Of a stretch of DNA of 32,981 bases, positions 1-32,981 are shown piece by piece. The position numbers were made by a program, and so were the translations under genes. Numbering within the stretch: the first letter of the stretch is position 1; the number at the start of each line of letters is the position of its first letter. This DNA comes from Solirubrobacteraceae bacterium (GTDB taxonomy: Bacteria > Actinomycetota > Thermoleophilia > Solirubrobacterales > Solirubrobacteraceae), in assembly GCA_030690545.1 (NCBI GenBank), contig JAUYGN010000132.1:1-32981 (forward strand), written 5' to 3'. Below the pieces are notes generated by a model. It was not told the origin of the DNA and made no database searches. It saw only the letters and a program-made list of their open reading frames with translations.

Positions 1-282
1 GTCGTCGGCGCCGCGGCCGGCCTCGACGACCGCGAGGTCGCGACGATCGCGCTCTACGACGACGCGGCGACCGTCGCGAGCGCGGCGCTGAAGCTGCTCG
101 GCCTCGACCCGGCGCAGGCCGCCCGCTGGGTCGCCGAGGTCGCACCCGAGATCGACGCCGCGGCGACGGAGATCGTCGCCGACGAGCGGCCGATCGGCGA
201 GCAGGAGCCCCCGACGGCGGTCGGGATCGAGCTCGCCGCAACCGTCCACGCACGACGAACGGAGCGCTACTTTGCAAGCTGA
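1..282 (+). CDS. ureF: Urease accessory protein UreF, C-terminal part (5' truncated by window)
   Basis: The first 93 codons are open from base 1 to the TGA at 280-282 and read as the helical C-terminal part of UreF (…[18 protein letters not shown]… and the family-like end ERYFAS). UreF works with UreG and UreD as the chaperone that delivers nickel to the urease active site in the cytosol. The end overlaps the start of ureG by 11 bases, as expected for translationally coupled accessory genes. The N-terminal half lies outside the window, so the call rests on the short C-terminus plus its ureG/ureD neighbours. Confidence 0.85.
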
Positions 283-967
283 GCCTGAACGACGAGCACT
301 GCGGATCGGCATCGGCGGCCCCGTCGGGTCGGGCAAGAGCAGCCTGATCGCCGAGCTCTGCGGCGAGCTGAGCGACAGCCTGCGGATCGGCGTCGTGACG
401 AACGACATCTACACGACCGAGGACGCCCAGTTCCTGCGCGCGACCGGCGTACTCGAAGCCGAGCGGATCGTCGCGGTGCAGACCGGCTGCTGCCCGCACA
501 CCGCGATCCGCGACGACATCACGACGAACCTCGAGGCCGTCGAGCAGCTCGAGCGCGACGAGGGCCCGCTCGACCTCGTGCTCGTCGAGAGCGGCGGCGA
601 CAACCTCACGGCGGTCTTCAGCCCGGCGCTCGCCGACGCGCAGATCTTCGTGATCGACGTCGCCGGCGGCGACGACATCCCGCGCAAGGGCGGTCCCGGG
701 ATCGCGCGCGCCGACCTGCTCGTCATCAACAAGACCGACCTCGCGCCGTTCGTCGGCTCCGACGTCGGGCGGATGATCAGCGACGCCGCCGGGCGCCGCG
801 AGACGCTGCCCGTGCTCGCGCTGTCGCTGCGCACGCCGCCGCGCGCGCGGCCCGCCGCCGACTGGGTGCTCGCCCAACTCGCCGCGTTCAGCGCGGCCGG
901 CGGCCACCTGCACTCGAGCGTCAGCGGGGCGCCCGATCATCGCCACGCGCACGCCCACACGCACTGA
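272..967 (+). CDS. ureG: Urease accessory GTPase UreG with C-terminal His-rich tail
   Basis: SIMIBI-class GTPase that powers nickel insertion into urease. The 231-residue product has the P-loop GPVGSGKS (about residues 16-23), the metal-binding CPH motif (Cys74-Pro-His76), the ESGGDNL segment and an NKTD guanine-specificity motif. The start is a TTG inside ureF, supported by a GGAG at 261-264 seven bases upstream; no closer ATG/GTG fits before the P-loop. The last 20 residues contain seven histidines (HLH…[10 protein letters not shown]) and make the protein longer than the usual roughly 205 residues. In plants and some actinobacteria the His-rich stretch is at the N-terminus instead. The tail probably stores or hands over nickel (inference). 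Confidence 0.96.
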
Positions 968-980
968 GGCCCTGCTCGAC

Positions 981-1688
981 GTGCGCGCCGGTGGCGCCGT
1001 CGCGCAGCTGCGGCGCGGCGGGCGGCTCGCGCCGCGCGTCCTGGATCGCGGCGGCGGCGTGGTCCGCGCGGCGTTCGTCCCGACGTGCGCCGGCCCGCTC
1101 GCGGGGGACTGCGACCGCGCGCGGATCGTGGTCGGGACCGGCGCGACGCTGATCGTCGAGCCGGTCGCAGCGACGCTCGCGCTGCCGGGCGCTGCCCGCA
1201 CGCGCCTGTCGCTGGAGGTGTCGGTGCAGGCCGGGGGCCGACTCGTGCTCGACGAGGGCCCGCTGATCGTCGCCTGCGGGGCCGACGTGCAGCGACGCTG
1301 CGTCGTCGAGCTGGCCGACGGCGCGATCGCGGCGCTGCGCGAGACCGTCGTGCTCGGCCGCGACGGGGAGCCGCCGGGAACGATCGACGGGATCCTGCGC
1401 GCCACGCTCGACGGCCGCGCGCTGCTGCACGACGGCCTGCGGCTGGGTCCCACTCGCGGCGACGAGCACGTCGCGCTCGCACCGGGACACCGCGTCGTGG
1501 CGACGATCGCGCTGCTCGGAGCGCGACCAGCGAACGAGACGCCGCACGCGCTCGCGCTCGAAGCGCCCGGCGCGCTGACACGCGCGAGCGGCCCTTCGCT
1601 GGCCGTCGTCGAGCGTGCGACCGGGCAGACCTGGCATAGCTGGTCGCAGGCCGCAGCAGCGTGCCGGCCTGCGCTGCGCGCCGCGTGA
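981..1688 (+). CDS. ureD: Urease accessory protein UreD (short)
   Basis: UreD (UreH) is the scaffold that links the UreF-UreG complex to apo-urease. The 235-residue product shows the family core GPLAGD (about residues 38-43), the following beta-rich stretch (VEPVAATLALPG) and the LRETVVLGRDGE region. It follows ureG by 13 bases, giving the order F-G-D. It is shorter than typical UreD (about 260-280 residues). In this frame the codons upstream of the GTG at 981, inside ureG, still read plausibly as UreD N-terminus (TRTEALLDV), but no ATG/GTG/TTG is available there. Either GTG 981 is the start or a rare start codon within ureG is used. Its stop TGA lies inside the first copy of the dyad repeat at 1683-1744. 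Confidence 0.9.
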   Translation: MRAGGAVAQLRRGGRLAPRVLDRGGGVVRAAFVPTCAGPLAGDCDRARIVVGTGATLIVEPVAATLALPGAARTRLSLEVSVQAGGRLVLDEGPLIVACGADVQRRCVVELADGAIAALRETVVLGRDGEPPGTIDGILRATLDGRALLHDGLRLGPTRGDEHVALAPGHRVVATIALLGARPANETPHALALEAPGALTRASGPSLAVVERATGQTWHSWSQAAAACRPALRAA

Positions 1689-1744
1689 GAAGGCTCTCAG
1701 CAGCCGCTCGCCCGCGTGAGAAAGGTCTCAGCGGGCGCTCACCG
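1683..1744. repeat. Two tandem 31-bp repeats, each with a TGAGA-N4-TCTCA dyad
   Basis: Two head-to-tail 31-bp copies (1683-1713 and 1714-1744) agree at 25 of 31 positions. Each contains a perfect inverted repeat, TGAGA-N4-TCTCA, at 1686-1699 and 1717-1730. The centres are 31 bp apart, about three helical turns, so both would face the same side of the DNA. A further TTCTCA half-site lies at 1747-1752. The position, between ureD and the first CAP gene, suits a regulator-binding site for the CAP gene. Short hairpins ending the urease mRNA are the alternative. No regulator is identified. Confidence 0.6.
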
Positions 1745-1811
1745 ACTTCTCATCGGCCGCGGTCAACGTCGTCGCCGCCCCGTTGCCCGAACGCGAAACG
1801 AGACCGCCACC

Positions 1812-2408
1812 ATGCCCCGACAGGCCGTCCCCACGCAGGCCCACGACTCGCCGCCCACGCGCCAGCAGCGCGTCTCGTCGGCGCGCCCGGCGCTCCTCGT
1901 CATCCTGCTGGCGGTCATCGCAACGCTGCTCTGGCCCGCGGCGCCGGCGTCCGCAGCGGCGTGCAGGTACCAGTACCTCGCGCCGAGCCCGACGACCTAC
2001 ATCAAGGTCGGTGCGGCGACGCGCTGCCTCATCAACGAGGAGCGCACGCGCCACGGACGCAAGGCGCTCCTGGCGAGCGGCCAGCTGCGCAAGGCCGCCC
2101 AGCGGCATTCACTGCAGATGGTCCGCCAGGGCTTCTTCGACCACACGGGGGCAGGCGGCTCGACGCTGCACAGCCGCGTCAAGCACGGCACGAGCTACCT
2201 CGCCAACGCCCGCCAGTACGCGCTCGCCGAGAACATCGCCATGAGCCCGCGCGGGCACGCGACCGCGCGACAGCTGGTGCATCAGTGGATGCGCTCCCCG
2301 GGGCACAGGCAGAACCTCCTCCACCCCGGCTTCCGCCATCTCGGCATCGGGGTCGCGGCCGGCGACGCGGCGGCGAGCTACACGGCGGTCTTCGGCGCTC
2401 GCTCCTGA
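1812..2408 (+). CDS. Secreted CAP/SCP-domain protein (copy 1)
   Basis: Predicted 198-residue exported protein. After a short hydrophilic N-terminus there is a hydrophobic segment (ALLVILLAVIATLLW) and an AxA-like cleavage site (PASAAA). The rest is a CAP (cysteine-rich secretory/PR-1/SCP) domain: LINEERTRHG, HSLQMVRQGFFDHTG, LAENIA and a WMRSPGHRQNLLHPGFRHLGIGV end. The His of FFDH, the Glu of AEN and the His of SPGH are the conserved cavity residues. Substrates of bacterial CAP proteins are mostly unknown. The ATG at 1812 is chosen because it puts the signal peptide near the N-terminus; the frame is open back to 1716. A close paralogue lies at 2823-3395. Confidence 0.88.
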   Translation: MPRQAVPTQAHDSPPTRQQRVSSARPALLVILLAVIATLLWPAAPASAAACRYQYLAPSPTTYIKVGAATRCLINEERTRHGRKALLASGQLRKAAQRHSLQMVRQGFFDHTGAGGSTLHSRVKHGTSYLANARQYALAENIAMSPRGHATARQLVHQWMRSPGHRQNLLHPGFRHLGIGVAAGDAAASYTAVFGARS

Positions 2409-2496
2409 GCGCGCGAGCAGCGCCGTCCTCTCAAGCGCCGGTCGGCTCCAGCGTCCGTGTTCGCGGACGGCACCCGACGAGCCTCGCGCGATCCAG

Positions 2497-2570
2497 CGCC
2501 CCGGGCAGGATTCGAACCTGCGACCTGCGGATTAGAAGTCCGCTGCTCTATCCAACTGAGCTACCGGGGC
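2497..2570 (-). tRNA. tRNA-Arg (anticodon TCT)
   Basis: Read on the minus strand, this forms a complete cloverleaf: 7-bp acceptor GCCCCGG/CCGGGGC, D-arm AGCTCAGTTGGATAGAGC, anticodon stem GCGGA/TCCGC around the loop CTTCTAA (anticodon TCT), and T-arm with GGTTCGAATCC. The discriminator base is G at 2497. CCA is not encoded and must be added by a nucleotidyltransferase. It follows tRNA-Pro by 29 bases on the same strand, so the two are probably co-transcribed. Confidence 0.96.
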
Positions 2571-2599
2571 TCGCCGGCGCCCGACTCAGCCGCCGACTA

Positions 2600-2673
2600 T
2601 CGGGATGGCCGGATTCGAACCGACGACCCCCGCGTCCCAAACGCGGTGCTCTACCAGGCTGAGCTACATCCCG
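2600..2673 (-). tRNA. tRNA-Pro (anticodon TGG)
   Basis: Minus-strand cloverleaf with acceptor CGGGATG/CATCCCG (the C1-G72 pair typical of bacterial tRNA-Pro), anticodon stem CCGCG/CGCGG around TTTGGGA (anticodon TGG), T-loop GGTTCGAATCC and discriminator A at 2600. CCA is not encoded. It is the first gene of a two-tRNA unit with tRNA-Arg. Confidence 0.96.
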
Positions 2674-2684
2674 TTACGCGCTGA

Positions 2685-2690
2685 ACGGTA
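2685..2690 (-). promoter_or_regulatory. Putative -10 box of the tRNA-Pro/tRNA-Arg unit
   Basis: TACCGT on the minus strand lies 11 bases before the mature tRNA-Pro 5' end. This gives a predicted start about 4-5 bases upstream of it, left to be trimmed by RNase P. The same hexamer precedes the hydrolase gene at 14453. No clear -35 box is seen. Confidence 0.45.
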
Positions 2691-2822
2691 GGGCCTGCGC
2701 CGGCCCGGCGCACCGAGCGGTGTCCAGCGAGCGTCCAGGCAGGCCGCGCCGTCGCTCGGCCGTACGTCCACGAGACCCGCCGCGCGGTGCTCGACGAACG
2801 CCAGAAATCCGATCAATGGACC

Positions 2823-3395
2823 ATGGCGCTCCATCTGCGTTGTCTCGCTCCGGCGGTACTGGTCCTCCTCTCGCTCGGGCACGCCGCCCCGGCGACCGCG
2901 ACCACCGCGACGGCCACGCGGTGCGCCAACGCAGAGCTCGTCCCCAACCGCTCCAATGCCGATCGCGTGCGCAGCGCGACGTTGTGCCTGCTCAACGCAG
3001 AGCGCACCAGGCGCGGCCTGCGCACGTTGACGAGCGAGCGCCAGCTCGGCAGGGCTGCAGGCTCCCACAGCGCACAGATGGTCCGCCTCGGATTCTTCGA
3101 TCACGTCTGCCCGCGCGGCTCGACGCTCAACACCCGCGTCCGCCGCGGCACGACCTATCTGCGCAACGTGCGGCGCTTCTCGCTCGGCGAGAACATCGCC
3201 TGGGGCAGCGGCAGCCTCGCGACTCCGCGAGCGATCGTGCGCACCTGGATGCGGTCCTCCGGCCATCGGCGCAACATCCTCGACCGTCGCTTTCGCAACG
3301 TCGGCATCGGCGTCGTGACCGGTGCCCCGGACGACGTCGGCGGCGCGCCGGCGGCCACCTACACGACGACGTTCGGCTATCGCGTCAAGCGATAG
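2823..3395 (+). CDS. Secreted CAP/SCP-domain protein (copy 2)
   Basis: A 190-residue paralogue of the CAP protein at 1812-2408. It has a signal peptide (APAVLVLLSLGHAAPATA), two cysteines bracketing the first helix (RCANAEL…LCLLNAERTRRG), then SAQMVRLGFFDH, LGENIAWG and WMRSSGHRRNILDRRFRNVGIGV. It carries the same His/Glu/His cavity residues as copy 1. The ATG at 2823 is preferred to the GTG at 2787 because it starts directly before the signal sequence. The two copies are separated only by the opposite-strand tRNA pair, so they look like a local duplication. The role is probably extracytoplasmic; no substrate can be read from the sequence. Confidence 0.88.
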   Translation: MALHLRCLAPAVLVLLSLGHAAPATATTATATRCANAELVPNRSNADRVRSATLCLLNAERTRRGLRTLTSERQLGRAAGSHSAQMVRLGFFDHVCPRGSTLNTRVRRGTTYLRNVRRFSLGENIAWGSGSLATPRAIVRTWMRSSGHRRNILDRRFRNVGIGVVTGAPDDVGGAPAATYTTTFGYRVKR

Positions 3396-3470
3396 GCCGC
3401 TCGGCCCACCAAGGCCGGCCGAAGTCCGCAGTGCCGTCACGCCGGGCCGGGGGCAGCGGCGACGGTCGAC

Positions 3471-3476
3471 TAGTCT
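3471..3476 (+). promoter_or_regulatory. Putative -10 box, near-leaderless start of the DUF1015 gene
   Basis: TAGTCT lies 9 bases before the ATG at 3486. Transcription starting about 7 bases after the box would leave a leader of only 2-3 bases. No Shine-Dalgarno sequence is present. Confidence 0.45.
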
Positions 3477-3485
3477 GCAGCGCCG

Positions 3486-4778
3486 ATGGCCAGCGTCGAG
3501 CCACTGCGCGCCCTGCACTACGACCCCGCCGTCGCGGGGCCGCTGCAGCAGCTCGCGGCACCCCCCTACGACGTCATCGACCCCGCGCAGCGCGCCGAGC
3601 TGGCCGCGCGCTCGCCGCACAACGTCGTCAGCGTCGACCTTCCCGAGGACCCCGCCGGCGGCGACCGCTACGCCCACGCCGCGGCGTTGCTCGAGCGATG
3701 GCGCGCCGAGGGCGCCGTCGTCCTCGACGACGAGCCGGCGCTGTGGGCGATCGTCCAGGACTACACCGGTCCGGACGGCCGCCGGCTGACGCGCAACGGC
3801 TTCTTCGCGCGCGTGCGCGTGGAGGACTACGGGCCCGGCACGATCCGCCCGCACGAGCGCACCCATCCCGGACCGAAGGAGGACCGGCTGCGCCTGACGC
3901 GCGCGACGCAGGCCAACCTGTCGCCGATCTTCTCGCTGTACTCCGATCCGGACCTGGCCGCCTGGCGCGCGCTCGAGCCGGCCACGCGGACCACCGAGCC
4001 GTTCGGCACGTTCGACGAGGCCGACGGCACCCGCAACCGCCTCTGGCGGATCGCCGACCCGCAGGCGATCGCCAGCGTCCAGTCGGCGATCGCCGGCGCC
4101 GAGCTGCTGATCGCCGACGGCCACCATCGCTACGAGACCGCGCGCGTCTACGCCGACGAGATCGGCGGCGAGGGCGCGCACCGCTACGTGCTGATGTGCC
4201 TCGTCGCGCTGCAGGACGAGGGCCTCACGGTCTTTCCGACGCACCGCCTCGTCACCGACCTGAAGGGCGACGAGGAGAAGATCGAAGCGCTCACGAAGAC
4301 GCTGAAGGACTGCTTCGAGGTCGAGCTGATCGAGCCCGACGACCTCGTCCCGCCCGGTGCGGGCAACGGCACGATCGAGCTCGGCTACATGGACGGCCAC
4401 CTCAAGCGCGCGTTTCGCCTCACGCTGAAGGACCAGTCGATCGCCGACGAAGCGCTGGCGGACATGCCCGAGCCCTACCGCCGCCTGGACACCGCGGTGC
4501 TCGAGGCGCTCGTGCTGACCGGCCCGCTGGGCCTCAACGAGGACGACATCTCGCACCTGCGCGGCCTCGGCTACGCGCGTTCGTTCGAGGAGGCCCGCGA
4601 GCTCGTCGACTCGGGTGCGTTCGACGCCGGCTTCTACCTGCGCGGCATCCCCGTCGAGCAGATCCAGGAGATCGCCGCCGCCGGAGTGAACATGCCGCCG
4701 AAGTCGACGTACTTCTTCCCGAAGGTCCCGACCGGGCTGCTCTTCAATCCGCTCGTCGAACGCGCCGACCACGAGTAG
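3486..4778 (+). CDS. DUF1015 family protein
   Basis: 430-residue cytosolic protein of the DUF1015 family (UCP033563 type). Family hallmarks seen are the N-terminal PPYDVIDPAQR (about residues 27-37), the mid-region RPHERTHPGPKEDRL, and ADGHHRYETARVYADEIGG. The C-terminal part contains MPPKSTYFFPKVPTGL, which is also typical. Length matches the family. No biochemical role is established that I can assert. In some lineages such genes lie near serine biosynthesis genes, which suggests small-molecule metabolism (weak recollection). Its stop codon TAG lies inside a putative -10 box for the next gene. Confidence 0.85.
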   Translation: MASVEPLRALHYDPAVAGPLQQLAAPPYDVIDPAQRAELAARSPHNVVSVDLPEDPAGGDRYAHAAALLERWRAEGAVVLDDEPALWAIVQDYTGPDGRRLTRNGFFARVRVEDYGPGTIRPHERTHPGPKEDRLRLTRATQANLSPIFSLYSDPDLAAWRALEPATRTTEPFGTFDEADGTRNRLWRIADPQAIASVQSAIAGAELLIADGHHRYETARVYADEIGGEGAHRYVLMCLVALQDEGLTVFPTHRLVTDLKGDEEKIEALTKTLKDCFEVELIEPDDLVPPGAGNGTIELGYMDGHLKRAFRLTLKDQSIADEALADMPEPYRRLDTAVLEALVLTGPLGLNEDDISHLRGLGYARSFEEARELVDSGAFDAGFYLRGIPVEQIQEIAAAGVNMPPKSTYFFPKVPTGLLFNPLVERADHE

Positions 4779-4781
4779 CAT
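4776..4781 (+). promoter_or_regulatory. Putative -10 box overlapping the DUF1015 stop codon
   Basis: TAGCAT includes the TAG stop of the DUF1015 gene and lies exactly 7 bases before a GTG at 4789. This matches the spacing found at the likely leaderless genes in this window. Confidence 0.35.
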
Positions 4782-4788
4782 CCTGCCG

Positions 4789-4842
4789 GTGAACGCATCG
4801 GCGCAGTGCCTCCGTGTCGAGCGCGAGCAGCGCACTGTCTGA
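4789..4842 (+). CDS. Possible leaderless 17-codon upstream ORF
   Basis: GTG at 4789 opens a 17-codon frame (MNASAQCLRVEREQRTV) ending at TGA 4840-4842. It overlaps the start of the Nudix gene (GTG 4814) in another frame. It is listed only because its start has the exact box-to-start spacing of a leaderless gene, while the Nudix start has no Shine-Dalgarno sequence. It could be a regulatory uORF or chance. Confidence 0.25.
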   Translation: MNASAQCLRVEREQRTV

Positions 4843-5434
4843 CGCGCTGCGCGCGGTCCTGCTGGACCCCGCCGAAGCGACCTCCCTGGAGGTCCACGGC
4901 CGCACGAAGGCCGCCGTGCTCGTCGCGCTGTACGAAGGCTCCGCCGGCGGCCGCCCCAGCGGCCTGCACGTCGTGTTCACCCGCCGCCGCCACGACATGC
5001 GCAGCCATGCCGGCGAGATCTCGTTTCCGGGCGGTCGCCGCGACGAGGGAGAGGACCTGCCGACGACGGCGCTGCGCGAAGCCGAGGAGGAGATCGGGCT
5101 GGCCCGCGACGGCGTCCAGATCCTCGGTGCGCTGACGCCGACGCCGACCGTCGCGACGAACTACGGCGTCTATCCGTTCGTCGCGCTGATCGAGCCGGGC
5201 AGGCAATGGACGCTGTCGGCGAACGAGGTCGAGGAGGTGCTCGAGCTTCGCTTGACCGACCTGCGTGCCGCCTGCACGCGACGTCGCCTGCTGCACCGCG
5301 GGATCCCGTTTCGCAGCGACGTCTTCGACGTCAGCGAGCAGGCGGTGATCTGGGGAGCGACGGCGCGGATCGTCGGCGACCTGCTCGCGCGTATCGACCC
5401 ACTGCTGCGCCACGACGGAGAGATGCCCGGCTGA
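4814..5434 (+). CDS. Nudix hydrolase, CoA pyrophosphatase-like
   Basis: 206-residue Nudix enzyme. The Nudix box begins at Gly74 and reads GRRDEGE…REAEEEIGL, with all metal-binding glutamates present. It is preceded by the UPF0035 signature FTRRRHDMRSHAGEISFPGG, which marks the NudL/NUDT7-like branch that splits CoA and its derivatives to phosphopantetheine and 3',5'-ADP. Substrate assignment is by that motif only. The GTG start is the first in-frame start after an in-frame stop at 4790-4792. The gene is followed after 4 bases by the isoaspartate methyltransferase gene, so the two probably share an mRNA as housekeeping and repair functions. Confidence 0.88.
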   Translation: MSSASSALSDALRAVLLDPAEATSLEVHGRTKAAVLVALYEGSAGGRPSGLHVVFTRRRHDMRSHAGEISFPGGRRDEGEDLPTTALREAEEEIGLARDGVQILGALTPTPTVATNYGVYPFVALIEPGRQWTLSANEVEEVLELRLTDLRAACTRRRLLHRGIPFRSDVFDVSEQAVIWGATARIVGDLLARIDPLLRHDGEMPG

Positions 5435-5438
5435 ACGC

Positions 5439-6044
5439 ATGAGCCGCGACGAGCTGCTGCGAACCCTGCGCGCGCGCAACCTCGACGCGCACGTGCTCGC
5501 TGCCGTCGCACGGGTGCCGCGCGAGCTGTTCGTCGCCGCTCCGCTACGGCAGTTCGCCTACGCCGACCGCCCGCTGCCGATCGGCGGCGGGCAGACGATC
5601 TCCCAGCCGACGCTCGTCGCGCGCATGGTCCAGCTGCTCGAGCTGACCGGCGATGACCTCGCGCTCGACGTCGGCAGCGGGTCCGGCTACCACGCGGCGC
5701 TGCTGTCGCGGCTGTGCCATCACGTCTACGGCGTCGAGCTCGACGAGCAGCTCGCCGAGCAGGCACGGCACGCGCTCGCGCTTGCCGGCATCGAGAACGT
5801 CACGATCGTCGCCGGCGACGGCGCCGCCGGGCTGCCCGAGCGCGCGCCCTTCGACGCGATCAACGTCGCCGCGGCGGCGAGCGGCGACGTCCCGCCGGCG
5901 CTCGAGCGCCAGCTCGCGGTCGGCGGTCGGCTCGTCGCGCCGGTCGCCCGCGGCGACGACGAGCACCTCGTGCTCGTGCAGCGCGACGCGCGAGGCTGCG
6001 CGCGCACGCTGCTGGACGCCGTTCACTTCGTCCCGCTGCGCTGA
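5439..6044 (+). CDS. pcm: Protein-L-isoaspartate O-methyltransferase
   Basis: 201-residue SAM-dependent enzyme that methylates isoaspartyl residues in aged proteins so that they can revert to aspartate. Visible features are the PCMT-specific GQTISQP (residues 51-57), the SAM-binding motif LDVGSGSGYHAALL (from about 76), the acidic VELDEQL after strand 2, and the post-motif GDGAAGLPERAPFDAINVAAAA. Length is normal for bacterial Pcm. It starts 4 bases after the Nudix stop, suggesting co-transcription. The downstream gene at 6097-6585 is convergent. Confidence 0.93.
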   Translation: MSRDELLRTLRARNLDAHVLAAVARVPRELFVAAPLRQFAYADRPLPIGGGQTISQPTLVARMVQLLELTGDDLALDVGSGSGYHAALLSRLCHHVYGVELDEQLAEQARHALALAGIENVTIVAGDGAAGLPERAPFDAINVAAAASGDVPPALERQLAVGGRLVAPVARGDDEHLVLVQRDARGCARTLLDAVHFVPLR

Positions 6045-6096
6045 GCGCGGGCTCGGCGGGGGTGGGCGGTCAGTGCGGTCCCGATGGCGTCGCGAG

Positions 6097-6585
6097 TCAG
6101 CCGCCGAGCAGCCGGTCGATCGCGGCGCGCGCCGCGCCCGCCCACGCCTCGCCGCCGGCCGGTTCCGCCGTCAGGATCGCGAACGGGATCTCGTTGAGCT
6201 CGCAGGCGCGCCGCAGCTCGGCGGCGCCGTTGGCGAGAACCTGCGAGTCGACCGTCCCGGCCGCTTCGTAGACGACGCCGCGCACGGTCGTGTCGATCGT
6301 CTTGGAGAGCATCATCTCCAGGCGCGATCCGTGCAGCGCGGCCACCTGTGCGGGGGTTCCGGACGCCGTGCCGAGCGCCCAGACGAGGATCGTGACGTTC
6401 TCCAGCGCATAGCGCAGCGTCCCGACGACGTCCGGATCGCCGATCCAGCACTCCGCGCCGGTCCGCTCGATCCGCGCGCGGTTGGCCTCGTCGCGCGTCA
6501 CCGCCCGGACGACGTGCCCATCGGCGACGAGCTGCGCGGCCAGCGCGAGGCCGCGGCAACCGCCGCCGATCAGCAGGACGCGCAT
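6097..6585 (-). CDS. Small NAD(P)-binding Rossmann-fold protein
   Basis: 162-residue protein starting MRVLLIGGGCRGLALAAQL, a glycine-rich dinucleotide-binding turn. AVTRDEANRARIERTGAECWIGDPD follows, and then TILVWALGTA. This resembles the N-terminal half of NAD-dependent epimerases or of ketopantoate-reductase-like folds. The later half is helical (EAAGTVDSQVLANGAAELRRACE) and no catalytic YxxxK is seen. The enzyme activity is unknown. It is transcribed divergently from the ECF sigma gene; a -10-like TAGCGT lies 6 bases before the ATG. Confidence 0.72.
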   Translation of the reverse strand: MRVLLIGGGCRGLALAAQLVADGHVVRAVTRDEANRARIERTGAECWIGDPDVVGTLRYALENVTILVWALGTASGTPAQVAALHGSRLEMMLSKTIDTTVRGVVYEAAGTVDSQVLANGAAELRRACELNEIPFAILTAEPAGGEAWAGAARAAIDRLLGG

Positions 6586-6591
6586 GTCCTT

Positions 6592-6597
6592 ACGCTA
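6592..6597 (-). promoter_or_regulatory. Putative -10 box of the Rossmann-protein gene
   Basis: TAGCGT on the minus strand lies 6 bases before the ATG at 6585. The mRNA would be leaderless or nearly so, although AAGGAC in the gap could also act as a weak ribosome-binding site. Confidence 0.4.
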
Positions 6598-6707
6598 CGC
6601 AACCCACCGGCACGACCGCTCGCTCCCTCCGTGAACCCCTTTCTCACCAACGCCCGCGCGCCGACGGCGGCGTTCGCGCAAGAGCAACCGGTGGCACGTC
6701 GACACGA

Positions 6708-6758
6708 GGGGGTGGGGCGGCTCATTCTCGCCCGGCGAGGCTCATCCGCCCCACCCCC
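6708..6758. repeat. Long inverted repeat with 13-bp GC-rich arms and nested hairpin
   Basis: GGGGGTGGGGCGG at 6708-6720 is the exact reverse complement of CCGCCCCACCCCC at 6746-6758. The 25-base spacer holds a smaller dyad, CTCGCC-C-GGCGAG (6727-6739), flanked by direct CTCAT repeats. It lies in the roughly 300-base gap between two divergent genes (Rossmann protein and ECF sigma), where no protein-coding frame is supported. Possible roles are an operator, a bidirectional terminator or a G-rich structure. No T-tract follows. Confidence 0.6.
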
Positions 6759-6780
6759 CGCGCGCCGGCGTCGGTCTCGC

Positions 6781-6814
6781 GCGGCGCTCGCGCATCCCGC
6801 GCGCGGAGCGCCGC
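6781..6814. repeat. 9-bp inverted repeat upstream of the ECF sigma gene
   Basis: GCGGCGCTC (6781-6789) and GAGCGCCGC (6806-6814) are perfect reverse complements with a 16-base spacer, 68 bases before the sigma-factor ATG. In such GC-rich DNA a dyad of this size may be chance, so it is recorded as a candidate site only. Confidence 0.35.
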
Positions 6815-6881
6815 TTCGCGCGCGGGGGAAGCCGACCGACCGCCGACCTCACGAACCGGCGACGGCGAGCGTTTCATCCCC

Positions 6882-7424
6882 ATGACGAAGACGGCCGCGC
6901 ACCTGCCCCCCTTCCAGCGCTTCCTCGACGCCCATCGCGACGACGTGCTGCGCTTCCTCGTCGCCTCGCTCGGCCGTCACGACGCCGACGACGCCTTCCA
7001 GGAGACGTTCCTGGCGGCACTGCGCGCCTACCCGCGGCTGCGACCGGCCTCCAACCTGCGCGGCTGGGTGCTGACGATCGCCCACCGCAAGGCGATCGAC
7101 GTGCACCGTGCCCGCGCGCGCAACCCGGTCCCGGTCGCCGAGATCCACGACGGCGCACAGGCAACCGCCGCGAGCGCCGCGACGAGCGCGCCCGCAGCAG
7201 CACCGGTCGCGTCCGACGCCGGCGACCGCGGCGATCACTGGGAGCGCGTGCGCGCGCTGCCCACCCGCCAGCGCGAGGTGCTCACCCTGCGCTTCGCCGC
7301 CGACCTCAGCCACGCCGAGATCGCCACCGCGCTCGGCTGCAGCGAGCAGGCCGCGCGGCGCGCCGCCTCCGACGGCTTGAAGACCCTGCGAAAGGAGCTG
7401 CGAGATGTCCCTGCCACCACCTGA
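6882..7424 (+). CDS. ECF-type RNA polymerase sigma factor
   Basis: 180-residue sigma-70 family protein with only regions 2 and 4. Region 2 covers about residues 10-80 (RDDVLRFLVASLGRHDADDAFQETFLAAL…LRGWVLTIAHRKAIDVHRAR). An alanine-rich linker follows (ATAASAATSAPAAAPVA). Region 4 with its helix-turn-helix covers about residues 122-175 (LPTRQREVLTLRFAADLSHAEIATALGCSEQAARR). No anti-sigma gene is adjacent. Instead its last 20 bases overlap the start of the DNA alkyltransferase gene, so the two proteins are made together. This suggests a regulator of a DNA-alkylation response (inference). Confidence 0.92.
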   Translation: MTKTAAHLPPFQRFLDAHRDDVLRFLVASLGRHDADDAFQETFLAALRAYPRLRPASNLRGWVLTIAHRKAIDVHRARARNPVPVAEIHDGAQATAASAATSAPAAAPVASDAGDRGDHWERVRALPTRQREVLTLRFAADLSHAEIATALGCSEQAARRAASDGLKTLRKELRDVPATT

Positions 7425-8025
7425 CCTGGAACCCGGCGCGTCCGCCGCACTCGCCGCCCGCACCACCGCGCGCGCCGCCGACGAGGGACTCGCCCAGGTC
7501 GCGTACGTGACGGTCGACAGCCCCGTCGGCCGGCTCGTCGCCGTGCACACGTCGCGCGGCCTCGCGCGCCTGGCCTACGAACTGGAGAACGGCGGCCTCG
7601 ACGAGATCCTCGACGACGTCGCGCGGCGATTGTCGCCGGCGATCGTCGAGGCGCCGGCGCGCCTGGATGGCGTCCGGCGCGAGCTCGACGAGTACTTCGA
7701 CGGTCGCCGCCGAGACTTCGACCTGCCGCTCGACTGGACGCTGTCGAGTGCCGGCTTTCGCCGGCGCATCCTGCAGGAATGCGCACGGATCCCGTTCGGC
7801 GCGACGAGCACCTACAAGGCGATGGCGATCGCCGCCGGCTCCCCGACCGCCTTCCGGGCGGCCGGCGGTGCGCTCGGCTCCAACCCGATCCCGATCGTCG
7901 TGCCGTGCCACCGGGTGCTGTCGAGCGACGGCGGCCTCGGCGGCTATACCGGCGGGCTGGACCGCAAGCGCCGCTTGCTGGCACTGGAGCAGGGGATCGG
8001 CCAGGACGCCCTGCGAGCGCGCTAA
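7405..8025 (+). CDS. ogt: Methylated-DNA-[protein]-cysteine S-methyltransferase
   Basis: 206-residue suicide repair enzyme that moves O6-alkyl groups from guanine to its own cysteine. The active site PCHRV is present (Cys168), with the helix-turn-helix region IPFGATSTYKAMAIAAG before it and GGLGGYTGGLDRKRRLLALE after it. The N-terminal domain contains DSPVGRLVAVHTSRGL. The first about 30 residues, PPPDLEPGASAALAARTTARAADEG, are extra to the minimal enzyme. It begins inside the sigma-factor gene; AAAGGAG at 7391-7397 precedes the ATG at 7405. Its TAA stop is part of the -10-like TAACGT that probably serves the next gene. Confidence 0.94.
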   Translation: MSLPPPDLEPGASAALAARTTARAADEGLAQVAYVTVDSPVGRLVAVHTSRGLARLAYELENGGLDEILDDVARRLSPAIVEAPARLDGVRRELDEYFDGRRRDFDLPLDWTLSSAGFRRRILQECARIPFGATSTYKAMAIAAGSPTAFRAAGGALGSNPIPIVVPCHRVLSSDGGLGGYTGGLDRKRRLLALEQGIGQDALRAR

Positions 8026-8028
8026 CGT
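8023..8028 (+). promoter_or_regulatory. Putative -10 box overlapping the ogt stop codon
   Basis: TAACGT contains the ogt TAA stop and is followed by exactly 7 bases (GCAGTCC) and the ATG at 8036. Transcription would start at or next to the A of the ATG, giving a leaderless mRNA. No Shine-Dalgarno sequence is present. Confidence 0.5.
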
Positions 8029-8035
8029 GCAGTCC

Positions 8036-8299
8036 ATGGACAGCGCTCGTGCCCAGGCCTACGGCCGCGTCATCAAGACGCTCGATCAGATCGGCAACGT
8101 CAAGCTGACGACCGACGAGCAGGAGACGATCCGCACCGCCGCGGACGCGTTGCTCTTCGAGGGCGACGGATATGACGAGCTGGCGGCCGTCGAGGATCTC
8201 GTGCAGCAGCTCGTCGACGCCGACCGCTGGACCGCCGAGAGCGGCCACCAGCTCGTCGACGACGTCGCGGCCTGCGGGCCCTCGGCCGGCGTGCGCTGA
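8036..8299 (+). CDS. Small acidic helical protein, unknown function
   Basis: 87-residue protein (MDSARAQAYGRVIKTLDQIGN…). It is mostly charged and predicted helical, with no signal peptide, membrane segment or cysteine pair. It contains LTTDEQETIRTAADALLFEGDG and YDELAAVEDLVQQLVDADRW. I do not recognise a named family. The start is supported by a -10-like TAACGT exactly 7 bases upstream. It lies 10 bases after ogt on the same strand and is convergent with the LuxR-type gene. A link to the DNA-alkylation genes is possible but not shown. Confidence 0.72.
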   Translation: MDSARAQAYGRVIKTLDQIGNVKLTTDEQETIRTAADALLFEGDGYDELAAVEDLVQQLVDADRWTAESGHQLVDDVAACGPSAGVR

Positions 8300-8326
8300 C
8301 GCCCGCAGCGGGCGACGGGCAGCCGG

Positions 8327-11191
8327 TCATTCGCTCAGCGCATCCGCCAGCTCGTGGCGCGACCGCACGTCGAGCTTGCGATACGCGTTGCCCAGATGCC
8401 ACTCGACGGCCTTGCGCGTGACGAACAGCGCCTCGGCGATCTGACGATTCGACAGCCCTTCGATCGCGAGCGCGACGACGCGCCGCTCGCTCGGGCTGAG
8501 CGCGTCGGCGCCACGCAGCGCCGCACGCTGCAGGCGCGCGCCGGCGACCTCGAGCTCGCTCAGCGCGCGCTCCTCGACGAGCCGCGCACCGCAGGCCCGC
8601 GCGATCTCCAGCGCCTCGCCGAGCGCGCGGCCGGCCTCCGAGCGCCGCCCCGCACGACGCAGCGCGGTGCCGAGCTGCAGCTGGGCGCGGCAATGCTCCA
8701 GCCGCGCCTCGGACGGCGCGACGAGCGCCGCGGCCTCCTCGAGCAGCGCGATCGGACGCTCGAGCTTGCCGCCCGCCTCGACGTGCGCGAGCGCCCGCAG
8801 CGCCACCGAGATCGCCCGCGGCGCGCCGAACGCGCGCGCCAGCTCGAGCTCCTCGGTCGCCAGCCGGCGTGCCTCCGCGCGGCGCTCGAGGCTGACGAGC
8901 GCATAGGCCGACGCCGAGCGCCAGCCGGCCAAGCAGGCCGGGTTGACGATCTCGGTCACGACGTCGCGCCAGGACTCGCAATGCGCGAGTGCGTCGCCGG
9001 CCCGCCGCTCGCGCATCGCCAGGCGCACATGCTGCTCGTACCACGGGGCGAGCATCGCCGAGCGCTCGCCGCCCGTCGGGTCGTGGCGTGCGAGCACCGC
9101 CGACGCGGTATCGAGCTCGCCGCGGTCGAGATGGATGCCGGCGACGACTCCACAGGCGACGGACACCAGGTGACGCCAGCCGTAGCGCTGGGCGTCGATC
9201 GCCGCCTCAGCGTCATCGAGCGCCTCGCCGAGCCGTCCCTGCGACCAGCGCGCGACGGCGCGGTAGAGGATCGCGCTCGCGTAGGCGATCGTCGAGCCCC
9301 GGCTGCGCGCCCGATCGGCCGCCGCGGTCAGCACGCGGTCGGCCCATGCCAGCTCGTCGCTCGCGTACAGCGCGGCGCTGACCGCGAACAGCAGGCTGCC
9401 GCCGTCCTGCCCGCCGAGCTGCGTGCGGTCGCCGTCGAGCGCTGCCCGCACGAGCGCGAGCACGTCGTCGCGCGGTGCTCCGCGCAACGTGCCGTGCAGT
9501 CCGTCCATCGCCAGCAGCGCCGCAGGCCGCGTGCCGGCGCCGCCCGGCGGCCCGCCGGACGGCGCGAGCAGCGCCGCGCGGCGCTGCTCGAAGAGCACGC
9601 CGAGCGAGCCCGCCTCGGCCAGCGCCTGCTCGACGGCGGCCGATCCGTCGGCGCCGGCGGCAACGCATCCTCCGGCCTCGTCGAAGCTCGCCAGCGCGGC
9701 GGCGTGGCTGCCGGCGGCAGCCTGCGCGCGCCCCAGCGCGAGCAGCGTCTGTGCACGCTGGTCGTCGCCGACGGCGTAGGCAAGCGACTCCTCGAGGCGG
9801 CCGATCGCGCTCGGCAGTCCGGTTGCCGCCTCGCAAGCGCCGAGCCGGCGCAGCAGCGGCGCGCGCGCGGGTGCCTGCGGTGGCTCCTCCAGCGCCCGTC
9901 GCAGGTAGTTCGCCGCCGACTCGGGGGCGCCCGCGACAAGCGCGCGGCCTGCCGCGACGCCGAGCGTCTCGACGGCCCATGGCTCACCGCTGCCGGGGCT
10001 CAGCAGCAGGTGCGCCGCGACGCGCTCGGGCGCGATCGCGTCGTCACGCAGGATCTCGGCGGCACGGCGGTGCGCGACCGCGCGTTCACCGGTCGCGATG
10101 TCGCTGTACACCGCCGACGCCAGCAGCGGGTGAGCGAACGTCAGCGCATCGGGGTCGGCCGGGCGCAGGATGTCCGACGCCGCGAGCGCGTCGGCCGCAG
10201 CCGCGACGCGAGCTGACTCATGCCCGGTCAGCGCGGCGACGCGGCGCGGCTGCGCGTCGTCGCCGAGCACGGCGACCGCGCGCGCGACTCCGGCGGCGTC
10301 GTCGGACAGGCGCATCAGCCGCACGGCGACCGCGCGCAGCACCGTCTCGGGCGCGAGCGTGCCGATGCGATCGGCGTTCTGCGCGGTCGGCTTCCAGGCC
10401 TCCGCGTGGACGGCGCCGATCAGCTCCTCGAGCAGGAACGCGTTGCCCTCGGTCATCCGCCAGCAGGCGTCGGCGAACGCCTCGTCGGCGCCCGCCAGCC
10501 CGGCGGCGACCATCCGGCGCGCGCCATGGCGCGACAGCGCGGACGGACGGACGCGGCGGCTGGACACATGCGTCGCGATCTGGGCGAGCAGGTCGTCGGG
10601 CGCGCCGGGCTCGCCGAGGCGGCGCGCGGCGATGATCGCGACCCGCATCCGGTCAAGGCGCTGCAGGAGGTACAGCACGAGCCGCAGCGAGGCCCTGTCG
10701 GCCCAGTGCGCGTCGTCGATCACGACGAGCACGGGACCCGTCTCGGCGAGGTTCGACAGCAGCCAGAACAGCCCGTGCATGACCGGGTAGGAGCGATCCT
10801 CGGCCTCGTCGCCGCCCCAGCTCGTCGGACGCTCCAGCAGCGGGCCGGCAAGCGCCGCGGAGCCGGCCAGCAGCCGGTCGCGCGCCTCGTCGTCGGCCCC
10901 CATCAGCAGCGGCTCGAAGAGCTGCAGCGCGATCGCGAACTGAAAGGCGCTCTCCTGCTCGGACGGGCGGGCGCGTAGAACCGTCATCGCCTCGGTGCGA
11001 GCGCGCCCGACGGCAGCGTCCAGCAGCGCGGACTTCCCGACGCCGGCGTGACCTTCGACGAACAGCAGCTCGCCACTCGCTGCCCGCGCGGCCGCCAGCA
11101 ACTCGTCGACCGCTTTCAGTGCCGCCTCGCGCTCGATCAGGCCGGTATCGGACCGTACGCCGTCGGTCACGGCTGGAACACGCTTCGTCAA
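8327..11191 (-). CDS. Large LuxR-family regulator with AAA ATPase domain (LAL type)
   Basis: 954-residue transcriptional regulator of the LAL/MalT-like class. The N-terminal STAND-type ATPase has Walker A GHAGVGKS (residues 47-54) and Walker B VLVVIDDAHWAD (about 155-166). The middle is a long alpha-helical, TPR-like region rich in Ala, Arg and Leu. The C-terminal GerE/LuxR helix-turn-helix reads LSPSERRVVALAIEGLSNRQIAEALFVTRKAVEWHLGNAYRKL. Such proteins bind ATP and a ligand to become active; the ligand cannot be read here. The TTG at 11191 is the furthest upstream start, and a GTG at codon 5 is equally plausible. A -10-like TACGCT on the minus strand at 11242-11247 would give a leader of about 45 bases. 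Confidence 0.9.
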   Translation of the reverse strand: MTKRVPAVTDGVRSDTGLIEREAALKAVDELLAAARAASGELLFVEGHAGVGKSALLDAAVGRARTEAMTVLRARPSEQESAFQFAIALQLFEPLLMGADDEARDRLLAGSAALAGPLLERPTSWGGDEAEDRSYPVMHGLFWLLSNLAETGPVLVVIDDAHWADRASLRLVLYLLQRLDRMRVAIIAARRLGEPGAPDDLLAQIATHVSSRRVRPSALSRHGARRMVAAGLAGADEAFADACWRMTEGNAFLLEELIGAVHAEAWKPTAQNADRIGTLAPETVLRAVAVRLMRLSDDAAGVARAVAVLGDDAQPRRVAALTGHESARVAAAADALAASDILRPADPDALTFAHPLLASAVYSDIATGERAVAHRRAAEILRDDAIAPERVAAHLLLSPGSGEPWAVETLGVAAGRALVAGAPESAANYLRRALEEPPQAPARAPLLRRLGACEAATGLPSAIGRLEESLAYAVGDDQRAQTLLALGRAQAAAGSHAAALASFDEAGGCVAAGADGSAAVEQALAEAGSLGVLFEQRRAALLAPSGGPPGGAGTRPAALLAMDGLHGTLRGAPRDDVLALVRAALDGDRTQLGGQDGGSLLFAVSAALYASDELAWADRVLTAAADRARSRGSTIAYASAILYRAVARWSQGRLGEALDDAEAAIDAQRYGWRHLVSVACGVVAGIHLDRGELDTASAVLARHDPTGGERSAMLAPWYEQHVRLAMRERRAGDALAHCESWRDVVTEIVNPACLAGWRSASAYALVSLERRAEARRLATEELELARAFGAPRAISVALRALAHVEAGGKLERPIALLEEAAALVAPSEARLEHCRAQLQLGTALRRAGRRSEAGRALGEALEIARACGARLVEERALSELEVAGARLQRAALRGADALSPSERRVVALAIEGLSNRQIAEALFVTRKAVEWHLGNAYRKLDVRSRHELADALSE

Positions 11192-11241
11192 AAGACTGGG
11201 GAGCTGCCCTAGTGCGCCGGGCTGGCCGATGATCTAGAACT

Positions 11242-11247
11242 AGCGTA
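11242..11247 (-). promoter_or_regulatory. Putative -10 box of the LuxR-type regulator gene
   Basis: TACGCT on the minus strand, identical to the box before the HIT gene, lies 50 bases before the TTG start. A CTAGAACTAG motif (11234-11243) overlaps its downstream edge and could be an operator. No -35 consensus is seen. The remainder of 11192-11432 holds no supported gene. Confidence 0.3.
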
Positions 11248-11327
11248 GCGACTGGCAAGGACCGTCGGTCGAGGAGCCCGGCAGGGACGTCGGCAGAGGC
11301 CAAGCACGATACGCGGACTCGCATGGA

Positions 11328-11373
11328 GGCTGAGCGACCCGGGACCGGAGGTCCCGGGTTCGCGTACTCAGCC
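11328..11373 (-). terminator. Strong compound hairpin downstream of trxB
   Basis: A perfect 10-bp stem, ACCCGGGACC/GGTCCCGGGT, with a 3-base loop (11337-11359) is enclosed by a second 7-bp stem, GGCTGAG (11328-11334)/CTCAGCC (11367-11373). It lies about 60 bases after the trxB stop and before the LuxR-type gene's promoter region. No T-tract follows, which is usual for actinobacterial terminators. A regulatory RNA element is the alternative. Confidence 0.55.
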
Positions 11374-11432
11374 CCGCCGTCGAGACGATCGATCGGGCGC
11401 GCGTCGCCCTCGAGCCGGCCTCAACGGGTCGG

Positions 11433-12470
11433 TCAGCTGCCGTCGGCGGTGCTGCTGGCCCACTGCGCCTCGGCGAGGTCGCCCTCGGGCATCCCCGCGG
11501 GCGTCTGGACCTCGGGCGTGTCGCGCAGGTACCACTCGGCGTCCAGCGCCGCCTGGGTGCCCGAGCCGGCGGCTGTGACCGCTTGGCGATACGTGTGGTC
11601 GACGAGGTCGCCGGCGGCGAAGACGCCCGGGCGACCTGTCCGGGTGGAGCGCCCCTCGGTGATCACGTAGCCCTCGTCGTCGGTGTCGACGAGGCCGGCG
11701 ACGAGATGCGACTGCGGCTCGTGGCCGATCGCGATGAACGCGCCGTCGATCTCGACGTCGCGCTCCTCGCCGGTCTCCGTGTCGCGCAGCCGGGCGACCT
11801 GCAGGCCACCCTGCTCGCCGGCGACGAACTCCGCCACGGCGTACGGCGTCAGCCACTCGATGTTGTCGATCGAGCGGGCCCGATCGAGCATGATCTTCGA
11901 CGCCCGGAACTCGGCGCGACGATGGACGACGACGACCTTCGAAGCGAACTTCGACAGGAAGATCGCCTCCTCCATCGCGCTGTCGCCGCCGCCGACGATC
12001 ATCGTCGGCTTCTGCTTGAAGAACGCCGCGTCGCAGGTCGCGCAGTACGACACGCCGCGGCCGCCGAGCTCCTCCTCGCCGGGCACGTCGAGCTTCTTGT
12101 GCTCGGCGCCCATCGCGAGGATCACGGTTCGTGCGCGATAGGCGTCCTTGCCGACCCAGACCGTGTGCACGCCGCCGGGCTCGTCTGCCAGCTCGAGCTT
12201 CGTCGCCTGGTCGGTGATGAAGCGGGTGCCGAAGTCCTCCGCCTGGTCGCGGAAGCGCTGCATCAGCTCGGGGCCGGAGATGCCGCCGCCGGGGAAGCCC
12301 GGGTAGTTCTCGACCTCCGTCGTCTGCTGCAGCAGCCCGCCCCACATGAAGCCCTCGATCACGAGCGGCTCGAGGTTCGCGCGCGACGTGTACAGCGCCG
12401 CGGTGTAGCCGGCCGGTCCGGAGCCGACGATGATGACGTTCTCGATCTTGCTGGGGCTTGAACTGGTCAC
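11433..12470 (-). CDS. trxB: Thioredoxin-disulfide reductase
   Basis: 345-residue flavoenzyme that uses NADPH to reduce thioredoxin. It has the FAD-binding VGSGPAGYTAAL (from residue 15), redox-active CATC (Cys143 and Cys146), the NADPH-binding motif VGGGDSAMEEA (about 159-169) with following VVVHRR, and a C-terminal FAD segment GVFAAGDLVDHTYRQAVTAAGSG. Length is slightly over the usual 310-320 because of a C-terminal tail (PEVQTPAGMPEGDLAEAQWASS). No thioredoxin gene is adjacent. The GTG start is supported by TACACT exactly 7 bases upstream; a dyad overlaps this start region. Confidence 0.96.
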   Translation of the reverse strand: MTSSSPSKIENVIIVGSGPAGYTAALYTSRANLEPLVIEGFMWGGLLQQTTEVENYPGFPGGGISGPELMQRFRDQAEDFGTRFITDQATKLELADEPGGVHTVWVGKDAYRARTVILAMGAEHKKLDVPGEEELGGRGVSYCATCDAAFFKQKPTMIVGGGDSAMEEAIFLSKFASKVVVVHRRAEFRASKIMLDRARSIDNIEWLTPYAVAEFVAGEQGGLQVARLRDTETGEERDVEIDGAFIAIGHEPQSHLVAGLVDTDDEGYVITEGRSTRTGRPGVFAAGDLVDHTYRQAVTAAGSGTQAALDAEWYLRDTPEVQTPAGMPEGDLAEAQWASSTADGS

Positions 12471-12483
12471 TTCACAAAGTGTA
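12468..12483 (-). promoter_or_regulatory. trxB leaderless promoter (-10 box TACACT) overlapped by a dyad
   Basis: On the minus strand TACACT (12478-12483) is followed by 7 bases and the GTG start of trxB. The perfect dyad CACTT-N4-AAGTG (12468-12481) covers part of the -10 box, the presumed transcription start and the start codon. A protein bound there would block both initiation steps. The regulator is unknown. Confidence 0.45.
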
Positions 12484-12503
12484 GTGCTCGCGCGCGCGCA
12501 CCT

Positions 12504-13646
12504 TCATGCCCCGGCGGCAGCCGGGATCTCGCTGCGGCCGTGGCGCTCCTCGCGCCAGCGCGCGACGGTCCGGCGCAGCTGGAAGTAGGCGATCGCGCCA
12601 GGGATCGTCGGCAGCCAGAACGTGAAGCCGCGAAACGCCAGCACCGTAGGGACGACGAGCGCCAGCGGGACTCCGAACGCCACGAAGGCGCCGATCATCC
12701 CGCCGTCGACGCCGCCGATCCCGCCCGGCAGCGGCAGCAGGTTGCCAAGGAAGCCGACGAAGTACCCCATCACGATCACGGCCAGCGGGGGCGGGTTGCC
12801 GAACGCTTGGAAGCAGGCCCACAGCACCGCGATGTTGCAGCCCCAGAACGCGACCGCGCCGAGCAGCGCCGGGTCGCGCTCGCGCACGTGGAACAGCGCC
12901 TCGCGCATCCCGGCCGAGAACGCCGCCGGCGCGTTGGCCAGCCGCTGGGCGACCCGCGCCAGTCGCCCGCCGCGACCGGCGAAGCCCTCCAGGCGGCGCT
13001 GCAGGTCCGGCGGGACGCGCGACAGGCCGAGCGCGAGCGCGATCACCCCCAGTCCGAACAGCGCCGGGACGACCGTGACCCCGAACCGTCCGCCGGGCCC
13101 CGGGAACAGCTCGAAGTACAGGCCGAAGCCGACGACGACGAGCGCGGCCATGTACACCGAGTACGTGAGGATCAGGAACGCGAGCGTCTTGTCGGCGACC
13201 GTGCGACGCGGCATGCCCGACCGTCGCAGCGCCCATGCGGTCAGCGCGATCCCGCCCGCGCCGCCGGCCGCGAACAGGCGCGTCGCGGCGAGGCCGGCCA
13301 TCGTGATCTGGTAGCTCGCGCGCCAGTCGACCCGCGACCCGGCGCGCACGAAGACGCCCTGGAACATCATCACGTAGCCGCCGAACGAGGCCAGCGTGAA
13401 CGCCAGCGCCGCGGCCAGCCACCAGTCGTTGCCCTCGCCGACGCGCTTGCCCGTGTCCTTCAGGTCGGTGATCCGCGGCAGCACGAGATACAGGAACGCG
13501 ACGACCGAGACGACGAAGAACAGTCCCAGCACGAGTCCGCGGCGCGTGATCTGCACACGCGGCATCGCCTCGTCGAGGTCGTCGTGATCCTCGCCGGGCT
13601 CGGGTGGGTCGAGCTCCGGGGGTTTGACCTTCGTATCCGTATCCAT
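12504..13646 (-). CDS. YbhN/UPF0104-like integral membrane protein (flippase-type)
   Basis: About 380 residues. After an acidic cytoplasmic N-terminus (PPELDPPEPGEDHDDLDEA) come seven to eight hydrophobic segments. The family-typical regions are LAATRLFAAGGAGGIALTAWALRRSGM and GYFVGFLGNLLPLPGGIGGVDGGMIGAFVAFGV, as in the lysylphosphatidylglycerol-synthase transmembrane (PF03706/YbhN) family. Such proteins are thought to move lipids or polyprenyl-linked molecules across the membrane; the substrate is unknown here. ATG 13646 is chosen. ATG 13658 is an equally possible start, and a TATACT 19 bases before it may be the promoter. The stop is 33 bases before the trxB start on the same strand. Confidence 0.82.
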   Translation of the reverse strand: MDTDTKVKPPELDPPEPGEDHDDLDEAMPRVQITRRGLVLGLFFVVSVVAFLYLVLPRITDLKDTGKRVGEGNDWWLAAALAFTLASFGGYVMMFQGVFVRAGSRVDWRASYQITMAGLAATRLFAAGGAGGIALTAWALRRSGMPRRTVADKTLAFLILTYSVYMAALVVVGFGLYFELFPGPGGRFGVTVVPALFGLGVIALALGLSRVPPDLQRRLEGFAGRGGRLARVAQRLANAPAAFSAGMREALFHVRERDPALLGAVAFWGCNIAVLWACFQAFGNPPPLAVIVMGYFVGFLGNLLPLPGGIGGVDGGMIGAFVAFGVPLALVVPTVLAFRGFTFWLPTIPGAIAYFQLRRTVARWREERHGRSEIPAAAGA

Positions 13647-13727
13647 AGGGTGACGCATCCGCGCGTGAGTACGGGCGAGTATAGGTACGCCCCCCGCCCT
13701 CACCAAGCGCGCGAATCGCGGCGGCGG

Positions 13728-14453
13728 TCAGCCCACGCGGCCCGCGACGTGCTCGACGAGCGCGCCGATCAGCCGGCTCGTCTCGTCGGCCTCCGGGTGC
13801 CACTGCACGCCCAGCGCGAACGCGTTGCCGGGCAGCTCGATCGCCTCGGGCAGCTCGTCGATCGACGCCCGTCCCGTCACGACGAGCCCGTCGCCGACGC
13901 GATCGACGCCCTGATGGTGATGGGACTTCGTCGCGTGCAGCTCCTCTCCCGCCGCGCGGGCCGCCAGCGAGCCGGGCTGCAGGCCGACGTCGTGATCGGC
14001 GCCTTCGAACGTGCCGAGCACGCGGCGATGCTCGTCGTGGCCGACGATCTCGGGCAGGTGCTGGTGCAGCGTGCCGCCGCGGGCGACGTTGAGGATCTGC
14101 ATGCCGCGGCAGATGCCGAGCACCGGCAGGTCGCGCTCCAGCGCCCGGCGCACGAGCGCGATCTCGAAGGCGTCGCGGACCGGCACGCTGCCGATCGTCA
14201 AGGGATGCGCCGCGGCGCCGTAGCTGCCGGGATCGATGTCCGCCCCGCCGGCCAGCATCAGCCCGTCGATCCGGTCGAGGATCTCGTCGGGCTCGGCGAC
14301 GAGCGCCGGGTCGGGCGCCAGCAGCAGCGCCATCGCGCCCGCTCGGTGGACCGCGTCGACGTAGTTGCGCGGCAGCAGGAACGCGTCCAGGCTCCACACG
14401 CCCCAGCGCGCCGGCTCGAGCGGCGTGCAGATACCGATCACGGGGCGCGGCAT
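13728..14453 (-). CDS. Class I glutamine-amidotransferase-like hydrolase (peptidase C26, PuuD-like)
   Basis: 241-residue enzyme of the gamma-glutamyl-gamma-aminobutyrate hydrolase family. The nucleophile elbow GICRGMQILNV (Cys115) and the C-terminal QWHPE (His219, Glu221) form the catalytic triad. LMLAGGADIDP and the N-terminal IGICTP are also characteristic. Related enzymes cleave gamma-glutamyl bonds in polyamine breakdown or in glutamylated small molecules. No polyamine genes are nearby, so the substrate is open. The ATG is preceded on the minus strand by TACCGT with a 7-base gap. The gene is divergent from ctaC with only 57 bases between. Confidence 0.87.
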   Translation of the reverse strand: MPRPVIGICTPLEPARWGVWSLDAFLLPRNYVDAVHRAGAMALLLAPDPALVAEPDEILDRIDGLMLAGGADIDPGSYGAAAHPLTIGSVPVRDAFEIALVRRALERDLPVLGICRGMQILNVARGGTLHQHLPEIVGHDEHRRVLGTFEGADHDVGLQPGSLAARAAGEELHATKSHHHQGVDRVGDGLVVTGRASIDELPEAIELPGNAFALGVQWHPEADETSRLIGALVEHVAGRVG

Positions 14454-14460
14454 GGAGAGC

Positions 14461-14466
14461 ACGGTA
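14461..14466 (-). promoter_or_regulatory. Putative leaderless -10 box of the C26 hydrolase gene
   Basis: TACCGT on the minus strand is followed by GCTCTCC (7 bases) and the ATG at 14453. The promoter sits in the 57-base gap to ctaC, so the two divergent genes must share or abut control elements. Confidence 0.5.
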
Positions 14467-14510
14467 GTCGGGAAGGGGCCCGAGGGGGGAGCGGAGCAGA
14501 TCGCCGCCGC

Positions 14511-15488
14511 ATGAATACAATGCCCGCCGCCTTGGCTCCCGCGCCTCTCCGATCCCGCCGCCGCGTCTTCATGCTCTCGCTCTGCGCGGCGCTCGTCGGC
14601 GTGCTCGCCCTCGCGGGCGGCGCGTCGGCGGGCTTCCTGACCCCCGAGTCGGGCGGCTCGCCGAACGCCGACGACATCGACACGCTCTACAAGATCATCC
14701 TCGCCGTCGCGGTGATCGTGTTCGTCGGCGTCGAGGGCGTCCTGCTGTACTCGCTCGTGAAGTTCCGCGCCCGCAAGGACGCCGTGCCGGCCCAGATCCG
14801 CGGCAACACGCGCCTGGAGATCGGCTGGACGCTCGGCGCATCCGTCGTCCTGATCGTCCTCGCCGTCGTGACGTTCGCGATGCTCCCCGGCATCCGCAAC
14901 CCGCCCGACTCCGACCCGGACGGCTTCCCGACCGACGAGATCGCGACCGTTCAGAATGCGTCGGCCTACCAGCCGCGGCCGCCGAGCGGCGAGGCGCTGA
15001 ACATCGATGTCAACGGCCAGCGCTACGCCTGGCGCTACACGTACCCCGACCAGGACGACAACGTGCTCAACGACGTCTTCAGCTACGAGACGCTCGTCGT
15101 TCCGACGAAGACGACCGTCACGCTCACGATCCGCGCCCAGGACGTCGCGCATTCGTGGTGGATCCCCAAGCTCGGCGGCAAGTTCGACGCCGTGCCGGGC
15201 CATCTGAACTTCACCTGGTTCAAGATCTCCGAGCCCGGCACGTTCAAGGGTCAGTGCGCGGAGCTGTGCGGCCGCAACCACACCGACATGGTCGCCAAGG
15301 TCGTCGCGATCGAGCCCGACGCGTTCGAGCGCTGGCTCGCGAACAAGCGGCGCGAGATCGACGCCGCCAACGCGGCCGCGCAGGAGCGCCGCGCGGCCGA
15401 GGCCGCGGGTCCGACCGACGCGGACGCCGACACGCCCGCCGCGCGCGAGACGCCCGCCGAGCAGACGCCGCCGGACGAGGACGAGTAG
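14511..15488 (+). CDS. ctaC: Cytochrome c oxidase subunit II (cluster 1)
   Basis: 325-residue subunit that carries the CuA electron-entry site. A signal-like segment (FMLSLCAALVGVLALAGGASAG) is followed by two transmembrane helices (about residues 60-83 and 103-126) and a periplasmic cupredoxin domain. CuA ligands are visible: His in VAHSWWIP, then Cys249, Cys253, His257 and Met260 in CAELCGRNHTDM. The C-terminus is an Ala/Glu/Asp-rich hydrophilic tail, not a cytochrome c domain. ATG 14511 is chosen because GGAG at 14493 is nearest; a second in-frame ATG is at 14520. It heads cluster 1; the ctaD start follows by 2 bases. Confidence 0.94.
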   Translation: MNTMPAALAPAPLRSRRRVFMLSLCAALVGVLALAGGASAGFLTPESGGSPNADDIDTLYKIILAVAVIVFVGVEGVLLYSLVKFRARKDAVPAQIRGNTRLEIGWTLGASVVLIVLAVVTFAMLPGIRNPPDSDPDGFPTDEIATVQNASAYQPRPPSGEALNIDVNGQRYAWRYTYPDQDDNVLNDVFSYETLVVPTKTTVTLTIRAQDVAHSWWIPKLGGKFDAVPGHLNFTWFKISEPGTFKGQCAELCGRNHTDMVAKVVAIEPDAFERWLANKRREIDAANAAAQERRAAEAAGPTDADADTPAARETPAEQTPPDEDE

Positions 15489-15490
15489 CC

Positions 15491-17179
15491 ATGGCAACCG
15501 CGAACCCCGCCCTCGTCCCCGAGATCACCGTCCACAGCGTCGAGCCCGAGCCGCGCGGCTGGGTCTCCTGGATCACGACGACCGACCACAAGCGGATCGG
15601 GATCCTCTACCTCGTCACGACGTTCGTCTTCTTCCTGCTGGGCGGCGTCGAGGCGCTGCTGATGCGCGTCCAGCTCGGCGCCCCGGACAACACCTTCCTG
15701 ACGCCGGCGACGTACAACGCGCTCTTCACGCTGCACGGCACGACGATGATCTTCCTCTTCGTCGTGCCGATCATGGCCGGCTTTGGCAACTACTTCCTGC
15801 CGCTGATGATCGGCGCCCGCGACATGGCGTTCCCGAAGCTCAACGCGCTGTCGTACTGGCTGCTGCTGTCGGGCGGGATCGTCTTCTACGTCTCGCTGTT
15901 CTTCTCGCCGCCGGAGGCCGGCTGGACGTCGTATGCGCCGTTATCGGGGAGCGTCTACTCGCCCGGCAGCGGGATCGACGCATGGATCTTCCTGATCCAC
16001 CTGACCGGCATCTCGTCGCTGATCGGGGCGATCAACTTCTACGCGACGATCGCGAACATGCGCGCGCCCGGGATGGGCTGGGGCCGCCTGCCGCTGTTCG
16101 TCTGGTCGCTGCTCGTCTACGCGATCCTGCTGATCCTCGCGCTGCCGGTGATCGCGGGCGCCGTCACGCTGCTGCTGACCGATCGCCACTTCGGGACCGG
16201 CTTCTTCGACCAGGGCCAGGGCGGTGATCCGCTGCTGTGGCAGCACCTGTTCTGGTTCTTCGGCCACCCCGAGGTCTACATCATGATCCTGCCGGGCTTC
16301 GGGATGATCTCGGAGATCCTGCCGGTCTTCGCGCGCAAGCCGATCTTCGGCTACAAGGCGATCGCCGCGGCGACGGTCGTGATCGCGTTCCTCGCCCTGC
16401 TCGTCTGGGCGCACCACATGTTCTCGACGCCGAGCGCGACGATCGTGCTCGTCTTCTTCATGGTCAGCTCGTTCTTGATCGCGATCCCGACGGGCGTGAA
16501 GATCTTCAACTGGATCGCGACGCTGTGGCGCGGGACGGTCGAGTTCAAGACGCCGCTGATCTTCTCGGTCGGCTTCATCTCGGTCTTTTTGATCGGCGGC
16601 ATCACGGGCATCTTCCTGGCCGTCTTCCCGGTCGACTGGCAGCTGACCGACACGTACTTCGTCGTCGCCCACCTGCACTACGTGCTCGTCGGCGGCTCGG
16701 TCTTCGCGATCTTCGCGGGCATCTACTACTGGTATCCGAAGATCACCGGCCGGATGCTGAGCGAGTCGCTGGGCAAGTGGTCGTTCGGGCTGATGTACGT
16801 CGGCATCAACGTCACCTTCCTGATCCAGCACTCGATCGGCCTGGACGGCATGCCGCGACGCGTCTACGAGTACCCCGACGTCGGCAACCTGGCGCTCTAC
16901 AACCTGATCTCGACGATCGGCTCGTTCATGCTCGGGCTCGGCGTCGTGGTGACCGCGTGGAACGTCGTGCGCTCGCTGAAGAAGGGCGCGCGCTCGGGCC
17001 CGGACCCGTGGAAGGCGAACACGCTCGAGTGGTTCCTGCCCTCGCCGCCGCCGGCGAACAACTTCGACGTGATCCCGCGCGTGCGCTCGGTCGAGCCGAT
17101 GAAGGACATCCGTCGCCAGATCGCCCGTCAGTCCGAGACCCCGGTCGAGCTGGGCGCGGCGGAGCCGACGCCCCGGTGA
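15491..17179 (+). CDS. ctaD: Cytochrome c oxidase subunit I, A1-type (cluster 1)
   Basis: 562-residue haem-copper core subunit with about 12 transmembrane helices. Metal ligands are visible: His in FTLHGTTMIF (low-spin haem), His259 of GHPEVY with Tyr263 as the cross-linked pair, WAHHMF (CuB), and VVAHLHYVL (both haems). Glu261 of GHPEVY is the helix VI proton-relay glutamate that defines A1-type oxidases. The D-channel aspartate (GARDMAFPKLN) and K-channel IPTGVK are present. It ends in TGATG, sharing an A with ctaB. No subunit III gene follows in this cluster. Haem type (a or o) cannot be read from sequence. Confidence 0.96.
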   Translation: MATANPALVPEITVHSVEPEPRGWVSWITTTDHKRIGILYLVTTFVFFLLGGVEALLMRVQLGAPDNTFLTPATYNALFTLHGTTMIFLFVVPIMAGFGNYFLPLMIGARDMAFPKLNALSYWLLLSGGIVFYVSLFFSPPEAGWTSYAPLSGSVYSPGSGIDAWIFLIHLTGISSLIGAINFYATIANMRAPGMGWGRLPLFVWSLLVYAILLILALPVIAGAVTLLLTDRHFGTGFFDQGQGGDPLLWQHLFWFFGHPEVYIMILPGFGMISEILPVFARKPIFGYKAIAAATVVIAFLALLVWAHHMFSTPSATIVLVFFMVSSFLIAIPTGVKIFNWIATLWRGTVEFKTPLIFSVGFISVFLIGGITGIFLAVFPVDWQLTDTYFVVAHLHYVLVGGSVFAIFAGIYYWYPKITGRMLSESLGKWSFGLMYVGINVTFLIQHSIGLDGMPRRVYEYPDVGNLALYNLISTIGSFMLGLGVVVTAWNVVRSLKKGARSGPDPWKANTLEWFLPSPPPANNFDVIPRVRSVEPMKDIRRQIARQSETPVELGAAEPTPR

Positions 17180-18081
17180 TGGAGGCCTCGCAGGCCACCG
17201 TCCTGCAGCCCGAGGTGGCCGGCGGATGGCGAACGGTCGTCGCCGACTACGTGCAGCTGACCAAGCCGAAGGTCCAGTCGCTGCTGCTGCTGACGACCGT
17301 CTGCTCGATGCTGATCGCGGGCGATCCGTCGTTCGGCCTGATCGTCCTGACCGTGGTCGGCGGCTACCTCTCGGCCGGAGGGGCCGGCGCGGTCAACCAC
17401 TACTACGACCGCGACATCGACGCGCTGATGCCGCGGACGGCCAACCGGCCGGTCCCGGCGGGACGCGTCGCGCCCCGCGCGGCGCTGCTCTACGGCGTCG
17501 TGCTGGCGGCGCTGTCGTTCGTCCTGCTGGCGACGACCGTGAACCTGCTGGCGGCCTCGCTGGCGCTGTCGGGCTTCTTCGGCTATGTCTTCGTCTACAC
17601 CATCTGGCTCAAGCGCCGCACGCCGCAGAACATCGTGATCGGCGGAGCCGCGGGCGCGATCCCGCCGCTCGTCGGCTGGGCGGCCGTCACCGGAACCCTC
17701 GGCGGCATGCCGCTGTACCTGTTCGCGATCGTGTTCTTCTGGACGCCGCCGCACTTCTGGGCGCTGTCGCTGCTGATGAAGGACGAGTACGGACGCGTCG
17801 GCGTGCCGATGCTGCCGGTCGTCCGCGGCGAGCACGAGACGCGCAAGCAGATCCTGCTCTACGCCTTCCTGCTGTACGCCGTCACGCAGCTGCCGTTCTG
17901 CGCCGGCGGGCTGGGCACCGTCTACCTCGTCTGCTCGCTCGTCCTCGGCGCGATGTTCATCGGCGGCGCGTACGTGCTGCTCAAGCGCGCCGACCGCCGC
18001 AGCGCGCTGCGCCTGTATCTCTTCTCGCTCGCGTACCTCGCGCTGCTGTTCGCGGCGATGGTGCTCGACGTCAAGCTGTAG
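17179..18081 (+). CDS. ctaB: Protoheme IX farnesyltransferase (haem O synthase)
   Basis: 300-residue UbiA-type prenyltransferase that makes haem O from haem B and farnesyl diphosphate. Haem O is the precursor of haem A used in the oxidases encoded on either side. The first aspartate-rich motif is N73-HYY-D77-RDI-D81 followed by ALMPRTANRPVPAG. The second region is FWTPPHFWALSLLMKDEYGRVGVPMLPVVRG. About nine hydrophobic segments are seen. Its ATG overlaps the ctaD stop (TGATG), so translation is coupled. No haem A synthase (ctaA) gene is in the window. Its TAG stop forms part of a -10-like TAGGGT. Confidence 0.96.
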   Translation: MEASQATVLQPEVAGGWRTVVADYVQLTKPKVQSLLLLTTVCSMLIAGDPSFGLIVLTVVGGYLSAGGAGAVNHYYDRDIDALMPRTANRPVPAGRVAPRAALLYGVVLAALSFVLLATTVNLLAASLALSGFFGYVFVYTIWLKRRTPQNIVIGGAAGAIPPLVGWAAVTGTLGGMPLYLFAIVFFWTPPHFWALSLLMKDEYGRVGVPMLPVVRGEHETRKQILLYAFLLYAVTQLPFCAGGLGTVYLVCSLVLGAMFIGGAYVLLKRADRRSALRLYLFSLAYLALLFAAMVLDVKL

Positions 18082-18084
18082 GGT
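18079..18084 (+). promoter_or_regulatory. Putative internal -10 box overlapping the ctaB stop codon
   Basis: TAGGGT includes the ctaB TAG stop and lies 10 bases before the ATG of the 36-codon gene at 18095. The same hexamer precedes the zinc-ribbon gene at 25412. It could add expression of the two small membrane proteins. Confidence 0.3.
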
Positions 18085-18094
18085 TCACGCCGCA

Positions 18095-18205
18095 ATGGAT
18101 CAGAAGCTCGCCCGCAAGAACCTCCGCTCCGGCCTCCTCGGTGCCGTCGTGGCCCTGTTCATGTTCGGTATGACGTTCGTCGCCTCGGCGATCTACGTCT
18201 CCTGA
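18095..18205 (+). CDS. 36-residue single-helix membrane microprotein (cluster 1)
   Basis: A complete small ORF, MDQKLARKNLRSGLLG… ending IYVS. It has a basic N-terminus (KLARKNLR, inside-positive) and one hydrophobic helix of about 21 residues (LLGAVVALFMFGMTFVASAIY). It lies 13 bases after ctaB and 3 bases before the next small gene, on the operon strand. Small one-helix proteins are common extra subunits or assembly factors of cytochrome oxidases; the exact family is not recognised. Evidence that it is real: clean start-to-stop frame, operon position and membrane-protein composition. Confidence 0.68.
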   Translation: MDQKLARKNLRSGLLGAVVALFMFGMTFVASAIYVS

Positions 18206-18208
18206 GCG

Positions 18209-18442
18209 ATGAGCGACCTCGAGCCCACGCCGACGCCGGTCGGCGAGGAGATCCACCTGCCGGGTCCCAGCGCGCAGCCGGTGCTGGTCGCCGTCGGCAT
18301 CACGATCACGCTGATCGGCGTGACGATGGGCCTGCTCGTGCTGCTCTCGGGTCTCGTGCTGACGGTCGCGGTGATCATCCGCTGGGTCGCCGACACGCGC
18401 CGCGAGATGCGCGCGCTGCCCGAAGACCTCAGCAGCCACTGA
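18209..18442 (+). CDS. Small two-helix membrane protein, subunit IV-like (cluster 1)
   Basis: 77-residue protein with a polar N-terminus (LEPTPTPVGEEIHLPGPSAQP) followed by hydrophobic stretches at about residues 25-45 and 46-60 that could be one long or two short helices, then a charged tail (RWVADTRREMRALPEDLSSH). The IHLPGPS…P entry into a membrane helix resembles accessory subunit IV-like proteins of actinobacterial and Chloroflexi oxidases (from memory). It starts 3 bases after the 36-residue gene and ends cluster 1. It probably associates with the A1-type oxidase (inference). Confidence 0.7.
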   Translation: MSDLEPTPTPVGEEIHLPGPSAQPVLVAVGITITLIGVTMGLLVLLSGLVLTVAVIIRWVADTRREMRALPEDLSSH

Positions 18443-18527
18443 CCGCGACGCACGTCCGCCGCCCGCCGGCTCGGATCGGGTCGTCCGCTGGTGCCCCTCA
18501 CGCGCGCCAACGAGTGCTAGAAATGAG

Positions 18528-18548
18528 CGTCAACGCGCCAAGTTGACG
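18528..18548. promoter_or_regulatory. Perfect dyad CGTCAAC-N7-GTTGACG upstream of the AraC-type gene
   Basis: CGTCAAC (18528-18534) and GTTGACG (18542-18548) are perfect reverse complements with a 7-base spacer. The right arm contains TTGACG, a good match to a sigma-70 -35 box. It lies 55 bases before the ATG of the regulator gene and after the end of cluster 1. It is a candidate autoregulatory operator. Confidence 0.5.
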
Positions 18549-18602
18549 AACTCGCGGCCGAATCGCTCATCCCTGGACGGGTAGCGGTCCGTAACAGAAA
18601 CC

Positions 18603-18992
18603 ATGGAGATCCCGATCCAACGTCCCGCCACGGTCCGGCATCGCACCAGCCTCTTCTGCGATGCCGTCGCGATCGTGGAAGCTGAGTACGGCTCCGATCT
18701 GTCGCTCGACGAGATCGCCCGGCGCGTGGCCTCCTCACGCCGCCAACTGCAGCGCTCCTATGCCGAGATCGGCAAGACGACGTTCCGTGAGCACCTCACG
18801 GCCGTTCGCATGGAGCGCGCAGCGGAACTGCTGACGACGCGCGGCCTGACGGTGCGCGAGGTCGCGCAGCGCGTCGGCTACCGCCAGCCGGCGCAGTTCG
18901 CCAAGGCGTTCCGGCGCCACCACGGCCTGGCGCCGTCGGCATTCCGCGACACGCGGCGCTTCCGCGCAGCGGCCGTCGCCGCCGCGGCCTGA
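18603..18992 (+). CDS. Single-domain AraC-family transcriptional regulator
   Basis: 129-residue DNA-binding protein made almost only of the AraC/XylS double helix-turn-helix: LSLDEIARRVASSRRQLQRSYAEIGKTTFREHLTAVRMERAAELL, then LTVREVAQRVGYRQPAQFAKAFRRHHGLAPSAFRDTRR. The usual N-terminal ligand/dimerisation domain is missing; only about 30 residues precede the HTH. It therefore resembles stand-alone MarA/SoxS/Rob-like regulators, whose activity depends on their amount. It sits between the two oxidase clusters on the same strand, with a dyad upstream. A role in switching oxidases is attractive but inferred from position only. Confidence 0.87.
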   Translation: MEIPIQRPATVRHRTSLFCDAVAIVEAEYGSDLSLDEIARRVASSRRQLQRSYAEIGKTTFREHLTAVRMERAAELLTTRGLTVREVAQRVGYRQPAQFAKAFRRHHGLAPSAFRDTRRFRAAAVAAAA

Positions 18993-19174
18993 GCCACACC
19001 CGCGCTCGCCGATAGCGGCCCGGGCCGCCGCCACGGGTCGTCCGTGAACGTTTGCGCGGGCCCCGCCAGCGTCGCCGCGCCGGACGCTGCGGTACCGGAT
19101 CGCGTCCGTCGCGCGCACCACATAGGATGCCGGGCCGCATGAGCCAGGGAAGAGGGCGCCAGGAGCGCACGCCA
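18993..19174. promoter_or_regulatory. Intergenic control region of oxidase cluster 2
   Basis: The gap between the AraC-type gene and the second ctaC holds three dyads: the palindrome GCGGCCCGGGCCGC (19015-19028), CACGG-N5-CCGTG (19032-19046) and CAGCGTC-N9-GACGCTG (19067-19089). A -10-like TAGGAT follows at 19123-19128. This would give a leader of about 40 bases carrying AGGAG (19161-19165) before the GTG at 19175. The first palindrome may end the AraC transcript; the others could be operators. Confidence 0.4.
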
Positions 19175-20185
19175 GTGATGTGGATGGTGATCCACGGCCT
19201 GATCGCCTCGGCGATCGGCATCGCCGTCGGCCTGGCGATCAACTGGTTCCCGGAGTCGGCCTCCACGCAGGCCGGCCCGATCGATCGCCTCTACGACATC
19301 CTGATCTGGGTCTCGGTGCCCGTCTTCGTGACGGTGACGATCATCGTGCTCTTCAGCGTGCAGAACTTCCGCATGCGGCCCGGGGAGGAGCAGCTCGACG
19401 GCCCGCCGATCCACGGCAACACGCGGCTGGAGGTCATCTGGACCGCGATTCCCGCGATCATCCTCGTCGTCCTGTGCGGCTATGCCTGGGTCGTCCTGCG
19501 CGACATCGAGGAGGCGCAGGCCGGCGAGATGCGCGTCAACGTCGTCGGCCAGCAGTTCGCCTGGACGTTCGAGTATCCCCAGGCCGACGGCGAGCCGGTC
19601 AGATCGAAGCACCTCTATCTCCCGAAGGACCAGCCGGTGCGCTTCTCCGTCCGGGCGATCGACGTCATCCACGACTTCTGGGTTCCGGCCTTTCGCATGA
19701 AGATCGACGCGGTTCCCGGCATCGAGACGGGGTATCGCATCACGCCCAACCGCCTCGGCACCTATCCGGTCGTCTGCGCGGAGCTGTGCGGCCTCGGCCA
19801 CGCGGTCATGCGCGCGACGACCCGCGTCGTCGAGCCGGCCGCCTTCGAGCGGTGGATCGCCCAGCAGAAGGCGCCCGCACAGGCGAGCGAAGACGGCGAG
19901 GTCGACGGCAAGGCGCTGTTCACCGACGGCAACGGCGCGGCGACCGCCTGCGGCGCCTGCCACACGCTCGCCGACGCCGCCACGTCGAGCGCGACCGGCC
20001 CCGATCTCGACGAGGTCCTGGCGGACAAGGACGCCGCCTACATCGAGCGCGAGATCGTCGATCCGAATGCCGAGATCACGCCGGGATTCCAGACCGGAAT
20101 CATGCCGCCGAACTACGGCGATACGCTCTCGTCGGACGAGCTCGAAGCTCTCGTGACGTATCTCGGCGAGGTGGCCGGGAAGTGA
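19175..20185 (+). CDS. ctaC: Cytochrome c oxidase subunit II fused to cytochrome c (caa3-type, cluster 2)
   Basis: 336-residue subunit II of caa3 type. Two N-terminal membrane helices (MVIHGLIASAIGIAVGLAINW and ILIWVSVPVFVTVTIIVLF) precede the CuA cupredoxin domain with Cys201, Cys205, His209 and Met212 (CAELCGLGHAVM). A C-terminal class I cytochrome c domain follows with CGACH at 259-263 and a likely axial Met310 in IMPPNYG. It accepts electrons directly through the tethered haem c. The start is set at GTG 19175 because AGGAG lies 9 bases before it. ATG 19139, just after a -10-like TAGGAT, would add 12 residues. Confidence 0.93.
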   Translation: MMWMVIHGLIASAIGIAVGLAINWFPESASTQAGPIDRLYDILIWVSVPVFVTVTIIVLFSVQNFRMRPGEEQLDGPPIHGNTRLEVIWTAIPAIILVVLCGYAWVVLRDIEEAQAGEMRVNVVGQQFAWTFEYPQADGEPVRSKHLYLPKDQPVRFSVRAIDVIHDFWVPAFRMKIDAVPGIETGYRITPNRLGTYPVVCAELCGLGHAVMRATTRVVEPAAFERWIAQQKAPAQASEDGEVDGKALFTDGNGAATACGACHTLADAATSSATGPDLDEVLADKDAAYIEREIVDPNAEITPGFQTGIMPPNYGDTLSSDELEALVTYLGEVAGK

Positions 20186-20196
20186 GCACCACGACG

Positions 20197-20205
20197 AGGA
20201 GGTGG
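20197..20205 (+). promoter_or_regulatory. Strong Shine-Dalgarno site of the second ctaD
   Basis: AGGAGGTGG is a near-perfect anti-16S match, 9 bases before the ATG at 20215. An in-frame TAG immediately precedes that ATG, so no longer N-terminus is possible. Confidence 0.6.
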
Positions 20206-20214
20206 ATCGGGTAG

Positions 20215-22131
20215 ATGGTCGCCAAGTTCCGCGGACCGGGCATGTACAGAGCAGCGCTGGGCACCGCCCTCGGCACGGCGCTCTCGTACGCGATCATCGG
20301 CATCTTCCGCAGCTGGTACGGCCTCGACCCGCTGTTCAAGGGCTACGCCGTCCTCGAGCTGTCGCTGTTCCTCGCCCCGATCGGCTTCCTGATCGGGCTC
20401 GGGGCGTTCGACTACTGGTTCCGCTGGGCCGCCGGCCGGCCGACGATCCCCGACGACCACTCCAGCCACGGCGCGCACTCCTGGCGCGACTACTTCAAGG
20501 TCAACACCGACCACAAGGTCATCGGCATCCAGTACGTCGTGACCTCGTTCGTCTTCTTCTTCATCGGCGGGCTGTTCGCGATGCTGATGCGCGCCGAGCT
20601 TGCCCAGCCGGGCCGCCAGTTCGTCGACCCGAGCACGTTCAACGGCCTCTTCAGCGTCCACGCGTCGCTGCTGATCTTCCTCTTCATCATCCCGGTCTTC
20701 GCGGGCATGGCGAACTACGTCCTGCCGCTCATGATCGGTGCGCCGGACATGGCGTTCCCGCGCCTGAACGCGCTGTCGTTCTGGATGCTGCCGCTGGCCG
20801 GGATCATGATGCTGATGTCCTTCGGGGCGCCGGGCGGCTCGTTCGCCAGCGGCTGGACGGCATACGCGCCGCTGTCGGTGACAGCGCCGGAAGGACAGGT
20901 GTTCTTCACGATCGGCGTGCAGTTCGCGGGCGCGTCGTCGATCGCGACCGCGCTGAACTTCCTCGTGACGATCATCACGATGCGTGCGCCCGGGATGAGC
21001 TTCTTCCGGATGCCGCTGCTCGTGTGGGCGAACTTCTCGACCTCGCTGCTCGTCGTCATCGCGACGCCGTTCATCGCCGTCTCGCAGTTCATGGTCCTCT
21101 TCGACCGCGCGCTGGGCTTCAACTTCTTCAACCCGACCGGCGGCGGCGACGTGCTGATGTACCAGCACATCTTCTGGTTCTACTCGCACCCGGCGGTCTA
21201 CATCATGATGCTGCCCGGGTTCGGGATCATCTCCGAGATCCTCGCCGTCAAGTCGCGAAAGCCGATCTTCGGCTACCGGATGATGGCGTTCTCGCTGCTG
21301 GCGATCGTCGTGCTCGGCTTCACGGTCTGGGCGCACCACATGTTCGTCTCGGGCATGCAGGACTGGATCCGCGTGCCGATGATGATCACGACGGCGATCA
21401 TCGCCGTGCCGACCGGCATCAAGATCTTCTCCTGGCTGGCGACGCTGTGGCGAGGGGTGCTGCACCTCGACACGCCGATGCTGTTCTCGCTGGGCTTCCT
21501 GACGATGTTCACGCTCGGCGGCATCTCCGGCGTGATGCTCGCGATCATCCCCGTGACGATCCACGTCAGCGACACGTACTTCATCGTCGCCCACATCCAC
21601 TACGTGCTGTTCGGCGGCTCGCTGCTGACGATCTTCGCCGGCGTCTACTACTGGTTCCCGAAGATGACCGGGCGGATGTACGACGAGCGCCTCGGCAAGC
21701 TGCACTTCTGGACGACCTTCATCTTCTTCAACGCGACGTTCGCCCCGATGCACGTGATCGGCATCCAGGGCATGCCGCGCCGCGTCGCCGACTATGCCGA
21801 GCAGTGGGCGGGCTGGAACATGGCGATCTCGATCATGAGCTTCTTCCTCGGCCTCAGCGCGCTCCTCTTCGCCTACAACATGATCGTCTCCTGGCGCGGC
21901 GGCCCGCGTGCGGACTCCAATCCCTGGAACGCGCTCACGCTGGAGTGGCTCGTCACGTCGCCGCCGCCGATCTTCAACTTCGACGCGATCCCGACCGTCG
22001 TCGGCGGCCCCTACGAGTACGGCGTGCCCGGCGCGGTGCACGGCGTGCTGAAGGGCGCCGAGGTGCCTCAGCCCGCGGGCGCGACAGCGTCCGGCGCGAG
22101 CCACGGATCAGCCACGAAGGACCAGGAGTAG
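20215..22131 (+). CDS. ctaD: Cytochrome c oxidase subunit I, A2-type with N-terminal extension (cluster 2)
   Basis: 638-residue core subunit. About 100 extra N-terminal residues contain two hydrophobic segments (AALGTALGTALSYAIIGIF and LELSLFLAPIGFLIGLGAF) before the usual start at DHKVIGIQYV. Metal ligands are intact: SVHASLLIF, His325/Tyr329 in YSHPAVY, WAHHMF and VAHIHYVL. Helix VI has Tyr323-Ser324-His-Pro-Ala327 where A1 oxidases have GHPE; loss of Glu with a YS pair is the mark of A2-type oxidases such as the Rhodothermus caa3 enzyme. The D-region GAPDMAFPRLN and K-channel IPTGIK are kept. The C-terminus is a polar tail (SGASHGSATKDQE). Confidence 0.95.
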   Translation: MVAKFRGPGMYRAALGTALGTALSYAIIGIFRSWYGLDPLFKGYAVLELSLFLAPIGFLIGLGAFDYWFRWAAGRPTIPDDHSSHGAHSWRDYFKVNTDHKVIGIQYVVTSFVFFFIGGLFAMLMRAELAQPGRQFVDPSTFNGLFSVHASLLIFLFIIPVFAGMANYVLPLMIGAPDMAFPRLNALSFWMLPLAGIMMLMSFGAPGGSFASGWTAYAPLSVTAPEGQVFFTIGVQFAGASSIATALNFLVTIITMRAPGMSFFRMPLLVWANFSTSLLVVIATPFIAVSQFMVLFDRALGFNFFNPTGGGDVLMYQHIFWFYSHPAVYIMMLPGFGIISEILAVKSRKPIFGYRMMAFSLLAIVVLGFTVWAHHMFVSGMQDWIRVPMMITTAIIAVPTGIKIFSWLATLWRGVLHLDTPMLFSLGFLTMFTLGGISGVMLAIIPVTIHVSDTYFIVAHIHYVLFGGSLLTIFAGVYYWFPKMTGRMYDERLGKLHFWTTFIFFNATFAPMHVIGIQGMPRRVADYAEQWAGWNMAISIMSFFLGLSALLFAYNMIVSWRGGPRADSNPWNALTLEWLVTSPPPIFNFDAIPTVVGGPYEYGVPGAVHGVLKGAEVPQPAGATASGASHGSATKDQE

Positions 22132-22137
22132 GCCACG

Positions 22138-22974
22138 ATGTCCAAGCACATCCTCGTCGTCGCGAACCAGACGATCGGCGGCGCCAAGCTGCTGGACCTG
22201 GTGCGCGAGCGCGCCAAGGAGCCCGACACGAGCTTCACGCTCGTGATCCCGATGACGCGCCCGCGCTCGGGCTACGTCATCTACGACGACGCCGTGCGCG
22301 ACTCGGCACAGGTGCGCCTGGACCTGACGCTGTCCTACCTGCGCGGCGTCGACGTCGTCGCCAGCGGTGAGCTCGGCGACGAGGACCCCTACACCGCGAC
22401 GCTCGACGCGATCGACGAGTACAAGCCCGACGAGGTCATCATCTCGACGCTGCCGCTGTCGTCCTCGGGCTGGCTGCGACGCGACCTGATCGAGCGCATC
22501 GAGGACGGCACCGGCGTGCCCGTCACGCACGTCATCTCCGACATGGACGCCGACGGCCTGCCGTTCAACGTCACGCTCGTCGTCGCCAACGTGACCGCCG
22601 GCCGCGGGACGCTGCGCGCCCGCATGAAGGAGGTCGCCGCCGAGGTCGACGACATGCTCTTCATCGTCGTCGTCCCGCTGCAGTCCCACGGCGACGGCCG
22701 CGCGGCCGCGGTCGCGCGTGCGCGGCTGGGCAACACGCTGGACAAGATGCGCCGCGAGGGTCTGCTCGTCGCCGGCATGGTCGGCGATCCCGACCCGTAC
22801 ACCGCGACGATGAACGCGCTGCAGTTCTACAAGGTGTCGCGGATCATCGTCTCGACGCTGCCGGTCACGCGCTCGGGCTGGCTGCGCGCCGACCTCATCA
22901 CGCGGCTGCGCAAGGCCTCCAACATCGCCGTCGAGCACATCGTCGCCGAGCAGCCCGCCGAGGCGGCCTCCTGA
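22138..22974 (+). CDS. Tandem universal-stress-like Rossmann protein inside the oxidase operon
   Basis: 278-residue soluble protein built of two similar halves (about 1-137 and 138-278). Both start with a strand ILVVAN/TLVVAN. Both contain GD-DPYTAT-(L/M)-(D/N)A and end with (V/I)I(I/V)STLP…SGWLR-DLI-R. This is the layout of duplicated universal stress proteins, but the classic GxxG…GS(T/S) nucleotide loop is not evident and STLP…SGW takes its place. It lies 6 bases after ctaD and overlaps ctaE by 3 bases (TGATG), so it is made with the oxidase. Possible jobs are assembly, redox or nucleotide sensing; none is proven. Confidence 0.78.
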   Translation: MSKHILVVANQTIGGAKLLDLVRERAKEPDTSFTLVIPMTRPRSGYVIYDDAVRDSAQVRLDLTLSYLRGVDVVASGELGDEDPYTATLDAIDEYKPDEVIISTLPLSSSGWLRRDLIERIEDGTGVPVTHVISDMDADGLPFNVTLVVANVTAGRGTLRARMKEVAAEVDDMLFIVVVPLQSHGDGRAAAVARARLGNTLDKMRREGLLVAGMVGDPDPYTATMNALQFYKVSRIIVSTLPVTRSGWLRADLITRLRKASNIAVEHIVAEQPAEAAS

Positions 22975-23618
22975 TGGAGGCCGCCGGCATCAGCGCGGGC
23001 ATCGCGCTCGACCACCACGACGACGGGCACGACGACCACCACCACGGGCCTCCTCCGGCGAACCGCAGCTCGCGCGTGTCGCACGAGGTGCTCGGGATGC
23101 TGCTGTTCATCATCTCGGAGATCATGGTGTTCGCGGCATTCTTCGCCGCGTACTTCTTCATCCGGCTCGTGGCCGAGGGCCACCGCTGGTTCCCCTTCGA
23201 GGGCTACGAGCTGCCGGTCGCGATCGCCGGCGTCAACACCGCGATCCTGCTCAGCTCGTCGCTGACGATGCACTGGGCGCAGGTCTCGATCAAGAACGGC
23301 AACCGCTTCGGGCTGAAGGTCGGCATGGTGCTCACCTCGCTGCTCGGCGCGACCTTCCTGTTCATCCAGATCAACGAGTACATCCACATCGGCTTCTCGC
23401 CGCAGGACCACGCGCAGGGCACGATCTTCTACGGCCTGACGGGCCTGCACGGCGCCCACGTGCTCGTCGGCCTGTCGCTACTGATCATCGTCACCGTGCG
23501 GGCGTTCCGCGGGCACTTCTCGCCCGAGCACCACCACGGCGTCGAGATCCCCGGCATCTACTGGCATTTCGTCGACGTCATGTGGATCGTCGTCTACACG
23601 GCGATCTACATCATCTAG
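22974..23618 (+). CDS. ctaE: Cytochrome c oxidase subunit III
   Basis: 214-residue membrane protein with five hydrophobic helices. Family landmarks are GMLLFIISEIMVFAAFFAAYFFIR near the start, NTAILLSSSLTMHWA, YGLTGLHGAHVLVGL, and the C-terminal IPGIYWHFVDVMWIVVYTAIYI with the conserved WHFVDxxW. The cytoplasmic N-terminus is rich in His and Asp (HHDDGHDDHHHG), unlike most homologues, and may bind metal. It is the only subunit III gene in the window although two subunit I genes are present, and it belongs to cluster 2 by coupling to the preceding gene. Confidence 0.95.
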   Translation: MEAAGISAGIALDHHDDGHDDHHHGPPPANRSSRVSHEVLGMLLFIISEIMVFAAFFAAYFFIRLVAEGHRWFPFEGYELPVAIAGVNTAILLSSSLTMHWAQVSIKNGNRFGLKVGMVLTSLLGATFLFIQINEYIHIGFSPQDHAQGTIFYGLTGLHGAHVLVGLSLLIIVTVRAFRGHFSPEHHHGVEIPGIYWHFVDVMWIVVYTAIYII

Positions 23619-23631
23619 CGACCTGGGTGCC

Positions 23632-23742
23632 GTGCGCCCGCCGTGGGAATCCGAGGACGCGGCCTTCTCGCTGCTGCTGCGCGTCGTCGTGGTATGTGCT
23701 GTGGTGGCGCTGCTGGCTGTGGCGTTGAAGGCGGTGTTCTAG
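23632..23742 (+). CDS. 36-residue single-helix membrane microprotein (cluster 2)
   Basis: Short frame VRPPWESEDAAF… ending ALKAVF. It has a polar, acidic N-terminus with PPWESED and one strongly hydrophobic helix (LLLRVVVVCAVVALLAVALKAV). It follows ctaE by 13 bases on the same strand and ends at a CTAG that it shares with the convergent HAD gene. The GTG start is the first in frame. It looks like an accessory oxidase subunit, comparable with the 36-residue protein at 18095; I believe similar PPWESEDAAF proteins occur after ctaE in related actinobacteria (recollection, unverified). Confidence 0.6.
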   Translation: MRPPWESEDAAFSLLLRVVVVCAVVALLAVALKAVF

Positions 23743-24338
23743 GTCGGCCGTGCATTCGCCGCTTCCTGGCTGATGAGCCAGGCCGGGAATCGTTCGAGGC
23801 TTCCGAGGTCGACGTCCGCACCATATGGCGGGCTCGTTCCGCTGCTGACGCCGATCGCGATCGTCCCGGCGTCGCGCGCGGCCTGCATGTCATCGGCGTG
23901 ATCGCCGATGAACGCCCAGCAGCGCTCGTCGCGAAGGGGCTGGACCTTCCCTGCCGCCCAGACATCGGCGCGTAGAACGTCAACCCGCAGGCCGACTGCC
24001 TGCAGCATCGTCGCGGCGAGCGCCGACGGCGCGGCTGTGACCACGACCACGCGGTGCCCCGCCTGTCGGGCGGCGTCGACGGCGGTGAAGGCGCCCGGCA
24101 TGGCCACGACATCGGAGACGTCCTGCTGCTGAAGCGCTCGAAACAGCTCGCTGTCCGTGCCCGGCGCAAGCCACTGCGACAGCGGCAGTCCATATGCGGC
24201 CATGAGCATCTCGACGTCCAGGTCATGGCCGTGCTCCTCGACCAAGCATTCAAGCGCGCGGCGGGAAACCGGACGCGAGTCGACGAGCGTCATGTCCAAG
24301 TCAAACCCCACCGCCGCGCGATCAGCCGTGGGCGTCAT
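23739..24338 (-). CDS. HAD-family phosphatase
   Basis: 199-residue haloacid-dehalogenase-type hydrolase. Motif I is FDLDMTLVDSR (nucleophile Asp13, acid/base Asp15). Motif II is in VVVVTAAPSALAA, with Lys in AAGKVQPLRDE as motif III and FIGDHADDMQAARDAG as motif IV. The helical cap after motif I resembles phosphoglycolate phosphatase-like enzymes. The substrate is not predictable. The ATG is preceded on the minus strand by TATGGT with an 8-base gap, pointing to a leaderless mRNA. Its stop codon overlaps the stop of the + strand microprotein within one CTAG. Confidence 0.88.
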   Translation of the reverse strand: MTPTADRAAVGFDLDMTLVDSRPVSRRALECLVEEHGHDLDVEMLMAAYGLPLSQWLAPGTDSELFRALQQQDVSDVVAMPGAFTAVDAARQAGHRVVVVTAAPSALAATMLQAVGLRVDVLRADVWAAGKVQPLRDERCWAFIGDHADDMQAARDAGTIAIGVSSGTSPPYGADVDLGSLERFPAWLISQEAANARPT

Positions 24339-24346
24339 CGCGATCC

Positions 24347-24352
24347 ACCATA
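24347..24352 (-). promoter_or_regulatory. Putative leaderless -10 box of the HAD gene
   Basis: TATGGT on the minus strand lies 8 bases before the ATG at 24338. The surrounding 205-base gap (24339-24543) shows no supported gene. Confidence 0.4.
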
Positions 24353-24543
24353 CGTCACCGACGGACGCACATGCAGGGCCAGGACGCGTTCGTGGTTGCG
24401 GGCGTGGTCCGGCTCAGGAGAGCATCTGGGCGGGACCAGAGAGCACCACGCGCCTCGGGGCCGGCTCACGTCGCCGGACGAACCGGATCCCGCCCGCCCA
24501 CGCGCCGACCACAGCTGCCCGGCAACACCACGCCGAGCAACAA

Positions 24544-25287
24544 CTACTCGACGGTCAGCGTCCCCTCCATGCCGCCCTCGCGATGGCCGGCGACGGTGCA
24601 GTAGAAGGCGTACTCGCCGGCCGCGAGCGTCACGTCGACCCTCGAGACGCCGCCGTCCTGCACGACCTCGCCGCGCTCGTCGACGCCGTTGCCCTCGATC
24701 GCGATGTCGTGCGGGACGGAGGACTCGTTCTCGGAGGTGATCTCCAGCGGGCCGGGCGGAGCCGTCGCGACCTTCGTGATGTAGGCGAGCTGGCCACCGG
24801 GATCGGCGGGCAGCGCGAGCACGCCGTCCTCTGCCGCGACGGGCTCGCCGTCGCCCGCCGCCGCGACGGCGCTGCCGAGCTTGCCGGCGTCCTCGCCGGG
24901 CAGGGCGGCTACGGTCGCGACGTAGGCGGCGACGTCGCTGGCGAGCTTGCCGGTCACGAGATCCGCAGGCATGTAGCCGGGATGGTCCGGCGGCAGGATC
25001 GCCGGATAGAGGATCTGCTCACGCACGACGCCGTGGATCGTGCCGCGCCCCAGGCCATCGTTGATCGATTGGCGGAAGGCCTCGTCGAGGTCCGGGCCCG
25101 CGATGCCCTTCGTGTCCGCGCGAGCGAGCACGTGGCAGGACCCGCACTTCTCGACGAAGGCCTGCTTGCCGGCGATCAGATCGGCGTTGCTGCCGACGTC
25201 GTCGGCCCCGCAGGCGCTCAATCCCGCGGCGAGAACCCCGCACGCGGCAAGGCCCAGAAATCTCGTCCTCAATGGTGTCGGGGTCAT
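24544..25287 (-). CDS. Lipoprotein fusing cytochrome c and cupredoxin domains
   Basis: 247-residue exported electron-transfer protein. The lipobox LSAC (Cys26) anchors it to the outer face of the membrane. Residues about 35-125 form a class I cytochrome c with CGSCH (48-52) and a likely Met ligand in HPGYMPADLV. After a linker (EDAGKLGSAVAAAGDGEP), residues about 155-247 form a plastocyanin-like domain with all type 1 copper ligands: His193 (VPHDIAIEG), Cys230, His235 and Met240 (YCTVAGHREGGM). It lies close to the two oxidase clusters on the opposite strand and is a candidate donor or relay for one of them. A -10-like TAGACT lies 11 bases before the ATG. Confidence 0.9.
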   Translation of the reverse strand: MTPTPLRTRFLGLAACGVLAAGLSACGADDVGSNADLIAGKQAFVEKCGSCHVLARADTKGIAGPDLDEAFRQSINDGLGRGTIHGVVREQILYPAILPPDHPGYMPADLVTGKLASDVAAYVATVAALPGEDAGKLGSAVAAAGDGEPVAAEDGVLALPADPGGQLAYITKVATAPPGPLEITSENESSVPHDIAIEGNGVDERGEVVQDGGVSRVDVTLAAGEYAFYCTVAGHREGGMEGTLTVE

Positions 25288-25298
25288 GCGAGCGCGGG

Positions 25299-25304
25299 AG
25301 TCTA
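25299..25304 (-). promoter_or_regulatory. Putative -10 box of the cytochrome c-cupredoxin gene
   Basis: TAGACT on the minus strand lies 11 bases before the ATG at 25287. The predicted leader is only about 4 bases. Confidence 0.35.
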
Positions 25305-25342
25305 ATCAAGCAGGCCGGACGGTGTGGCGCAGCGCGTCGGGC

Positions 25343-25361
25343 GCGTGCGCGCGGCGCACGC
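25343..25361. repeat. 8-bp hairpin between divergent genes
   Basis: GCGTGCGC (25343-25350) and GCGCACGC (25354-25361) are perfect reverse complements around a 3-base loop. It lies midway in the 124-base gap between the divergent cytochrome c-cupredoxin and zinc-ribbon genes. It may be an operator, or chance in GC-rich DNA. Confidence 0.3.
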
Positions 25362-25398
25362 CGGGCGTCATGGGCGCGTTTCTCGCGAGCGGGCTTGG

Positions 25399-25404
25399 TA
25401 GGGT
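25399..25404 (+). promoter_or_regulatory. Putative leaderless -10 box of the zinc-ribbon gene
   Basis: TAGGGT is followed by TCGCGCC (7 bases) and the GTG at 25412, the same geometry as at trxB, the HIT gene and others in this window. Confidence 0.5.
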
Positions 25405-25411
25405 TCGCGCC

Positions 25412-25678
25412 GTGTCAGACGCTCAGCGCTATCGGATGCGCGCGCCGGAGTCCGGTCGCGAGCTCATCCGCGAGGCGGAGCCGGGCCGCGTCTACGTCGA
25501 CCGGGAAACGGGCGAGCCGCTCGAGGTCGTCGGCAAGGTGCTGCCGCTCGCTCCATCGACATCGCGGCTCGTCTGGGCCGTCGAGAACCTGCGGTTCTGC
25601 CCGTGGTGCGACCAGCTCGCCCAGCGCGACCTCAACGACTGCCCGCACTGCGACCGGCGCATGGATCCGGTCTCCTGA
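25412..25678 (+). CDS. Small zinc-ribbon-like protein
   Basis: 88-residue soluble protein. The C-terminal half has two CxxC pairs, CPWCDQLAQRDLND-CPHC, ten residues apart, as in a compact zinc ribbon. The N-terminal part is hydrophilic (RAPESGRELIREAEPGRVYVDRETGEPLEVVGKVLPL). No named family is recognised. The GTG start is chosen because a -10-like TAGGGT lies 7 bases before it; an ATG eight codons later is possible. It is followed after 11 bases by a small lipoprotein gene on the same strand. Structural zinc binding is inferred from the cysteines. Confidence 0.7.
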   Translation: MSDAQRYRMRAPESGRELIREAEPGRVYVDRETGEPLEVVGKVLPLAPSTSRLVWAVENLRFCPWCDQLAQRDLNDCPHCDRRMDPVS

Positions 25679-25689
25679 TCCGTCCGGCC

Positions 25690-26067
25690 ATGCGCCGTCG
25701 ACGAACCGTCGCGATCCTGGCCGCCGCCGCGCTGGCCGGGGGCCTGGGCGCCTGTGGCGCCGACGACGAGCTGTCGACGCAGATCCCCAAGACGTCGCCG
25801 GACCTGACGATCCCGACCGGCACGAGCGAGACGCCCGCGCCCGACACGACGACGACCGCCACGACGGATACGACGACGACCGAGGATGCGGCGCCCGCGG
25901 CGCCGGCCGAGCCCGCCCCGCAGCAGTCCCCACCGGCCCCGCCCGCCGGCTCGCCGACGACGGGCGGACAGGCGCCGGACGGCACCGGCGAACCGACGAC
26001 CGGCGGCGCGCAGGCCGGCGGCGGCGAGTTCGAAAGCTTCTGCGCGCAGAACCCCGGCGCCTGCTGA
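25690..26067 (+). CDS. Small Thr/Pro/Ala-rich lipoprotein
   Basis: 125-residue predicted lipoprotein. A basic start (MRRRRT), a hydrophobic core and the lipobox LGAC (Cys22) are followed by a low-complexity region of Thr, Pro, Ala and Gly (PAPDTTTTATTDTTTTEDAAPAAPAEPAP…). This is a typical extended spacer without a folded domain. The end, EFESFCAQNPGAC, holds two cysteines eight residues apart, which could form a disulfide or bind metal. Function is unknown. Its stop codon lies in the first copy of a tandem 16-bp repeat that continues past the gene. Confidence 0.7.
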   Translation: MRRRRTVAILAAAALAGGLGACGADDELSTQIPKTSPDLTIPTGTSETPAPDTTTTATTDTTTTEDAAPAAPAEPAPQQSPPAPPAGSPTTGGQAPDGTGEPTTGGAQAGGGEFESFCAQNPGAC

Positions 26068-26133
26068 CGCTGACGCCTGCTGACGCTGACGCTGGCTGAC
26101 TGCGGAGGGCGCCGCTGACTGCGGAGGGCGCCG
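26059..26133. repeat. Two families of short perfect tandem repeats between convergent genes
   Basis: A 16-bp unit (GCCTGCTGACGCTGAC) occurs twice in tandem at 26059-26074 and 26075-26090. It is followed by a 19-bp unit (CTGACTGCGGAGGGCGCCG) twice at 26096-26114 and 26115-26133. The first unit includes the last codon and stop of the lipoprotein gene. The array fills the gap to the convergent gene ending at 26142. It probably arose by slippage; each GAGGGCGCCG copy could form small hairpins. Confidence 0.75.
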
Positions 26134-26141
26134 CTAGCGAC

Positions 26142-26855
26142 TCATCGCCGACTTGCCGCGCTGCTCCTCGCCGTCGAGCGCTGCGGGGTGGGATTGGGAA
26201 TGAACGTCGCGCTATAGGTGACTCGCGTCGTCTTGTAGAGGCATCCGAACTCTGCCGAGCCGCGTCGTCCGATGAGCGCCGTCTGCTGAGACGTGATGGT
26301 GGGATCGCCGCAGGACCTGCTCGTCCGGCTGGCGCGCCACGACGTGTCGGCGCCGAGCCCGAGTTGCAGCACCGGTGCCCACGAGGGCACCGTGAGGCCG
26401 ACGTACTGCCCCTTCCTGATCGGGAGCGAGCGCGCGAGCGGGAACTGCACGCGCTGACCGAAGTAGCCGTTGAGCTTCTCGATCGCCCCCTTCGCGACGA
26501 CGCGGCGCACGAGCTTCGGCCGTGCCTCGAGAACGACGACGGTCGCCTGCGACTCGCCTCCGAGCCGCTGGGCGAAGAACGCCGTCTGCTTCGGTCCTGG
26601 ATTGCCGAGCGCGATCGTCCAAGCGACGATTCGACCGTTGGCCGGTGCCTGATACAGGGTCCGGTCCGGTCCGACCTTCGCCTGGTAGCCGGTGGTGCGG
26701 CTGACGGCCTGGCAGTTGTCGGGACAGCTACCGCTGACGCCCTCGGGAAGCTGGCCGAGTTCGACGATCTGGGCAGGCGCGACGGCCGGGAAGAGCACCA
26801 ACGCCGCGATGGCTGGGAGTGTGGCTGTGCTGAGGAGGACTCGAAGACGTCGCAT
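26142..26855 (-). CDS. Secreted protein of unknown function
   Basis: 237-residue exported protein. The N-terminus MRRLRVLLSTATLPAIAALVLFPAVAPAQ is a clear signal peptide with an APA-Q cleavage site. The mature part is rich in beta-type sequence and has four cysteines (SCPDNC near the start, RSCGD and FGCLY later), suggesting disulfides. It ends with a Ser/Arg-rich tail. I do not recognise a family. ATG 26855 is chosen because it starts the signal peptide; the frame is open further upstream. It is divergent from the ABC exporter gene, with 67 bases between. Confidence 0.7.
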   Translation of the reverse strand: MRRLRVLLSTATLPAIAALVLFPAVAPAQIVELGQLPEGVSGSCPDNCQAVSRTTGYQAKVGPDRTLYQAPANGRIVAWTIALGNPGPKQTAFFAQRLGGESQATVVVLEARPKLVRRVVAKGAIEKLNGYFGQRVQFPLARSLPIRKGQYVGLTVPSWAPVLQLGLGADTSWRASRTSRSCGDPTITSQQTALIGRRGSAEFGCLYKTTRVTYSATFIPNPTPQRSTARSSAASRR

Positions 26856-26922
26856 ATACCCGCATTCAACACGAGCTTCCCGCCGTTTGTTGCGTTCCCC
26901 CCTGCCCCGAAAGAAGTTGTGC

Positions 26923-27918
26923 GTGCAATATCCTGGCCCGATCGCAGCGATCGAGGTCATCGGGTTGGAGCGACGGTTCAAGGGCGCCGTCAAGGCGGTG
27001 GCCGGCATCGACCTCGAGGTCGCCGCCGGCGAGGTCTACGGCTTTCTCGGTCCCAACGGCGCGGGCAAGACGACGACCGTGCGAATGCTCGTCACGCTGC
27101 TGCGACCCACCGGCGGGCAGGCGCTCGTCGCAGGGTTCGACGTCGCGACGCAGCCCGCCGACGTGCGCCGCAGGATCGGCGTCGCGCTGCAGGAGGCGGC
27201 GCTCGACCCGCTGATGACCGGCAGCGAGCTGATCGAGCTGCAGGCGACGCTGCACGGCATCGCGCCTCGCACGGTGCGCGCCCGCGGCGCCGAGCTGATC
27301 GAGCGCGTCGGGCTCAGCCAGGCCGCCGGTCGCCGCGTCGGGACGTACTCGGGCGGCATGCGCCGGCGCCTGGACCTCGCGATGGCGCTGATCCACGAGC
27401 CCGAGGTCCTGTTCCTCGACGAGCCGACGACCGGGCTCGACCCGACGTCGCGCCTGACGCTGTGGGAGGAGGTGCGCCGGCTGCGCGACGAGGGCACGAC
27501 GGTCTTCCTCACGACCCAGTACCTCGAGGAGGCCGACCAGCTGGCGGACCGGCTCGGCATCATCGCCGCCGGACGGATCGTCGCAACGGGCACGCCGGCG
27601 GCGCTGAAGGCCGAGGTCGGCCGCCCGCATCTGGACCTCGTCCTCGCGCCCGGCACGGACCTGCGGCGCGCGCACGAGGTCGTCACGCGCTTCGGCGACC
27701 ACCGCCCCGTGGCCGACGGCTGCCACCTGTCGATCGAGATCGCGCGCGGCGCCGGCGACATCGCCCCGATCCTGCGCGCGCTCGACGACGCGGACGTCGC
27801 GGTGGCCGAGCTCGAGCTCAGGCAGCCGACGCTCGACGACGTCTTTCTCGCCAAGACCGGTGAGCACCTCGAGGGCTCCGGCAACCCCCACTCCGAGGCC
27901 GCGGCGGAGCTCGTGTGA
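26923..27918 (+). CDS. ABC exporter ATP-binding protein (DrrA-like)
   Basis: 331-residue ATPase of the DrrA/CcmA-type ABC-2 exporters. It has Walker A GPNGAGKT (43-50), a Q-loop region (IGVALQEAALDPLMTG), signature YSGGMRRRLDLA, Walker B VLFLDEPTTGLDP and the switch histidine replaced by Gln in LTTQYLEEAD, which is usual for this subfamily. The C-terminal TLDDVFLAKTG is the DrrA-specific end. GTG 26923 is chosen because AAGAAG lies about 7 bases before it; a TTG at 26917 is an alternative. It overlaps the first permease by 4 bases. The exported compound (drug, lipid or glycan) cannot be predicted. Confidence 0.93.
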   Translation: MQYPGPIAAIEVIGLERRFKGAVKAVAGIDLEVAAGEVYGFLGPNGAGKTTTVRMLVTLLRPTGGQALVAGFDVATQPADVRRRIGVALQEAALDPLMTGSELIELQATLHGIAPRTVRARGAELIERVGLSQAAGRRVGTYSGGMRRRLDLAMALIHEPEVLFLDEPTTGLDPTSRLTLWEEVRRLRDEGTTVFLTTQYLEEADQLADRLGIIAAGRIVATGTPAALKAEVGRPHLDLVLAPGTDLRRAHEVVTRFGDHRPVADGCHLSIEIARGAGDIAPILRALDDADVAVAELELRQPTLDDVFLAKTGEHLEGSGNPHSEAAAELV

Positions 27919-28682
27919 TCGCGGCGTCCGTCGCGCTCGCCCGGCGAGCGCTGCGCAACGCACTGCGCCGACCGCAGTTCCTCGCCCCGCTCGTCCTCTT
28001 TCCGACGCTCTTTCTCGCGGTCAACGTCGGCGGACTGGAGCGCACGACGTCGCTGCAGGGCTTTCCGCAGGTCGACGGCTTCCTCGACTTCCAGCTCGCG
28101 GCCGCGATCACGCAGTCGCTGCTGCTCGGCGGCGTCAGCGCCGGGATCGCCGCCGCGCTGGACATCGAGGGCGGCTTCTTCGACCGGCTCGTCGCATCCC
28201 CCACGCCGCGCCTGGCGATCGTGCTCGGTCGCGTGCTCGCGGCCAGCGTCATCGCCGCGATCCAGGTCGTCTACTTCCTCGTGCTCGGCCTCGTCTTCGG
28301 TGCCTCGATCCAGGGCGGCGCGCTCGGAGTGCTGTCGGTGCTTGCGATCGGCATCGTCGCCGGCACGGGCTTCGGCGCGCTCGGCATGATGATCGCGCTG
28401 CGCACGCGCAACGCCTCGACGGTGCAGGGCATCTTCCCGCTCGTCTTCGTGATCCTGTTCATCTCGTCGGCCTTCTTCCCGCGCGAGCTCCTCAGCGCCC
28501 CGGCCGACGTCCTGGCGGCCTACAACCCGCTCTCCTACATCGCCGAGGGCATGCGCCAGCCGATCGCGTTCGACAACGCGATCGGCCCGGTGCTCGAAGG
28601 GCTGGCCGCGGCCGCGGGCGTCACGGTCGTGGCGATCGGCCTGTCGGTGCTCGCGCTGCGCGGAAGGCTGCGCGAGGCATGA
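27915..28682 (+). CDS. ABC-2 type transporter permease (first)
   Basis: 255-residue membrane protein with six hydrophobic segments and the ABC-2 membrane signature FISSAFFPRELLSAPADVLAAYNPLSYIAEGMRQ. The GTG start overlaps the ATPase stop by 4 bases, and its own stop overlaps the next permease (ATGA). It probably pairs with that second permease to form a heterodimeric channel driven by the DrrA-like ATPase. Early residues VALARRALRNALRRPQFLAPLVLFPTLFLAVNVGGL are typical of DrrB-like proteins. Confidence 0.9.
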   Translation: MIAASVALARRALRNALRRPQFLAPLVLFPTLFLAVNVGGLERTTSLQGFPQVDGFLDFQLAAAITQSLLLGGVSAGIAAALDIEGGFFDRLVASPTPRLAIVLGRVLAASVIAAIQVVYFLVLGLVFGASIQGGALGVLSVLAIGIVAGTGFGALGMMIALRTRNASTVQGIFPLVFVILFISSAFFPRELLSAPADVLAAYNPLSYIAEGMRQPIAFDNAIGPVLEGLAAAAGVTVVAIGLSVLALRGRLREA

Positions 28683-29443
28683 GCGGCGACCTGCGCACGA
28701 TCCGCGCGCTGATGGGGCGCGGACTGAACGAGATCCTGCGCGTGCCCGGCGGCGCGATTCCCGGGGTGCTCGCGCCGACGATCTTCATGCTCGGGCTGTC
28801 GGCCGCGTTCGGCAAGGCCGCCGCACTGCCGAACTTCACGGCCGACGACTTCCGGACGTTCATCGTGCCGGTCGGGATGCTGCAGGGAGCCGGCTTCACC
28901 GGTGCCGCGACCGGCGTCAACCTCGCCCGGGACATCGAGCAGGGCTGGTTCGACCGGCTCATGCTCGCGCCCGCGCGCCGGTCGGTGCTGCTGGCGGGCG
29001 TCGTCGCCTCGGCGTGCCTGCGCTGCCTGCTGCCGGCGACGTTCCTGCTCGTCGTGGCGTTCTCGCTCGGCGTCGATTGGCCGGGCGTCGGCGCGCTCGC
29101 GCTCGGTGCGCTGCTGATCATGGGTCTCGCAGCCGCCGCCGCCTGCTACGCGACCGTCCTGGCGCTGCGCTTTCGCACGCAGCAGGCGGCGCCGCTGATG
29201 CAGGTCGGGACCTTCGTCGCGATCCTCTTCACGACGGCCTACGTACCGCGCGAGCTGCTGTCGGACTGGCTGCGCGCGATCGCCGACCTCAACCCCGTCA
29301 CGCATGTGCTCGAAGGCGTGCGCCAGGGGTTCATCGGCGACGTGACGTGGGCGCAGACGTGGCCGGCGCTCGTGGCACTCGCAGGGCTGGTCGGGCTCTT
29401 CGGCGCGCTCGCAGTGCGCGGCATGCGCCGGCAGGGCCGCTAA
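28679..29443 (+). CDS. ABC-2 type transporter permease (second)
   Basis: 254-residue paralogue of the preceding permease with the same fold. The N-terminal cytoplasmic helix reads LRTIRALMGRGLNEILRVPGG. Six hydrophobic segments follow, with the signature YVPRELLSDWLRAIADLNPVTHVLEGVRQ near the C-terminus. It is translationally coupled to the first permease (ATGA overlap), which supports a heterodimeric exporter. Its TAA stop overlaps the stop of the convergent secreted-protein gene. Confidence 0.9.
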   Translation: MSGDLRTIRALMGRGLNEILRVPGGAIPGVLAPTIFMLGLSAAFGKAAALPNFTADDFRTFIVPVGMLQGAGFTGAATGVNLARDIEQGWFDRLMLAPARRSVLLAGVVASACLRCLLPATFLLVVAFSLGVDWPGVGALALGALLIMGLAAAAACYATVLALRFRTQQAAPLMQVGTFVAILFTTAYVPRELLSDWLRAIADLNPVTHVLEGVRQGFIGDVTWAQTWPALVALAGLVGLFGALAVRGMRRQGR

Positions 29444-30081
29444 CGCAGGCGGAACACGCGCGTCGCACCGGCGTCCGGCAGCGTGTCGATGCAGCTCGTC
29501 CGCTCACAGCCCGGACGGGTCGATTCGACGGAGAAGCGGATCCGCTGCGGGCGGGCGAGCGAGCTCTGCGTGAAGCGGACGATCACGCTGCGGCCGCTGG
29601 CGGTGCGGCTGACCGACGCGCCGCTCAGCCGCTTGGGTGGCTGCGCTCCGGCGACCTCGTAGACGCCGCCGCGAAACTCGCCGGCGGAGCGCGCCGTGAC
29701 GCAGACGAGGCGGTCTGGAGGCATCGCCTTGGGGTCAGCCGAGGCTCGCGTCCAGATCCGCAGGCAGACCGAGCCGGGCGGGCCCGAGCTTGCCAGCAGC
29801 GTCCTCGGCGTCACGCTCGCGGCGAACGAGACGGCGGCGCGCAGGCGACCGTCGGAGGCGCGCTGCAACGACGCGCGCGTGAGATCCAGCGGGCCGCTGA
29901 CGTCCCCGCTGCGATCGGTGATGACGACCGTCGCCGAAGGGGCGGCGAACGCCGCGGAGACGACGACGACGCAGATCGCGACGCCCAGACCACCTACCGC
30001 CAGCGCCCGCGACCGCCGCTGAGCGGACCTGCCTGCGAACCGACGCCTATGCATGGACTGGTGCTGATCGACAGCTGCCAT
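29440..30081 (-). CDS. Secreted or membrane-anchored protein of unknown function
   Basis: 213-residue protein with a basic N-terminus (HRRRFAGRSAQRRSRA) and one hydrophobic segment (LAVGGLGVAICVVVVSAAFA) ending in an AFA-AP cleavage-like site. The mature part looks beta-rich (ATVVITDRSGDVSGPLDLTRASLQR…, GRLRAAVSFAASVTP) and has paired cysteines at the end (GCERTSCID). No family recognised. Two starts are possible: ATG 30081, which has CATATT 6 bases before it, and ATG 30054, nearer the signal peptide. It is convergent with the ABC operon and overlaps its last stop by 4 bases. Confidence 0.7.
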   Translation of the reverse strand: MAAVDQHQSMHRRRFAGRSAQRRSRALAVGGLGVAICVVVVSAAFAAPSATVVITDRSGDVSGPLDLTRASLQRASDGRLRAAVSFAASVTPRTLLASSGPPGSVCLRIWTRASADPKAMPPDRLVCVTARSAGEFRGGVYEVAGAQPPKRLSGASVSRTASGRSVIVRFTQSSLARPQRIRFSVESTRPGCERTSCIDTLPDAGATRVFRLR

Positions 30082-30100
30082 CCAGGCAATATGACGGACT

Positions 30101-30135
30101 CGGGCGCGGGAATCGAACCCGCAAGCATGCGCCCG
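30101..30135 (-). terminator. tRNA T-arm/acceptor-like hairpin after the HIT gene
   Basis: Read on the minus strand, starting 3 bases after the HIT stop codon: CGGGC, 8 unpaired bases, GCGGG, loop TTCGATT, CCCGC, GCCCG. The 5-bp T-stem with a consensus T-loop stacks directly on a 5-bp outer stem, as the T-arm stacks on the acceptor stem in tRNA. There is no D-arm, anticodon arm or 7-bp acceptor, so it is not a tRNA. It may end the alr-cca-HIT transcript or mimic a tRNA minihelix. Confidence 0.5.
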
Positions 30136-30138
30136 CCG

Positions 30139-30552
30139 CTACTCGCCGGCCAGCGTTGCGCCGGCCGCGGCGATCTCGTCGAGATCGCCCGGCGACGGCG
30201 TCCACGGCAGCTCGAGCGGGTCGTCGGCGTAGCGCGGGATCACGTGCATGTGAAAGTGAAAGACGCTCTGCCACGCCGCCGCGCCGTTGGAGTTGAGCAG
30301 GTTCACGCCGTCGGCACCGAACCGGGCGCGCGCGCGACCGGCGATCTCCTGCGCCGTCACCACGACGGCCCTGAGATCGTCGGGCTCGATCTCGTGCACG
30401 TCGCGCGCGTGCGCGCGCGGGATCACCAGCGCGTGGCCGCGCGTCGCCGGGTTGATGTCCATGAAGGCGATCGTCCGCTCGTCCTGCGCGACGATCGTCG
30501 CGGGGATCTCGCCGGCGACGATCTTGCAGAACAGGCAGTCCGATGCGGCCAT
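30139..30552 (-). CDS. HIT-family protein (nucleotide hydrolase/transferase)
   Basis: 137-residue histidine-triad protein of the Hint branch. CLFC (Cys6, Cys9) is the zinc pair, ERTIAFMDINPATRGHALVIPRAHARDV is the family core, and the catalytic triad HFHMH is at residues 99-103, followed by VIPRY. Hint enzymes cleave nucleoside phosphoramidates such as aminoacyl-AMP. It follows the CCA-adding enzyme gene by 21 bases on the same strand. TACGCT with a 7-base gap before the ATG suggests it also has its own leaderless promoter. Confidence 0.93.
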   Translation of the reverse strand: MAASDCLFCKIVAGEIPATIVAQDERTIAFMDINPATRGHALVIPRAHARDVHEIEPDDLRAVVVTAQEIAGRARARFGADGVNLLNSNGAAAWQSVFHFHMHVIPRYADDPLELPWTPSPGDLDEIAAAGATLAGE

Positions 30553-30559
30553 CGCCTCA

Positions 30560-30565
30560 AGCGTA
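30560..30565 (-). promoter_or_regulatory. Putative leaderless -10 box of the HIT gene
   Basis: TACGCT on the minus strand, then TGAGGCG (7 bases) and the ATG at 30552. It lies in the 21-base gap after the CCA-adding enzyme gene. Confidence 0.5.
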
Positions 30566-30573
30566 ACGCGCCC

Positions 30574-31989
30574 TCATTCCGGCGCCTCGGCTTCCTCGTC
30601 GCGGCGCAGCCGGGCCGCCAGCGCCAGCGCGTCGTCGCGGGTGCGCACCTCGCCGGCGAAGCGCGCCTCGTCGATCTCGGCCAGCAGGCGGCCGATCTCG
30701 CGGCCGTCGTCGAGCCCGAGCTCGGCCGCGAGCACGTCACCGCGGATCAGCGGCGCGCGCGCGCCCTCTGCGCGCCAGTGCAGCGCCGCGGGCAGGACCT
30801 CGCGCGCGAGGTCGAGGTGCTTGGCGATCGACTCCCGGGCCTTGCGCCCGCGAGTCGCCAGGCGATCGGCGACCGACAGCAGCGTGACGTCGACCTCGAC
30901 GGGCTCGCAGGTCCGCAGGTAGCCGTACAGCGCGCGCCGCGACAACGGCCGCTCGTGGACGAGGAAGCCGAGGCGCAGGTGATGACGCGTCAGCGCGGCG
31001 ACGTGCGCCTTGAGTTTCTCGCTGGCGCGCAGGCGCGTCAGGATCTCGCGTGCCAGCTCGGCGCCGGCGCGGTCGTGTCCGAGGAACGTCGGCGAGCCGT
31101 CGTCGCGGCGCCCGAGCGTGACCGGCTTGGCGACGTCGTGCAGGAGCGCGCCGAGGCGCAGCGCGGTGCCGCGGTCGAGCTCGTCGGCAAGCGGCTCGGC
31201 GAGCACCGCTCGGACGTCGTCGGCATGCTCGGGAGCGAGCGCCGCGCCGGCCTCGACCTGCAGCGCGATCGCCTGCTCGAGCACCTCGAGCGTGTGCGCG
31301 TGGACGTCGGCGTGGTGATAGCGGTTCTGCTCGACGCCATGCAGCGCGGCGAGCTCGGGCAGGATCGCCGCCGTCAAGCCGAGCTCGTCCATCAGCCTCA
31401 GCGCGGCGACGACGCCGTCGCCCGCGATGATCCGCCTGAGCTCGGCGAAGACGCGCTCCTGGGCGACGGTGGCGGCGCCGGGCGCGCTGGCGCGCGCAAG
31501 CGCGATCGTCTCCGCGTCGGGCACGAGTCGCAGCCCCTGGGCGAGCCGTACGAGCCGCACGACGCGCAGGGGATCGTCGGCGAACGCGCGCGGACCGACG
31601 GCGCGCAGCCGACCGGCGGCGAGATCCTGCGCGCCGCCGTGCGGGTCGACGCGCTCGCCTCCGTCGAGCGGCTCGGCGATCGCGTTGATCGTGAAGTCGC
31701 GCAGCGCCAGGTCGTCGTCCAGCGAGCCGCCGCGCAGCGGGCTGAGGTCGACCTGCCAGCTGCGGTCGGGCGCCATCACGCGCCAGGAGCCGAACGCGTC
31801 GGACAGCTCGAACGCCGGTCCGCCGACAGCGCGCGCGAGCGCTCGCGCGCAGCCTTTCGCGTCGTCGGCGACGACGAGATCGAGGTCGGCCGTCGGACGC
31901 CGCAGGAGCGCGTCGCGGACGGCGCCGCCGACGAGCCAGGCGCTGCGACCGGCGAGCGCCTCGCGAGCGATCGCGCGCGGATCGTTCAT
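30574..31989 (-). CDS. cca: CCA tRNA nucleotidyltransferase with HD domain
   Basis: 471-residue class II polymerase-beta-type nucleotidyltransferase. The catalytic head has GGAVRDALL (21-29) and DLDLV with Asp35 and Asp37. The RNA-binding part includes LRDFTINAIA, DPLRVVRLVRLAQGL and LRRI. The C-terminal HD domain has LGALLHDVAKP and LTRHHLRLG. It adds or repairs the 3' CCA of tRNAs; both tRNA genes in this window lack an encoded CCA, which fits. A role as poly(A) polymerase is the alternative within the family. It lies 55 bases after alr and 21 bases before the HIT gene on the same strand. Confidence 0.9.
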   Translation of the reverse strand: MNDPRAIAREALAGRSAWLVGGAVRDALLRRPTADLDLVVADDAKGCARALARAVGGPAFELSDAFGSWRVMAPDRSWQVDLSPLRGGSLDDDLALRDFTINAIAEPLDGGERVDPHGGAQDLAAGRLRAVGPRAFADDPLRVVRLVRLAQGLRLVPDAETIALARASAPGAATVAQERVFAELRRIIAGDGVVAALRLMDELGLTAAILPELAALHGVEQNRYHHADVHAHTLEVLEQAIALQVEAGAALAPEHADDVRAVLAEPLADELDRGTALRLGALLHDVAKPVTLGRRDDGSPTFLGHDRAGAELAREILTRLRASEKLKAHVAALTRHHLRLGFLVHERPLSRRALYGYLRTCEPVEVDVTLLSVADRLATRGRKARESIAKHLDLAREVLPAALHWRAEGARAPLIRGDVLAAELGLDDGREIGRLLAEIDEARFAGEVRTRDDALALAARLRRDEEAEAPE

Positions 31990-32044
31990 CGTGCGGCGGC
32001 CCGCGCGAGCGGGCGGAGCGTGCCGGCGGCGCGGTGGCGCGTCC

Positions 32045-32981
32045 TCATGCCGCCGGCGCGCCGTCGTGGTGATGGACGCGCGGCACGCGCGCCAGCAGCC
32101 CGCAGGTCACCTCGTAGTTGATCGTCGCCAGCCGCTGGGCGACCTCCTCGGCCGAGATCCGCTCCCCGCCCTGCGTCCCGATCAGCACGGCGACGTCGCC
32201 CACGGCGGCGGCTGCGGGCGTTCCGACGTCGAGCGTGACGTTGTCCATGCTGACCGTGCCGACGAGCGGTCGCCGCACGCCGCGCACGAGCACGTCGGCG
32301 TTGTTCGTCAGCGCCCGCCGCCAGCCGTCGCCGTAGCCGATCGGCAGCGTCGCCGTGTGCGTCGCCGAGGTCGCCACGAAGCGCCGCCCGTAGCCCGCGC
32401 TCTCGCCGGGCGCGATCGCCTTGACCGCCGCGACGCAGGAATGCAGCTCGAGCGCCGGCTGCAGGTCGCGCGCACCCGCGTCCTCGCCGAACGGGTCCAA
32501 GCCATAGATCGCGACGCCGACGCGCACCATGTCCAGGTGCGCCGCGCGGTCGCGCAGCGTCCCGGCGCTGTTGGCCGCGTGCAGGACGATCGCCGGATGG
32601 CTCGCCTGCAGCGGCCGCGCCCAGGACTCGAAGCGGGCGAGCTGCCGTGCGAAGAACGCGTCGCCGCGCTCGTCGGCGGTCGCGAAGTGCGTCATCGCAC
32701 CGGCGAGCACGACGCCGTCGGCCGCGACCGCCGCCTGCGCGACGCGGCTCGCGGCGACCGGGTCGCGGGTGCCGAGGCGACCCATGCCGGTGTCGAGCTT
32801 GACGTGCACCGAGCCTCCCCCGCGCGCGGCGACCGCGGCGACGAACGCCTCGTCCCAGGCGACGACGTCGGCGCCGGCCTCCAGCGCGACGTCGAGCTCG
32901 GCGGGCGCGAGCGCGCCCATCACGAGGATCGGCGCCCGGATCCCCGCGTCGCGCAGCTGCGCGGCCTCGCCCGCCGTGGCG
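32045..32981 (-). CDS. alr: Alanine racemase, C-terminal part (N-terminus beyond window)
   Basis: About 312 codons of a PLP-dependent fold-III alanine racemase that supplies D-alanine for peptidoglycan. Visible are VHVKLDTGMGRLG, MTHFATADE, HAANSAGTL, VRVGVAIYGLDP, the SAGYGRRF segment, LPIGYGDGWRR and the C-terminal-domain VGTVSMDNVTLDV with the conserved MD. The frame stays open to the window edge (…LRDAGIRAPILVMGAL), so the N-terminus with the PLP lysine is missing, not mutated. It heads the minus-strand run alr-cca-HIT. Confidence 0.95.
   Translation of the reverse strand, partial: ATAGEAAQLRDAGIRAPILVMGALAPAELDVALEAGADVVAWDEAFVAAVAARGGGSVHVKLDTGMGRLGTRDPVAASRVAQAAVAADGVVLAGAMTHFATADERGDAFFARQLARFESWARPLQASHPAIVLHAANSAGTLRDRAAHLDMVRVGVAIYGLDPFGEDAGARDLQPALELHSCVAAVKAIAPGESAGYGRRFVATSATHTATLPIGYGDGWRRALTNNADVLVRGVRRPLVGTVSMDNVTLDVGTPAAAAVGDVAVLIGTQGGERISAEEVAQRLATINYEVTCGLLARVPRVHHHDGAPAA

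What the first reader, a model, noticed from the sequence alone, without database searches (positions are those of the whole stretch)
22138..22974. Duplicated universal-stress-like protein built into the A2 oxidase operon
Two repeats of about 138 residues share GD-DPYTAT and STLP…SGWLR-DLI-R blocks, while the standard USP nucleotide loop is not seen. The gene overlaps ctaE and sits 6 bases after ctaD, so it is made in step with the oxidase. A soluble sensor or assembly factor dedicated to a terminal oxidase would be new to me.
Basis: partly seen in the sequence, partly recalled or inferred. Interest (0 to 1): 0.6.

Follow-up and report, generated by a model that had tools for sequence, protein, structure and literature searches.

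The report
Stress-protein partner built into terminal oxidase
A doubled universal-stress-protein-like gene sits between two core genes of an oxygen-consuming respiratory enzyme in almost all the soil actinobacteria of this class that carry that enzyme, and in related families it is fused onto the enzyme itself, so it is very probably a dedicated cytoplasmic part of that enzyme, with an untested role.

Summary
Window 22138-22974 encodes a 278-aa protein made of two homologous ~138-aa domains. It starts 6 nt after ctaD and shares 1 nt with ctaE, in a caa3-type A2 oxidase operon of a Solirubrobacteraceae-like bacterium. AlphaFold2 (pLDDT 90) gives two USP domains. The nearest solved structures are TT0030 (2IEL) and then ordinary USPs. 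The canonical nucleotide motif is absent; a conserved STxP...S-x-W loop occupies that region. Every ctaD-linked tandem found (62 named loci, and 137 hits in 249 genomes of the class) has A2 ctaD directly upstream and ctaE directly downstream wherever the contig is long enough. In one whole sister family the tandem is fused in frame to the CtaD C-terminus (~900-aa ORFs), and in another a single such domain is fused. The ctaD-linked domains form one clade, apart from free-standing USPs. Some lineages have the oxidase without it, so it is dispensable. Best reading: a dedicated cytoplasmic accessory subunit of this oxidase, probably regulatory. The physical partnership is strongly inferred; the ligand and the effect are unknown. 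I found no report of USP domains on a haem-copper oxidase.

The parts
22138..22974 (+). tandem USP-like protein, 278 aa (P0001)
   Evidence: ORF; AlphaFold2 pLDDT 90.1, pTM 0.87; 2IEL Z 19.1, other USPs Z 11-13
22138..22551 (+). N-terminal USP-like domain, residues 1-138, with GDEDPYTAT and STLPLSSSGWLRRDLIER
   Evidence: half alignment; Pfam Usp hint 15.4 bits, E 0.029; model strands and helices
22552..22971 (+). C-terminal USP-like domain, residues 139-278, with GDPDPYTAT and STLPVTRSGWLRADLITR
   Evidence: half alignment; 2IEL aligns to residues 144-270, Z 19.1, 2.2 A over 126 residues
20215..22131 (+). ctaD, A2-type (YSHPAV) oxidase subunit I with N-terminal extension; C-terminal tail is the fusion point in relatives
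   Evidence: PF00115 E 8.5e-156 and TIGR02891 above its cut-off
22974..23618 (+). ctaE, oxidase subunit III
   Evidence: PF00510 E 1.4e-41
19052..20185 (+). ctaC, subunit II with fused cytochrome c domain (caa3 type); true start may lie downstream of the listed TTG
   Evidence: PF00116, PF02790 and PF00034

Best explanation
The protein is a dedicated cytoplasmic accessory subunit of the A2-type caa3 cytochrome c oxidase of Thermoleophilia-type actinobacteria. Two USP domains in one chain mimic a USP dimer and bind the cytoplasmic face of subunit I, most likely near the CtaD C-terminal tail, where the same domains are covalently attached in sister families. The most likely role is regulatory: the conserved STxP...S-x-W pocket, which replaces the usual ATP loop and is kept in at least one half of nearly every copy, would bind a small cytoplasmic ligand or modified partner and tune oxidase activity or stability. 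Shown by sequence: the duplication, its obligatory position, the fusions, the common origin of the linked domains, and purifying selection. Predicted: the fold. Inferred: physical association in the window species, cytoplasmic side, stoichiometry. Speculative: the ligand and the regulatory effect.
For: ctaD is directly upstream in all 59 named loci with room and ctaE directly downstream in all 60 with room. In the class survey 121 ctaD rows have the gene adjacent or fused, and all 16 USP hits left over resolve to ctaD where the contig reaches that far and to ctaE in every case. Fusion to CtaD: 33 genomes of family f5 with the tandem and 4 of f74 with a single domain, read through explicitly as uninterrupted ORFs. 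All ctaD-linked domains form one clade, support 98/94, apart from free and membrane-anchored USPs. Fold. dN/dS 0.25-0.35, CtaD 0.19-0.21. The STxP...S-x-W loop is kept in N and C halves of f1 and f2, only in the C half of f3, and at least in part in the N half but not the C half of f5. Precedents: TeaD modulates the TeaABC transporter (PMC9006882); a USP raises bc1 activity in Rhodobacter (cited in PMC10041115).
Against: Several lineages carry ctaD-ctaE of the same type with no USP gene: g11 and some g3, f4, f9, some f8, one f3, so the oxidase can work without it. No interaction, expression or ligand data exist. The gene changes faster than ctaD (about 55% against 78% identity within the family). 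The CtaD tail looks alike with and without the partner, so no binding signature was seen there. Absence of the ATP motif does not tell what, if anything, binds.
Confidence: 0.65

Rival explanations
1. Structural or assembly/stability factor: the tandem holds or protects subunit I on the cytoplasmic side during or after assembly and senses nothing.
For: Position between subunit I and III genes with 1-nt overlap. Fusion to CtaD fits a structural part. No nucleotide motif. In f3 one half and in f5 the other half has lost the conserved loop, so full pockets are not needed twice.
Against: The loop is kept in at least one half of most copies. Permanent fusion does not fit a transient chaperone. Lineages without it have apparently intact oxidase operons.
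Confidence: 0.25
2. Free-standing stress-signalling USP that is only co-expressed with the oxidase and acts elsewhere in the cell.
For: Most lineages encode it as a separate soluble protein; USPs commonly act as diffusible stress proteins.
Against: Fusion to CtaD in f5 and f74. The ctaD-linked domains form a clade of their own. The window genome has two other single-domain relatives away from ctaD that could serve such a role.
Confidence: 0.08
3. Chance neighbour or hitchhiker without function for the oxidase.
For: Absent from some lineages.
Against: Same slot in every one of about 200 loci across several families, low dN/dS, fusion in two families.
Confidence: 0.02

Closest known systems
TT0030 of Thermus thermophilus (PDB 2IEL), uncharacterised single-domain protein
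   Same: Only solved structure with a sequence match (phmmer E 7.9e-8; profile A4 E 5.6e-29); Z 19.1, 2.2 A over 126 residues; shares the STLP...S-x-W loop
   Different: Single domain; not known to be linked to an oxidase
Tandem USPs (UspE of E. coli 5CB0, TTHA0350 3AB7/3AB8, AF1760 3LOQ, Rv2623)
   Same: Two USP domains in one chain; among the top Foldseek matches; TTHA0350 binds ATP without a detectable motif (PMC12159084)
   Different: 10-16% identity, free-standing stress proteins, not in oxidase operons
TeaD, USP regulator clustered with the TRAP transporter TeaABC
   Same: Soluble USP encoded with, and modulating, a membrane protein complex (PMC9006882); Z 13.1
   Different: Single domain, ATP-binding; different partner; no fusion
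USP-1 acting on cytochrome bc1 of Rhodobacter sphaeroides (Su et al. 2015, as cited in PMC10041115)
   Same: A USP that alters the activity of a respiratory complex
   Different: Different complex; original paper not held, so not read, and its gene context is unknown to me
USP domains fused to permeases, exchangers and KCC/NKCC cytoplasmic domains
   Same: USP-fold domain on the cytoplasmic end of a membrane protein; NKCC1, NCC and KCC C-terminal domains appear at Z 8-11; permease and exchanger fusions in PMC12159084
   Different: Transporters, not haem-copper oxidases

Membership tests
Universal stress protein superfamily | USP fold (five-stranded parallel alpha/beta domain) | tested here: met
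   AlphaFold2 pLDDT 90.1; USPs fill the top rows, Z 11-13 after 2IEL at 19.1
Universal stress protein superfamily | Pfam PF00582 above its gathering score | tested here: not met
   Window protein no Usp hit; its first half 15.4 bits against 24; related membrane-anchored protein in L056 passes with 27.8. So it is filed by fold, not by Pfam
ATP-binding (UspFG/MJ0577-type) USP | G-x2-G-x9-G-[ST] nucleotide motif | tested here: not met
   Absent in all rows of A1, A4 and A5; does not exclude binding, as TTHA0350 binds ATP without a detectable motif (PMC12159084)
ATP-binding (UspFG/MJ0577-type) USP | Nucleotide binding in vitro | not testable with these tools
   needs purified protein
TT0030 (2IEL) family | Sequence and fold similarity over a whole domain, STLP...S-x-W loop | tested here: met
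Cytochrome oxidase accessory subunit | Obligatory place in the oxidase operon | tested here: met
Cytochrome oxidase accessory subunit | Covalent fusion to a core subunit somewhere | tested here: met
   f5 tandem and f74 single domain on CtaD
Cytochrome oxidase accessory subunit | Co-purification or structure with the complex | not testable with these tools
   no complex prediction or biochemistry available

The most novel reading that the evidence does not exclude
A USP tandem is a built-in cytoplasmic sensor of a proton-pumping terminal oxidase: a ligand-binding module, fused or locked to subunit I across most of an actinobacterial class, that adjusts respiration directly at the enzyme.
Probability: 0.35. 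Interest if true: 0.8.

Novelty: new variant of a known kind. Interest (0 to 1): 0.6.

Why it matters
Haem-copper oxidases are usually thought to be controlled through expression, assembly and small membrane subunits. A soluble stress-protein module on subunit I would be a direct route from cytoplasmic state to the last step of respiration. The natural fusions make it testable: the f5-type CtaD can be purified as one chain, and lineages with and without the module allow a natural comparison. It also gives a concrete partner for one branch of the USP superfamily, whose molecular roles are mostly unknown.

Tried and rejected
Pfam and NCBIfam hits to T2SSL/GspL, GAN nuclease and others are weak, below cut-off and cover partial stretches: chance. 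The Pfam scan of A2 counts that row as one of 19 members. A search with the most diverse alignment A1 in genome contigs failed for lack of conserved blocks, so the closer A3 was used, which biases the named loci to Solirubrobacterales. Apparent long ORFs around the gene in f8 and some f1/f2 genomes are other-frame open frames in GC-rich DNA, not fusions. G037 (L153) looks fused but its ctaD match breaks near residue 569, so it is not counted. Literature searches for USP with ctaD, with haem-copper oxidase, or with Solirubrobacter gave nothing on point; most subscription papers are not held. A sigma-70/terminator scan gave nothing above shuffles. Different CtaD tails in lineages without the partner were looked for and not seen.

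Full report
What is there. The halves align with score 225 against 28 +/- 5 in shuffles. The operon is ctaC (COX2 with a fused cytochrome c domain), ctaD (A2 type by its YSHPAV sequence), the finding, and ctaE. A second, A1-type ctaD with ctaB lies upstream. The genome (G000, 3.5 Mb, 149 contigs) groups with MAGs named Solirubrobacteraceae; the nearest named one encodes a protein 92% identical.

What kind of protein. No Pfam or NCBIfam family reaches its cut-off. The first half alone hints at Usp (15.4 bits against 24), and single-domain relatives reach E 1.2e-6. AlphaFold2 with 55 sequences gives pLDDT 90.1 and pTM 0.87, with each half a beta-alpha-beta domain. The best solved match is TT0030 (2IEL), Z 19.1, followed by USPs at Z 11-13 including TeaD, TTHA0350 and AMP-bound USPs. 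So it belongs to the USP superfamily by fold, in a divergent branch with TT0030. The canonical nucleotide motif is missing in every row tested. The loop after the fourth strand is instead STxP...S-x-W. Both halves keep it in f1 and f2. Only the C half keeps it in f3. In f5 the N half keeps at least the P...S-x-W part (strict pattern 3 of 7; sequences) and the C half has lost it. This complementary loss suggests that one working site per protein is enough, and that a site still matters.

Where it occurs. Family and genus codes (f1, f5, g11 ...) are the tool's unnamed groups. In the order, 170 of 201 genomes have a match, about 130 of them full-length tandems. Comparing with ctaD in the same genomes shows the two side by side. 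Among 62 named loci, ctaD is directly upstream in 59 of 59 with room (gap -4 to 51 nt where a start could be placed) and ctaE directly downstream in 60 of 60 with room. In 249 genomes of the class, 121 of 150 listed A2 ctaD rows have it adjacent or fused. The 16 USP hits without a listed ctaD all proved to have ctaD upstream where the contig allows, and all have ctaE downstream. Genomes that have only the A1-type ctaD show at most single-domain matches. Outside the class, the phylum sample shows this ctaD type and the tandem together only in G374, whose 9-kb contig may be misbinned.

Fusion. In family f5 the tandem is in frame at the end of CtaD. Explicit translation of six loci gives uninterrupted ORFs of about 877-916 aa that run from the CtaD core through the conserved tail (GGPYQYGIPGARHAV...) into the USP domains. 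Coordinates and open frames agree for 33 f5 genomes. In family f74 a single domain is fused in all four genomes, 808-843 aa frames. Fusion to CtaD is the strongest sign that the separate protein of the window acts at CtaD.

Losses and additions. ctaD-ctaE without the gene occurs in g11 and some g3 of the same family, in f4, f9, some f8 and at least one f3 genome. Families f3 and f8 also carry, downstream of ctaE, a membrane-anchored protein with about two hydrophobic segments and one USP domain; one of these passes the Pfam Usp cut-off. Some f8 genomes keep only this one.

History. A tree of 89 domains puts all ctaD-linked domains (N halves, C halves, fused singles) in one clade (98/94), apart from free singles and the membrane-anchored type; C halves of f1-f3 form a clade (99/98). 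With 138 columns deep forks are unsure, but a single recruitment to the oxidase locus is the simplest reading. Within the genus dN/dS is 0.25-0.35, against 0.19-0.21 for CtaD, so the protein is maintained.

How it most likely works. A dedicated cytoplasmic accessory subunit of the caa3 A2 oxidase, bound at subunit I, most likely regulatory through the conserved loop pocket. Shown: gene, duplication, locked position, fusions, selection. Predicted: fold. Inferred: binding to CtaD in the window species. Speculative: ligand and effect. Known parallels are TeaD with TeaABC (PMC9006882), a USP that enhances bc1 activity with subunit IV (Su et al. 2015 as cited in PMC10041115), and USP domains fused to permeases and exchangers (PMC12159084). 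The same source notes that TTHA0350 binds ATP with no detectable motif, so loss of the motif does not prove loss of nucleotide binding. No held paper found links USP domains to a haem-copper oxidase.

Verdict.

Noticed in passing
window 24544-25287 (-): Lipoprotein-like ORF that appears by eye to join a cytochrome c domain (CGSCH) to a cupredoxin-like domain; minus-strand tblastn matches to the cytochrome c part of ctaC recur downstream of ctaE in many related loci, so it may be a linked electron carrier.
   Followed up: no
L050 10513-11187 and L055 5370-6026 (both oriented with ctaD on +), L051 8737-9387 (+), L056 4886-5539 (+): Membrane-anchored single-USP protein (NPLRSE...AFR start) downstream of ctaE in families f3 and f8, retained in some f8 genomes that lack the tandem; possibly a second USP-bearing oxidase subunit.
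   Followed up: partly
L002, L003 (window genome, contigs C13 and C5): Two single-domain relatives away from ctaD in the window's own genome, one next to a phosphoribulokinase-like ORF.
   Followed up: partly
L122, L126: Records titled Bifidobacterium breve MAG carry Solirubrobacterales-type oxidase operons; the titles look wrong.
   Followed up: no
   Followed up: no
L047 and L049 (G106, G068): Second long-form ctaD copies in f3 stand alone among purine-synthesis genes, without ctaC, ctaE or USP nearby.
   Followed up: partly

What the first reader, a model, noticed from the sequence alone, without database searches (positions are those of the whole stretch)
24544..25287. Membrane-anchored cytochrome c-cupredoxin fusion next to the oxidases
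One polypeptide has a lipobox (Cys26), haem c motif CGSCH and a complete type 1 copper site (His193, Cys230, His235, Met240). Two redox centres in one tethered protein would make a short wire from donor to CuA or to the fused haem c of the A2 enzyme.
Basis: partly seen in the sequence, partly recalled or inferred. Interest (0 to 1): 0.58.

Follow-up and report, generated by a model that had tools for sequence, protein, structure and literature searches.

The report
Lipoprotein electron carrier with swappable domain
A membrane-tethered protein of a soil bacterium joins a haem domain to a copper domain beside the genes of an oxygen-consuming enzyme, and in related bacteria the copper half is replaced by a second haem domain, in one genus apparently copied from that enzyme itself, which marks the protein as the enzyme's likely electron feeder.

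Summary
It encodes a 247-residue lipoprotein with lipobox Cys26, a class I cytochrome c (CGSCH 48-52, likely axial Met106) and a type 1 copper domain (His193, Cys230, His235, Met240). All haem and copper ligands are invariant in 51 aligned relatives. Of 121 loci read in its order, 73 carry cytochrome-cupredoxin and 45 cytochrome-cytochrome at the same place. Where COX3 of the A2 (caa3-type) oxidase lies in the stretch (103 of 121), the carrier faces it convergently in 102. Outside the order the first domain also occurs alone, in the oxidase operon. So the second domain is an exchangeable slot. In one genus the cupredoxin was apparently replaced by a copy of oxidase subunit II's own haem c domain (shared cysteine-bearing insertion). 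This supports the idea of a tethered wire to the A2 oxidase and speaks against a copper chaperone. It does not show which domain touches CuA, nor any link to the A1 oxidase. A suspected exclusion rule (second haem on either the carrier or subunit II) has many exceptions and fails a tree-aware test. New variant of a known kind (Bacillus CccA/CccB-like anchored cytochrome c).

The parts
24544..25287 (-). carrier gene, 247 aa plus stop: lipoprotein cytochrome c-cupredoxin fusion
25210..25287 (-). signal peptide and lipobox LSAC, lipid-bearing Cys26
   Evidence: sequence; acylation not tested
24898..25188 (-). cytochrome c domain, residues about 34-130; CGSCH at 25132-25146, Met106 at 24970-24972
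   Evidence: fold like SorU cytochrome
24547..24840 (-). cupredoxin domain, residues about 150-247; His193 24709-24711, Cys230 24598-24600, His235 24583-24585, Met240 24568-24570
   Evidence: fold like auracyanin
19016..20185 (+). CtaC2: A2 oxidase subunit II, CuA motif plus C-terminal cytochrome c; upstream limit of the open frame, start codon not settled
20215..22131 (+). CtaD2: A2 oxidase subunit I (YSHPAV)
22138..22974 (+). unnamed protein between CtaD2 and COX3, conserved with the cluster
22974..23618 (+). COX3, convergent with the carrier

Best explanation
The protein is the dedicated, lipid-anchored electron carrier of the A2 (caa3-type) cytochrome oxidase in Solirubrobacterales. It does the job that the small membrane-anchored cytochromes CccA/CccB do between the bc complex and caa3 in Bacillus: the constant front haem c is reduced by the bc complex, and the second redox domain, here a type 1 copper domain, passes the electron to subunit II, to its fused haem c or straight to CuA. 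Shown: domain make-up, ligands, gene linkage, and the exchange of the second domain between copper and haem kinds. Inferred: membrane anchoring, cofactor loading, direction of flow, which domain touches subunit II, and the direction of the domain copying in genus g25.
For: Ligands invariant in 51 relatives. The carrier faces COX3 convergently in 102 of 103 loci where COX3 is in the stretch, 121 read. Outside the order, 13 of 13 f5 stretches read have the front domain alone on the strand of CtaC-CtaD-COX3, directly after COX3. Second domain is cupredoxin in 73 and cytochrome c in 45 of 121. Carrier second cytochrome domains interleave with CtaC haem domains in the tree, apart from the front domains. 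In genus g25 all 5 carrier second cytochrome domains share a cysteine-bearing insertion with 5 of 7 readable CtaC haem domains, and all 12 g25 domains form one group (96/90). One clear bc complex in the genome. Precedent of the CccA/CccB-bc-caa3 supercomplex in PMC9145763 (passages read). Confident two-domain model.
Against: No expression, redox or binding data. The gene is convergent to the oxidase and has a HAD-type gene between, so it is not co-transcribed with it in the window. CtaC2 has a fused haem c of its own in 49 of 70 cupredoxin cases, so a separate carrier could be dispensable there. 31 of 158 genomes of the order give no match at E 1e-12, incomplete ones among them. Other small cytochromes c and cupredoxins exist in the genome.
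Confidence: 0.68

Rival explanations
1. Copper delivery: the cupredoxin half is a chaperone or copper buffer that helps to build CuA or CuB of the neighbouring oxidases.
For: Gene lies beside copper enzymes; cupredoxin-like chaperones such as PCuAC exist (PMC9145763, passage).
Against: In 45 of 121 loci the same slot holds a cytochrome c that cannot carry copper; the ligand set is type 1 His-Cys-His-Met, invariant in 51 relatives, not a Met/His-rich chaperone motif.
Confidence: 0.08
2. Carrier for another enzyme (for example a nitrite reductase or an alternative complex) that merely lies near the oxidase.
For: The best profile matches among solved structures are domains of three-domain nitrite reductases, and auracyanin serves other chains (recalled).
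Against: Conserved convergent place by COX3 in 102 of 103, operon position in f5, shared domain with CtaC in g25. Nitrite reductase genes were not searched for.
Confidence: 0.15
3. Strict division of labour: the second haem c sits either on the carrier or on subunit II, never on both, and the cupredoxin appears when subunit II keeps the haem.
For: Raw counts in 110 loci with both readable: cytochrome-cytochrome carriers with haem-less CtaC 32, with haem 8; cupredoxin carriers with haem CtaC 49, without 21; Fisher p 4e-7 ignoring relatedness.
Against: 29 of 110 loci break the rule. On the CtaD2+COX3 tree (84 rows with both traits, before the readings) only 3 contrasts, at most 5, exist and the sign test is not significant.
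Confidence: 0.05

Closest known systems
CccA/CccB membrane-anchored cytochromes c of Bacillus subtilis
   Same: Small cytochrome c anchored at the membrane, working between bc complex and caa3 (PMC9145763); here too lipobox, oxidase linkage, bc complex with fused cytochrome c
   Different: Single haem and no second domain; NCBIfam c551 model gives 22.7 bits against a cut-off of 118
caa3 oxidase subunit II (CuA plus C-terminal cytochrome c)
   Same: Its haem c domain is related to the second domain of sister carriers
   Different: The carrier has no CuA domain; subunit II has no type 1 copper domain
Three-domain copper nitrite reductases
   Same: Natural tethering of cytochrome c or cupredoxin as redox partner (PMC13324648, passages)
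   Different: The carrier has no nitrite reductase core; it is two electron-transfer domains only
Auracyanin
   Same: Best structural match of the copper domain: 6kol, Z 12.8, rmsd 1.9, 95 residues, 30% identity
   Different: Single-domain carrier; its role in photosynthetic Chloroflexi is recalled

Membership tests
Plastocyanin/azurin-type cupredoxin (PF00127) | Profile match over the curated cut-off and His-Cys-His-Met ligands | tested here: met
   23.9 bits against 21.2; ligands invariant in 51. Note: the six-frame search with PF00127 listed 3 other places and not this one
Plastocyanin/azurin-type cupredoxin (PF00127) | Bound type 1 copper | not testable with these tools
   needs spectra
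Class I cytochrome c (PF00034) | CXXCH, distal Met, cytochrome c fold | tested here: met
   fold match to SorU 4pwa, Z 11.2, rmsd 1.9, 82 residues
Class I cytochrome c (PF00034) | Profile score over the cut-off | tested here: inconclusive
   21.1 bits against 21.3 in hmmscan; 23.1 bits, over the cut-off, in the genome search
Bacterial lipoprotein | Signal peptide with lipobox Cys | tested here: met
   LSAC26; a lipobox-like pattern in 118 of 121 carriers by script
Bacillus cytochrome c551 (CccB, NF045774) | NCBIfam model over its cut-off | tested here: not met
   22.7 bits against 118; so 'works like', not member
Bacillus cytochrome c551 (CccB, NF045774) | Electron transfer between bc complex and caa3 | not testable with these tools
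   needs biochemistry
caa3 oxidase subunit II | COX2 profile and CuA motif | tested here: not met
   no COX2 match for the carrier
Three-domain copper nitrite reductase | Two-cupredoxin nitrite reductase core | tested here: not met
   247 aa with one cupredoxin and one cytochrome domain

The most novel reading that the evidence does not exclude
The second domain of this carrier is the docking and donor head for the A2 oxidase: a plug-in slot in which a type 1 copper domain and the oxidase's own haem c domain are functionally interchangeable. Lineages have repeatedly moved haem heads between subunit II and the carrier, so nature has already done the domain-swap experiment for the last step before CuA.
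Probability: 0.35. Interest if true: 0.72.

Novelty: new variant of a known kind. Interest (0 to 1): 0.55.

Why it matters
Copper and haem carriers are known to replace each other as whole proteins (plastocyanin and cytochrome c6, recalled). Here the exchange is of one domain inside a tethered carrier beside its likely acceptor, and in one genus the source of the new domain appears to be the acceptor's own subunit. That gives natural chimaeras with which to test which surface delivers electrons to CuA, and why copper or haem is chosen.

Tried and rejected
An exclusion rule between a second haem on the carrier and a haem on CtaC looked nearly strict at first (21 to 1) but fell when relocated or unlinked CtaC genes were read (8 of 40 with haem), and the tree-aware test is not significant.

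A single origin of all carrier second cytochrome c domains: not rejected with all 114 domains (p-AU 0.103, log-likelihood 51 lower); rejected with 44 rows that I chose after seeing the large tree (p 7.5e-5; 7.7e-5 with columns filled in 70% or more, and 0.031 without g25). The domain gives about 95 columns, so deep forks are unsure. The short second domains of f4 and most f7 carriers look like another source.

No NCBIfam model names the whole protein of the window. The structure rows shown each cover one domain, which proves nothing about the fusion. Nine paper searches: none of the listings showed this fusion or the domain exchange, and five phrase forms for a cytochrome-cupredoxin fusion gave no paper; the library lacks most subscription journals. 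Origin of the cupredoxin domain from stand-alone cupredoxins (up to 51% identity) was noticed but no tree was made. My first reading of window 17226-18173 as a conserved unknown was out of frame; 17179-18081 is a UbiA-type prenyltransferase.

Full report
WHAT IS THERE. The frame at 24544-25287 is a minus-strand gene for a 247-residue protein. It has a lipobox at Cys26, CGSCH at 48-52, a likely axial Met106, and the full type 1 copper set His193, Cys230, His235, Met240. Pfam gives Copper-bind over its cut-off and Cytochrom_C a hair under it. An alignment of 51 mature relatives keeps every haem and copper ligand. AlphaFold2 on that alignment gives a confident two-domain model (mean pLDDT 92.9, pTM 0.86); the front half resembles the cytochrome SorU (Z 11.2, 82 residues, rmsd 1.9) and the back half auracyanin (Z 12.8, 95 residues, rmsd 1.9).

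SURROUNDINGS. On the other strand lie two haem-copper oxidase clusters: an A1-type (CtaC1, CtaD1 with GHPEV, then a UbiA-type prenyltransferase, probably haem O synthase) and an A2-type (CtaC2 with a fused cytochrome c, CtaD2 with YSHPAV, an unnamed protein, COX3). A HAD-type gene lies between COX3 and the carrier. The genome has one clear bc complex whose second large frame joins the cytochrome b C-terminal part to a cytochrome c (362-aa frame). Pfam's cytochrome c model finds six places in the genome, the carrier among them.

HOW WIDESPREAD. 60 of 61 genomes (the window's own and 60 relatives) give some match at E 0.001. With the front part as query, 127 of 158 genomes of the order match at E 1e-12. 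Named hits are a Solirubrobacteraceae MAG, Solirubrobacter taibaiensis and Candidatus Solirubrobacter pratensis (3 loci). In a class sample 99 of 160 genomes match, 65 of them outside the order; none of the listed matches outside the order spans both domains, though that list was cut. In a phylum sample 24 of 296 match; the only one outside the class covers the cupredoxin part alone. So the cytochrome-cupredoxin fusion was seen only in this order.

THE SLOT. I read 121 loci of the order (the window, 40; not every matched genome was taken). By script, 73 carry cytochrome plus cupredoxin, 45 cytochrome plus cytochrome, 2 show one domain only (in G012 the frame is broken, in G042 the single domain looks natural) and 1 is cut by a contig end. 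COX3 lies in the stretch in 103 of 121; the carrier faces it convergently in 102 and runs the same way in 1, with a median gap of 1,322 bases. In 20 further stretches (19 outside the order, 1 f4 genome of the order), the 13 f5 ones have the front domain alone on the strand of CtaC-CtaD-COX3, one of the six f7 ones has one cytochrome domain and five have two, and the f4 one has two.

WHERE THE SECOND HAEM COMES FROM. In a tree of 138 cytochrome c domains the 42 front domains form one group (SH-aLRT 89), while second domains of carriers (45) and C-terminal domains of CtaC (44) interleave. The clearest case is genus g25. Of 9 genomes read there, 4 have a cupredoxin carrier and 5 a cytochrome one. 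All 5 second cytochrome domains and 5 of the 7 readable CtaC haem domains share an insertion with two cysteines; one of those 5 CtaC genes belongs to G110, whose carrier still has the cupredoxin. Front domains of the two kinds of g25 carriers, one of each in the tree, group together. The simplest reading is that the haem domain of CtaC was copied into the carrier in place of the cupredoxin; G111 has the domain on the carrier only, and G108, G113, G114 and G115 have it on both proteins. The direction is inferred. Similar but weaker signs exist for f1g6, f2 and G266. Tests of a single origin are mixed: p-AU 0.103 with 114 domains, 7.5e-5 with 44 rows chosen after the large tree, 0.031 without g25.

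WHAT IT DOES. The exchange of a copper head for a haem head, while the front haem, the lipobox and the place stay, fits an electron carrier and not a copper chaperone. The constant neighbour and the shared domain point to the A2 oxidase as acceptor. In B. [quoted passage not shown] I propose the same job here with two centres. Flow from haem to copper to subunit II is inferred from domain order and the g25 case only.

AGAINST. An exclusion rule between carrier and CtaC haems did not hold: 8 of 40 cytochrome-cytochrome carriers go with a haem CtaC and 21 of 70 cupredoxin carriers with a haem-less one; the independent-contrast test is not significant. 31 of 158 genomes give no match at the threshold, incomplete assemblies among them. 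The carrier is not in the oxidase operon in this order.

NOVELTY. Anchored cytochromes, caa3 fusions and three-domain nitrite reductases are known (passages read). I found no report of this carrier or of the domain exchange in nine searches of the open library, which is not proof. I file it as a new variant of a known kind.

Noticed in passing
22138-22974 (+): Unnamed 278-aa protein between CtaD2 and COX3, conserved with the cluster, no Pfam or NCBIfam name; in the f5 genome G267 a related stretch (34% identity over 129 residues) is fused behind the COX1 domain of CtaD.
   Followed up: partly
18603-18992 (+): Small 129-aa AraC-type HTH protein between the two oxidase clusters, 89-96% identical within the genus and found beside CtaC2 in many relatives; possible regulator of the A2 oxidase.
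   Followed up: no
26142-27008 (-): Putative 288-aa secreted protein without a Pfam match that stays near the carrier in many of the relatives.
   Followed up: no
L146 493-1656 and L139 7590-8804 (G158, G159): The haem-bearing CtaC has moved to the other side of the carrier gene, away from CtaD2.
   Followed up: partly
L157 2001-3023 (G162): A frame matching the cupredoxin part lies directly before the carrier's first domain on the same strand, overlapping the CtaC frame of the other strand; the contig ends inside the carrier.
   Followed up: no
L069 (G012) 9459-10066: Carrier frame is broken between the cytochrome and cupredoxin parts, which lie in different frames; error or decay not settled.
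   Followed up: no
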